A DNA stretch of 52,322 bases from Nanobdellati archaeon (GTDB lineage: Archaea > EX4484-52 > WAPT01). The stretch spans positions 1-52,322 of the forward strand of contig WAPT01000016.1 in the NCBI GenBank assembly GCA_015520605.1. The letters are read 5' to 3'. A program made the position numbers and the translations under genes. Below are positions 1 through 52,322 of the stretch, piece by piece (the stretch's first letter is position 1; each line of letters opens with the position of its first letter). The notes under the pieces were generated by a model that was not told where the DNA came from, did no database searches, and saw nothing but the letters and a program-made list of their open reading frames with translations.

Positions 1-2
1 CT

Positions 3-161
3 CACCACACCGCCGTTAGAAAGCGCAGAGCGCACAACTGTATAGGCCTCTTCTTTTTCTCTTTCCGATGGTCTGCAGTAAAGCACTCCCTGCTTTGATT
101 TCCCAGAAAACTCATTCCTTACCACATACCTTAGTTCCAGCCATGTGTCCTCCACCAAGAC
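3..161 (-). CDS. Partial hypothetical CDS running off the left edge (LVEDTWLELRYVVRNEFSGKSKQGVLYCRPSEREKEAYTVVRSALSNGGVV...)
   Basis: Open minus-strand frame to the window edge, preceded by an in-frame TAA; a TTG/GTG start would be needed. Confidence 0.35.
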
Positions 162-343
162 GCCCGTCCTAAATTAGTACAGACTCAAATGAATTTTGTT
201 TCCCCTCCCCTCCAAAGGATGAACGTTCGATGTCGAAAATAGATATTTCCAACACGGAAATATGCAGGATAAATTTCGGGCCGTAACATTTATAAGGGAG
301 GGTATGTAATTCTTAATGGAGAAATTGAGGAGGTGTTGAAGAA

Positions 344-448
344 ATGATAAGAAGGGTTACGAAGGAGGAAGAGGAGTTCATTAAAGAGTGCATATGGAAC
401 TGGGATAAAGCACAGGAGCTCTGGGAAAAGAAGTTCGGGAAGAGGTAA
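344..448 (+). CDS. Small ORF, 34 aa ([34 protein letters not shown])
   Basis: Preceded by purine-rich GAGGAGG and a TATA-like TTTATAAG; directly upstream of the desulforedoxin-like ORF; below the ORF-track cutoff. Confidence 0.4.
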
Positions 449-486
449 GCGGAAACTCTGAGCTGTTATTTTTGGTGGGTGATCTC

Positions 487-612
487 ATGCCAAGGGTTGA
501 AGAAGTTGGGCAAAAGTTCAGATGCAACATATGCGGTAATATTGTGGAGGTTGTTGAGGTAGGAGGTGGTGCTCTCGTCTGCTGCGGGGAGGAAATGGAA
601 CTCATTGAGTAA
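487..612 (+). CDS. Desulforedoxin-like small iron-binding protein (41 aa)
   Basis: [41 protein letters not shown]: CxxC...CC pattern as in desulforedoxin / N-terminal desulfoferrodoxin domain. Confidence 0.8.
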
Positions 613-810
613 TTACAAAAATTTCAGTAATTTGCACAATATTTGCTCTTTTTTCTGATCAAGTCAGAGAAAATTTTTATATAATTAACTCCATATAAAA
701 TTAGCTTGTTTATAACATGGAAATTTTTGAGTATAAAATAAAAATTTACAAAAAAGGTTACAAAAAAATTTGTTATTTTGTGAAAAAATATTGTTGGGTG
801 AAGGCCATGG

Positions 811-1215
811 GTGATAGCGATGACGAAGGGTATGCATGTCATAATGGAATTGTATGGATGCCCTTCCGAAGCTATAGCTACGGTTCCTTCTGTGAAACAC
901 CTGATAGATATTGTGGTTGAGAGATCGGGAGTCAACCGTATAAGTGAGTTCTATCACCAGTTCAGACCCCACGGTGTTACAGGTGTTGTTTTGATTGCTG
1001 AATCACACATCTCCGTACATACCTGGCCGGAAAAGGGCTACGTCGCAATGGACATTTATACCTGTGGAAGTAAAGAGAAGGCCTTGAAAGCGGCCGAAGT
1101 CGCAATGGAGGTTTTCAGACCAAAGAAAATCGTTAGAAAAGATATGATGCGTGGGCTGGAGCATGAGACGGAAGTTGGCAGAGCTGTGGAAGTTACCGAA
1201 CACACGAAGTTATGA
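811..1215 (+). CDS. speD: S-adenosylmethionine decarboxylase proenzyme
   Basis: ESHISVHTWPEKGYVAMDIYTCG motif typical of class 1B AdoMetDC; start may be the internal ATG giving MHVIMELYG. Confidence 0.9.
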   Translation: MIAMTKGMHVIMELYGCPSEAIATVPSVKHLIDIVVERSGVNRISEFYHQFRPHGVTGVVLIAESHISVHTWPEKGYVAMDIYTCGSKEKALKAAEVAMEVFRPKKIVRKDMMRGLEHETEVGRAVEVTEHTKL

Positions 1216-1260
1216 ATCTTAAGGTCGGGTCATTACTTTCGTTTCTTTGGCTCTGTTCTT

Positions 1261-2025
1261 ATGAGGTCTGCTCATCGAGAAATAACGGGAACCTTTACAA
1301 ATACAAATTTAAAATCCCATTCGTCAGATTTCTGCATGGCGGCACACTTTAAAACTCCAGAAGAAATATATGCCTCGGTTCTTTTCGAGTTAAAGAAAGA
1401 AAAAAACGAAATTAAAGATGTAATTGAAAAAGCGCCGATATATACTGATTATAGACTGCTGCGTAGTGAACCATATATTGTGGGCTACGTGCCCGACATT
1501 ATGCGGAATAAAGGCATAAATGAAGCTCGAACACCTCGCTCTAACTATGAGAGACCCGCATGTTATCCTCCTACATACCTAAATCCTCTTGCCCCCGCGC
1601 TTCTTAACAAATACGACCTTGCAGCATCCGTTTATCATGAAGTGGTGCACCGTGCGCAGATGGCCGCAGAATTCAGCGGCAGAAGAGACATAATAGGGAG
1701 GATTATAGAGAAGTATGTGCAATTTCGCAACAAGAAGGAGAAGGAGCTGTTCTACGAAGTCAGGGATGCTCTTTGCAGGGTTCCAGAGCTGAGGCGCATA
1801 ATCCTGGAAGGGGAGGCGCAGTACTTAATGAGTCAAGCTTACCCTTATGCGAGCAAGTTCATTAAACCCTACAGCACGGAGGAGCTTGTGTACAGGACAA
1901 TGTTAGCAGCGGTCAAAAGAGCGGCAGCCACAGGATATAATCCAAAGGCTGTTAAGAAACTTGTTACAGGATGTGCATACCTTCTTTGTGGAAGAGAGGG
2001 AAGCAGGAATATTTACGCTTCCTGA
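1261..2025 (+). CDS. Putative zinc metallopeptidase-like protein
   Basis: YHEVVHRAQ (HExxH) followed by EGEAQYLMSQ (possible third ligand). Confidence 0.5.
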   Translation: MRSAHREITGTFTNTNLKSHSSDFCMAAHFKTPEEIYASVLFELKKEKNEIKDVIEKAPIYTDYRLLRSEPYIVGYVPDIMRNKGINEARTPRSNYERPACYPPTYLNPLAPALLNKYDLAASVYHEVVHRAQMAAEFSGRRDIIGRIIEKYVQFRNKKEKELFYEVRDALCRVPELRRIILEGEAQYLMSQAYPYASKFIKPYSTEELVYRTMLAAVKRAAATGYNPKAVKKLVTGCAYLLCGREGSRNIYAS

Positions 2026-2082
2026 AGGTTTGTTACGATGGAATGATAAAAATTCGTGATGGATTTTTCCTATACCGATCGG

Positions 2083-2589
2083 TTAAGACTCCCCCTTCCA
2101 CCTCACCTTCAGGGTTCTAAACCCTTTCCCGTTCTTTCTGAACTTGAATACCATGAAATGCAGGTGGGGTTCGAGTGACCATCCTGTATTTCCGCTGTAA
2201 GCGATAATTTCGCCCGTGCTAACGTGCTGACCCTTTTTGACCAGAACACCTTTATACCTAAGATGGCTGTATTGAGAAAACTCTCCATTAGCGTGCCTGA
2301 TCACAACATAATTTCCATCCTGTTTTTCTTCCGGCAGTTCTTCTTCTGTCGGTGGTTCTATCCCGTCATAGTTCTCCATGACATCATCCCGAACAGCAAC
2401 AACCACCCCTTCCAAAGCTGCCATAACCGGTGTTCCCTCATCGCAGATAAAATCGACGGCATTCGTCAAATCCTCAATAACACCATTTTTCTTAAAAACT
2501 TTATGAGCAGGTGCCTTAGTAACAATTCTTTTTATGTATTTCTTATCAATCGGATACACATACAAGTTTTTTGTTTTCATGGATCGCAA
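2083..2589 (-). CDS. M23-family (LytM-like) metallopeptidase
   Basis: AVDFICDEGTPVMAALEGVV...YSHLRYKGVLVKKGQHVSTGEIIAYSGNTGWSLEPHLHFMVF. Confidence 0.85.
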   Translation of the reverse strand: MRSMKTKNLYVYPIDKKYIKRIVTKAPAHKVFKKNGVIEDLTNAVDFICDEGTPVMAALEGVVVAVRDDVMENYDGIEPPTEEELPEEKQDGNYVVIRHANGEFSQYSHLRYKGVLVKKGQHVSTGEIIAYSGNTGWSLEPHLHFMVFKFRKNGKGFRTLKVRWKGES

Positions 2590-2868
2590 CCTCGTTCAGG
2601 AATATTCACCGTTTTTTATTTTTTCAATTTAGATTAAAAGTTTTTTCGGGACATTTTTAGAGATCCAGATAACTTCCAAAACTTCATTAGAGTATTCTTA
2701 ACTTTCTCACACTATATTCTTAACACATTGTAATTTTCATTGAATTGATGTCTTGCATGGATCATTTCATATATTCTGTTGACCGTTCAGGAAAATATAT
2801 TTTGTGCCGGACAGTCTTCCGCTCATTCTCAGTAATCTTTATATAGATTAGACTACATTATTACCTCT

Positions 2869-5316
2869 ATGCCCGTGCTAAGAAGAAAAGGTAAGGATAA
2901 GAATAAGGCTTTCATTCTCTGGTTCGATGAAATAACTCACAAGGACGTTCCTTTTGTTGGTGGAAAGAACGCATCTCTTGGCGAGATGTACAACGAGCTT
3001 GCAAAGCAGGGTGTAAACGTACCGTACGGATTTGCGATAACTGCTTATGCTTATGATTATTTCATTGAAAAGACCGGTATAAAGAATAAGATTTATGAAA
3101 TTCTCCAAGGCCTTGATACGAGGAACGTGGAAGACCTAATGAGAAGGGGCAAGGAGATCAGGGAACTTTTCCTCCAGGCCGAGTTTCCTGAGGAACTTAA
3201 AAAAGAAATTGTGGATGCTTACAGAAAGCTCAGCCAGAAGTACTGTGTGGAAGCTGTTGATGTTGCGGTGAGAAGTTCCGCTACAGCTGAAGATATGCCA
3301 GATGCGAGCTTTGCAGGGCAGCAGGAAACCTATCTCAATGTGGTTGGTGTTAATGCTCTTCTCGATGCATGCAAGAAGTGTTTTGCCTCCCTCTTTACTG
3401 ATAGAGCCATATCCTACCGGGAGGACAAGGGCTTTGACCACTTTAAAGTGAAGCTTTCAATCGGAGTGCAGAAGATGGTTAGGAGTGATCTCGCCTCTTC
3501 AGGTGTTATGTTTACACTGGATACGGAGACAGGTTTCAGAAACGTTGTGCTCATCAATGGTAGCTACGGGCTCGGGGAGTATATAGTGCAAGGAAAGGTC
3601 ACACCCGATCAGTTCTATGTGTTTAAACCCACTCTGGAAAAGGGTTACAGACCCGTTATCTCAAAGAGGCTTGGGGACAAGAGAATTAAGCTCGTTTATG
3701 CTGAAGGGGGCGGTACAAGAGAGGTTGAGGTGAGCGAGGAAGAAAGAAACCGCTTCTGTTTGAGCGATGATGAAATCCTTCAACTGGCAAGGTGGGGGAT
3801 AATAATAGAGAAGCACTACTCCAAAAAGCTCGGGAAAGACCAGCCAATGGACATAGAGTGGGCGAAGGACGGAACAACAGGAGAGTTGTTCGTAGTGCAG
3901 GCTAGACCAGAGACAGTACACTCAACGAAGAAGGATGTTAATACGATAGAGTACTATCATCTTGAGGAGGCTGGGAAGGTTCTGGTCGAGGGGCTTGCTG
4001 TCGGATCGAAGATAGCAACGGGTAGGGTGAGAGTGATTGAAGATCCAAGTAAGATGCACGAATTTCGGGAGGGGGAGATACTTGTAACCGACATAACGGA
4101 TCCTGACTGGGAACCGATAATGAAGATCGCCTCCGCAATTGTTACCAATAGAGGCGGAAGGACGAGTCATGCCGCTATAGTGGCAAGAGAGCTTGGCATT
4201 CCTGCTGTTGTCGGTACAGGTATAGCGACGAAGGTTCTTAAGACGGGACAGAAGGTAACGGTCAGCACCGTTGAAGGAGAAAAGGGAAAGGTTTATGAGG
4301 GCAAGCTTAAGTATGAAATAAAGCGAATTCGCGTGGATAAGATTCCGAATACTCGAACGATGATAACTCTCAATGTTGGTGAACCGGAGAGAGCGTTTGC
4401 GTATTCCTTTTTACCAAATGACGGAGTTGGTTTGGCAAGGGAGGAGTTCATCATAAACGACTGGATAAAAATTCATCCGAACGCTCTCCTGGAATTTGAA
4501 AAACTGCGGGAACTGGGGGCTGATGAGGAAACCATAAGAAAGATTGAGGAGCTTACAGTGGGTTATGATGACAAAAAGCAGTACTTTATAGATAAGCTCG
4601 CTGAGGGTATAGCAATGATCGCCGCGGCTTTCTACCCCAAGAAAGTTATTGTACGTTTCTCTGATTTCAAGAGCAACGAGTATGCAAGGCTCATAGGAGG
4701 TAAGCTCTTCGAGCCGAAAGAAGAGAACCCAATGCTCGGATGGAGAGGTGCTTCGCGTTATTATTCAGAGGGGTTCAGGTTTGCTTTTGCCTTGGAGTGC
4801 AAGGCCATAAAGAAGGTCAGGGACGAGTTTGGCCTGAAGAATGTGAGTGTAATGATACCATTCTGTCGTACGGTTTATGAAGCGGAAAAGGTCGTGCACG
4901 AGCTCAAGCTCAACGGACTGAAGAGAGGTGAGGATGGCCTTAAAGTTTATATGATGTGTGAGATACCCTCGAACGTTGTTCTTGCCGAAAAGTTCCTCGA
5001 GTACTTTGATGGATTCTCCATAGGTACGAATGACCTCACACAGTTGACTCTCGGCATTGACAGGGATTCAGAACTTGTTTCTTACCTTTATGATGAGAGA
5101 AACGAAGCTGTAAGGAAAATGGTCGAACTTGCGATAAAGAAGGCTCACAAGGCAGGCAAGAAAATAGGAATATGCGGGGATGCTCCATCCACACACCCTG
5201 ATTTTGCGAGGTTCTTGGTAGATTGTGATATAGATTACATTTCAGTCAGCCCAGACGTTGCAATCAAGACAAGGATGATAGTGGCGGATGAGGAGAAAAA
5301 ACTAAGGAAAAAATGA
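2869..5316 (+). CDS. ppsA: Phosphoenolpyruvate synthase
   Basis: GRTSHAAIVARELGIPAVVG phosphohistidine motif, N-terminal PPDK ATP-binding domain, C-terminal PEP-utilising domain; TATA-like box about 2838. Confidence 0.96.
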   Translation: MPVLRRKGKDKNKAFILWFDEITHKDVPFVGGKNASLGEMYNELAKQGVNVPYGFAITAYAYDYFIEKTGIKNKIYEILQGLDTRNVEDLMRRGKEIRELFLQAEFPEELKKEIVDAYRKLSQKYCVEAVDVAVRSSATAEDMPDASFAGQQETYLNVVGVNALLDACKKCFASLFTDRAISYREDKGFDHFKVKLSIGVQKMVRSDLASSGVMFTLDTETGFRNVVLINGSYGLGEYIVQGKVTPDQFYVFKPTLEKGYRPVISKRLGDKRIKLVYAEGGGTREVEVSEEERNRFCLSDDEILQLARWGIIIEKHYSKKLGKDQPMDIEWAKDGTTGELFVVQARPETVHSTKKDVNTIEYYHLEEAGKVLVEGLAVGSKIATGRVRVIEDPSKMHEFREGEILVTDITDPDWEPIMKIASAIVTNRGGRTSHAAIVARELGIPAVVGTGIATKVLKTGQKVTVSTVEGEKGKVYEGKLKYEIKRIRVDKIPNTRTMITLNVGEPERAFAYSFLPNDGVGLAREEFIINDWIKIHPNALLEFEKLRELGADEETIRKIEELTVGYDDKKQYFIDKLAEGIAMIAAAFYPKKVIVRFSDFKSNEYARLIGGKLFEPKEENPMLGWRGASRYYSEGFRFAFALECKAIKKVRDEFGLKNVSVMIPFCRTVYEAEKVVHELKLNGLKRGEDGLKVYMMCEIPSNVVLAEKFLEYFDGFSIGTNDLTQLTLGIDRDSELVSYLYDERNEAVRKMVELAIKKAHKAGKKIGICGDAPSTHPDFARFLVDCDIDYISVSPDVAIKTRMIVADEEKKLRKK

Positions 5317-5343
5317 ACGGGATGTTGGTTTGTAAATTTTGTT

Positions 5344-5691
5344 TCAATCGATTAAGTGATGATCCTCTTCGCTCCAAGGAGGGACGGACACAACATATAT
5401 CTTGAGAGGAGTACCATCTCGGATTTTATGTGGTTTCCCCGGCGTGATATGTAAAACCATCCCTTCCTTAAGCTGGATTTCTTCGTCATCACCTACAATT
5501 AATTTTCCAGTACCTCCGACAACAATGTAGATTTCATGTGTTGTTTTATGAAAATGCTTTTTTGATTCTCGAACCTCTGCATAAGCCAAACCAACATTCA
5601 CGTTTTTCAAGTTAAACAACTCCCAAATCTTTTCAGTACCGAGATCTACAGCATTCGATACCTTCTCTTTTCTGTAAATTTTCAAATTCAT
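5344..5691 (-). CDS. Cupin-domain protein
   Basis: SKKHFHKTTHEIYIVVGGTGKLIVGDDE...LHITPGKPHKI. Confidence 0.85.
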   Translation of the reverse strand: MNLKIYRKEKVSNAVDLGTEKIWELFNLKNVNVGLAYAEVRESKKHFHKTTHEIYIVVGGTGKLIVGDDEEIQLKEGMVLHITPGKPHKIRDGTPLKIYVVSVPPWSEEDHHLID

Positions 5692-5776
5692 GAAGAAAAA
5701 CTGTATGACTATAAAAATTAAAAAATATTGAAGACAATCTAGAAAGTTAAGTACTGAGCATTGTGTAATTTTGGAC

Positions 5777-5974
5777 TCAGGCTTCCATCTCCGCTTCCAG
5801 TTCCTTTTTGCTTGGTTTGTAGCCGTACATCATGAGTATCTTGTTTATCCTCTCGACCTCCTTCCAGTTACCCCTAGCCATTGCGTCGAGTTTATTTTTG
5901 AGCCACTGCTGAATTATCCTATCCCTCTCAGTCTCAGGAATTTTAATTGGAATGACCTTCTTTCTACCCATAAC
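5777..5974 (-). CDS. Small hypothetical protein, last gene of a three-gene mini-operon; start chosen at the internal MVMGRKK
   Basis: MVMGRKKVIPIKIPETERDRIIQQWLKNKLDAMARGNWKEVERINKILMMYGYK...; ORF track starts at 6046, overlapping the upstream gene. Confidence 0.5.
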   Translation of the reverse strand, partial: VMGRKKVIPIKIPETERDRIIQQWLKNKLDAMARGNWKEVERINKILMMYGYKPSKKELEAEMEA

Positions 5975-6042
5975 CATCACCTCATAAACCCGAATTTTTT
6001 TAAAGTTTACGATTTTTTGTATTGAAGGTATGAACATGGAGT

Positions 6043-6237
6043 TCACAGTAATTTGTCCATCGTGTCTTGGTATGCTCTCGCCATCTCAATTATGGCCTCG
6101 CTGATCGTCACTCTCCTACCGCTGTTTCGAAGCTGAATGTGAGACACAACCTTAAGCAATTCACAATAAGCTTCATCGGTAATTTTTAATGTACGATAAA
6201 CACTTGTGGTATTTTTATTATCCATTGTGTTCACCAC
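6043..6237 (-). CDS. Small ribbon-helix-helix/antitoxin-like protein
   Basis: TLKITDEAYCELLKVV...RRVTISEAIIEMARAYQDTMDKLL (beta-strand then two helices). Confidence 0.5.
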   Translation of the reverse strand: MVNTMDNKNTTSVYRTLKITDEAYCELLKVVSHIQLRNSGRRVTISEAIIEMARAYQDTMDKLL

Positions 6238-6607
6238 ACCCTAAGTTTATATGAATTTTAGTAACTTTCTCCTTTTTACTAATTTTAGTATTCAAAATTT
6301 TTAAAGTTTTCATCATTTGCTGAATGTACGGATACTGTATGCAGGTGTTATCAAAGAGATTATTCTTATATTTGTAGAGTACAAGTTCACCTTCCAGATC
6401 GCATGCAACCCTGAGATTTCCTGTGCCCTGAAGGCTCTCCAGCTGCCAATCACCGTTCTGTGAATCACGTTGGTATCCTCTCTTTCCAAAAGATTCCCGA
6501 GTTCTACCAAGTTCATGATGGTTTTTGTTAGGGAGCGTTCTGTTCTCTTCCGACCACATGATAGTTATCGCGGCCAGCCTGTTAGTGAGCTCCTCACACC
6601 TCCTCAT
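6218..6607 (-). CDS. Hypothetical protein, first gene of the mini-operon
   Basis: 129-aa ORF overlapping the next gene by 20 nt; palindrome and AT-rich promoter-like sequence just upstream. Confidence 0.45.
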   Translation of the reverse strand: MRRCEELTNRLAAITIMWSEENRTLPNKNHHELGRTRESFGKRGYQRDSQNGDWQLESLQGTGNLRVACDLEGELVLYKYKNNLFDNTCIQYPYIQQMMKTLKILNTKISKKEKVTKIHINLGCGEHNG

Positions 6608-6616
6608 AATTTATTA

Positions 6617-6630
6617 TTACTAATTAGTAA
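6617..6630. promoter_or_regulatory. 14-bp perfect palindrome TTACTAATTAGTAA, candidate operator
   Basis: Lies between the start at 6607 and an AT-rich TATA-like segment of the minus-strand operon. Confidence 0.45.
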
Positions 6631-6734
6631 CATATTTAAAAATTTATGTTTCCATTCCCATAAATCCCCGCTAATGTGAAACGGAACAGACAGAGAAGGA
6701 TTTCAATTTAAAGATTCCATCCGACTCTTCTTTT

Positions 6735-7316
6735 ATGAGCCTCAAAAAGGAAATAAGGGTTATAGGAATTGATGATGCTCCTTTTCAACTTAAAAGGGAT
6801 GAGAGCTGCCTTGTAGTAGGAGTTATAACGAGGGGGCGGGAGTATCTTGATGGTGTGCTATCCTGCAGGATAAAGGTCGATGGTATGGACGCAACACAGA
6901 AGTTTGCGGAAATGATAAACTACTCTCATTTCAGGGATCAGCTTCGCGCCATCTTTCTTGATGGCATCTCCTACGCTGGATTTAACATGGTGAACATAAA
7001 AGAGCTGCACGAGCTCACAGGAATCCCCGTTGTGGTGGTGATAAGAAAAAGGCCCGACAGAGAGGAGTTCATAAAAGCTATGAAGAGGCTGGATGACTGG
7101 AAGGAAAGGGTAAAGGCTGTTGAAGCTGCGGGAGAAGTAAAGGAAATGGTAAACAAAAAGGGCAGAATTTACTTTCAGTACTATGGGTGTGATGAAAGGA
7201 AGGCGAGAGCGTTCATAAACAAAAGCATAAAGAGAGCTGCTGTCCCCGAATGTCTGAGAATGGCTCACCTGATAGCAAAGGGCATTATCGACGGAGAAAG
7301 CGGGAGGGGAAGATGA
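6735..7316 (+). CDS. DUF99 family protein (endonuclease V-like fold)
   Basis: IGIDDAPF...VVGVITRG...LDGVL...FLDGISYAGFNMVNIKELHELTGIPVVVVIRKRPD. Confidence 0.88.
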   Translation: MSLKKEIRVIGIDDAPFQLKRDESCLVVGVITRGREYLDGVLSCRIKVDGMDATQKFAEMINYSHFRDQLRAIFLDGISYAGFNMVNIKELHELTGIPVVVVIRKRPDREEFIKAMKRLDDWKERVKAVEAAGEVKEMVNKKGRIYFQYYGCDERKARAFINKSIKRAAVPECLRMAHLIAKGIIDGESGRGR

Positions 7317-7516
7317 CATCTGTGTGTTGTGTCTTATAATTCTTCACAACAGAAAAACCGAGAAAGCTTCAGATCCTGGAATATCCTTGGGGATTTGCCG
7401 GCATAATCGATCATTATCAACCCGCGATTCTTTTCCAGATCCTGCAGAAGCTCCCTATACATTTCCCTTGCCAAACACCACGTGAAAAATGCTGGTAGGA
7501 AATAAAGATAGAAATT

Positions 7517-8287
7517 TTATCTCGCACAGAATAATTCGCTGATAATATTGTATTTTTCCAGATTTTCTATCGGAATTTTACACTTTCCTTCCTCCTGCAA
7601 TTTTTTCAGTTTTTTCATTAATTTTTCACCTACAGGTTTACGATCTTCTATACGGCACTGCGCTTCTGAAATTGTTTTGATTTCCCTCCTGGCGGTCTCC
7701 GTGAGCTTTCTGTTCCATTCCACACACGACTCTCTGATCGTTTTTTTGCATTCTTCGAGAGAGTCCATCAGCAGATTTCTGAATCCTTCAGATGCTTCAT
7801 TGTAAACGCACCTAACATATTCCATCACTCTTCCACATATCTCCTTTACTTCTCCTATTTCCTCGTACCTTTTTTCAACGCTTTTAACAAGTTCATACCA
7901 CTCCAGAAGCTCGTCCATCGGATCATTGCGAACGCCGAAACCCGTTATTCTTTTTGCTTCATCCAACACGCGTTTCGTCAGCTGTTGAGCTGAAAGGTCG
8001 AAAATTCCATCAAGGAATCGATATAACTTATGTGGAGCGTGAATGGTTGTGGTAATTGTGTTGGGATCCATTTTCACATAAGAAAGATTCCTATCATTGA
8101 TGCGTTCACACATCAAAACATTCCCCTTACCGTCTGTGAGAGATAGATATACCCTATATACACTATTATCATTATCGTAATTACACTTCAGCTCCACATT
8201 TAAACCTAATCGGATAGCCAGACTCTTTAGTTCCTCTATACTGCTTGGTGTGATTCTGGTGTTACCCGACGGATAAATTACTTCCAT
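7517..8287 (-). CDS. Hypothetical protein
   Basis: 256-aa ORF without competing ORF; no family recognised. Confidence 0.6.
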   Translation of the reverse strand: MEVIYPSGNTRITPSSIEELKSLAIRLGLNVELKCNYDNDNSVYRVYLSLTDGKGNVLMCERINDRNLSYVKMDPNTITTTIHAPHKLYRFLDGIFDLSAQQLTKRVLDEAKRITGFGVRNDPMDELLEWYELVKSVEKRYEEIGEVKEICGRVMEYVRCVYNEASEGFRNLLMDSLEECKKTIRESCVEWNRKLTETARREIKTISEAQCRIEDRKPVGEKLMKKLKKLQEEGKCKIPIENLEKYNIISELFCAR

Positions 8288-8561
8288 ATCTCTTCCTCCG
8301 AGAGTTTGTTATATTACTACTCTTTCATTTCAACTTAATGAAAACTTAAATTTTTTATTACCATGAACTGGTGATGGTAAACTCTATCCACAAGTTTGGT
8401 CGTGAGTACACCAACCAAAACGAAATATTGAGTAAAATGCTAGTTAAGACGATTAATAAACGATTTGTGTAAATTTTTGGGCGGAACTCCGACCATTGCC
8501 CTTGATGACATTTCTTCATCTTCCACAACCAATTTAACCCTTTTTTCCCAACCTTGCTCCC

Positions 8562-9884
8562 ATGAAAGGGGATACTTGCAAAGTTTACATCGAAACTTAT
8601 GGATGTGCTGTAAACAGGAGTGACAGCGAGATAATGATGGGGCTGCTGAAGAAAGCCGGATACAGAATCGTCAAGGACTGGAGAGATGCCGATATAGTTA
8701 TTATAAACACATGTATTGTAAAGCACGCGACAGTTAACAGAATGCTTTATCGGATAAAGTTCTTTACCGAGAATTTCAATCCCCATCGTGTCATAGTCGC
8801 TGGCTGCATCTCCAAACCCTTCGGCAAAAAGGTGAAGGAAATAAACCCTCACGCCTCCCTGCTCGGCACTGATGTCATCAGCAGGGTGATTGATGCTGTC
8901 AAAGCTGTGCTATCCGGTAGGAGGGTTGAGCTAATTGAGGGCGAGGATGTAAAGACGGGAATGCCGAGAGAAAGGATCAACAAGAACATAGCAATAGTGC
9001 AGATAAGCTCTGGGTGCCTCGGTAACTGTGCTTTCTGCGCTACGAGATTTGCCAGAGGAAAGCTGAGAAGTTACCCGCCAGAAGATGTGGTGGAGGATGT
9101 AAGGGAAGCTGTAAACAGCGGTTGTAGAGAGATCTGGCTCACAAGTCAGGATAATGGATGCTACGGTCTGGATATTGGCACGAACCTTGCAGAACTTCTG
9201 GAAAAAATAACAAAAAAAGTAAAAGGCTACTACATGATACGAGTAGGAATGATGAATCCGCATTTTGCGAGACATATCCTCAATGATCTCCTCCGTGCCT
9301 ACCGTTCCAGAAAGATTTATAAGTTCATACATCTACCTGTGCAGTCCGGATCGAACAAGGTGCTCAGAATAATGAAGAGACAGCACACCGTTGAGGATTT
9401 TGTGGAGGTTGTTGAAGCTTTTAGGAAAGTTTTTCCTCGCGTTTCGGTCTGGACTGATGTAATTGTGGGCCATCCGGGAGAGGGGGAAGAAGACTTCATA
9501 CAAACTCTCGAACTGATGAAAAAGGTCAAGCCTGACTTCATAAATGTGTCAAGGTTTTCAAGTCACGGAATAACCGAAGCAAGTAAAATGCTCCAGCCGC
9601 CCAGTCAGATCAAGAAAGAAAGGAGCAGGAAGATGTCCAAACTCATGAAGCAACTCTCCTATATGAAAAACAGCGAATGGTTTGGATGGCGGGGTGTCGT
9701 GCTTGTAACGGATTACGACGAGAGCAAGAGGAACTGGATAGGGCACAATTATACTTATAAGCAGGTAATAATAAAGGATGAGAACAGAAGTCTTAAACTG
9801 GACGGAAAGTTCGTTAGAGTTAAGATTGTTGATTTCGGACACGCGCATCTGGAGGGAAAGGTACTGGAGGTGGATAGCAAATGA
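8562..9884 (+). CDS. tRNA methylthiotransferase, MtaB/CDKAL1-like radical SAM protein
   Basis: YIETYGCAVNRSDSEIM, SSGCLGNCAFCATRFARGKLRSYP (CxxxCxxC), HLPVQSGSNKVLRIMKR, C-terminal TRAM-like segment. Confidence 0.93.
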   Translation: MKGDTCKVYIETYGCAVNRSDSEIMMGLLKKAGYRIVKDWRDADIVIINTCIVKHATVNRMLYRIKFFTENFNPHRVIVAGCISKPFGKKVKEINPHASLLGTDVISRVIDAVKAVLSGRRVELIEGEDVKTGMPRERINKNIAIVQISSGCLGNCAFCATRFARGKLRSYPPEDVVEDVREAVNSGCREIWLTSQDNGCYGLDIGTNLAELLEKITKKVKGYYMIRVGMMNPHFARHILNDLLRAYRSRKIYKFIHLPVQSGSNKVLRIMKRQHTVEDFVEVVEAFRKVFPRVSVWTDVIVGHPGEGEEDFIQTLELMKKVKPDFINVSRFSSHGITEASKMLQPPSQIKKERSRKMSKLMKQLSYMKNSEWFGWRGVVLVTDYDESKRNWIGHNYTYKQVIIKDENRSLKLDGKFVRVKIVDFGHAHLEGKVLEVDSK

Positions 9885-10279
9885 GCACGAATTCATGTAT
9901 CTTCTGTAATATATTGAGGGAGAAAAGAGACAACATCGTTCTTTCCAACAAGCACTGTTTTGCTATGTTTGATGGATATCCAGTTTCTAAAGGACACATA
10001 CTAATAATACCAAAAAGGCATGTCTCTTCTTTTTTCCAGCTGGAGTTGGATGAGGTTGTGGACGCTTACTTACTTCTTCAAGAAGCCAAAAAACTTCTGG
10101 ATAAAAAGTTTAAGCCCGCTGGCTACAACATCGGAGTTAACATTGGAAGTGCTGCAGGTCAGACAGTTTGGCATGTACATATACATTTGATCCCTCGTTA
10201 CAAAGGGGATGTTGAGAACCCCACCGGCGGAATAAGGAACATCTTCCCTGATAAAGGCGATTACACTAAAATATTGTAA
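9881..10279 (+). CDS. HIT family protein
   Basis: FCNILRE...GHILIIPKRHVSSF...GQTVWHVHIHLIPRYKGD (HxHxH); ATGA overlap with the preceding gene. Confidence 0.94.
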   Translation: MSTNSCIFCNILREKRDNIVLSNKHCFAMFDGYPVSKGHILIIPKRHVSSFFQLELDEVVDAYLLLQEAKKLLDKKFKPAGYNIGVNIGSAAGQTVWHVHIHLIPRYKGDVENPTGGIRNIFPDKGDYTKIL

Positions 10280-10303
10280 GAGCGAGTCGGTTCATTCTCG
10301 CTC
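10280..10303. terminator. Inverted repeat GAGCGAG...CTCGCTC between convergent genes
   Basis: 7-bp stem spanning the convergent gene ends. Confidence 0.35.
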
Positions 10304-11248
10304 GAACTGAGGTAGATTAGATATCCACTCCTCAAGTCTCTCAAGCACATCCTTAACAGTCTGCTGTTGCAAATAGTTAGTAATACCCTCCTCCGCTAGC
10401 ATACTCTCAGAAAGGGGCAAAGCCACACCATCAACAGTCTTTGCGTCCTTCATGTGAAGGGAAAATGGGCACCTCGCAAGCTTTCCGCCTGGCGTCTGGC
10501 TCGGGTCTATCACTATTCTTCCTTCTCCTTTTTCGTGCCCTCCAATGATCGGCACGTCAGTCTCCTTTCTGACCCTTGCTATAAGCCTGTTCAGGATGTT
10601 AAACAGAGAAGGTGTGGTTCTTGAGTAGCTGAGGTATTTTTCATAAAAGGAGTGGTTAAGTCTCTTCTTCGGAAATATGTAAATGTGGAAGGATGAACCG
10701 GTCCACATAACAAACGTTGTAAAATCACCCACAAGGCCTCTGAAGTTTTCATCTTCCTTTATCGCAACCAGCAAAGCCTGAGTAACTCGCCTTGCCTGCT
10801 CTGTGGTGATTCCTTTACCTCTATCTATATCTATGAATATCCTCTCTATTGGTCTATCCTTCCCCTCTCCGTTTGTAGCATAAAAATAGTCGGCCAGCTT
10901 TCTTGGTGGAAAGTACTCCCATGCCTTGCGCTGCACATCATTAAGCCTGTGCTTTACCTCTCCGAGATGGTGTGCTCTAAGCCTGAAAAACCCCTCCCAG
11001 CTTTCAGCCAGAGAAGCGATCTCGCTAACAAAAAACTGCGGGAGCTTGCTCCCTCTCTTTATTATCATCGGGCCTCCAGGTATCCAGATCCTGGATGCGA
11101 GCTCCTTACCCTTCAGAAAACTGAACAGGTACGAGGATACCGCTGAATAGTATGGCAGCACATCGAGGAAATCAAAGGGTTTGAGCGGATCCTTACTACT
11201 TCTCAAAAAATTGAGAAGCTCAAAACTATTGGGGCTTTCACTTTCCAT
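10292..11248 (-). CDS. Archaeo-eukaryotic primase (AEP)-like protein; start chosen at MESESPN (ORF track 10292..11383)
   Basis: IFIDIDRG (DxD), GSSFHIYIFPK (sxH), RIVIDPSQTPGGKLARCPFSLHMK. Confidence 0.7.
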   Translation of the reverse strand: MESESPNSFELLNFLRSSKDPLKPFDFLDVLPYYSAVSSYLFSFLKGKELASRIWIPGGPMIIKRGSKLPQFFVSEIASLAESWEGFFRLRAHHLGEVKHRLNDVQRKAWEYFPPRKLADYFYATNGEGKDRPIERIFIDIDRGKGITTEQARRVTQALLVAIKEDENFRGLVGDFTTFVMWTGSSFHIYIFPKKRLNHSFYEKYLSYSRTTPSLFNILNRLIARVRKETDVPIIGGHEKGEGRIVIDPSQTPGGKLARCPFSLHMKDAKTVDGVALPLSESMLAEEGITNYLQQQTVKDVLERLEEWISNLPQFERE

Positions 11249-11529
11249 ACCATTCAAGCTGTGAACACACATATATATTTTAATTGTGCCAAGAGGAAAA
11301 GTAAGAATGATGGGGTAAGAAGCATACTTTAACTCTCTGCTGACATGCGGAGCGCTTCCCTTCTCGTTCCCTGCAGGAGTCAATTTCCAGATTTATTTTT
11401 CCCGCGAAGAGCACTGCAGAGCTCAGGCCTGTTGATGCTTTGAAGTATGAGCGATTTTCGAAAAGAGCAGGAATCAGCTCTTGAAGTTCTAACAATCCGC
11501 ATAAAAACTTTATCAGCCTAAATAGGAGT

Positions 11530-12477
11530 ATGGTATTATTCAAAAAGAAGAGGCGCAGTCTTCTGGAAATAAAGAAGCTTCGGTTTGGGTATAAGGAAAG
11601 ATCTGTGCTCAAAGGAGTTGACCTCTCCATAAAAGCCGGTAGGATCCTTGCTCTTGTTGGACCGAGTGGCTCTGGCAAAAGTACTCTGCTCAAGATCATG
11701 GCCGGAGAGCTCAGAAAATCCGAAGGGAGGATAATCAGAAAAAGAAAAGGTCTGATATCGCATGCAAAAATAGCATACGTTCCTCAAGAAATTGCTTTAC
11801 TACCAAACCTCACGCTGGAAGAAAACATAATCATTTTTGGAAACATTTTCGGTGTGAGCAGCAAGAAAGCGATAATGAAAGGTAGAAAGCTTGCTTCTTC
11901 ACTTGAAATGGAAGACAGACTGAACGGAAAGGTCAGCACGTTTTCCGGCGGGCAGAAGGTGAGAGCAAACATTATCTGCTCTCTTCTTCACGACCCAGAT
12001 ATCTTGCTGCTGGATGAGCCTTTCACCGGATTGGACTTCGGGAACAGAATGCTTCTCTGGAAGTTTTTAATGGGGTTAAAGCGGGCCAGAAAGGCTGTGT
12101 TGCTCACAACTCACAATCTGGAAGAAGCTGGAAAGTTCTGTGATGAAATTGCCATCCTTAAGGATGGGAAGATAATTGTGAGGGGTGATGAGGATAGAAT
12201 AAGGCGAGTTTTGAAAGCAAGGATATGGGTGGAAATGGAAATAAAGAATGTCTCTAACATGTCGAAACTGATACCCAAGATTAAGAAAATATGTGAGAAA
12301 AACGAAATATTTCTTGTGGAGTATCCAACGTTGAAGAGGCTTGCTTTCATGATGGAGAACGAAGAGAAGATAAGTTTGATTGAAGCTCTGCTAAGAAAAG
12401 ATGGTGTGAGGTTTAAGGTGGTCGAACTTAAGACACCAACGCTGGACGAAACGTTTCTTAAGGTGAGTGCTGCATGA
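11530..12477 (+). CDS. ABC transporter ATP-binding protein
   Basis: Walker A GPSGSGKST, signature FSGGQ, Walker B ILLLDEP. Confidence 0.95.
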   Translation: MVLFKKKRRSLLEIKKLRFGYKERSVLKGVDLSIKAGRILALVGPSGSGKSTLLKIMAGELRKSEGRIIRKRKGLISHAKIAYVPQEIALLPNLTLEENIIIFGNIFGVSSKKAIMKGRKLASSLEMEDRLNGKVSTFSGGQKVRANIICSLLHDPDILLLDEPFTGLDFGNRMLLWKFLMGLKRARKAVLLTTHNLEEAGKFCDEIAILKDGKIIVRGDEDRIRRVLKARIWVEMEIKNVSNMSKLIPKIKKICEKNEIFLVEYPTLKRLAFMMENEEKISLIEALLRKDGVRFKVVELKTPTLDETFLKVSAA

Positions 12478-13718
12478 TCATTCACAGAATTGCGGGACTT
12501 CTGAAAAAGGACTGGAAACTTTTGATGGCGAACAAAAGCTATTTCATACTTGCGATAATTTTACCAATGCTCGTCGGAGCAGTGTTTGTTCTGGCTCTAC
12601 ATTACTCCCCAAAAAATGTGAGAGTAGGAGTGTGCGGCAATGTGACCTTGCCCCTGAACGGGATGGGTGGTGATGTGATTCTCATCCCGCTAAATCCCGA
12701 AGGTTCGAACTGCACCGCCGTCATGCTGGAAAATGTCAGAAGCGGGAGGGTAAATGTTGGTATCGTGTTTCCGCAGGATTTTGAGGAGAAAATTAAGAGG
12801 TACAAGAGAGCCAAGATCGTGCTGGTTGTGGATAACACCAAGCCCGCCATGAGAAGTCTTGCAGAAAATCTTGCTGAAAAAATGGTGGAAGGATATGCAT
12901 ACCATCTGAGGTCTTCCCTGAAGGAGAATATGAAGCAGAAAATAAACCTGCTGAAAAGCGCGCTGATCATTCTGCAGTCCGTAACCACTTCCGCGCCATA
13001 CGGAAGCTTGCTTTCCCATACCATAGAGCTCGTGATGGAAAGGTTTGATGACCTGCAGAATCTGGACCTTGAGTTTTTTGTGAGACCGGCCAAGGTGGTT
13101 GTCCTTTACACTAATCCCGACCTTAACGAGCTGGGTTCTGTGTTCATCTACACATTCCCTGTGGTGGCGTTCTTTAGCATATCCATGCTTGCTGCGGTTG
13201 GTGTGATTTTCGAGAGAAAGAACGGTTTTTTCAGCAGGATGGCATCGGCATCCATACCTTACCCCCTCTATCTGCTCAGCAAGCTCGTGATTTTTGGCGT
13301 GCTGGCGCTTATCCAGTTCCTCACCCTCCTTTTTCTCTTCATCTCAGGAGGCGGGAGGTATCCGCTAAACCTGAGCTCCGTTCTCCCGACACTTGAAGCT
13401 CTCCTCATAATCTCCTCGCTTTATGCTTTGATTGGAGTTATTATTGGGAATCTCGCAAGGGAGAGTGGAGAAGCAATATTGATATGCCTTGTGCTCGCGC
13501 TCCCCATGACTTTCTTAACACAACTTTTCTATCCCGTCGACCTTCTGCCGGGAAAGATTGCAAACTTTATCAGCTTAATGCCGGTAAACTACGGTGGGAA
13601 GTTACTGAAAGCGGGAATGCTCAGCACAGAATCTGTGCTGACATGGTCGGGGCTCACCAATATCGCTGTGATGGCGCTCCTCGCACATATCTCTTATATG
13701 GTGAGTGGTAAAAAGTGA
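12474..13718 (+). CDS. ABC-2 type transporter permease
   Basis: Multiple TM segments, ABC-2 C-terminal architecture, overlaps the ATPase gene. Confidence 0.9.
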   Translation: MIIHRIAGLLKKDWKLLMANKSYFILAIILPMLVGAVFVLALHYSPKNVRVGVCGNVTLPLNGMGGDVILIPLNPEGSNCTAVMLENVRSGRVNVGIVFPQDFEEKIKRYKRAKIVLVVDNTKPAMRSLAENLAEKMVEGYAYHLRSSLKENMKQKINLLKSALIILQSVTTSAPYGSLLSHTIELVMERFDDLQNLDLEFFVRPAKVVVLYTNPDLNELGSVFIYTFPVVAFFSISMLAAVGVIFERKNGFFSRMASASIPYPLYLLSKLVIFGVLALIQFLTLLFLFISGGGRYPLNLSSVLPTLEALLIISSLYALIGVIIGNLARESGEAILICLVLALPMTFLTQLFYPVDLLPGKIANFISLMPVNYGGKLLKAGMLSTESVLTWSGLTNIAVMALLAHISYMVSGKK

Positions 13719-13735
13719 GAACGTGAGGGTTTAAC

Positions 13736-14365
13736 ATGATAAGAACGGCTGTTCCACCAAAAAGAGATGTGACGCTGATCATAGAGCATCTGGAAGAAAA
13801 GTTAACGGAATGGCTTCTGCTCGAATACAGAAACGCGAGCAAGTGGTGGAACGGTAGAGTGATATATACCAATGTGAGGAGCGAGGAGGATGTCACCACC
13901 CTTAAACCTCTGGGTGAGGTCAGGAGGGAGAGATTCTTGGAGGTGGTGGGAAAGGACGATGCCACAATAATCCTCGACCCAATGGCGAAGGAGACATTAA
14001 GACCGGAGGACTTTAACGGTGTCAGATGGGTTGTTATCGGTGGGATATGTGGTGATGTCGAATTTGATGGGAGAACTTCGAGGCTGATAAGCTCAACCTC
14101 GATGGAAATGCTGAGAAATATAAGGCTCAGAAACCTCGGAAAAGTTCATTTCCCGATAGATCAAGCCGCAGTTGTTGCAAGGCTTATCATGGAGGGAAAG
14201 AGACTGGATGAAATAGATGTTAGAGTGGGTGTTGAAATTGTGCTTGAGGAGGGCACAAGCTTCAGGAGGGTTGTTGAGCTACCTTACGGTTACGTTGTTC
14301 TTGATGGCAAGATTCAGTTTGCCGATGGTTTTGTTGAGTTCCTTAAAAGAGGGTGGGATCTGTGA
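13736..14365 (+). CDS. SPOUT-type methyltransferase, DUF431/Sfm1-like
   Basis: LIIEHLEEKLTEWLLLEY...ILDPMAKETL...WVVIGGICGD...SMEMLRNIRLRNLG...DQAAVVARLI. Confidence 0.75.
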   Translation: MIRTAVPPKRDVTLIIEHLEEKLTEWLLLEYRNASKWWNGRVIYTNVRSEEDVTTLKPLGEVRRERFLEVVGKDDATIILDPMAKETLRPEDFNGVRWVVIGGICGDVEFDGRTSRLISSTSMEMLRNIRLRNLGKVHFPIDQAAVVARLIMEGKRLDEIDVRVGVEIVLEEGTSFRRVVELPYGYVVLDGKIQFADGFVEFLKRGWDL

Positions 14366-14916
14366 AGGATTTCAGGATTGCCATTACGGGAAGGCCGGGA
14401 GTTGGAAAAACAACCCTGGTTAAGCGGTGTGCTGAACTGCTGAGGGAAATGGGTGTGAGAGCTGCCGGCTTCTATACCGAAGAGGTCAGAAATAAGAATG
14501 GTGTGAGAGAGGGTTTCGTCGTTGTGGATGTAGTCTCTCGGTACACATTCGAGCTTGCTAGGAGCATGGAGAGCTTTCGTTACAGCCAGGCTCTTCCGCA
14601 TGTTGGAAGGTATGCGGTGTTTGTTCGAGAGTTTGAGAACTACATCGAAACTCTGGAACGAGAGATGCGGAATGCTGATGTAATGGTCATAGATGAAGTG
14701 GGGCCAATGGAGCTTCTCAGCCGCCGGTTCATTCAGGTTATGGAAAGAATTATTGCGAAGCCACGCTGGATTGTGACTCACCATATTAGGGTGAAGCACC
14801 CCGTCATAAAAAAGCTTGAAGCTCATTCAACCCTTAAGGTTAAGCTAACCACAACAAACAGAGACGCTGAAAGGGAACGTGTGCTCAAACTGCTCCGAGA
14901 AGCTTTAAAAGAATAG
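14353..14916 (+). CDS. THEP1-type nucleoside-triphosphatase
   Basis: GRPGVGKTTLVKR...GFYTEEVR...VMVIDEVGPMELLS. Confidence 0.92.
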   Translation: MGSVKDFRIAITGRPGVGKTTLVKRCAELLREMGVRAAGFYTEEVRNKNGVREGFVVVDVVSRYTFELARSMESFRYSQALPHVGRYAVFVREFENYIETLEREMRNADVMVIDEVGPMELLSRRFIQVMERIIAKPRWIVTHHIRVKHPVIKKLEAHSTLKVKLTTTNRDAERERVLKLLREALKE

Positions 14917-16315
14917 CTCCTATTCCGAGAAAGCTCAGGAATCCGAAAACGTCCGTAAAGGTTGTGAGTATAACCGTGGATGAGGATGCGGGGTCACTTC
15001 CCATTCTCTTCAGGAGGAGAGGTATCGTAGCTCCAGCAAACGCAGCGACCATCATGTTTATGAACATCGCCAGAACAAGCGCAATAGCTATGACCATGCT
15101 TCCTTTCCAGAGGACTGCAAACATGGCAGCTATGATTCCCACAATTAAACCGTTTATGGCAGCAACAATCACCTCCTTTTTTATTACCCTGAAAAAGTCA
15201 GATGGTGTGATCTCCCCCAAGGCGAGCGACCTCACCACTATGGCCATGGTTTGTGTGGTCGCATTACCACCTTCTCCAGCAACGATAGGCATGAAGATGG
15301 CAAGAAGCACAAAGGTCTTGAGCACATCCTCGAAGAGGTTTACAACACTCGCGGCAAGAAACGCTGTGAAAAGATTTATCATTAGCCAAGGTGTCCTGTT
15401 TCTAAGGGCTTTTATAATGGGATCGAACACCCTCTCTTCCCTTTCAAGAGAGAACATCTTGAAGAGGTCCTCAGCGTGCTCTTCCTCCATTATCTTGAGC
15501 GCTTCATCGATTGTTATAACACCAACAAGCTTGTTGTTCTCAATTACTGGGATTGACATGCATCTGTGTTTTCTAAAGAGATTTACCACCTCCTCCCTGT
15601 CTGTTGTCACACTCACCACAGGCTTTGCGTGAGTCATCACGTCCCTAATCCTCGCTGAGGGTTCGGCCGTGACGAGTTTTTCCAACTCAGCTCTTCCAAG
15701 CAGCCTTCCAGCTTCATCAATCACGAATACTTCCTTCGTGTAGGTTGCTGGAGACGCCTTCTTTATCCTGTCCAGCACGTTTTGAACACTCTCTTCCGGA
15801 CATGCTACAACTATCTCCTTCTGCATTATACCTCCAGCGACCTCCTTCGAATAGCGCAACTGCTTCACTATATGCCTCTTCTTTCTTTCGGGGAGGTAAG
15901 AGAGCACAGTATCTATGCGCCTCTCGGATTTCAGGGAGCGCAGAATTCTGCATGCATCATCTGAAGCGAGGTGCCTTACGATATCAGCAATATCTTTATC
16001 GGAGAGTGTTAAGAGCAGTTCCCTCCTCTCCTCCTCGCTGAGAAGCAGCAGCACATCCGCGCGGCTTTTGCTGTCAAGCAACTGAAAAATTTTAGCTTTT
16101 CTTTCCGGACCAACTCTTCTGAGTATGTGCACTATCTCGGACGGGCTCATCTTTGAAAGCAGGACTTCCGCTTCTTTTCTGAGACCTTTCTCCAACAGGT
16201 AAATTATTCTGGGTAGTATGGCACTCATCAAAAGTATTCTCTTCAAGCTTCCATATAATATTTTGGGTAGAAATGTTGGAAAAGGACGTTTTTCGATCGG
16301 AACATAAGGAACCAT
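14885..16315 (-). CDS. mgtE: MgtE-family magnesium transporter
   Basis: MgtE N domain, two CBS domains, AGEGGNATTQTMAIVVRSLALGEI; start likely at an internal Met. Confidence 0.93.
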   Translation of the reverse strand: MVPYVPIEKRPFPTFLPKILYGSLKRILLMSAILPRIIYLLEKGLRKEAEVLLSKMSPSEIVHILRRVGPERKAKIFQLLDSKSRADVLLLLSEEERRELLLTLSDKDIADIVRHLASDDACRILRSLKSERRIDTVLSYLPERKKRHIVKQLRYSKEVAGGIMQKEIVVACPEESVQNVLDRIKKASPATYTKEVFVIDEAGRLLGRAELEKLVTAEPSARIRDVMTHAKPVVSVTTDREEVVNLFRKHRCMSIPVIENNKLVGVITIDEALKIMEEEHAEDLFKMFSLEREERVFDPIIKALRNRTPWLMINLFTAFLAASVVNLFEDVLKTFVLLAIFMPIVAGEGGNATTQTMAIVVRSLALGEITPSDFFRVIKKEVIVAAINGLIVGIIAAMFAVLWKGSMVIAIALVLAMFINMMVAAFAGATIPLLLKRMGSDPASSSTVILTTFTDVFGFLSFLGIGAILLKLLGAV

Positions 16316-16469
16316 AAGGAATGTCTTCGGACAGCTTAGATCAACACGCGTAAATTCCTGAATTGAATCGACATTCTACAAAAAATTCGACAAAAAACGA
16401 TAGAAAATTTTTTAAATTTTTATACAGGATGTTTTAAAAAATATCGAAAGTTTTAAAAAGTTTTCCCGG

Positions 16470-17474
16470 GTGGTGCTCGTGGTCGAAAAGCTCAGATGCC
16501 CCGAATGTGGCGGGGAGGAATTCATAGAGGATGAGAGCAGAGGAGAGCTCGTCTGTAAGAAGTGTGGATACGTTCTGGAAGAGGAGTATATAGACACAAG
16601 TCCTGAGTGGAGGGCTTTTGATTCCGAGCAGCAGGCAACAAGAACAAGAACGGGAGCTCCAATAACCTTTACAAAGCATGATAAGGGAATAAGCACCGAA
16701 ATAGGGATAAGCTCTGCTGAACTTTACAAAGTACCCGCAAGAAAGAGAGCCCAATATTATAGAATGATAAAATGGAATAAGAGACTTACCAAATCCAAGG
16801 ATAGAAACCTTTCCTACTCGCTCTCTGAGCTGGCAAGACAGATAAGCTACCTCGGCCTGCCAAAGTCTGTGCACGAAGAGGTAGCAAGGCTTTACGAGAA
16901 AGCTGTAGATATGGGACTCGTGAGAGGCAGGAGCATGGAGAGCATAATCACAGCTCTCATATATGCTGTTGCGAGGGAAAAAGGCACTCCAAGAACCCTC
17001 TCTGAGCTGAGTGCAGCTTCCGGAATCGAGAAAAGGGAGATAGGGAGAGCCTACAGGTACATAGCGAGGGCCCTCGGAATAAAGATCCTGCCTGCGAAAC
17101 CCGAAGACTACATACCCCGATTCGCATCACTTCTTGGTCTCAGCGGTAGGGTACAGGCGAGAGCGAGAGAGATCCTGAAAAAGGCTCTTGACGAGGATAT
17201 AGTATCCGGTAAGGGTCCAACCGGCATTGCGGCTGCGGCTCTTTACATAGCCGCAGTACTCGAAGGAGAAAAGAGAACCCAGAGGGATATTGCTGACATA
17301 GTCGGCGTTACGGAAGTTACGATCAGAAACAGGTACAAAGACCTTGTGGAGAAGCTGGGTATAGAAGAGGAAGTTGAGAAGAAAGCACAGGAAGCCGCGA
17401 AGTCCGAGGAGGAAAAGGAGACAAAGAAAGCACAGGAAAAGGAGGGAGAGAAAAAAAAGATCGTGCTGGAGTGA
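16470..17474 (+). CDS. tfb: Transcription initiation factor IIB (TFB)
   Basis: Zn ribbon CPECGGEEFIEDESRGELVCKKCGYVLEE and two cyclin-like repeats. Confidence 0.97.
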   Translation: MVLVVEKLRCPECGGEEFIEDESRGELVCKKCGYVLEEEYIDTSPEWRAFDSEQQATRTRTGAPITFTKHDKGISTEIGISSAELYKVPARKRAQYYRMIKWNKRLTKSKDRNLSYSLSELARQISYLGLPKSVHEEVARLYEKAVDMGLVRGRSMESIITALIYAVAREKGTPRTLSELSAASGIEKREIGRAYRYIARALGIKILPAKPEDYIPRFASLLGLSGRVQARAREILKKALDEDIVSGKGPTGIAAAALYIAAVLEGEKRTQRDIADIVGVTEVTIRNRYKDLVEKLGIEEEVEKKAQEAAKSEEEKETKKAQEKEGEKKKIVLE

Positions 17475-17479
17475 AGAAA

Positions 17480-18685
17480 CTAGCCCTTTTTCTTTACATT
17501 TTCATTTTTCCTGCTCACCTCTACTATCTCATCAATCCTTGCAGTGGTTCTTATCGCTGTGGGCTTCAAATGGGTTCTTGACGCATCATGACCGTGGTCT
17601 TTAAGTGCCTCAATTAACCACTCTACCCGAGGAGGAAATTTCAACTTCCACTTCTTGCACACAAAATGGATATCGTAAATGAGGCCCTTCTTAACCCTTG
17701 CTTCCTCCTGCAGGAGATTGATGACCTTTACGCTTTTATCACTCAACCATCCAACCTCTTTCTCAATCTTTCTAGCCATACTTTTACAAAACCCCTCATT
17801 CAAGAGTTCTCCTGTCCAGAGAGGGCCGACATTCTTAACTTTTTCACTTCCGCAGACCTCGCACCTCGAGGTCTTTTCCTCAGCGAGCTCCCTATGGCCG
17901 CAATTCTCGCAGACGGAAAGATATCCAAGACGGTTCAGGAGAATCCTATCAACCTCTCTCAGGTTTCTTTTCACGACACCCTGCACCCTTAAGAAATGTT
18001 CCTTACCGAAACAGACAACAGGCAGGAAAGCTTTCTCGTGTTTAGCGAATATTCTGATTATGTAGGCCGCGAGTATTCTAAGGCCTGCTTCGTACATACC
18101 ATCGTATCTGTAAGATGTTGCAAGGTATTTCCTGTAGCATACAATGGGATAGGTACCGCATAGCGGTGCTGTGTCCGTTGCGGTGACGCCCAGCATGGAG
18201 AGCTTTGCCATCGCTTCTGCTGCGCAGTCTATATACTTAGAGGGAGAACCGAAAGGGTCTATGTCCACAACATCACACTTGTTTCTCAGCCGGATCATGG
18301 CCACTCTCGCGTCTTCCATCATCAGCTCAACTCTGCTTTCGGCTATACCATTCAGCCCGAGATTGTGCCTTACACAATCCAAGGCTTTGGGATTCAGATC
18401 GTTGAACACAACTCTGCCGACATGAGATCCGCACTCAAGAAGATAGCGCAGTCCTCTTATCCCGGAAGCTGCAAAGGCATCGAGCACAAACCCCCCCTTT
18501 ATGTTGTAATTCTCCAGAAAGACAAGCGCGGATAACACACTTAGATCCCTACAGACCCGCATGCGAGGATTGTAAAACACATCATCGCTCTTGCACACCC
18601 TCCCGGCCGGAACCTCGATCTTTGCAAGTCCCTCCACTACTGAAACTCCATCCCCGGGTGATTCCGACATAGATCGAAGTATCAT
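17480..18685 (-). CDS. trm1: tRNA (guanine26-N2/N2-N2) dimethyltransferase
   Basis: NPRMRVCRDLSVL, VDIDPFGSPSKYIDCA, TDTAPLCGTYP, CxxC...CxxC ribbon. Confidence 0.96.
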   Translation of the reverse strand: MILRSMSESPGDGVSVVEGLAKIEVPAGRVCKSDDVFYNPRMRVCRDLSVLSALVFLENYNIKGGFVLDAFAASGIRGLRYLLECGSHVGRVVFNDLNPKALDCVRHNLGLNGIAESRVELMMEDARVAMIRLRNKCDVVDIDPFGSPSKYIDCAAEAMAKLSMLGVTATDTAPLCGTYPIVCYRKYLATSYRYDGMYEAGLRILAAYIIRIFAKHEKAFLPVVCFGKEHFLRVQGVVKRNLREVDRILLNRLGYLSVCENCGHRELAEEKTSRCEVCGSEKVKNVGPLWTGELLNEGFCKSMARKIEKEVGWLSDKSVKVINLLQEEARVKKGLIYDIHFVCKKWKLKFPPRVEWLIEALKDHGHDASRTHLKPTAIRTTARIDEIVEVSRKNENVKKKG

Positions 18686-18714
18686 TCAAAAATTTTTTAA
18701 TTTACCATATCGAA

Positions 18715-19107
18715 ATGAACCGTATCATGAAAAAAGAATATGTGGAGAGGATTTTGTTTATTCTGAATAAGCTCAGAAATGATGAAAGACTGATAGTAGT
18801 TGAGGGATCAACTGATAGAGCGAGTCTGGAAAGACTTGGTATCAGTTCAGACAGAATAGTTGAGGTTAGCAAGAAAGCTGTATTTGAGCTGGAGGAAATA
18901 TTTGAGAAGAGAAAAGCCTCGAGCGTGATAAGCTTCCTTGATGGTGATAGAGCCGGCAGGGCTCTGCTCAAAAAGATGAAAAGTCTGTTCCAGCACATTG
19001 AGTTTGACGAGAGCTACTCATCCTACCTTTATGCAACACTTCGAGTCAGTTTCGCCGCCGACTTGGCAGGGATAATTGAAAGAATGATCACCTCTCACCA
19101 CTATTGA
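18715..19107 (+). CDS. Small Toprim-domain protein
   Basis: LIVVEGSTDRASLERLG...VISFLDGDRAGRAL. Confidence 0.8.
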   Translation: MNRIMKKEYVERILFILNKLRNDERLIVVEGSTDRASLERLGISSDRIVEVSKKAVFELEEIFEKRKASSVISFLDGDRAGRALLKKMKSLFQHIEFDESYSSYLYATLRVSFAADLAGIIERMITSHHY

Positions 19108-20875
19108 TCCCCCTTCCGAGATAGGAAATATCGGGTCTGGATGATTCGCTAGTTTCCCGCTCCTGTTTCTTCCCGCCTTTAAGAGTATCATGTCCTGATG
19201 GAGCATTCCCCTTCGTTTCCTTCAGTCTTTTCTCCAGCACCCTCTGCAGTTGCTCAACGAACTCCCTAGTCTTTTCCCTTATCTCGTAGATCTTTTCTTC
19301 GGGGATCTCCTCTTCCTTACCCTCCTTAACCATCTCAAGGTATTTCATCATTGTATTGAAAAGGGTCTCGTGTTGTTCCTTGACCTCCGGAAAAGTCCTG
19401 TGCATCACAGTGGGCAGATCTTTCAACTCCTCAGGTGGCTCTATGCCGAGCCTTCTTAAAGCGACAACATCAGCTTTGAGGAACATCTTGTAGGTTTCTA
19501 TAAGAATATTGCCCTTCTGTCTCATTCCCATACTGTCAATCAGATTCTTTATAGCTTCGATTACTCTCTTCGCTTTTTCCACATACTCATCAACCATCCT
19601 GCCTATATCCTTTGCTTCCTCAGGAGACATATACTCAACATCCTTAGCAAAACGGTGCACAGATCTTATATCCTCAGCAACACTTTTATCGAGCATTCCT
19701 CTCGCCACAAGGGTTGCCTCGAGGGCATCAGCGACTTCCTCCTTGTTGACAGGCAATCTCCCAATCATCATCAGTGCAGCGTTACCTGCTGACGCAACAG
19801 CCTGTTCTAAATAGTGTGCTGCCGATTTCACCCTAGAGATGGCATACTCCACGAACCGCGGAGCCGCGGATATCTTCTTATCCACGGCCTCTTTGGTTGT
19901 TGGAACCATGCCCCTCTGCACCATGCGCTTTGCAGGCATGAAGACGCCAACATCATAAACGGGAACCCCATACCTCAGAATGGAAATGAGAACCGGCTCC
20001 GCTACTCTCAGGTTTTCCCAGAACTCCGTAAGAAACATGAACGCCTGAATCGTTATACGCTCATCCAAATCCCTCGCTATTCTCACGAGTTCATCCCATA
20101 TCTGGTCCTTCACATGATCCGGAATTTCCTCCTCCACTTCCGTATCATCCATTATAACAAAAATATCAAGATCGCTTTTTTCATGGTAAGTTCCCTTTAC
20201 TGTTGAGCCATAAACCACGACGGATTTTATTCTCTTTCTGTACTTCTGGATAAGCTTTGCAGCGTATCTTCTCGCTATCTCCATTCTTTTATCAAATTCC
20301 TTTTTTCTTTTTTCCTCCTGCAGGCTTTTTATTCTCTCTTCTATTCTCTTCTCTTCCTCTCTCGCCAGCCCCACTATCTCTTCTGCCCTTTCCTTCGGAA
20401 TACCCGCCTCCACAAGCTCCTTTTTACTCGAGGACGCAAGAACATTCACTGTAGTGATGCCGACATTTCTTAACCTTCTCTTTTCCTCCTCGGTAAGGAA
20501 CGCCACCTTGTCTATCTTCCTTCCCTCCGATGCGAGATGCTGAAGTTCCTTATCAACTTTGCTTGTGGTGTAGCGCTCCACGATCCGTTTCCTTTTTTTA
20601 TCAACGCTGGAAAGAATTGATCCGTCAGCCCCACTACTCCCTGATGCACTCCCGCTTCCTCCACGTTTAACATCATTTTTTTGATTTGTAACTTCTTTTT
20701 TCATATTTTCATTCTTTCCTGCGCCCGTATCTCCTCCCTTCATCGATTCTGCAGATTTCATATCAATAATCACCTCTTTAGAATGCTGTTTGCGTTCTTC
20801 ATTCACAGGAGCATCTCCAACTACCGCCTCCCTTATTTTTGCGATTTCATCTTTTGATGTTGACTGGTCATCCAT
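19088..20875 (-). CDS. Nucleotidyltransferase-domain protein with HhH-like N-terminal part and long helical C-terminus
   Basis: VVVYGSTVKGTYHEKSDLDIFVI (GS...DxD MNT motif). Confidence 0.8.
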   Translation of the reverse strand: MDDQSTSKDEIAKIREAVVGDAPVNEERKQHSKEVIIDMKSAESMKGGDTGAGKNENMKKEVTNQKNDVKRGGSGSASGSSGADGSILSSVDKKRKRIVERYTTSKVDKELQHLASEGRKIDKVAFLTEEEKRRLRNVGITTVNVLASSSKKELVEAGIPKERAEEIVGLAREEEKRIEERIKSLQEEKRKKEFDKRMEIARRYAAKLIQKYRKRIKSVVVYGSTVKGTYHEKSDLDIFVIMDDTEVEEEIPDHVKDQIWDELVRIARDLDERITIQAFMFLTEFWENLRVAEPVLISILRYGVPVYDVGVFMPAKRMVQRGMVPTTKEAVDKKISAAPRFVEYAISRVKSAAHYLEQAVASAGNAALMMIGRLPVNKEEVADALEATLVARGMLDKSVAEDIRSVHRFAKDVEYMSPEEAKDIGRMVDEYVEKAKRVIEAIKNLIDSMGMRQKGNILIETYKMFLKADVVALRRLGIEPPEELKDLPTVMHRTFPEVKEQHETLFNTMMKYLEMVKEGKEEEIPEEKIYEIREKTREFVEQLQRVLEKRLKETKGNAPSGHDTLKGGKKQERETSESSRPDISYLGRGINSGER

Positions 20876-20939
20876 ACACGGACACCATAGTTAGGGAGTT
20901 GTGGCATCATCTTTATATATGTGACATTAACCCGAGGCA

Positions 20940-23561
20940 TCACCACTTGAACCTGTTTCTCAACCAGTTCGCAAGCTTGTTGAGTTCTCTCGCTCTGTCA
21001 CCGAAAAACGAGTACGAATGCTCGGGAAGTGTGAGCAACCCCTCTATAGGATCCATCGCATGCATTCTCACCGCTTCATACTGTGCGGCTTCAAATTCCG
21101 GACCCAGACCGTAGAACTCAGGAGGTAGTTTGTCCGGGGGTGTGTCGTTTTCCAGATGTTTTATCATCAGCCTCAAGGCTACAGCGCTATCCTCTGGTGG
21201 ACCGGCTGCACCCCACTCCCATATTAGATACGCGCTCTTCATACCCTTCTTTCTCAATAACCACAGCCATTTATAAAGTATGTACATATCAAGGCTGAAA
21301 AGTTGTATCTGACCGTGTAAACCGCCGTAGGGGCGTGGTGCGTTTATATGCACCATCCTAACATATTTCGCATCACCGTCTATGATATTTTCCTCCACAT
21401 CCTTAATTGGATCTATGAGATTGGTTGTCAGATGCTCGAAATCTATGGTGTAGGATATGTGTTCTCCGTTCTCTATGCTTTTAACTAAAGCTATGTGGTG
21501 GTGAGCATGCATCACCCGAAGCTGTCCTTCAAGACCTGGAGCTGGTTGTTCTGTCTCCACAAAAATATGGATTCTGTTCTTCTTGCAGAACTCATAGATC
21601 GACAAGTTTATTTCATCATTATCAAGGTCTCTTGCAAGTTTGCTGTTCAGCATCTCATTTCTCCTGCTCCCTTCTGTTGAGTCATCTATCTTCCACTCCA
21701 CCACCTGCTCAGGAATTCCACCCATGTTCCATGGTGGAGTCTTAACCAGCAGGTGGCCCTGGATGTATTTGCATGCTACAGCTGTGATTATCAGCTCTAT
21801 TATCTTCTGCACTGGTATCCTTGCCCTGTTACCCATAGGATCGACATATCTCTCTATTCCCTTGTTAGCAAGATCTATAGCAACATCAGGCATGATGGGA
21901 CAGCCAGCTTCATTCTCAACGATCTCCTTCCATAAAGGGTCTCCCACAACGGACATGTACTTTGCTACCACCTCATAGCTCACCTTTTCAGGAGCCTCGC
22001 TCCCCTGCTGTTTCCAGAGTTCGTAGAGCTGATCAAAGTTCATCCTCGTGACAGTCTCAACAACATGCTCGCACAGGATGTAGAACTGGTAGGCCGGAGT
22101 TAGTCCACGCACGTTGCTACTCTTGCTACCATTGACGCCAACAGCCTCCTCTGGATCAGCGCCGCCGTTGAGAGTTCTGATAAACATCCTGTACACGAGA
22201 GAATAAGACAGCAGCTCCTTTATCTCCTCGAGTCTTTTATCATCATCGGGTATCGTGCTCTTATCGCACCTCTCCACCTTGTACCTGAGGATTTTGAGGG
22301 TCTCCAGTTCCCTTTCCAGCGCTTCGTAGTATCCAGCCTCCCCGGCTGCTCTCTGCCTTTCCCTGGCACGAGCATCTATATTCTGGATTTCCGATTGCAC
22401 CGCTGCCTGAGTTTGCTGCAGCTCCAGAATCTTTTCCTGAGTTGCATGTACCTGAGTAAGCAGGTTCTCAGCCTCCTTCTTTTCCTCATCGGTCAGTTCG
22501 CGCTTCATCTTGAGCGTCTCGAGCCTGTATTTAAGCCGTTCAGCAAGCTGTTGAAGATTGAGAATCATCGCGCTTATCTCGGTGAGCTTTGATTGCAGAT
22601 CAGCTCGTTTTTTCCTCTCCTCCGGAGTGTAGAGCTTCTCCTGAATTTCCCTCTGCTTGACCTCCAGCTCCTTTATTCTCCTGTCCAGCTCTTTCAGGAG
22701 GTGTGGTCTTGTTTTCTCCCAGTATTCCAGCTTCATCCTTCTCAACTGCTGGGCCGCAAACATCACCCTCTCACTGAAAGTCCCATACTCCCACCACGGT
22801 TTCAACATCCCCTTATCGGTTTCAATCTCATCCGTGGTGCTCAGAAAGTTGACTACTTCCGCGTTGGGCACCACACCGAGCAAGCGGTAGAGAATATCGA
22901 TAAACCTCGCCTTGAACCAATCCTTTAACCACGGTATGTTTTTCCTCTTGCCGTCTACAGGATCTGTAAATTCACCGCTTGTCACCTTCTCAATCCATAC
23001 CGCGAGGTTCTCACCGGTGAAGGAGTACTGTGGTAACGGGTATTCGTGTGTTGCAAGATAATACGTGAGGCCCGGCCTCGGCCTATGTGAGGTGTGGAAC
23101 AGGATGAATTTTGCGCCCGTTTTCTTGGCTATTATGGCTGTTCTCTGCAAATTGCGGTGGTGTCTCTCCCATTCGTGAGCGTTGGCAACTCCGAGGTCTA
23201 TCGCTATCTCTCCAGTTACGGGCGCGTGAATCCCGAAGCCGAAGGAAGGTCCCTGCGCATCAATAACACGCCTCACTTCCTCCTCAACACCGTGCTCGTA
23301 AGCCTCAGCTATGCTCTCGAAGTCAACCTCCACGAAATCGAAGCCCTGTCTTGCACCAAATGCTATCTTTTTCGCTACTCCGGAGAGCGCCATCCTTTCG
23401 GCTCCCTGCCTGAACTGAGCGAAGCCGGGAGTAACGCCTATGATATAATCCACAGGTCTGTTGTACTTATCCCACCTGCCCTGTGGTTTCTTTTCTGCGG
23501 AACCCATTGCTGGTCGTTGTTCCTCCTTTCTTCCCCCTGAAAGAAACCTGTTAAGCACCAT
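20940..23561 (-). CDS. Large TIM-barrel (xylose-isomerase/AP-endonuclease-2-like) protein with central coiled-coil insertion
   Basis: FGIHAPVTGEIAIDLG, KFILFHTSHRP; coiled coil ELDRRIKELEVKQREIQEKL...; HIFVETEQPAPG, MVHINAPRPYGGLHGQ. Confidence 0.6.
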   Translation of the reverse strand: MVLNRFLSGGRKEEQRPAMGSAEKKPQGRWDKYNRPVDYIIGVTPGFAQFRQGAERMALSGVAKKIAFGARQGFDFVEVDFESIAEAYEHGVEEEVRRVIDAQGPSFGFGIHAPVTGEIAIDLGVANAHEWERHHRNLQRTAIIAKKTGAKFILFHTSHRPRPGLTYYLATHEYPLPQYSFTGENLAVWIEKVTSGEFTDPVDGKRKNIPWLKDWFKARFIDILYRLLGVVPNAEVVNFLSTTDEIETDKGMLKPWWEYGTFSERVMFAAQQLRRMKLEYWEKTRPHLLKELDRRIKELEVKQREIQEKLYTPEERKKRADLQSKLTEISAMILNLQQLAERLKYRLETLKMKRELTDEEKKEAENLLTQVHATQEKILELQQTQAAVQSEIQNIDARARERQRAAGEAGYYEALERELETLKILRYKVERCDKSTIPDDDKRLEEIKELLSYSLVYRMFIRTLNGGADPEEAVGVNGSKSSNVRGLTPAYQFYILCEHVVETVTRMNFDQLYELWKQQGSEAPEKVSYEVVAKYMSVVGDPLWKEIVENEAGCPIMPDVAIDLANKGIERYVDPMGNRARIPVQKIIELIITAVACKYIQGHLLVKTPPWNMGGIPEQVVEWKIDDSTEGSRRNEMLNSKLARDLDNDEINLSIYEFCKKNRIHIFVETEQPAPGLEGQLRVMHAHHHIALVKSIENGEHISYTIDFEHLTTNLIDPIKDVEENIIDGDAKYVRMVHINAPRPYGGLHGQIQLFSLDMYILYKWLWLLRKKGMKSAYLIWEWGAAGPPEDSAVALRLMIKHLENDTPPDKLPPEFYGLGPEFEAAQYEAVRMHAMDPIEGLLTLPEHSYSFFGDRARELNKLANWLRNRFKW

Positions 23562-23622
23562 GGAGCCTCACAATTAATTTATATAGGTACGGACTCAAAA
23601 TAAAAGTTTAGGGTGCTCAGAA

Positions 23623-24234
23623 ATGGGCTTGGGGGATAAACTGAGTGAATTGACATCTAAATTCAAGCGGAAATCCATCGATGATAAAATAGAGGAAGTT
23701 CTTGGCTCCGCGAATAAAGAGCATAGGACACAAGAGAGCTTTTCATCGACCTTCTCTCAGCTGAACGCTCAGGCCGCAGACAGGTTTAGAAACGAGGTGA
23801 GTGGAATAGGAAGATCTCTGTTTACAAGGGCTGAAGAGAGGTTCGATGTAAACTATCCAGCAATAGAGAGAGCTCCATTCGGTGATGCGAGCGAAGAAGG
23901 TCCGCTCACAAGAAATTTCGATGAGGCGCATTTTCATAACAACGCACTTCTGAACTCTGCGACCACAGTCCCTGACCCCCGCGGGAATGAAAAAGCTCAG
24001 CCCCCGTCAATCACGGAGGTCGGTTTTTCTCACGCCTCTGCTTCCTTTGAGAACAACACATTTTCTGCAAGGACATCGGGAAATTATCACGCTTCGTCCA
24101 AAAATTCAACACAATATCTCAGCAGTCCTGATTTAAACACAATAATAAACGAACTCCACGCCATAAGGGAGCAGAATGCTGTTATTCTTGAAAGACTTAA
24201 AAGAATAGAGGAAATGCTCAGCAAGCCTTACTGA
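23623..24234 (+). CDS. Hypothetical protein with C-terminal coiled coil
   Basis: INELHAIREQNAVILERLKRIEEML terminal heptads, low-complexity middle. Confidence 0.65.
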   Translation: MGLGDKLSELTSKFKRKSIDDKIEEVLGSANKEHRTQESFSSTFSQLNAQAADRFRNEVSGIGRSLFTRAEERFDVNYPAIERAPFGDASEEGPLTRNFDEAHFHNNALLNSATTVPDPRGNEKAQPPSITEVGFSHASASFENNTFSARTSGNYHASSKNSTQYLSSPDLNTIINELHAIREQNAVILERLKRIEEMLSKPY

Positions 24235-24279
24235 AAAGGTCCTCGCCAAAGATAGGCAAGAATAATTCCCGCTATTTAT

Positions 24280-24813
24280 CTAATAGTTAAAGCCAGCGCC
24301 CTTCGGAACGGTGACGCGTTCAACCTTCTGAGGAGGTATCCCGAGTATTTCCCTTATGGCATTTTCTATAGTTAGGAGCATTCTTTTTGAAATCTCAAAA
24401 TACTTCTGGCGCTGCCTGTTGTAAAACAAGTAGCTGTAAGTCCACCAGAAACTCTTATGAAGGCTGTGGGAGTACGGTACTATGGTTCTGAGCACACCCC
24501 CATACTTCAACGTCATGCTGCCCATCTTTTTTGGGTCATCGCCCTGAGAGCCCCAAGCACGCATTCTGAATATGAGAGTTGTCCATCTATCGAACGGTTT
24601 TGTGGCCTCCACCTCGTAATAGAAGGAACCATCGGTTGTGTCCCATCTGAGATCCTTTTCCCATACCCTTGGACTTCTTATTTCCAGCACACGTTTCAGC
24701 ACATTAACCATCTTGTCCTTGAAACCAAAAGGATTCGGTCCGCTGTATACTATTTTCTTCAGTTCATGCGGTGCGAAGATCATATCATCATAAACGAGTT
24801 TCTTGCTAGCCAT
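24280..24813 (-). CDS. Conserved-looking hypothetical protein, paralog of 24806..25321
   Basis: Shared layout: Y-D/N-FxPHE...YSGP.P...W-T...short C-terminal helices. Confidence 0.65.
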   Translation of the reverse strand: MASKKLVYDDMIFAPHELKKIVYSGPNPFGFKDKMVNVLKRVLEIRSPRVWEKDLRWDTTDGSFYYEVEATKPFDRWTTLIFRMRAWGSQGDDPKKMGSMTLKYGGVLRTIVPYSHSLHKSFWWTYSYLFYNRQRQKYFEISKRMLLTIENAIREILGIPPQKVERVTVPKGAGFNY

Positions 24814-25321
24814 GCGCTCTCAGCTCCTCCAAGTATTTTTTAATTTCTTCTTCCAGTTTCTTTACGATGCGCCTCCCCATCTGGATGTATTCCATTCTTT
24901 TCTTATGGTAAAAAATCGTGTGCCAGAATCGTCTCGCCATCTCGTAAAAGATGGATTGCTGAAGTAAAGTGTCCTGTGGATACTCGGTGACAAGGGCGGG
25001 GTCTATCGAAATTGTAGCTGGTCCCCTTCCATTCTTGGAGTAACCCTTCAGCTTTATGTCAACCCTTATGTGGGAATAAACATCCATCTGTTTTATGACG
25101 CGCCACCATATGTTGAACTTTATCTCATCATCGCTCGGTGTTTCCCATGTGAAGGCTATTTCCTGTATGTGACTCGGTGGGATGTTAAATATCGCTGGCA
25201 TTAATTCCTGAAGCTTATTGTAAAGCTTTTCTGGATACGGTCCGGAATAGTTGATGAATATTTCTTTGTGTGGTTCGAAAAGATTATCATAGATGGTCAG
25301 TTTGATTCTCGCCCATACCAT
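24806..25321 (-). CDS. Conserved-looking hypothetical protein, paralog of 24280..24813
   Basis: FEPHKEIFINYSGPYPEKLYNKLQELMPAIFNIPPSHIQEIAFTWET; 8-nt gene overlap. Confidence 0.65.
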   Translation of the reverse strand: MVWARIKLTIYDNLFEPHKEIFINYSGPYPEKLYNKLQELMPAIFNIPPSHIQEIAFTWETPSDDEIKFNIWWRVIKQMDVYSHIRVDIKLKGYSKNGRGPATISIDPALVTEYPQDTLLQQSIFYEMARRFWHTIFYHKKRMEYIQMGRRIVKKLEEEIKKYLEELRAHG

Positions 25322-25375
25322 GAATATGAATTTCTGACCAACTTATATATATAAGTTAGGATACAAAAAACAATT

Positions 25376-25762
25376 ATGAAATTTGAAATCATTCAGCTCG
25401 TCCTCGGGCTTATTATGGTCTTTTTTGGGGTTTATCTGCTTTACTTCATGGATGTCATAACTTTTTTCGTCAAGGCATTGAGAATAAGGGGGAGGGTTCT
25501 AAACGCGGATGTGCACCTCACACTGCTCATGATGTTTGGCGTTCTTTTCATTGTGGGTGGATCATGGCTCGTGATTGATGTTGTGGGTTTGAGAAGACTT
25601 CTCCTTAAACTTGTGGGTGTTCTTTTTTTCTTCACGGGGTGCTTTTTTGTTTTCCACTTTCCGGACTCAACCAGATATCAACCTCCGGGATTCGCGACTA
25701 TAAGTATATTCCTCGGGATTGTTTGCTACGCTCTTAGCATATACTTTCTGCTCTTTACCTGA
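25376..25762 (+). CDS. Small integral membrane protein (about 4 TM)
   Basis: Hydrophobic segments throughout. Confidence 0.6.
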   Translation: MKFEIIQLVLGLIMVFFGVYLLYFMDVITFFVKALRIRGRVLNADVHLTLLMMFGVLFIVGGSWLVIDVVGLRRLLLKLVGVLFFFTGCFFVFHFPDSTRYQPPGFATISIFLGIVCYALSIYFLLFT

Positions 25763-25829
25763 AAAGCTCGTTCCACACACCATACACAGTATAAAAAATA
25801 ATTAAGAATTAAAGAATTGGAATGCAGTA

Positions 25830-26417
25830 TTACTCTTCCAGATTGTATACTTCTTTTACCTCCACCTTTCTAATATCCAGGGAATTTATTGGGTGTATGT
25901 TGATGACCTTGTTAAACATGAGTTTTTGGAGCATGCCATCGAATATTTCCTTAACGAGTTCTGGTAGTTTTCTGTTGCCCACATGCTCCTCGAGGAAGTT
26001 CTCGATTTCCTTTCTTATGGCTTTCTGAACGGAATAGTTAGTCCTGCCACCAGTTATCACAATGGGTTTTATTCTGAGTTTGACTCCGTCCAATGTGGTG
26101 ACATCTTTGATGACATCTATTCGGGATGTTCTTTTTCTCACCATTCTAGTTATTCTATCCCTGGAAAGTTCGTGCCCCCAGTAAATTGTCCCGGCAATAT
26201 TGTTATCTACCTCAACTATCCTGAGAAATATGTTTATGAAGACATGTCTTATATTGTTGGTAACCATGTTGAGAGGTATTACAAGAACTCTATCAATCGG
26301 GCTCCCATGTTTTGTTACGGGCGTCTCGCCAACTATATCTCCCCCGAGATGCTCTGGCGCCTTTATCTGATACCATGTGAGCTTGACCTTCCTCCTACTC
26401 TGTGTCCTTGCTGCCAG
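25830..26417 (-). CDS. rps3ae: Small ribosomal subunit protein eS1 (S3Ae), apparent CTG start
   Basis: (M)AARTQSRRKVKLTWYQIKAPEHLGGDIVGETPV...RRTSRIDVIKDVTTLDGVKLRIKP; ORF track begins 50 codons too late at 26267; in-frame TGA bounds the 5' side and GAGGTGA precedes CTG by 6 nt. Confidence 0.85.
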   Translation of the reverse strand: MAARTQSRRKVKLTWYQIKAPEHLGGDIVGETPVTKHGSPIDRVLVIPLNMVTNNIRHVFINIFLRIVEVDNNIAGTIYWGHELSRDRITRMVRKRTSRIDVIKDVTTLDGVKLRIKPIVITGGRTNYSVQKAIRKEIENFLEEHVGNRKLPELVKEIFDGMLQKLMFNKVINIHPINSLDIRKVEVKEVYNLEE

Positions 26418-26578
26418 ATTGCATCACCTCATGGAAAACACAAGTTAGTTTGATAGAAACTTTTATTAATCTTTCTGAAAAGTGAGGCACCGACACAAAA
26501 GCGATAGAAGTTATAGATTAGAAGGACTAAAATTTAAAAATCTCTTAAGAAAATAAGGAATTGAAATTCCCCTTCATG

Positions 26579-26649
26579 CTCGCCCCCTAAACGGCTGGGG
26601 CGAGAGGGAGCGGTGTACACCGCGGCGCACCGCTCCCACCAAAGCCCCA
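26579..26649. ncRNA. Candidate structured RNA: GC-rich tandem hairpins in an AT-rich intergenic region
   Basis: CTCGCCCC-10nt-GGGGCGAG (26579-26604) and GGGAGCGGTG-12nt-CACCGCTCCC (26606-26637), then GCCCCA complementary to TGGGGC at 26596-26601. Confidence 0.5.
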
Positions 26650-26710
26650 TTTTCTTTGAAAGGTATTGGAGACTCCCGCCTCTACTAAAAAATTCTGTAT
26701 TTTGAGAAGG

Positions 26711-28144
26711 CTATATTAGAGTCTCCACCGCATCTATAAATTTCATCTCACTTCCGAAAGGTATTTTGGCACCGGCTGCAGTTCTGTGGCCTCCACCTTC
26801 TCCTCCCACAACCTCACAAGCTTTCCTTATGATCAGTCCTAAGTTTATGCTGCCATCATCTTTTTTAGCGCGTGCTGATACTTTAACCCCATTACAAGAA
26901 TTTGCGAAGGAAAAGCCTATATCTGTTGAGATCTTAGATTTCATGCAAATGGAAAGGACTGTGCCTATGATAGTATCGCTTATGTTGTCCCCTGCCAGAA
27001 TATAGGTCGCCTTATCCGTAACTATGAAGCTCTTTCTGTTTCTTGAAATCCATGATAGAGCCGAGGATATCATCCTCCGGTAGTTGGAGTACAGTTCTTC
27101 CACATCATTTCTTATACCTAAACAGAATTTTACACCCTCCATCGGCTTTCCTATTCTCCCGCATGCGTTTAAAAACGTTGCAAACTCCCTCACCTCATAT
27201 TTGTCCCGGATTTTATAGATGTCGCTGATGAGTGTTGTTATCTTTTCCAGTGGGAGACCACTTGCCGCGCTTTCAATTACCAGTGCCGTTGCGAGCTTCC
27301 TTTCTTCCTTCCTTGTGAGATCACATAATCTCCTGAAGTTTCCTTCCTCATCCCTTATGGGGATCCCGAGCTCAGCAAGAAGCTGCACCGCCCCGGATTC
27401 ATTGCCGCTTATCCCGTCGATATAAGGATCCATGGATTGGCTCAGAGCTTTGTGTATCGGCTTGAAGTACCTGCCGAAAAGGTTGAGGCCCTTCTCCTTT
27501 TTAACGACTCCGAACAACTCCGCGTCCTGATAAAGAAGTTTGTTGATCCCCACGAGCTCGTTGTTATGTGTCTGTACATCCGCGAATGCTCCCACCACAG
27601 CCAGATCCACATTGTTTCTCACGTTCTCGCTTAAACATCTTGCAACAAGATATGCCATTCCCGCACCACTTATCTCTATGCTTCCGTCCACCCCATAAAA
27701 ATACGGGTTGAAGTGAGCAAGCCCCCTCCACTTAATCTGCTGTGGTTGATGATGGTCCACCACAACAACATCTTTACCGTTGGGTATGTGGTTCTTTATG
27801 GTTGAAAGCTGCCCGCTACCGAGATCAAGAAAAATATAGTGGTCTATGCTCTCCTCCACAACATCATCCATCACATCACTTTCCAGCTGTTTTAAAAAGA
27901 CAATATCAAAGTCCTTCTTCCTGTCCCTCAGAGCTTTGAAGAGGAGTGCTGCCGAAGTTATTCCATCTGCATCATGATGACTCACGACCCTTATCCTTCC
28001 ATTCCATCTGGCGATAATTGCTGCCACCTCCGCAGCTCCGTCAGCAAGCCTTACCACTCTGGAGAACGACATAAATAATATAGATATGTCGATAGAGTAT
28101 ATAATGATTTCTCGTTTGTAGAACCGTCTAAGTTCAATTTTCAA
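26711..28144 (-). CDS. DHH/DHHA1 phosphoesterase, archaeal RecJ-like
   Basis: VVSHHDADGITSAALL, DHH motif VVVDHHQP, C-terminal GGEGGGHRTAAGAKI; start likely at 28072 (MSFSRVV). Confidence 0.93.
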   Translation of the reverse strand: MKIELRRFYKREIIIYSIDISILFMSFSRVVRLADGAAEVAAIIARWNGRIRVVSHHDADGITSAALLFKALRDRKKDFDIVFLKQLESDVMDDVVEESIDHYIFLDLGSGQLSTIKNHIPNGKDVVVVDHHQPQQIKWRGLAHFNPYFYGVDGSIEISGAGMAYLVARCLSENVRNNVDLAVVGAFADVQTHNNELVGINKLLYQDAELFGVVKKEKGLNLFGRYFKPIHKALSQSMDPYIDGISGNESGAVQLLAELGIPIRDEEGNFRRLCDLTRKEERKLATALVIESAASGLPLEKITTLISDIYKIRDKYEVREFATFLNACGRIGKPMEGVKFCLGIRNDVEELYSNYRRMISSALSWISRNRKSFIVTDKATYILAGDNISDTIIGTVLSICMKSKISTDIGFSFANSCNGVKVSARAKKDDGSINLGLIIRKACEVVGGEGGGHRTAAGAKIPFGSEMKFIDAVETLI

Positions 28145-28163
28145 TTGTGGGAGGAATTTTTGT

Positions 28164-28802
28164 TCATCTCCCCGCGATCTTTCTTAGAGCATTTCTGCTT
28201 TTCTCATCCGCGTCCTTTAACGGAATGATGTTGTCCTCTTCATCAATGCAGAGTTCTATAACTCTCCTCGCCTCCTCTATATCGATTTTGTGTCCGGGAG
28301 AAACGTAATATTTCCTGCCGTTTTTGATCATCACAACCCCTACGGCTTCACCATTTAACTCCACATAACCGTTTCTGACCTCCCCGCATAAAAGCGATTT
28401 GGCCACACCAACTGTGGGAATTTCAAGCTCCACTCCGACATAACATGCAAGTCCAGCTCTTCTCGGATGAAGAATACCGTTACCATCCACGAGCAACACA
28501 TCAGGTTTAAACGGAATGTGTGACACACACCTGATCATCACATCTCCTTCCCTGAAGGACAGGAACCCGGGCACGTAGGGCATTAAGTTTCGGATGCTCG
28601 AGAAGAGAAACACCCTCATAACCATCTTATGTTTTTTAAGGTCAAATAATGAGGCGCAGCAGCACAGAAGTTCTGCTTTTTTTCTGTAAGACACATCCAC
28701 CCCGCACACGAACCGCAATTTCTCAAAATTTACATAACCCTGCGCAATCACTATCTTTTCGCGCAACTTTCTCTGAAGATTTATAAGGTTTTCGAAATTC
28801 AT
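28164..28802 (-). CDS. nfi: Endonuclease V
   Basis: VCGVDVSY, PYVPGFLSFRE, DVLLVDGNGILHPRRAGLACYVGVELEIPTVGVAKS. Confidence 0.95.
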   Translation of the reverse strand: MNFENLINLQRKLREKIVIAQGYVNFEKLRFVCGVDVSYRKKAELLCCCASLFDLKKHKMVMRVFLFSSIRNLMPYVPGFLSFREGDVMIRCVSHIPFKPDVLLVDGNGILHPRRAGLACYVGVELEIPTVGVAKSLLCGEVRNGYVELNGEAVGVVMIKNGRKYYVSPGHKIDIEEARRVIELCIDEEDNIIPLKDADEKSRNALRKIAGR

Positions 28803-28824
28803 TTAGAGTTAATCTCTCCAAATC

Positions 28825-29121
28825 TTGTTAAATATTTTCCATTTTGTGCGGTGGGGCAAAGTGGGGAGGAAATTCAAAATATGTGATGTGTGTAAAAGAA
28901 GGTTTCACAGAGAGCAGGAAAACAGGTTGCAAATAATAAAGAGGCTTAAAAAGGGTAAGGTAGAGTTCTGGGTGTGTAATAAGTGTTCGCCTGCCGTCGC
29001 AAAGGCGCTGAGAGAGCAGTTCAACATTCAGATTTACATACCCGAAAAAGATGAGGAAGAGGATAAGGATAAAGAAAATGCAGGCATGACTTCCGATAAA
29101 AAGGAAGAAGAAAGCTCATGA
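28825..29121 (+). CDS. Small zinc-ribbon protein
   Basis: ICDVCKRRFH...VCNKCSP; acidic C-tail; start uncertain. Confidence 0.6.
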   Translation: MLNIFHFVRWGKVGRKFKICDVCKRRFHREQENRLQIIKRLKKGKVEFWVCNKCSPAVAKALREQFNIQIYIPEKDEEEDKDKENAGMTSDKKEEESS

Positions 29122-29127
29122 TGTTTT

Positions 29128-29709
29128 TTAGGAGAGTCTTTTGCCATCCAGATTCTTGAAATACCGCGAAAGTATCGCATACCTAAGATGTTTTATGAAT
29201 TCTTGTTCATACTTTCTTCGAAAGCGCATGACAAAGGAAGGATGGTATGTAATCATGATCTTTCTTCCATTACAGGTCATCAGCATCCCTGCTGCCTCCC
29301 TTAGCCTGATCTCCCTTCCAAGCAGGCTGTAAGCCGCAGAACTTCCAAGGCAAATTATAACCTGCGGTTTAATTATCTCTATCTGTTTTAGCAAATACGG
29401 TCTGCACGCCTCAATTTCTTTCTTTGTTGGCTTCCTGTTCTGGGGAGGTCTGCACTTTACGGCATTTGTTATGTATACTTCAACCCTATCAATACCTAAC
29501 TCCCACAGGGCGTTTGTGAGATATTTACCGGCAGCGCCCACAAACGGTCTGCCGGTTTCGTCCTCTTTTTTTCCCGGAGCCTCACCCACAAGCATGATTG
29601 AAGCCGTATCGTTCCCTTCCCCAAAAACGGGGCTTCTGCGGTATTTATGGAGGGGACACCGCTCACAGCGCTTTACTTCCCTCATCACTTCAAAAAGTTC
29701 GAGTGTCAT
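29128..29709 (-). CDS. Uracil-DNA glycosylase, type IV/V
   Basis: CERCPLHKYRRSPVFGEGN, LVGEAPGKKEDETGRPFVGAAGKYL, TNAVKCRPPQNRKPT, TYHPSFV. Confidence 0.94.
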   Translation of the reverse strand: MTLELFEVMREVKRCERCPLHKYRRSPVFGEGNDTASIMLVGEAPGKKEDETGRPFVGAAGKYLTNALWELGIDRVEVYITNAVKCRPPQNRKPTKKEIEACRPYLLKQIEIIKPQVIICLGSSAAYSLLGREIRLREAAGMLMTCNGRKIMITYHPSFVMRFRRKYEQEFIKHLRYAILSRYFKNLDGKRLS

Positions 29710-29787
29710 GATTTAAGATAGATTGTGACCACCATAAAAAGATTTCTACAGGCATGAATGTGCAAGGTAGATCTTACTTCTACTTTC

Positions 29788-30693
29788 TTATCCCCCTTTC
29801 CCCTGCATAAGAGTGCAAAAGAAGCACACATCTCTTCCCTTGATTGTGGGCATACCGCAGATCCTGCAAGGTACTAGACTTGCTTCCTCAATATTCTTCT
29901 GGAACGCTTTTTTACCCCTTCTCAGAAACCCAAAATAGAATTGTTGCTTTACTGACGGTATCCTTTTCTCAAGCTGGTTAAATATGTTCTTGAGCTGAAT
30001 TGAAAGAGCACCCCTTGAATACGGGCACTTCTCATCGACAAAAGGAATGTTGTTGATCATGACATACAGCCTGCATTCCTCATCAGTCAGCCTGTAAAGG
30101 GGTTTTGCCTTTCTCACCAGGCCTTCTCCTGCATCAAGCAGCACGTCCTGTCGAGATATCTGCTCGAGATCCCAGCTCAACAGGGATGCGGGTAAGAAAG
30201 CACAGCAGTCATCAAGGGTATGCGCCGTCACAACACAATCCATCTCATGCTCCAAGGCCACCCGGTTCATCACGTACCTCTTTACAGTACCGCAGATCCT
30301 GCACGGCACAAGCTTTTTCCTTTCCTTAATGAGAGTCGGGAGGCTTTTTCCGTGCCTTTCCTTTAAATCATAGACTATAAGTTCCGCGCCTTTCTCCTTT
30401 GCAAACTTTTCAACAACCTCTCTGGAACTGCGTGAGTACTGTCCTATGCCCAAATCTATGTGAAGCGCGATAACCCTGTATCCTTTTTCCAAAAGCACAT
30501 TCCAGAGAGACATGCTGTCCTTGCCTCCCGAAATCGCAACCAGAACATTTTCATCTTTCCGGAAGATATCAAACTCTTCGATGGCGCGTTCCACCTGTCT
30601 CTCAAAATAGAGAGTATAGCATTTCTCACAAAAGCTCGTTCTGTGCCTCCTGAGCCTCACAGAAGCTCCCACTCCACACCTCACACACTTCAT
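29788..30693 (-). CDS. TtuA/Ncs6-family tRNA thiolation enzyme
   Basis: CVRCG Zn finger, AISGGKDSMSLW PP-loop, CRICGTVKRYVMN, C-terminal CRICGMPTIKGRDVCFFC. Confidence 0.92.
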   Translation of the reverse strand: MKCVRCGVGASVRLRRHRTSFCEKCYTLYFERQVERAIEEFDIFRKDENVLVAISGGKDSMSLWNVLLEKGYRVIALHIDLGIGQYSRSSREVVEKFAKEKGAELIVYDLKERHGKSLPTLIKERKKLVPCRICGTVKRYVMNRVALEHEMDCVVTAHTLDDCCAFLPASLLSWDLEQISRQDVLLDAGEGLVRKAKPLYRLTDEECRLYVMINNIPFVDEKCPYSRGALSIQLKNIFNQLEKRIPSVKQQFYFGFLRRGKKAFQKNIEEASLVPCRICGMPTIKGRDVCFFCTLMQGKGG

Positions 30694-31505
30694 GCCACTC
30701 GCCTTGACACCATTATAAAGCCTGTATGGGCCACCATTCTCTCCTTAGGACGAGCACGTTTTTCATCCATTATCCACTCCCTAACGAGAACTTCCATGCA
30801 CTTTATATCCGTGTACTTGCCGCTCCTCTTCATTGCCTCGTAAGTCTTTTGGAGCTGCGGCACGTTGGTCATGTAACATACCAGAACCCCTCCGGGAACG
30901 AGAGCCTCGGTAATGTTATCTATTACGTTCCACGGATCCAAGAGGTCAAGAACAGCTCTATCAAACTTCTGCCTCAGAGAGACCTCCTTCATATCACCCG
31001 CAACAAGAGCAAGATTAGACGGCATACCTGAAAAAAATCCCTCTATGTTCCGCTTCGCTATGCGCAGGAAATCCTTCCTTTTCTCCAGCGAGAGGACAAA
31101 ACCTTTCTTGTTCACTGCCTCGACCAGAAAGCATGTCATGGCTCCCGAGCCCGTTCCCGCCTCAAGCACTCGCATCCCACTCCTTATGTCCCCGTAAGTT
31201 ATTATAGCGGAAGCGTCTTTTGGATATATTATCTGTGCCCCCCTCTTCATTTTTTTAAGGATGTACTCATGCAGAGCCGGCCTGAAAATGAACAGCTCAT
31301 CCCCCCCGGAAGTCTCAACCCTCTCTCCATAACGCTTCTTTCCAACGATATCGGTAAAATTCACAACCCCCAGGTGCGTGGCAAGGGCGTCATGTTCCCT
31401 CACTCTCGCTATCCAGTATTTGCCTTTTCTGGAAACAAATGTAACCAGATCGCCATTCTGTACTACGATTTTTTCCTCCATATAGAGGGAATATTTCAGA
31501 AACAT
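30690..31505 (-). CDS. trmI: tRNA (adenine-N1) methyltransferase
   Basis: IIYPKDASAIITYGDIRSGMRVLEAGTGSGAMTCFL; ATGA-type overlap with the thiolation gene. Confidence 0.94.
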   Translation of the reverse strand: MFLKYSLYMEEKIVVQNGDLVTFVSRKGKYWIARVREHDALATHLGVVNFTDIVGKKRYGERVETSGGDELFIFRPALHEYILKKMKRGAQIIYPKDASAIITYGDIRSGMRVLEAGTGSGAMTCFLVEAVNKKGFVLSLEKRKDFLRIAKRNIEGFFSGMPSNLALVAGDMKEVSLRQKFDRAVLDLLDPWNVIDNITEALVPGGVLVCYMTNVPQLQKTYEAMKRSGKYTDIKCMEVLVREWIMDEKRARPKERMVAHTGFIMVSRRVA

Positions 31506-31514
31506 TAAATGATT

Positions 31515-32555
31515 TTAGCGATCCGCTCTTGTGGGAACAGCGGAAATGACGGAACCCAAGAGCATGCACAAAAAAATATTGGTCAGTGTGATTCCCGGCA
31601 TCGCGCTTGCTGAACCTCCGGTGGGCGGGTTTTTCACATGAACCACAACCTCCCCCCGATACGTAACCCCGCTACCGAGAACTGTTGCGGTGACGTTGAA
31701 ATTATAATAGCCGGCGTATGGCACATCCATATCTATGGGTACGAACTTCTTCTCTCCACCCCCCAGATAAATTTCTATGGATCTTCTATCGGTCTCGTTT
31801 CGAAACTGTTTTCTCTCGGTAAAATAAATGTTACCCTGAAGTTGTATGTTGGTAAACGTTATTTTCAGTAAAACTCGGGTGGGTGCCTGCCCGAGGTTTT
31901 TTACCCCCACCACCATCCTGTAGGGTGTGTGCGCGGTTATAGTTATCATGTTTGATTCCGGAGTAAATAACATCACCTTAGAAGGAGTAGACGGCGGACT
32001 CCATGCAGAAGAAAGCACTTCACAGCATAACCTGTAAGCGATGGTGTTGTTGTATGCCGAACAGTTTCCGGCATGAGCGTTTACATCGGAGGACAAGGTT
32101 AGAAGGCATGCTTCATTTCCACCACAGCTATTCACGGCGGAGATGAGATGGCATGAGAAGAGCGCCTGTCTCACATCAATACAGAGAGCATAGGGATAAA
32201 AGGTGTAGGAACAGTTAGCGACGTGGGCGTTGATTGGTCCGCTTAGTCTTATCACGCACTCGTGGTTTTGCGAACAGTTTCCGCTGGAAAGCTGCACATC
32301 CGCACGATATGGTGTGAAATCGCAGCAAAGAACATAGGGGTAGAGGGAAGGATCAGCACTGATATTGGCCACATGAGCATTGGTGGTGCTGCTCAACCTT
32401 AAAAGAGCTTGACCTGAAGGACAGTTTATAGCATGATAAATCCCGCATGAAAAAGCGAAGGAAAGCGAAGAAAAAAACAACATGATGCTTGTGAACGCAA
32501 AAAAGAGTATTATGAAGACAACTACAAGAGTTTCGGTCGTAACGGGGTATTTCAT
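31515..32555 (-). CDS. Secreted/membrane-anchored Cys-rich repeat protein with CARDB-like domain
   Basis: N-terminal hydrophobic segment, three NAHxxNxS...Y-LCC-type repeats, beta-rich domain, C-terminal TM. Confidence 0.7.
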   Translation of the reverse strand: MKYPVTTETLVVVFIILFFAFTSIMLFFSSLSFAFSCGIYHAINCPSGQALLRLSSTTNAHVANISADPSLYPYVLCCDFTPYRADVQLSSGNCSQNHECVIRLSGPINAHVANCSYTFYPYALCIDVRQALFSCHLISAVNSCGGNEACLLTLSSDVNAHAGNCSAYNNTIAYRLCCEVLSSAWSPPSTPSKVMLFTPESNMITITAHTPYRMVVGVKNLGQAPTRVLLKITFTNIQLQGNIYFTERKQFRNETDRRSIEIYLGGGEKKFVPIDMDVPYAGYYNFNVTATVLGSGVTYRGEVVVHVKNPPTGGSASAMPGITLTNIFLCMLLGSVISAVPTRADR

Positions 32556-32641
32556 GGTTCATATTTCATCGTCTCAAAAATATATAGATTTGGCTTTACG
32601 ACTTCGCTGTTTTTCTTTTAAAAATTTACCAGATTAGAAAG

Positions 32642-34006
32642 ATGGGTATGGTGTCCGTGCTGGAGCTCGGAAAGAAGATAATGTGTATGGGATATATCTG
32701 CGATCGCTGCCTCGGAAGACAGTTCGCGGAGCTTCTGACCGGAATGGACAATGCAGAGAGAGGCAGGATAGTAAGGCTAAGTGTGGCGATGGAGATAGAT
32801 AGGATTGCTGCAGATCCTGAAGAATTGAAGAAGTTTGAAGAAGATGAAAGCGAGAAAATACGGGTGGAGAATTTTGTGGGCATCACATTCCATAACAATA
32901 AGCATCTCAATATCCAGCTGAAGGAAGTTGATAAGGAGAATCTTGAATGCTTCCTGTGCGGGAACATTATGGAAAGGTTGGATGAGATGGCCAGAAACGT
33001 CGTGAAGGAACTTGAAGGCTACGAGTTTGAGACCTTCCTTGTTGGTGTGAAGCTACCAGAACACATAGAAAGTGCTGAAGCAAAACTATGGGAGGAAATC
33101 GGCGGCATTTATGCTGAAAGCATAAGAAATGAGATAACAAGGGAAGTTGGCAAGAGGGTGCAGCAACTAACGGGAAAAAAGGTGGAGTTCAAAAAACCAG
33201 ACGTAACCGTCATTTTAAACCTCCAGAGGAATGTAATAGAACTTATAGTGTCTTCCCTCTACATTTACGGCAGATACAACAAATACAAGGAAATGCCTCA
33301 AGCGAGATGGGTGTGCAGACACTGTAACGGAGTGGGGTGTAAAAGGTGCGAGTGGAAGGGTAGGCTTTACGATGACAGCGTTCAGGATAGAATAGGGGAA
33401 ATCCTGCTGGAGATGACAAAAGGTGTGGATACTAAAATTCATGGGGCTGGTAGGGAGGATATTGATGCACTCTGCACTGGATGGAGGGAATTCGTTATCG
33501 AGATCCTCGAACCGAGAAAAAGGAAGATAGATCTCAAAAAGGCAGAGAAGGAAATCAATAAGAGAAACAAGGGAGTTGTTGAGGTTAAGGATCTGAAGAT
33601 TGTGGATAAGGACATGGTCAGGATAATCAAAGAGAAGCGTTCCAAAAAGATTTACGAAGCCATCGTGAGGTTCGAAAAGGAGATAGATGAGGAGGAGTTG
33701 AAAAAACTGAAGGGCTTTCAGGCTGTGATCTCGCAAAAAACCCCGACCAGGGTGCTGCACAGAAGGAGTGATAAGGTCAGGAAAAGAAGGGTAAAGATAG
33801 TTGATGTGGAGAGGATTGACGAAAGAAGGGCAAAGATGATAATAGAAGCTGATGCCGGCACATATATAAAGGAATTTGTTAATGGAGATGGCGGTAGAAC
33901 AAGGCCTTCCGTAGCAGAACTTCTCAACTCTGAATGTGAAGTGGAAAAGCTGATCGTTGCGGGTTTCATAGACAATGAGAACAGCTCCGGAGGAAAACAA
34001 AAGTAA
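32642..34006 (+). CDS. pus10: tRNA pseudouridine synthase Pus10
   Basis: CDRCLGRQFAEL, THUMP-like region, GAGREDIDALCTGW, EADAGTYIKEFVNGDGGRTRPSVAELL. Confidence 0.95.
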   Translation: MGMVSVLELGKKIMCMGYICDRCLGRQFAELLTGMDNAERGRIVRLSVAMEIDRIAADPEELKKFEEDESEKIRVENFVGITFHNNKHLNIQLKEVDKENLECFLCGNIMERLDEMARNVVKELEGYEFETFLVGVKLPEHIESAEAKLWEEIGGIYAESIRNEITREVGKRVQQLTGKKVEFKKPDVTVILNLQRNVIELIVSSLYIYGRYNKYKEMPQARWVCRHCNGVGCKRCEWKGRLYDDSVQDRIGEILLEMTKGVDTKIHGAGREDIDALCTGWREFVIEILEPRKRKIDLKKAEKEINKRNKGVVEVKDLKIVDKDMVRIIKEKRSKKIYEAIVRFEKEIDEEELKKLKGFQAVISQKTPTRVLHRRSDKVRKRRVKIVDVERIDERRAKMIIEADAGTYIKEFVNGDGGRTRPSVAELLNSECEVEKLIVAGFIDNENSSGGKQK

Positions 34007-34078
34007 GCCCTCATCTTCGATCCGGGCAATTTTAAAAATTTATTGTTCTATATTTTGTGGTGTTACAGGTGATAGCCA

Positions 34079-34381
34079 ATGGTCAGAAAGGCCAAGGGTC
34101 CCCGTGCCGGTACAAGGAGGCTTCTAAGAAAAAAGGAGAAAAGGAGACTAACTGTAAATGATGTTATGAAGAGTTTCAACATTGGAGATTACGTAGCCAT
34201 CAAAATCAATCCCTCAGTACACAAAGGTATGCCTCACCCAAGATTCCATGGAAGAACAGGCAGAGTTATTGAGAAGAGATGTATGAGCTATGTCGTTGAA
34301 ATAAGGGACGGTGGTAAGCTTAAGAAAGTGATTACCAGGCCGGAACACCTCAAACCCGTTCAAGTGGTGCGTTCTGAATGA
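34079..34381 (+). CDS. rpl21e: Large ribosomal subunit protein eL21
   Basis: MVRKAKGPRAGTRRLLRK...KINPSVHKGMPHPRFHGRTGRV. Confidence 0.97.
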   Translation: MVRKAKGPRAGTRRLLRKKEKRRLTVNDVMKSFNIGDYVAIKINPSVHKGMPHPRFHGRTGRVIEKRCMSYVVEIRDGGKLKKVITRPEHLKPVQVVRSE

Positions 34382-34390
34382 CGGAGGTGG

Positions 34391-34837
34391 ATGCTCATGA
34401 AGATCCTTGAGGAAGAAGCGATAAGCTACGCTGAGGCAAAGGAGATTATGGAATCCGTTGAAAAAGAAACGCAGGAAATGGGTTACGAGCAGAAAATCAC
34501 GCTGGATTTTCTGAGGAGCTGTGTTATTCTTGATGCTGAAAGTGCCAGAGAAGCCAAAGAAGAGCTGAAGAAGGAAATTCCCGAGCTGAAGGATACACAC
34601 ATAGCCATGATCCTTAATATCCTTCCAGAAGAGGAAGAGGATGTCAAGATAATCTTCGCTAAGGAGAGGATAGAGCTGGACGAAACTAAAATGAAGGAGA
34701 TTTTGGAAATTGTAGCAAAGATAAGACCAGAGGAGAGAATAACCTACAAACCTTTCGGTGCAGCAGTAAGAAAGGATGAAACTGCTTCTGAGGGAGAACT
34801 TTCCGAAGGCGAGACAAAGGAAAATGAAACGACCTAG
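34391..34837 (+). CDS. rpoF: RNA polymerase subunit F (Rpb4)
   Basis: ISYAEAKEIMES...ILDILPE-type C-terminus (MILNILPEEEEDVKIIFAKERIEL); follows eL21. Confidence 0.9.
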   Translation: MLMKILEEEAISYAEAKEIMESVEKETQEMGYEQKITLDFLRSCVILDAESAREAKEELKKEIPELKDTHIAMILNILPEEEEDVKIIFAKERIELDETKMKEILEIVAKIRPEERITYKPFGAAVRKDETASEGELSEGETKENETT

Positions 34838-34899
34838 TTCTGGTTAGGAAGAAGATATCATTTATAAAATTTCTTTGCAGAATTAAAGTTAAAAAGCAG

Positions 34900-35484
34900 G
34901 TGTTGCTCATGATAACTCCGAGGAAACCCAAGGAAGAATGGGCGTATGTTCTGGACTTTCTACCGGTAGGACACCCCGCAAACAGAGAGCGGAGGCCCAT
35001 AGCTCAAGTAATAGGCACGGAATACTTCACCCTTCTGGAGATTGCGCCAAAACCAGGAGTGAAGCTGGAAGTTATGGAAAAGGTGTACATCGGGGAGGGA
35101 AAAAGGGATAAGATAGCGAGCATAATAAGGAAAATCCCACCCTCAAGACTTACTGCTGCTGCTTACGGAGAGCTCGAATACGCAATAGAGAAAATCGTGG
35201 AGGAGAATGAAAAGAAGTTCGTGGAATTTTTTAACACAGCATCACCCATAACCACCAAACTTCATCAGCTTGAGCTTTTACCCGGAATAGGTAAAAAACA
35301 TATGTGGGAGATAATCGAGGAAAGGAAGAAAAAACCCTTTGAGAGCTTCGAAAACATAAAGAAAAGAGTACCTACCCTTCCGGATCCAAAGAAAGCAATA
35401 ATAAAAAGAATTATGGAAGAGTTGGAAGGTGAGGAAGAGAAGTGGTATCTCTTCGTTCCAAGAAGATCCCGAGAGTTGTTCTGA
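34900..35484 (+). CDS. DUF655 family protein with HhH-like motif
   Basis: AYVLDFLPVGHPANRERRPIAQVIGTEYFTLLE...LELLPGIGKKHMWEIIEERKKKPFESF. Confidence 0.92.
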   Translation: MLLMITPRKPKEEWAYVLDFLPVGHPANRERRPIAQVIGTEYFTLLEIAPKPGVKLEVMEKVYIGEGKRDKIASIIRKIPPSRLTAAAYGELEYAIEKIVEENEKKFVEFFNTASPITTKLHQLELLPGIGKKHMWEIIEERKKKPFESFENIKKRVPTLPDPKKAIIKRIMEELEGEEEKWYLFVPRRSRELF

Positions 35485-35525
35485 TTTAAAAAACTTAAAG
35501 TTTGACGGGCATTCTTCATCCCTGA

Positions 35526-36404
35526 TTGTCACATTTTTCTGGAGAGCTGGAGACCATGAGAGCCTCCGAAATTTTCCGGAAATATGACATAATGCCAAAC
35601 AAAAAGCTGGGGCAGCACTTTCTCATAGACAAGAATATAATACGAAAGGAGGTTGAACTTGCAGAGGTTAGGAAGGATGATGTCATTCTCGAGATAGGTG
35701 CTGGCTTCGGCATGCTCACAGAAGAGCTGCTTGAGCACGCCAAAAAAGTGATTGCCATTGAAAAGGATCCCAAACTTGTTGAAGTTCTCGGAGAAGAATT
35801 CGAGAGTCAGATCGAGGAAGGCAGGCTAGAGGTGATAGAAGGCGATGTTTTGGAAATTGAGTTTCCATTCTTCACCAAATGTGTGTCTAACATACCTTAC
35901 AGTATATCCTCTCCTATTGTTGAAAAGCTTTGTAATTATGGGAAGGATTCCACTTTGTGTGTACAGAAGGATTTTGGAGAGAGACTGGTGGCTCATCCCG
36001 GTGATAGGAATTACTCAAGGATAACGGTGCTTGTGAGGTTTTACTTTGAGCCCTACTATATTTACACCGTGTCGCGCTCCTGCTTCTTACCAACTCCAAA
36101 GGTAGATTCCTGTATTGTCAGGCTCATTCCACGAAAGGAACATCCCGTAAGCATGAGAGATAGAGAGTGTTTTTTCGGAATGGTGAGAGCGCTTTTCACT
36201 CACAAAAAGAAGAGCGTTAAAAACGCTTTCTTCAGCTCGAGGGTGTTCCTCGGCCTTGAAAAAGAGGATGCCAAGAAAGTTTTTGAGCACGTTCCTTATG
36301 CGGACAGAAAAGTCTTCCAGTTGAGCATGGAGGAACTTGTGGGCATCTTTGAGTGGTGTAAAGACCAAAAATTAAAATTCGGAAAAACTAAAAATGTGTC
36401 ATGA
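35526..36404 (+). CDS. ksgA: 16S rRNA dimethyladenosine transferase
   Basis: NKKLGQHFLIDKNIIRKEVELA...ILEIGAGFGMLTEELL, SNIPYSISSPI; start likely at MRASEIF. Confidence 0.95.
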   Translation: MSHFSGELETMRASEIFRKYDIMPNKKLGQHFLIDKNIIRKEVELAEVRKDDVILEIGAGFGMLTEELLEHAKKVIAIEKDPKLVEVLGEEFESQIEEGRLEVIEGDVLEIEFPFFTKCVSNIPYSISSPIVEKLCNYGKDSTLCVQKDFGERLVAHPGDRNYSRITVLVRFYFEPYYIYTVSRSCFLPTPKVDSCIVRLIPRKEHPVSMRDRECFFGMVRALFTHKKKSVKNAFFSSRVFLGLEKEDAKKVFEHVPYADRKVFQLSMEELVGIFEWCKDQKLKFGKTKNVS

Positions 36405-37063
36405 AGCTTATAGAGTATCTGAAAATGAGACACCCATCAGCGTCGGAAGATCTTATTCTTGCATACATAAAGGAGGGGTTCGTAAAGATTGACGGTAACG
36501 AAATAACAAACCCTTTCTACAATGTGGAAGGTAGAACCGAAAAACTGGAACTCGTAGGGGAGTATATTCTGGAGAAGGACACAGATTGGTTGTGTATGCG
36601 GAAGATAGACAGGGAGCTTCTCAACCTCAACCCCACGAACAGGATTCTGGGATTCGAATTGAGACAGGGGTATGTAGATTACATTCTGGAAAGAAAGGCC
36701 GACGTTGTGGTGTTGAACTTTTTTGACCATGACCTTAAAAATTATGTGGAGGTTCATGTAGGCAACCTGTTTCAGGAGGATTTCTCCCCCATTCTCAAGG
36801 GGAAGTTCGACGTTATACTTAGCTTTGTGCGCTCGAACCCCGTTAGGATATTCGGACTTGTGGAAAACTACAAAAGCTTTCTGATGCATGATTCCAGAGT
36901 TGTTGTGTTGGTAAACCTAAGTGAGTACGAGTCTCTGAAAGATATCAAGAGGGCTTTCAATGAAGCTGCCAGCTTTGTTGGTTTCCAGCTCGTCAAGCAT
37001 GCAACAATTCTTTCCGGCTCTCTTGTTGGAATGCTCTTTACAAAAAAGGAGGTGAGACTGTGA
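36401..37063 (+). CDS. S4-domain plus degenerate methyltransferase-like (TlyA/FtsJ-like) protein
   Basis: YLKMRHPSASEDLILAYIKEGFVKIDGNEITNPFYNV (S4-like) then Rossmann-like C-terminus without a clear SAM motif; ATGA overlap with ksgA. Confidence 0.5.
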   Translation: MKLIEYLKMRHPSASEDLILAYIKEGFVKIDGNEITNPFYNVEGRTEKLELVGEYILEKDTDWLCMRKIDRELLNLNPTNRILGFELRQGYVDYILERKADVVVLNFFDHDLKNYVEVHVGNLFQEDFSPILKGKFDVILSFVRSNPVRIFGLVENYKSFLMHDSRVVVLVNLSEYESLKDIKRAFNEAASFVGFQLVKHATILSGSLVGMLFTKKEVRL

Positions 37064-37413
37064 TTCTGAACTCACCAATCTTAATTATTCTGTTATCCGC
37101 CGCGGTTTTCTTTCTCACCATGCTTGCTGTGGAACAGAGAAAAAGAATCAAGAAGATTGAGAGCGAACTGCTCAGCAGGAGCGTTGTAAGCGGGAAGGTC
37201 GCCGAACAGCTTGCTCCCTTCCTTCAGGAGTTTCGCGACAACCTGAGGAACTTCAGGTTCATAGGAAGCCCCATCGATGGCATAATTTTCGGGGATGATG
37301 AAATAACCTTTGTGGAGGTGAAAACAGGGAACTCGAACCTCACGGAAAGGCAGAAAAGAATAAAAAAACTCATTCAGGAAAAGAAGGTAAGCTGGAAGGA
37401 GGTAAGGTTGTGA
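37060..37413 (+). CDS. Membrane-anchored Holliday-junction-resolvase-related endonuclease
   Basis: N-terminal TM; SPIDGIIFGDDEITFVEVKTGNSNLTERQKRIKKLI (D...ExK core). Confidence 0.8.
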   Translation: MILNSPILIILLSAAVFFLTMLAVEQRKRIKKIESELLSRSVVSGKVAEQLAPFLQEFRDNLRNFRFIGSPIDGIIFGDDEITFVEVKTGNSNLTERQKRIKKLIQEKKVSWKEVRL

Positions 37414-37985
37414 TGCTACGCTATTTTGATGCGCGGGAGATAAAAGAACTCCTCATCTCGGCAATGGTCGCCTGTTTTGTTTTCAGCTTCGATGAGATCA
37501 TCAGCGGTCATTTCATGGAGGTTCTGGGGTTAAGTATAGCCATTTTCCTTGGTTTTGTTCTGCATGAAAGTGCTCACAAGATCGCTGCAATAAAGCTGGG
37601 GAATTATGCCCGCTTCGTAATGTGGAGAGAAGGTTTGTTGTTTGCGATTTTTCTCGCATTCATAACGATGGGTCATTTTGTTTTCATAGCTCCCGGCGCG
37701 GTTTACATCGGGAGCCTGGGAATGAGAAGAATCGGCTCAAGGGAAAATGCCATAATCTCGGCTGCCGGTCCCATCACCAATATAATTCTTGCAGCGGTCT
37801 TTGCCGTTCTCTTCATCCTTTTCAAAAACCCTGTTTTTGCGATGGTCACACTGGTTAACGGTTATCTCGCCTTTTTCAACCTCCTGCCGATTCCGCCCCT
37901 TGACGGCTCAAAAATCATATGGTACAGCATACCGATGTGGATTGCGCTCATGCTGCCTGCGGTGTACTTCGCATTTATCTTTTAG
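37410..37985 (+). CDS. Site-2 protease family (M50) metalloprotease
   Basis: VLHESAHKIAAIKLGN (HExxH), FFNLLPIPPLDGSKI, multiple TMs. Confidence 0.9.
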   Translation: MMLRYFDAREIKELLISAMVACFVFSFDEIISGHFMEVLGLSIAIFLGFVLHESAHKIAAIKLGNYARFVMWREGLLFAIFLAFITMGHFVFIAPGAVYIGSLGMRRIGSRENAIISAAGPITNIILAAVFAVLFILFKNPVFAMVTLVNGYLAFFNLLPIPPLDGSKIIWYSIPMWIALMLPAVYFAFIF

Positions 37986-38041
37986 TGGAAATATACCGGG
38001 TTCTAAAAATTTATATTGGGGTTGAGCGCAACAATTAAAGC

Positions 38042-38335
38042 ATGCTGATAGAGATTCTCAATGTTTTCAAGGAGATGCTTCTAACCATGGGGAGTAGTGC
38101 TGTCGGTACGGGCAACAAGATAATATCCATGTTCTTCCAGATACTCTGCATAATAAAGTCTCAACTTCCCTACGCATCTCCATTCGAGATTGTACTCACA
38201 CTGTTATTCTTCGGTATGATACTGCTTATAGTGCTGAACACCGTCGTTGGGTCAATAAGGACGCTCACAATGATCGGTATTATAGTTATAGGGATGCTGA
38301 TCTTCATTAGTATTCTAAACGGTACACTTTTTTAA
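38042..38335 (+). CDS. Small membrane protein
   Basis: Two hydrophobic TM segments in 97 aa. Confidence 0.6.
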   Translation: MLIEILNVFKEMLLTMGSSAVGTGNKIISMFFQILCIIKSQLPYASPFEIVLTLLFFGMILLIVLNTVVGSIRTLTMIGIIVIGMLIFISILNGTLF

Positions 38336-38679
38336 CTGCGCGAGAATATTTGCTTAAGGCTTTGTGGTGAGAATTTCAACCTGAAGCCTTTCCCTTCACC
38401 ATCCGCTAGCCTGAGCGCCCTCCTCAACCTAAATAGAAGCCTCACAAGATTTATGTTGGTGAGCAATCTTATCATATTCGCTTCAAGCAACGTAATCTCT
38501 TTCGATGTGGGATCTACTCTGAATCGCCCTACCACACGTCTGTCTCTTCTTTTTGATCCACGTCTCCTGCTTTTCAAATAGACGGTTGCCTCAATTTCCA
38601 CTCCACTCTTTTCAGCGAGTCTTAAAATTTCCCTTATTTCAGAGGGGTTGAGGTTTTCCGATTTATTTTTTTTTCTCAT
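38332..38679 (-). CDS. Small basic hypothetical protein
   Basis: 115 aa, Arg/Lys-rich, no competing ORF. Confidence 0.5.
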   Translation of the reverse strand: MRKKNKSENLNPSEIREILRLAEKSGVEIEATVYLKSRRRGSKRRDRRVVGRFRVDPTSKEITLLEANMIRLLTNINLVRLLFRLRRALRLADGEGKGFRLKFSPQSLKQIFSRS

Positions 38680-38749
38680 ATGGGAAGGTTGTAAGTCAAT
38701 CTTTAAATTTTGAAAAATTTAATATTACGCCCTTACCAAATTAAAAACC

Positions 38750-40021
38750 ATGCACAAGATCATTGTTGGCAGGGATTCTTGGGATCTCGAGAAGTATGGA
38801 GATGCTGGGACGGGATACGTAGGAAAGAACTACGCCGGAGAGAAGAAGGAAGCCAGGCTGACCATCCCGATTTATATGGATCTCGCGAGACCTCATGTTG
38901 TAGGGATTTTTGGAAAAAGAGGTATGGGTAAATCCTATACCATGGGTACCATAGCGGAAGAGATAATGCTCCTGCCCGAGAGTATAAGGAAAAATATGAG
39001 TGCGATCATTATAGACACCATGGGAATCTTCTGGAGCATGAAGTATCCGAACGACAGGGATTTCAAGGCACTGTTGTCTTGGAATCTTCATCCTCGTGGC
39101 TTTCCCGTTGAGATCCTCGTGCCCAAAGGATTGGAGGACGAGTACAAAAGTGAAGAGATACCGTATGACGGTACATTTTCCTTTTCTGCCAGCGAACTGA
39201 CAGCTGAAGATTGGGGATATACTTTCGAGATAGATCTGATGAGTGAGGTCGGGGTTTTTCTCGAGAGGTTCATAAAGGAGCTCAGGGAAAATGAAAAGAC
39301 TTACACTATGGAAACGCTGATGTATGCCCTTGAAGACATGCCGTCCAGCCATATAAGAGATGCTCTGATCAACAGGTTCAGCGTCGCAGAGGAATGGGGT
39401 ATATTTTCGCCTGCTGGAAGCGGTATGAGTGAAATTGTGAAACCGGGCATGGTTACCGTTCTTGATATCTCGCTCCTCGGCTCTTTCTCTCTTGGATGGA
39501 ACGTTAAAACGCTGGTCGTGGGACTTCTCGCAAGAAAGCTTCTGCACGAAAGAATGAAAGCGAGGAGAAAGGAAGAAATCGATAGCATGAGCGGAATTGA
39601 GAGATCGCATATGCCGATAGTGTGGATGTTTCTGGATGAAGCGCACCAGTTCCTCCCAGAAACTGGAAAGACAGCAGCAACAGATCCGCTCATACAGTGG
39701 GTCAAGGTTGGAAGAGAGCCCGGCGTTTCCCTTGTGCTTGCAACCCAGCAACCAAACAAATTGCATGAAGCCGCAATAAGCCAGATGGATGTTGTTATAT
39801 CACACAGACTCACCGCAAGCTCAGACCTGAACGCTCTTAGAAACATAATGCAGACATATCTTAGGTATGACCTCGCATCCTACATAGACGCGCTCCCAAG
39901 AGTTAAGGGTGCGGCCATTATTCTGGATGACAACTCGGAAAGAATTTACGCTGCCCAGATGAGGCCGCGCATTTCTTGGCATGCGGGAGGAACACCCATA
40001 GCGATAAAAGAAACAGAATAG
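38750..40021 (+). CDS. HerA-like/DUF87 ATPase
   Basis: Walker A GIFGKRGMGKSYTMG, Walker B VWMFLDEAHQFLP, LVLATQQPNKLHEAAISQMDVVISHRLTA. Confidence 0.92.
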   Translation: MHKIIVGRDSWDLEKYGDAGTGYVGKNYAGEKKEARLTIPIYMDLARPHVVGIFGKRGMGKSYTMGTIAEEIMLLPESIRKNMSAIIIDTMGIFWSMKYPNDRDFKALLSWNLHPRGFPVEILVPKGLEDEYKSEEIPYDGTFSFSASELTAEDWGYTFEIDLMSEVGVFLERFIKELRENEKTYTMETLMYALEDMPSSHIRDALINRFSVAEEWGIFSPAGSGMSEIVKPGMVTVLDISLLGSFSLGWNVKTLVVGLLARKLLHERMKARRKEEIDSMSGIERSHMPIVWMFLDEAHQFLPETGKTAATDPLIQWVKVGREPGVSLVLATQQPNKLHEAAISQMDVVISHRLTASSDLNALRNIMQTYLRYDLASYIDALPRVKGAAIILDDNSERIYAAQMRPRISWHAGGTPIAIKETE

Positions 40022-40024
40022 ACT

Positions 40025-41170
40025 TCACTTTTTATTGTTGCCACTGCTTTTATCGTCACTTCTGGAAGCCTGCATTTTCTCATTTTCACTTTCCTCGCGG
40101 TTCTCAAACCTAACATCAGTGGGAAGATTGTTGCCAAAGTAAATTTTTCTGACGGGCCAGGAAATTTCTATTCCTTCTTCATCGAACCTTTTCTTTATGG
40201 CTTTTATCAACTCATGGGTTATGGTGTAACGGTAAGCATAATCTTTGGCCCTCACTATTATTGAAAAATCTATGTTCGAATCCCCGAAATTTTTGTATCT
40301 CACTAATGGGTTCCAGGAAGTGTCGCAGAATTCACTCAGTCTTTTTTGCACTTCCTTGGCGACCTCAACGACTATTTTCTCCACCCGTTCAAGATCTGAG
40401 TCATAGGACACACCACAGCTAACAACAACGTTGGTGGGCTTTACCGGCATGGCATAGTTAATTATCTTGCTTTGGGCGATTTTGGAATTCGGCAAAATTA
40501 CGGAGTAATCAGCGAGGGTTCTTATTTTTGTAGATCTCCACCCCACATCCTCAACGTAACCCACAGTTCCGTCTTCCAATTCCACAAAGTCACCAACTCT
40601 GATGGGTTTGTCTGAGAGAAGGTGTAGCCCAGCGAAAAAATCCGATAGCGTTCCCTGTAACGCGAGACCGATGGCAAGCGAACCCACACCCAGAGTTGTT
40701 AGGAGCGGTGCAAGCGCCACATTAAAATAGTCGAGAATGGTTAAAACACCTATAAGGAACACAAAAAGATAGATGACTTTTGAAACAACCCCCGGAAGCT
40801 TCACTTTCTTTTCCCTCTCGAACCAGTAAGTAGCGAAAAACACGAAAATCTCAGCCATCATCCATGATGCTGCAAGCGCCCCGGCTATCACAAAGAATTT
40901 CTCAATTGTGGTAAAAAATTCTATCCTCATACTAAGAATGTTTGCTGAAGTGTACAGGCCTATGAGAACCACAACAAGTATCAGTGGACGAGAGATTATA
41001 TCAAGAAGCAGATCGTCGAGCTCACTTTCCGTTTTTCTCGCCTTTCTTCTGAAATACGGAATTATGATTTTGATTAAGACACATATACCCACAAGGAAAA
41101 TGAGGAAGTTAAGGATAGCTAATCCTACATCGGTGTGGAGGAAAAACCTCATTATCTGTTCAAACACCAT
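40025..41170 (-). CDS. MscS-family mechanosensitive channel
   Basis: LGVGSLAIGLALQGTLSDFFAGLHLLSDKPIRVGDFVELEDGTVGYVEDVGWRSTKIRTL. Confidence 0.95.
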   Translation of the reverse strand: MVFEQIMRFFLHTDVGLAILNFLIFLVGICVLIKIIIPYFRRKARKTESELDDLLLDIISRPLILVVVLIGLYTSANILSMRIEFFTTIEKFFVIAGALAASWMMAEIFVFFATYWFEREKKVKLPGVVSKVIYLFVFLIGVLTILDYFNVALAPLLTTLGVGSLAIGLALQGTLSDFFAGLHLLSDKPIRVGDFVELEDGTVGYVEDVGWRSTKIRTLADYSVILPNSKIAQSKIINYAMPVKPTNVVVSCGVSYDSDLERVEKIVVEVAKEVQKRLSEFCDTSWNPLVRYKNFGDSNIDFSIIVRAKDYAYRYTITHELIKAIKKRFDEEGIEISWPVRKIYFGNNLPTDVRFENREESENEKMQASRSDDKSSGNNKK

Positions 41171-41274
41171 GCTGATAAGTTTACGGAGAAGAGATAAAAA
41201 GGTTTTTCATATTCTCCGGTGAAAAAAGAAGGAGAGGATGTGTCGGGCTCGGCGGAGGGGGTTCAGCAACAGTA

Positions 41275-41541
41275 TCAGCTTATTACACCTCTGTGGTTGA
41301 TACCTGCACTCCACAACAAATCCTGAAGTGTTGTCTCTCTTTTCCCATACTTTCCAAAAGCGTGAGGGAACATATCCGCCAATTCCTCTATTCTTTTCCT
41401 TGCTTCCTCCTTTGCCTTCTGGAACTTTTTCTCGTGCTCTATGGAAAGGTTCCTGAACTCATAAAATAACATATCCTTTGGATTTAGGCCCATCTCTTTG
41501 AGCTTGTTTTTGAGCAGGATCATCTCATCCTGTAACACCAC
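41275..41541 (-). CDS. Small hypothetical protein
   Basis: 88 aa helical ORF. Confidence 0.45.
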   Translation of the reverse strand: MVLQDEMILLKNKLKEMGLNPKDMLFYEFRNLSIEHEKKFQKAKEEARKRIEELADMFPHAFGKYGKRETTLQDLLWSAGINHRGVIS

Positions 41542-41574
41542 ACACCACCTCCGCGAAAGAGTTTTAAGGTATCA

Positions 41575-41751
41575 TTACTGAGTTGCATAGCTAAGGATGG
41601 TCTGCTGAATAACCTGCTCATGAAGCTGGTGGAGAGGTTTGCCGTTCACATAAACTGGGTAAATCTTGCTGAGCTCTATTATCATTCTCCTTATCCTTTT
41701 CACTTCTTCTGGGTTTGGTCTGCCAGTACGTTTGATCATCTCCCGTGCCAT
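41575..41751 (-). CDS. Small hypothetical protein (58 aa), below the ORF-track cutoff
   Basis: MAREMIKRTGRPNPEEVKRIRRMIIELSKIYPVYVNGKPLHQLHEQVIQQTILSYATQ; same strand as 41275..41541. Confidence 0.5.
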   Translation of the reverse strand: MAREMIKRTGRPNPEEVKRIRRMIIELSKIYPVYVNGKPLHQLHEQVIQQTILSYATQ

Positions 41752-41900
41752 CAGGTATCACCCCCGTGAAAAGAAATAGTTCGGTCGGGGTATTTAAGGT
41801 CCCACATACACCCTTGCCGAAAGATAGAGAATATTGCCGATAAAATTGAGAGTCAGCTTGAGAAATACACAACCCGTCTCCATTTGAAAAGAGGACGTTG

Positions 41901-42473
41901 TTAGAACATCCCCTCATTCTGGATAAAGATCGCTAGAGCTTCTATAGCCTTCCTTCTGTGTGATACCTTCTTTTTATATTCATAGTCCTCCGCAAAGGTC
42001 CTACCATGACCCTTCGGAATAAAAATTGGATCAAAACCAAAACCCGCGGTACCTTTCGCCTCTTCAGCTATTCTACCAAGACATTCTCCTGTGAAGAGCC
42101 TAATGTCATTCTCATTCAGAGCCAGAGCAATGACAGCCCTAAATTTCGCGCTTCTGTCTTCAACACCCTCCATTAGTTTAAGGATTCCACGAATCCCTAT
42201 GGTTCTGTAAACGTAGGAGGAGTACACACCAGGAAAACCCTTAAGGGCGTTTATAAGCAGACCGGTATCCTCCACCATGACCGCATGGCCGATCAGCTTG
42301 TAAGCTTCCCTGGCTTTAAATTCCGCCACGCTTTCCAGCCCATCGCTTTGAATTTCCGGCAGGTTGAGTTCGATGTGCCTCACATCAATACCGTGAGGTA
42401 AAAGAGCTTCCTTAATTTCCTTCACTTTATTTACGTTGGAAGTTACAAAATATATGGTTTGATGCATGCACAA
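41901..42473 (-). CDS. XTP/dITP pyrophosphatase (HAM1/RdgB family)
   Basis: FVTSNVNKVKEIKEAL...VEDTGLLINALKGFPGVYSSYVYRTIG...GFGFDPIFIPKGHGRTFAE...SHRRKAIE. Confidence 0.96.
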   Translation of the reverse strand: MCMHQTIYFVTSNVNKVKEIKEALLPHGIDVRHIELNLPEIQSDGLESVAEFKAREAYKLIGHAVMVEDTGLLINALKGFPGVYSSYVYRTIGIRGILKLMEGVEDRSAKFRAVIALALNENDIRLFTGECLGRIAEEAKGTAGFGFDPIFIPKGHGRTFAEDYEYKKKVSHRRKAIEALAIFIQNEGMF

Positions 42474-42511
42474 TGCACCGTTGAACGGTTGGTGGGAAAA
42501 AATTTTTAAAT

Positions 42512-43099
42512 GTGATTCACGATACTGCTTGGGTTGTTGGTGGCTTACCCATGGAGACAGAGGACGACCCCCATCCTCAGCACGGTTTTTATATATGGGG
42601 CGGAGATAGGGACAGAGTTTTTGCTCACTACAGTTGTAACGGTTTCTCTAAATTAGAGGATAATGGTGAAGAAGGAAACGACGATGTTGACATTCAGAAA
42701 TTCTTGGATGAAATCTTCGGCGATGATGAAACAATAAATATCGTAGTACTGGGAAAACACAAACGGGGATCTCCCGAATACGGTGTCTGCGTATATACAA
42801 GAAATGAGCCCTATTTGGTTATGAAAGGTGAAGAGATATACAGGGCAATCAAAAACAACATTAACGGTAAAAGTGAGAGCGGTTTACTTACCACCAGAGA
42901 GGATATTCGCAAACCGAATGGTGGTGAAAATAATTCTTGGGTGAAAGTGGGCGAGATTTGCGGGAAGTGTCTGCCGCTTGAAGTTGCGAAAGAAGATATT
43001 GCTTTAGAAATGATGAAAGCATGTCTTATGAAATCCTACAGAAATAATTATCCTGACGCGGGAGAGATCCAACCATATGCCATGTGCAGAAAAACCTGA
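42512..43099 (+). CDS. Hypothetical protein
   Basis: 195-aa ORF with no recognised family. Confidence 0.5.
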   Translation: MIHDTAWVVGGLPMETEDDPHPQHGFYIWGGDRDRVFAHYSCNGFSKLEDNGEEGNDDVDIQKFLDEIFGDDETINIVVLGKHKRGSPEYGVCVYTRNEPYLVMKGEEIYRAIKNNINGKSESGLLTTREDIRKPNGGENNSWVKVGEICGKCLPLEVAKEDIALEMMKACLMKSYRNNYPDAGEIQPYAMCRKT

Positions 43100-43118
43100 A
43101 CTGATTCTGATGTGATGG

Positions 43119-43189
43119 TGCGCCGGCCGGGATTCGAACCCGGGCCATCGGCTTGGAAGGCCGATGTCATACCCCTAGACTACCGGCGC
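43119..43189 (-). tRNA. tRNA-Gly (TCC anticodon)
   Basis: GCGCCGGTAGTCTAGGGGTATGACATCGGCCTTCCAAGCCGATGGCCCGGGTTCGAATCCCGGCCGGCGCA folds as a cloverleaf. Confidence 0.96.
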
Positions 43190-43415
43190 GCGATTTGAGG
43201 GAATTTGAGGGAGTATTGATTTCTGAATAAATTTTAGTAAAAATTATTTAAAGCTTCATAGTTCGCTAAAGTCTCCAACACTTTCTTTGTTGTGCTAAAT
43301 AATATCTACGCTGGTTGGTATCCTCCCTAAAACTTGTGGAACTCTCAGTACTCAACTCTAGTTATGGCTTTCCAGAGATCATCGCTCGTCGTTGTAAAAG
43401 GAACAGTGTGTACAA

Positions 43416-43712
43416 TTATACCTTAAGAATTTCGTGTATCAGTCTGTATTTCTCGACTTCTGCCGGCCATGCAACGAGGGCTCTGTCTATCCTTTTCACC
43501 TTTATTAAGTCTTCCCTTGCCAGTTGGTCAAAGTGATACTTGATTTTCGAAATCACACCTTTCTGTTTTTTCGGATCTTCCGTCCAAATTCCAAGTTCCT
43601 TGGCAACTTCAGTTACATGTGTGGGCCATTTCTGATTTATTATCTCAAGAATTCTATCTCTGAGTTGCTTTCCACTCAAATTATCCCCCATAGTTTTAGA
43701 TTTTGAATACAA
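43416..43712 (-). CDS. Winged-helix transcriptional regulator-like protein
   Basis: HVTEVAKELGIWTEDPKKQKGVISKIKYHFDQLAREDLIKVKRID. Confidence 0.65.
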   Translation of the reverse strand: MYSKSKTMGDNLSGKQLRDRILEIINQKWPTHVTEVAKELGIWTEDPKKQKGVISKIKYHFDQLAREDLIKVKRIDRALVAWPAEVEKYRLIHEILKV

Positions 43713-43981
43713 AAATTTTAATTATGTGAAGGGCTGTGTTGAAGGTGTGTGAACTATATTGTCATTTGGCTCGATCGCTCTTCGTTTTTATAGCAGTATT
43801 CATTTCTGTAAAAGTTGCTTACAAGATTGTTGTTTGAACCATCGGATTTTAAATGTGGTAACAAATTACTCGACGTGTTTTTTACACATATGGTTCTCTT
43901 TGCTTTTTTCTTGCTTCCTAATAAATTCCCAGTATGTGCGTTCGGAAAATTATATATAGTTACACTTCATTTTAACTCTAT

Positions 43982-44413
43982 ATGAAAATAAAGCACTCGT
44001 TTGTATCGCTGCTGGATCTTCCTGAAGTTCTGCCATTTGCAGTTTTTCCAGGAGAAAAAGAACCAAAAGACAAAGAGCTCTTTGATTTTGTTGACGCGAT
44101 TGCCGAACAATTTGGAGAGGAGATATACTATATAGGAAACGACATAATTGAAGATAAATTTTATGAGAGGTTTTTGTTTGAAAAAGGCGGATTCCTTGAG
44201 GTGATGGTGCAGGCGCCTGCTGCCATAATAGCACATTTTGTGGAGCGTTCCAGAGCTTTTAAGTTTGCAAGAGCATTGAAGCGGGTGATACTTTCAATTG
44301 ACAGGCCGGAAGCTAAACTGCTTGCAGATGGAATAGAGGTTTCAAGTGAGAATGAGGAAGCACTGGATTACCAGACGTGGTCGAAGCTTAAAAAAGTGAG
44401 GGAAGTTTTGTGA
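43982..44413 (+). CDS. Hypothetical protein upstream of the V4R gene
   Basis: TATA-like box just upstream; 7-nt gap to the next gene. Confidence 0.6.
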   Translation: MKIKHSFVSLLDLPEVLPFAVFPGEKEPKDKELFDFVDAIAEQFGEEIYYIGNDIIEDKFYERFLFEKGGFLEVMVQAPAAIIAHFVERSRAFKFARALKRVILSIDRPEAKLLADGIEVSSENEEALDYQTWSKLKKVREVL

Positions 44414-44420
44414 TGTTCCT

Positions 44421-44903
44421 ATGCACCCACTAGCCAAAAAGCTCCTGGTTTCAAGACAGCTGCAGATGGAAGAAGGCGATCTCAGAGTGCTTGGTGATAA
44501 TATGATCATACTTCCCGCAGATGTTCTTCTCGAATTTAATGAGCTTTTAGATGAAAAAATCGTGTACAGAATTGGCGAGATAATTGGGGACAGAATGGCT
44601 TCTACCCTGAAGAAATACGGTATAAGTGGAATGAAGCTCGTGGATTTTTGTCTGAATTTGATGTCAATGTATGGATGGGGTAAGCCATCCATAGTAAGAG
44701 TGGGCGAAAAAACGTTTTTAATGGTTGAGCATTCTGTTATCGCTCTGAAAGCCATAGAAAAACAGAAAAAATATAGATGCTGTGGCTTGCTTGCAGGAAT
44801 ATTTGCCGGATTGTTTTCAAACGCTATGGGCAAAAAAATGACTGCCAGAGAAGTTAAGTGCTTCGCCCTTGGAGAGAAGTTCTGTGAGTTTGAAATTTTT
44901 TAG
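44421..44903 (+). CDS. V4R (4-vinyl reductase)-like domain protein
   Basis: RIGEIIGDRMASTLKKYG...GLLAGIFAGLFSNAMGKKMTAREVKCFALGEKFCEFEIF. Confidence 0.75.
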   Translation: MHPLAKKLLVSRQLQMEEGDLRVLGDNMIILPADVLLEFNELLDEKIVYRIGEIIGDRMASTLKKYGISGMKLVDFCLNLMSMYGWGKPSIVRVGEKTFLMVEHSVIALKAIEKQKKYRCCGLLAGIFAGLFSNAMGKKMTAREVKCFALGEKFCEFEIF

Positions 44904-45016
44904 TTTTTGGTATGGTTTAAAACTTTAAAATTCGCTTTTTGTCGAGCATCTTGAACTTGTTTTGTGTAACTTTTATTAATGGACGGTGTTTAATTCTGAA
45001 ATGAGTTTGATTTTGA

Positions 45017-45033
45017 CTCAAATCGTATTTGAG
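45017..45033. promoter_or_regulatory. Palindrome CTCAAAT-CGT-ATTTGAG, candidate operator of the FIST-luxE-luxC-like operon
   Basis: Perfect 7-bp arms ending about 14 nt before the start at 45048; adjacent further TGAGTTTGA half-site. Confidence 0.45.
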
Positions 45034-45047
45034 AGTAGATTTAAACT

Positions 45048-46460
45048 ATGGTGAAAAAGATGGGCAAATACATCCATGCCGGCACAGGCATAAGCAGTGC
45101 TGAGGATCCCACTCAGGCGGGGAAAGAAGCTGTTGAGATGGCTCTGGAAAAGCTTAAGGAAGATGGTGGTAAAAAACCTGATTTTGCGGTTGTTTTCTGT
45201 TCAGGCGGAAAATATGGAAAAAACGACAAGACCATCAAAAAGTTCGTTGATGCTGTGCATGAAGCACTGACGTCAGCAAACAAAGATGTTAAATGGATAG
45301 GATGCACAACTGCTGGCGAGATCAGTAATTATGGTATCAATTTCGGTAGCGCTGTTGTAGGGGTTATTGAATCGGATTATATACGCTGGGGGGTGGGTTA
45401 CGCCGAAGGTGCAAAGGAAAAACCATATGAAGCTGGAAAGAAAGCTGCGAAGAGAGCTCTTGATGATTTGAAAGTTGACAAATATTTAGATGCATACATT
45501 TCATTCCAAATGTTGAAAAAGAAACATCCTGGTGAGTTAGTGAAGAACAAACAGTTCGTTATGCTTACTTTAAACCCAGGATTTACTCTAAAGGAGAGCG
45601 GTTGGGAAAATGATATTCTAGATGGAATTAAGGATGTTGTGGGAGTATTCACCCCAATTGTAGGTGGATCTGCCACGGACGATATGCGTTTTCTTGAAAA
45701 TTTCCAATTTGTTAACGGAATAGTCTCTAATAATTTGTGTATATGTGCTGCATTGTACAGCAATCTGAAGCTAGGTTTTGGACTAGCACATGGATTCAAA
45801 CCTACTGAGAAGACAGGCATTGTTACGGATGCAGAAGGAAACGTTCTAAAGAGAATTAACAATAAGCCAGCACTTGACGTGTATTCTAGTTTTGTTGGAA
45901 TGAAAAAAGAGTATTTAATAGATGGGTTCAAATCGCTCGAGCGACTTAAAAGCATGCCTCTCGCATTAATTTCATTTACATCTAAAATGAAGCTTACAGA
46001 AACCTTATTGAAAAAATCAAAGTTTATGCAACTAATAGCCAAAAATCCTTTAGGTGTCCCTGATATAAATGGAATATATTGGCTAAAAGTGGTAAACAAT
46101 TGCTTAGCTAATGATGCACTTTTATTAAATTCTAAAATTGAAAAAAATCTACCCATAGTTCTCATGAAATTTGACAAAAAGTCGGTGTTTTCTGCAACAC
46201 TTGATTCAATTGAAAGTAGTTGTAAGGATATGAAATCTCCAAAATTTGCGATAATTTTTGAATGTGCTGGAAGATTACTACTAATTGGGAAAGAAAACAT
46301 TTTTAAGTGTTACGAATTAGTTAATAAAAAGTATGGAAATATGATGTATGTAGGGTTTTATAGTGGTGGTGAAATTGGACTCACCAGAAAAACCTCAAGT
46401 GGGATACATGCTTATACGTGTACTTCATTAACAATTGATGATGAGCTAATACTTGAATAA
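45048..46460 (+). CDS. FIST N/C-domain sensory protein
   Basis: AGTGISSAEDPTQAGKEAVEMAL...WIGCTTAGEISNYG...GVFTPIVGGSATDDMRF; C-terminal ECAGRLLLIG...MMYVGFYSGGEIG. Confidence 0.85.
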   Translation: MVKKMGKYIHAGTGISSAEDPTQAGKEAVEMALEKLKEDGGKKPDFAVVFCSGGKYGKNDKTIKKFVDAVHEALTSANKDVKWIGCTTAGEISNYGINFGSAVVGVIESDYIRWGVGYAEGAKEKPYEAGKKAAKRALDDLKVDKYLDAYISFQMLKKKHPGELVKNKQFVMLTLNPGFTLKESGWENDILDGIKDVVGVFTPIVGGSATDDMRFLENFQFVNGIVSNNLCICAALYSNLKLGFGLAHGFKPTEKTGIVTDAEGNVLKRINNKPALDVYSSFVGMKKEYLIDGFKSLERLKSMPLALISFTSKMKLTETLLKKSKFMQLIAKNPLGVPDINGIYWLKVVNNCLANDALLLNSKIEKNLPIVLMKFDKKSVFSATLDSIESSCKDMKSPKFAIIFECAGRLLLIGKENIFKCYELVNKKYGNMMYVGFYSGGEIGLTRKTSSGIHAYTCTSLTIDDELILE

Positions 46461-46471
46461 AACCACATGAG

Positions 46472-47659
46472 GTGTGTTTTATGGACAAACTGGAGGCGTA
46501 TAGGCAGCTTGTTGATAGAATGAATGATTTAATTTCCAATGAACATCCTTTCAAAAATAATCATAAAAAAATAAAACTTCTTAGAGATGTTATAAACTTC
46601 CATTTTGATCACAATGAATTTTATAGGAAAGTGTTGAGTATAATACCCAGTGACGGGGATGTGGAAAATATAAAAGAACCTTCTGATGTACCTCCTTTAC
46701 CCACTCATGTTTTTAAGCGGAGTGTAGGGAAGTATGCTGACTTTGTTACGGTTAGAGAGATACCCTTCAAGTATTATACGTCAAGTGCTACTGGTGGGGA
46801 TCCAAGTCTGGTCGCAAGAACTGATGATGATAAGGAGATAATGAAATCCGTATATTATGACCGATACGTAGATTTTTTGGGAGATAATGGTTTTGGAGAA
46901 AAATTATTCGCTTTTGCACCGCCTCATCCAAAACTAGGCACAGCACAGATCGCTCAGATCTACGCAAAGATAAATGAAAATGTTCCTGTGGAGTACTTGG
47001 TAGAGTTAGATGAAAAGGGTGCGAGAGTGGTTCCAGAACTTTTATTGAAAGAGTTACCTAAGCTAGAGAAATCTGATGTGGTGTTTACGGTGGGCGGTTC
47101 TGTTCCTCTTACATACCACACCCTTTTAAAGTTCAAGGAAAAGGGTCTAAGTTGGGATTTTAACGGACGATGTAAAATTGCCGTTGGCGCTGGAGGTTGG
47201 GATGGTGTTAAAGGAAGTATCAATTTACCGCCCATTTCCAAAAAAGATTTCATAGACCTTATGTATCAACTGTTTAGGACACCTTCCGATAAAATTGTGG
47301 ATGGATATGCAACATCAGAAATATCAGTGTTATTTCCAGGTCACTGGTCTGAGGAGCACCAAGATTTTCTATATCATACCCCTGTTGCTTATGGTAATGT
47401 ACTTATTAGAGATTCTAGAAACTATGAGATTCTAGAAGGAGAAGGATCAAGAGGACTCATTAATATAATCAGCCCACTTGCACCGACTACAGCAGGTACA
47501 AATTCCCTCGTTGTTTCTGATATAGTCGAGCTTGTAGCGGAGGATAAATGTGATGAATGCGGGAGAAGAGGTCCTGTATTCAGGTACATATCAAGAGATA
47601 AATCCTCTTACAAGACAGGATGTGGTGCGATGGTTCTGAAATATCTCAAGGAACTATGA
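46472..47659 (+). CDS. LuxE-like acyl-protein synthetase/acyl ligase (ANL-like)
   Basis: YYTSSATGGDPSLVAR nucleotide-binding loop, VGAGGWDG, DGYATSEIS, terminal RYISRDKSSYKTGCGAMVL; CDECG Zn-knuckle-like motif. Confidence 0.85.
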   Translation: MCFMDKLEAYRQLVDRMNDLISNEHPFKNNHKKIKLLRDVINFHFDHNEFYRKVLSIIPSDGDVENIKEPSDVPPLPTHVFKRSVGKYADFVTVREIPFKYYTSSATGGDPSLVARTDDDKEIMKSVYYDRYVDFLGDNGFGEKLFAFAPPHPKLGTAQIAQIYAKINENVPVEYLVELDEKGARVVPELLLKELPKLEKSDVVFTVGGSVPLTYHTLLKFKEKGLSWDFNGRCKIAVGAGGWDGVKGSINLPPISKKDFIDLMYQLFRTPSDKIVDGYATSEISVLFPGHWSEEHQDFLYHTPVAYGNVLIRDSRNYEILEGEGSRGLINIISPLAPTTAGTNSLVVSDIVELVAEDKCDECGRRGPVFRYISRDKSSYKTGCGAMVLKYLKEL

Positions 47660-47681
47660 TATTTCTTTAGCGGGGGGTTTT

Positions 47682-49166
47682 ATGATGAAAGAAGAATACA
47701 AATTACCTATTTATCTGCAAGGAAAATTGGAGGAAAGCGATACCACCCATCTTATCGCGGAGCTGGATGGAAGAAAAGTTATTTCATGTATACCCTCTCC
47801 AGAAGATGTTTATAATGCAGTTCTTCGTTTAAAAGATGTGTCAAGAACTCTGGAAGACAGATACACTATACGTGAACTTGCAGAGATATTAGATGGTGCG
47901 AGAGATGCTTTCTTTGGCACCGACAGGTATGCAGATACAGTTTCGATACTCGAGATAACAACAGGCAGATCTCGAGAAGTTGTTAAAGAAGATCTTAACA
48001 AACTAGAGGAGTTTATGGATAAACACTACCTCCAGGCAATGATTAAAGATGCTGAGGGAGGATACAGAGGTATATTTGATAGACCTGTCTCCAAAATAAT
48101 GGATCTTGTCTATAAACGACGAAAACCATTAGGGGTTGTGTTTCATCATCTTGCAGGGAACTCGCCCATGGTCACAACTAGTGTGGTCATTGGAGTTTTA
48201 ACCAAAAATGCCAACCTCGTAAAGACAGGTAGCGGGGATCCTGCGACTAGTGTTTATTTGGCCGATGCGATAAATGATGTGGATGAAAAAGTAGGCGAAA
48301 CGATTGCTGTGTTTTATTGGCCTGCAACGATCGATGGTGAATTAAATGAGATATATTACAGAATATTTCCAGAAACTCCAGCAGAGGTTTTGATAGACGG
48401 CGTTGCCTGTTGGGGTGGTGAAACTTCAATAAACACAATAAAGAAATTAGCAAACGCATCCGGAGTCAAGATAATAGAGCACGGGCCAAAATACAGTATT
48501 GACATAATGTTTGATGTTCCAGCTGAAGATTCTATTTACAGAAATTTACTTAGAGATTCTATCGTGTCCCATGACCAAAACGCATGTATAAGCACCAGAG
48601 TCATCTTCGTCAAGGGTGATGGTAAAAAGGTGGCTGAGAATATAGCCCGTTATTTTGAGAAGATAAAAGAGGAGTACCCAAACACCTCCTCAACAGTAGG
48701 AGAAGTCATAGGGAAAAGGATAGTTTATTTGAAAAGAGAAGGTGCAAAAATATACACACCTCCAAAGAACAGTCCAGATTGGACAGTGGTCTATTTACCT
48801 AAAAATACAGAATTAACCCTAAATGATATTGACGCTTGTATGAACAGGTTTCTTGTAGTTAAGGAAATAGAGTCTTTGGATGATATAAGTGAGTTTATAA
48901 GAAGAAATAATCTGGAAAGATATATGCAAGTAGCAGGGATTTATCCAGATACCTATCTTTCAAATCCTGAGGTTACCGAAAGACTCTGGAATTTGGGTTT
49001 TTCGAAACTATCTAAGATAGGCGAGCATCAGATTTTCTATCCAGGGGCATCCCATGACGATGTTGTTCCTTTGCTGGAATTCACACGATATGTAACCGCA
49101 GATAAACATAACCTAGTAACGAAAACGCTTAAGAGACTATATGGATTGGTATCAAGAAACAGATAA
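47682..49166 (+). CDS. LuxC-like acyl-CoA/acyl-protein reductase (ALDH superfamily)
   Basis: FHHLAGNSPMVTTSVVIGVLTKNANLVKTGSGDPATS, catalytic-Cys region SHDQNACISTRVIFVKG. Confidence 0.88.
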   Translation: MMKEEYKLPIYLQGKLEESDTTHLIAELDGRKVISCIPSPEDVYNAVLRLKDVSRTLEDRYTIRELAEILDGARDAFFGTDRYADTVSILEITTGRSREVVKEDLNKLEEFMDKHYLQAMIKDAEGGYRGIFDRPVSKIMDLVYKRRKPLGVVFHHLAGNSPMVTTSVVIGVLTKNANLVKTGSGDPATSVYLADAINDVDEKVGETIAVFYWPATIDGELNEIYYRIFPETPAEVLIDGVACWGGETSINTIKKLANASGVKIIEHGPKYSIDIMFDVPAEDSIYRNLLRDSIVSHDQNACISTRVIFVKGDGKKVAENIARYFEKIKEEYPNTSSTVGEVIGKRIVYLKREGAKIYTPPKNSPDWTVVYLPKNTELTLNDIDACMNRFLVVKEIESLDDISEFIRRNNLERYMQVAGIYPDTYLSNPEVTERLWNLGFSKLSKIGEHQIFYPGASHDDVVPLLEFTRYVTADKHNLVTKTLKRLYGLVSRNR

Positions 49167-49583
49167 AATCAGGATTATAGTACATGATTGATACCACAAC
49201 CAACAAAACTTCTCAACAATCCCGATTTTCTGTTCTAATCACATGTGTTGAGTAAATAACCACCTCCATAACGGCATAAATCTTATTCTCCTACCATCCA
49301 TTCTCTACCTGTTCTCACAACCTCAAGTTAACATCATCAAATCTCTCCATTTCAAAACATGTAATCCATAAAATCACACAAGATCTATCTATTCAAAAAA
49401 CAAAACCCGGCAATCATAAAAGCAACTTATCAGCGCTTCCGAATGAAAAATACTTGGCATTCTTAGGATAGCTATATTCTGTTAAAAAAGACGAATATCA
49501 CGTCTGAGCTTTTAGAAGCTTCTTCTTTTACTTTCGCGATTACCTCTCCAAGTAAACAGTTACAAAATTACTTGAAGGGATGG

Positions 49584-49714
49584 TGGGGGCGCAGGGAATC
49601 GAACCCTGGTCAGTGGGTGTCCCCTCAAAAGCACACCCACGTGCTAATCATCCTTGCGTCATCGCTCCAGACTCCGATCTGGAGCCCACCGTGATACCAC
49701 TACACCACGCCCCC
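49584..49714 (-). tRNA. tRNA-Trp (CCA anticodon) with 60-nt intron at 49619..49678
   Basis: GGGGGCG/CGCCCCC acceptor; anticodon loop CTCCAG|intron|A; bulge-helix-bulge CTCC-AGA / GGGG-ACA at position 37/38. Confidence 0.93.
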
Positions 49715-49809
49715 ACCAGAACAACGATTTTATTTATTCTGATGGAGGTTTTTAAAGTTTAGCGAAAGTTGTAGAAACACGTTTAAAAGTTAAGTCCACT
49801 TTTTCTTTC

Positions 49810-50145
49810 ATGCCACTGACCTTTAATGAGTACCAGAAAGAGAGTAGAAAGACGGCAGTTTACCCAAACGCTGGCAGTAACTTCATTTATCCTGCTCTCG
49901 GGCTTGGAGGAGAAGCAGGAGAAGTTCTGGAAAAAATAAAGAGGATAATAAGGGATAAAAACGGTGTTGTTGATGATGAGATGAAGGAGAAAATAGCTAA
50001 GGAGCTGGGAGATGTGCTCTGGTATGTTGCTCAGCTCTGTACAGAGCTCAATCTGAGCATGGAGGATGTTGCAAGGAAAAATCTCGAAAAACTCTTCTCC
50101 AGAAAGGAGCGGGGAGTTCTGCAAGGAGAAGGGGATGATAGATAG
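49810..50145 (+). CDS. MazG-like nucleotide pyrophosphohydrolase
   Basis: LGLGGEAGEVLEKIKR...KELGDVLWYVAQL. Confidence 0.93.
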   Translation: MPLTFNEYQKESRKTAVYPNAGSNFIYPALGLGGEAGEVLEKIKRIIRDKNGVVDDEMKEKIAKELGDVLWYVAQLCTELNLSMEDVARKNLEKLFSRKERGVLQGEGDDR

Positions 50146-50289
50146 CTAGCAAAATATTTATAAAATTATAACACCGTTATTGAAGAGCATGGAGGTAAAG
50201 GGTGGCGCTGTTTGTCCCTGATTCTGAGAATTATAAATTAGAAGTTACCGCTCTCCTTTCTGGGAAATTGTGCATAGAAGGTGATAATT

Positions 50290-51219
50290 ATGAGGATTGC
50301 TAACAATACCCTTGAACTGATAGGAAATACACCTATGGTCAAGCTGAGGGTTGAAAACGTAAAGGGAGAGATATGGGCTAAGCTTGAAGGTATGAATCCT
50401 GGAGGCTCGGTTAAGGACAGAGCAGCGCTTTATATGATAAAGGATGCTGAAAGAAAGGGCCTCATATCTAAAGATAAGATAATCGTTGAATCCACCTCGG
50501 GGAACACTGGCATAGGGTTGGCTGTGGTCGCGGCCATAAAGGGATACAGAGTTCTCGTTGCCATGCCAGAATCCGTCTCGATAGAAAGAAGAAAGATTCT
50601 TATGGCGCTTGGATGTGAGATTGTGTTAACCCCTGCAGAGAAAGGAACAGATGGTGCTTTCGAGTACGTAAAAAAGCTTGTTGAGAAAATGCCCGACAAG
50701 TTTGTGTGGCTTGATCAGTATTCAAATGAAGCCAACGTCAGAGCGCATTATGAGACCACCGCTCCAGAAATCTGGGAGCAAATGAACGGTAGCATAACCC
50801 ACCTCGTTGCCGGGATAGGGACTGGAGGCACGATAACAGGAATAGGGAGATTTCTAAAAGAAAAAAACCCGAGCATTAGGATCATAGGGGTTGAGCCCGA
50901 TGAAAATTCCGATATACAGGGGTTGAGGAATCTCAAGAAACGTTTCAAGCCATCCATTTTGGATAAAAGAATAATGGATGAGATTGTATATGTTAATGAA
51001 GAGGAAGCCCTTAAGGCAGCGAGATATCTGGCAAGAACAAACGGACTTCTTGTTGGAATGTCGAGCGGTGCGGCTTTTCATGTTGCAAGAAGAATAGCCC
51101 AAAAGGAGATTTGCAGAATAGCTGTTATATTTCCCGACATGGGATTCAAATATCTGAGCACTAGAATGTTTGATATGAAAGCTTTGCTTGGGTGTGCAAA
51201 GTATTTGGAGGAAGCTTAA
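50290..51219 (+). CDS. cysK: Cysteine synthase family PLP enzyme
   Basis: IGNTPMVKL, GSVKDRAALYMI, STSGNTGIGLA, GIGTGGTITGIGRFLKEKNP; ORF track start 50281. Confidence 0.94.
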   Translation: MRIANNTLELIGNTPMVKLRVENVKGEIWAKLEGMNPGGSVKDRAALYMIKDAERKGLISKDKIIVESTSGNTGIGLAVVAAIKGYRVLVAMPESVSIERRKILMALGCEIVLTPAEKGTDGAFEYVKKLVEKMPDKFVWLDQYSNEANVRAHYETTAPEIWEQMNGSITHLVAGIGTGGTITGIGRFLKEKNPSIRIIGVEPDENSDIQGLRNLKKRFKPSILDKRIMDEIVYVNEEEALKAARYLARTNGLLVGMSSGAAFHVARRIAQKEICRIAVIFPDMGFKYLSTRMFDMKALLGCAKYLEEA

Positions 51220-51231
51220 AAATATATAGGT

Positions 51232-51768
51232 TTGCTGCCATCATTCAGATGTATGGAAGTTAAGGATGCCATTTTTGGAAGGAGGAGCATAAGAAAGTAC
51301 CAGCCAAAAGATGTTGAAGATGAAAAGATACGTGAAATTCTGGAAGCTGCGATATGGGCTCCTTCCGCAGGCAATACCCAAACATGGCGTTTCTATGTTG
51401 TTAAAAACCCCGAGATAAGAGAAAAGCTCATGCGGGCTTCCTACATGCAGAAGCAAATAACCGAAGCTCCGGTTTCCATAGTTGTTACCTTTGATATGGA
51501 CGAAATGGATAAGTTTTACGGGAGAAGGGGCGTTGAGCTTTACGGTATTCAGGATACCGCGGCTGCCATTCAGAACATGCTTCTGAGGGCTTACGATCTT
51601 GGACTTGGCACCTGCTGGATAGGTGCTTTTGATGACGGGGAAGTTTCGTCCATCCTGAAAATCCCCGCTACGGAAAGGCCGGTTGCCATAATAACCGCGG
51701 GTTATCCGGCAGAAAATCCCAGCTCAACAAGAAAGCCCCTGAAAGATGTTGTCAGATTTGTTGAATGA
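51232..51768 (+). CDS. Nitroreductase family protein
   Basis: RRSIRKYQPKDV...AAIWAPSAGNTQTWRFYVV...AYDLGLGTCWIGAF; likely start MEVKDAIFGRRS at 51250. Confidence 0.95.
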   Translation: MLPSFRCMEVKDAIFGRRSIRKYQPKDVEDEKIREILEAAIWAPSAGNTQTWRFYVVKNPEIREKLMRASYMQKQITEAPVSIVVTFDMDEMDKFYGRRGVELYGIQDTAAAIQNMLLRAYDLGLGTCWIGAFDDGEVSSILKIPATERPVAIITAGYPAENPSSTRKPLKDVVRFVE

Positions 51769-51875
51769 ATCACATGGAGAAAATGTTTAGTTTTGTTCTC
51801 AAGATACCGAGATGACAAGGTTTAAATATTTTGTCACAGCAATCTCTACTGGGACGGTCCCCGCGGTTGATAGAG

Positions 51876-52322
51876 ATGGCCCCGAAGAAACTTGGATTTA
51901 GGTTTAATGCTAAGCATATCATACTATTCTCGTTGTCCACTCTCGTTTTCAGCCTTCTCTTTTTTCTGTCACTTGCTTCAACAGCTTGGTGGAATCCCTC
52001 CTGGGAGTACGTCAGGAAAATTACCGTGACGGAAAGAAGCGGAACAGACCTGTATGAATACCAGATAAAGGTCGTGCTGGACACGGCAAGCCTCATCTCT
52101 GCAGGGAAGATGAGGAGTGATTGTGGGGACATAAGATTCATATGGCATAATCAGACTTCTGGCGAAGATTTGGAACTCCCCTATTACATGGAGGAGGGGA
52201 CGTGCAACACCACCAACACGACGGTGTGGGTGAAGGTGCCGTATATCCCTGCTGGAGGGACGACGACCGTTTACATGTATTATGGCAACCCCGCTGCAAC
52301 GAGCGAGAGCAGCATGGAAAAA
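51876..52322 (+). CDS. Secreted DUF2341-like protein, truncated by the right edge
   Basis: N-terminal signal/TM segment, then AWWNPSWEYVRKITV...DIRFIWHNQTSGEDLELPYYMEEG...VWVKVPYIPAGGTTTVYMYYGNPAATS. Confidence 0.85.
   Translation, partial: MAPKKLGFRFNAKHIILFSLSTLVFSLLFFLSLASTAWWNPSWEYVRKITVTERSGTDLYEYQIKVVLDTASLISAGKMRSDCGDIRFIWHNQTSGEDLELPYYMEEGTCNTTNTTVWVKVPYIPAGGTTTVYMYYGNPAATSESSMEK

Follow-up and report, generated by a model that had tools for sequence, protein, structure and literature searches.

A recurrent FIST-LuxE-LuxC cassette of small archaeal genomes whose sensor body and enzymes are exchanged as one block, a candidate chemical-signalling locus

The fatty acid reductase of luminous bacteria, luxCDE (structure 7xc6), contains LuxE and LuxC family members encoded side by side, and LuxE-LuxC pairs also occur outside luminescence, in flagellar glycosylation islands (PMC7874193, PMC4875605). 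FIST proteins are found as stand-alone sensors, for example the nitric oxide sensor NosP (PMC12570481) and VpsV, for which a role as sensing partner to a Vibrio quorum-sensing kinase has been proposed (PMC4398556). Pherotype quorum-sensing loci of the ComQXPA type comprise matched signal-making and receptor genes that vary between close relatives (PMC4408185). Here we describe an archaeal cassette that has likenesses to each of these systems. Its parts belong to known families, and their combination and exchange as a block appear to be undescribed in the searchable literature; no paper mentioning LuxE, LuxC and FIST together was found in the literature searched, and the main text of a study of CPR and DPANN quorum-sensing genes contains none of LuxC, LuxE, FIST or V4R.

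The DNA that was analysed (the window, 52,322 nucleotides) is contig C16 of an 863 kb archaeal genome that is 90.7% complete, and all evidence used here is genomic and derives from metagenome assemblies. All open reading frames were confirmed at their coordinates, with the wHTH gene on the minus strand followed by genes for a 143-aa protein, V4R, FIST, LuxE and LuxC on the plus strand (Table 1), and the region is flanked by tRNA genes. The original prediction, that FIST, LuxE and LuxC lie on the same strand 11-22 nt apart, was borne out: the FIST-LuxE gap is 11 nt (20 nt if LuxE starts at the alternative ATG, which is preceded by GAGGTG) and the LuxE-LuxC gap is 22 nt. The family calls hold as well, with V4R, FIST N and C, LuxE and LuxC all scoring above Pfam gathering cut-offs.

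Table 1. Features of the cassette region, with positions in the window
Feature	Position	Strand	Basis or remark
Small wHTH-like DNA-binding protein	43416..43712	-	conserved cassette part
Candidate TATA box, 5' of 143-aa gene	43950..43957	+	read in sequence; same box in sister genome G002
143-aa cassette marker protein	43982..44413	+	alignment, genome samplings, structure model
V4R-domain protein	44421..44903	+	Pfam V4R
Perfect inverted repeat CTCAAAT-CGT-ATTTGAG just 5' of FIST	45017..45033	.	possible operator
FIST sensor protein, N and C domains	45048..46460	+	Pfam and structure model
Exchangeable block: FIST from residue ~96, ligase, reductase	45335..49192	+	DNA homology to sister G002
LuxE-like adenylating acyl ligase	46472..47659	+	Pfam LuxE; likely start ATG 46481
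LuxC-like acyl reductase, aldehyde dehydrogenase superfamily	47682..49166	+	Pfam LuxC; catalytic Cys302

Both enzyme calls rest on profile matches well clear of the family thresholds, namely PF04443 for LuxE (E 8e-20, 71.4 bits against a gathering cut-off of 24.9) and PF05893 for LuxC (E 6e-50, 170.8 bits against 21). As in luxCDE, the two family members are adjacent and their acyl-transfer cysteines are conserved: Cys302 of LuxC aligns with cysteine 285 of the LuxC chain in 7xc6, and the C-terminal Cys384 of LuxE aligns with C364 of the LuxE chain (7xc6_E), residues which we take to be the acyl-transfer cysteines of that structure. Thus, judged by sequence, both enzymes appear able to activate and to reduce acyl groups. 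In contrast to luxCDE, the window locus is without luciferase genes (no luxA or luxB among the ten locus proteins scanned with Pfam) and falls below the NCBIfam equivalog cut-offs for long-chain fatty acid LuxE (36.9 of 550 bits) and LuxC (102.2 of 750 bits), misses on account of which a luminescence role was rejected; the cassette type is moreover tied to FIST, V4R and KaiC. Unlike the flagellar glycosylation islands, the cassette has no adjoining glycan or fatty-acid genes. The nearest relatives of the window LuxE and LuxC are Asgard-like sequences, and no relative was found among viral contigs carrying LuxC.

The FIST protein matches both of its domains in Pfam (FIST_N E 1e-35, FIST_C E 9e-16) and gives a confident AlphaFold model (pLDDT 92, pTM 0.91) whose best structural matches are FBXO22, itself a FIST protein, and Toblerone-fold cyclic amide hydrolases. 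It misses the NosP equivalog cut-off of NCBIfam (65.9 of 450 bits). Like the FIST proteins of NosP/NosK and VpsV/VpsS it is a stand-alone sensor, and in one cassette (L083) a histidine kinase lies directly 5' of FIST; it differs from them in being tied to biosynthetic enzymes and usually to KaiC, V4R and wHTH. The inverted repeat 5' of FIST was dropped as a shared cassette operator because it is poorly kept in the sister genome, where half remains, and is absent from seven other cassettes.

The genes upstream of FIST had been described as encoding a V4R protein, an unknown protein and a wHTH regulator. The V4R call stands (Pfam E 5e-11), and its profile also matches the MJ1460 structure 2osd; the protein misses the NCBIfam MsvR cut-off with 38.8 of 220 bits, which come from the V4R part only. 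What that description lacked is that the unknown 143-aa protein marks the cassette and that a KaiC-like ATPase is usually one of its members. Neither the wHTH nor the 143-aa protein matches a Pfam family, and both are conserved in matching neighbourhoods elsewhere, the wHTH being 41-61% identical in other cassettes and 89% in the sister genome. The 143-aa protein was found only in cassette-bearing genomes of our samplings and is the best cassette marker: across three samplings it is present in 14 genomes and has other cassette genes beside it in every one, with contig ends cutting the set in three of them (G243, G520, G532). Its model (pLDDT 82) weakly resembles the AdoMet decarboxylase fold (best PDB match 2iii, E 6.7e-4, TM 0.46-0.53), a likeness so weak that we claim no function for the protein. 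In the window genome no KaiC gene adjoins the cassette; an unlinked copy, at C15:72976, shares 54% identity with the KaiC in the L059 cassette.

The original prediction made the unit depend on the three genes being neighbours in relatives, and their order does recur, FIST-ligase-reductase being found in ~20 small archaeal genomes of Aenigmatarchaeota, Nanohalarchaeota, Woesearchaeota, Nanoarchaeota and others, where it travels with the 143-aa protein, V4R, wHTH and the KaiC-like ATPase. For example, the Nanohalarchaeota cassettes L045/L059 and L051/L067 hold all six genes together with the ATPase. When the genome collection was scanned with the FIST alignment, the matches were 15 loci from small archaeal genomes and one bacterial locus, the nearest being that of a DPANN group archaeon (L061), and our own profiles recovered wHTH, FIST, ligase, reductase, 143-aa protein, V4R and KaiC in variable order. 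Since the 143-aa protein is adjoined by other cassette genes in all 14 genomes that carry it, this recurrence is far above chance. The distribution is patchy (3/92 and 5/97 genomes in two samplings), and LuxE itself is rare in archaea, exceeding the family cut-off in 16 of 394 genomes. A second archaeal phylum, with genomes of 1-6 Mb, also has FIST-LuxE-LuxC, at six loci, where its neighbours are other than those in small genomes and include gelsolin- and Roadblock-like genes, which suggests that these are Asgard archaea. Within a narrow bacterial sample (251 genomes around a Planctomycete), FIST was absent from the fetched stretches, up to ~8-10 kb, of all seven LuxE loci that were opened, and at the Planctomycete FIST locus from the genome scan (L072) no ligase or reductase match was present among the gene-table entries listed.

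The LuxE/LuxC pair expected from the original prediction is real, and that prediction overlooked that a PaaK-like ligase and an aldehyde dehydrogenase often stand in its place. An AMP-binding ligase and an aldehyde dehydrogenase replace LuxE/LuxC by Pfam in L086, L123 and the sister genome G002; in L064 the ligase was found by Pfam scan and the dehydrogenase by sequence reading and our own profile. In L084, L085 and L065, whose ligases are weak matches to our own profile, Pfam recognises the dehydrogenase alone, and in L068 it recognises neither enzyme. In the variants that were identified an adenylating-type ligase is always paired with a reductase of the aldehyde dehydrogenase superfamily. 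Additionally, an aminotransferase gene is present in L065, L070 and L084.

The clearest view of this variation comes from G002, a genome of the same genus. Flanks and regulators are 73-99% identical between it and the window (88-99% for HerA, MscS, XTPase, wHTH, 143-aa protein, V4R, MazG, CysM and nitroreductase; 73% for a nearby 195-aa ORF). FIST is 94% identical over residues 1-95 and ~37% thereafter, and ligase and reductase are ~25% identical. At the DNA level similarity stops at 45334 and resumes at 49193, 27 nt past LuxC, and the DNA between FIST residue ~96 and the end of LuxC is unrelated, the G002 block containing the AMP-binding ligase and aldehyde dehydrogenase. The join in G002 is deduced, since its FIST is split over the ends of two contigs, one of which continues beyond the break with ~550 bp of other DNA. 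That the FIST body and enzymes are exchanged as one block was absent from the original proposal. This joint exchange speaks for variable chemistry and for a sensor matched to its enzymes. The comparison stays with two genomes in this family, because the contigs of other Aenigmatarchaeota from the same family end at the 143-aa gene.

An independent swap is seen on single contigs with no gap in Woesearchaeota, between L062 (LuxE/LuxC) and L064 (PaaK-like ligase and aldehyde dehydrogenase). The TM, KaiC, V4R, 143-aa, wHTH, pta and ack genes of this pair are 70-82% identical, FIST is ~84-94% identical up to residue 100 and 14-50% identical beyond residue ~126, and identity of the enzymes is 25%; at the DNA level the two loci cease to be similar at FIST residue ~91 and become so again 15 nt before the 143-aa gene. 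The two exchanges therefore share a 5' breakpoint at FIST residue ~91-96 and have their 3' end just past the reductase gene. The breakpoint sits in the conserved FIST motif W(I/V)GCT.xGE, which may be a natural spot for homologous recombination. A finer mosaic separates L064 from L069, with synonymous divergence raised in FIST 141-235 and 301-438 and in ligase 81-280 and not raised in the reductase or neighbouring genes. In this pair synonymous divergence rises with amino-acid change, so recombination rather than point selection explains the variable stretches, and positive selection was rejected with dN/dS <1 in all computable stretches. The window FIST body is nearest to those of Aenigmatarchaeota L057/L058 (46/41%), that of G002 to L059/L063/L068 (42-44%). 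FIST-body divergence goes with that of the enzymes and not with that of the neighbours: among 14 cassettes, FIST-body distance tracks ligase distance (partial r 0.26, p 0.01) and reductase distance (partial r 0.32, p 0.0035) when controlled for the FIST N-segment, 143-aa protein and V4R, these distances being rough because the enzymes are very diverged in several cassettes.

The constant part of the cassette (wHTH, 143-aa protein, V4R, KaiC and FIST 1-95) appears to behave like a common output, and the variable part (FIST body, ligase and reductase) like a matched unit of recognition and synthesis. ComQXPA and similar loci show the same strong matched variation at a fixed locus, with the receptor's ligand region and the synthase genes co-varying between constant flanks, and this likeness, together with the FIST sensors found in nitric oxide sensing and proposed for quorum sensing, leads us to favour a small-molecule signal. 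The likeness is one of organization: the ComQXPA signal is a modified peptide and its receptor a membrane kinase, whereas the archaeal cassette has FIST and acid-reducing enzymes, and the families identified in it are by name unrelated to those of ComQXPA or agr. We tentatively propose, with somewhat less than an even chance of being right, a self-contained chemical-signalling locus that combines small-molecule synthesis with its receptor and has exchangeable specificity. The gene families, the conservation of their neighbourhood, the exchange as a block and the intact acyl-transfer cysteines are observed, and from these we infer the direction of the reaction, the ligand, the receptor role, the output and communication between cells. 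The ligase would adenylate a carboxylic acid and hand the acyl group via its own cysteine to the reductase, which would release an aldehyde or, in cassettes with an additional aminotransferase or dehydrogenase gene, lead to an amine or alcohol. The product of this pair would be bound by the FIST body, and the constant residues 1-95 would relay the signal to the 143-aa protein, V4R, KaiC-like ATPase and wHTH. Receptor and synthase would be replaced together by recombination because they are matched, giving signal 'dialects' in close relatives. Against this proposal, no exporter or importer genes were seen in the cassettes, and in Asgard-like genomes the three genes have other neighbours. That such dialects, spread by block recombination, serve cell-cell communication or kin recognition in DPANN archaea, the exchangeable ligase-reductase pair making an aldehyde-type (or derived) pheromone for which FIST is the matched receptor, is possible, if rather doubtful. 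The broader expectation of the original prediction, ligand-responsive activation and reduction of a carboxylic acid, fits everything found. A signalling locus of this kind would bear on the sensing of partners or kin by ultra-small symbiotic archaea and would give the LuxE/LuxC families a function outside light production. In compact form it would couple the enzymes that make a small molecule to the receptor for it, each variant being a ready-made enzyme-receptor pair, with the natural swaps as specificity controls that make the question testable in vitro; it would also point to a concrete class of ligands for trials with FIST, V4R and archaeal KaiC proteins.

The main rival is a substrate-inducible acid-reduction operon, in which FIST senses the incoming acid and switches on enzyme expression, and a change in the available acid leads to joint exchange of sensor and enzymes. 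Both readings keep sensor and enzymes matched; in the signalling reading FIST would bind the product, in the rival the substrate. Archaea commonly carry FIST genes as small-molecule sensors, and the aminotransferase and dehydrogenase genes of some cassettes could extend such a pathway. Acid reduction by LuxE/LuxC consumes ATP and NADPH, however, an odd cost for catabolism in genomes of 0.6-1.5 Mb, no downstream enzyme is consistent among cassettes, and the output genes (V4R, KaiC, wHTH and 143-aa protein) are more constant than the chemistry, so that we consider an inducible operon unlikely, though worth serious attention.

A fixed locus whose chemistry is rapidly exchanged, and the patchy distribution noted above, would also fit conflict, with a toxic aldehyde or derivative directed against hosts or competitors and FIST/V4R serving in sensing and immunity. 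We saw no toxin, immunity or export gene in the cassette and no PADLOC defence family at the locus, and such allelopathy or self-recognition is improbable. Anti-phage defence was rejected, PADLOC being essentially negative with a weak Orf5 match (E 0.005) for the wHTH only. A protein acylation switch, in which the LuxE-like ligase acylates one of the cassette proteins (FIST, V4R or the 143-aa protein) and the acyl group is taken off again by the reductase, would draw on the membership of LuxE in the acyl-protein synthetase family and on a FIST C-domain cysteine that is invariant in 17 aligned sequences. This cysteine is probably a general FIST_C feature, and in many cassettes the ligase is PaaK-like and lacks the C-terminal cysteine region of LuxE, which makes a switch of this type very improbable.

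Two smaller observations concern individual cassettes. PilB-like ATPase and KaiC genes adjoin only the two Nanohalarchaeota cassettes, and a general link with the type IV pilus or archaellum was dropped for this reason. The cassette of L083 additionally encodes an LDH-like protein with a weak receiver domain.

Variants of the cassette are found in other genomes. The gene run at locus L083, which opens with a histidine kinase, is a two-component version of the cassette. In one Nanohalarchaeota locus (L051), the cassette and KaiC-like and TadC-like genes adjoin a PilB-like ATPase that seems to be split by an intein. LuxE- and LuxC-like genes also occur in the absence of FIST, as at L039, a FIST-less locus where a fusion of the two is followed by FabG-like and acyltransferase-like genes, and as pairs that are repeated within one family of the Asgard-like phylum (L201-L205, L210 and L211). 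Small ORFs accompany further FIST genes, with one of 87 aa behind the second FIST gene of the window's genome and others of ~90-110 aa after FIST in L125 and L137 and on both sides of it in L126.

In the window, the exchangeable block ends ~390 nt before an intron-containing tRNA gene that was detected by Rfam but not by ARAGORN, and that by reading looks like tRNA-Trp. The orphan 195-aa ORF matched no family in a Pfam scan and diverges faster than adjoining genes (73% to the sister genome versus 88-99%). One sister contig that reaches the FIST break (L088) continues into sequence that is either an assembly chimera or a real rearrangement; its ORF, Cgi121-like by eye, occurs once in the sister genome. 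The window also holds an apparent AdoMet decarboxylase together with the 143-aa protein, whose predicted model weakly resembles the AdoMet decarboxylase fold.

Coordinates of features in the window and at related loci
Feature	Position	Strand	Basis or remark
Unrelated ORF past FIST break, sister contig	L088 9022-9574		Cgi121-like by eye
Histidine kinase-FIST-ligase-ALDH-LDH/receiver-like protein-143-aa-V4R run	L083 8790-16012	-
Second FIST gene of window's genome	G000:C14:31512-32708 (L119 9602-10741)
LuxE-LuxC fusion protein, 820 aa	L039 4491-6953		same-order genome
Apparent AdoMet decarboxylase	window 811-1215	+	sequence reading
Intron-containing tRNA gene	window 49584-49714	-	Rfam
Orphan 195-aa ORF	window 42512-43099	+	Pfam scan and comparison with sister
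PilB-like ATPase split by apparent intein	L051 6539-9958
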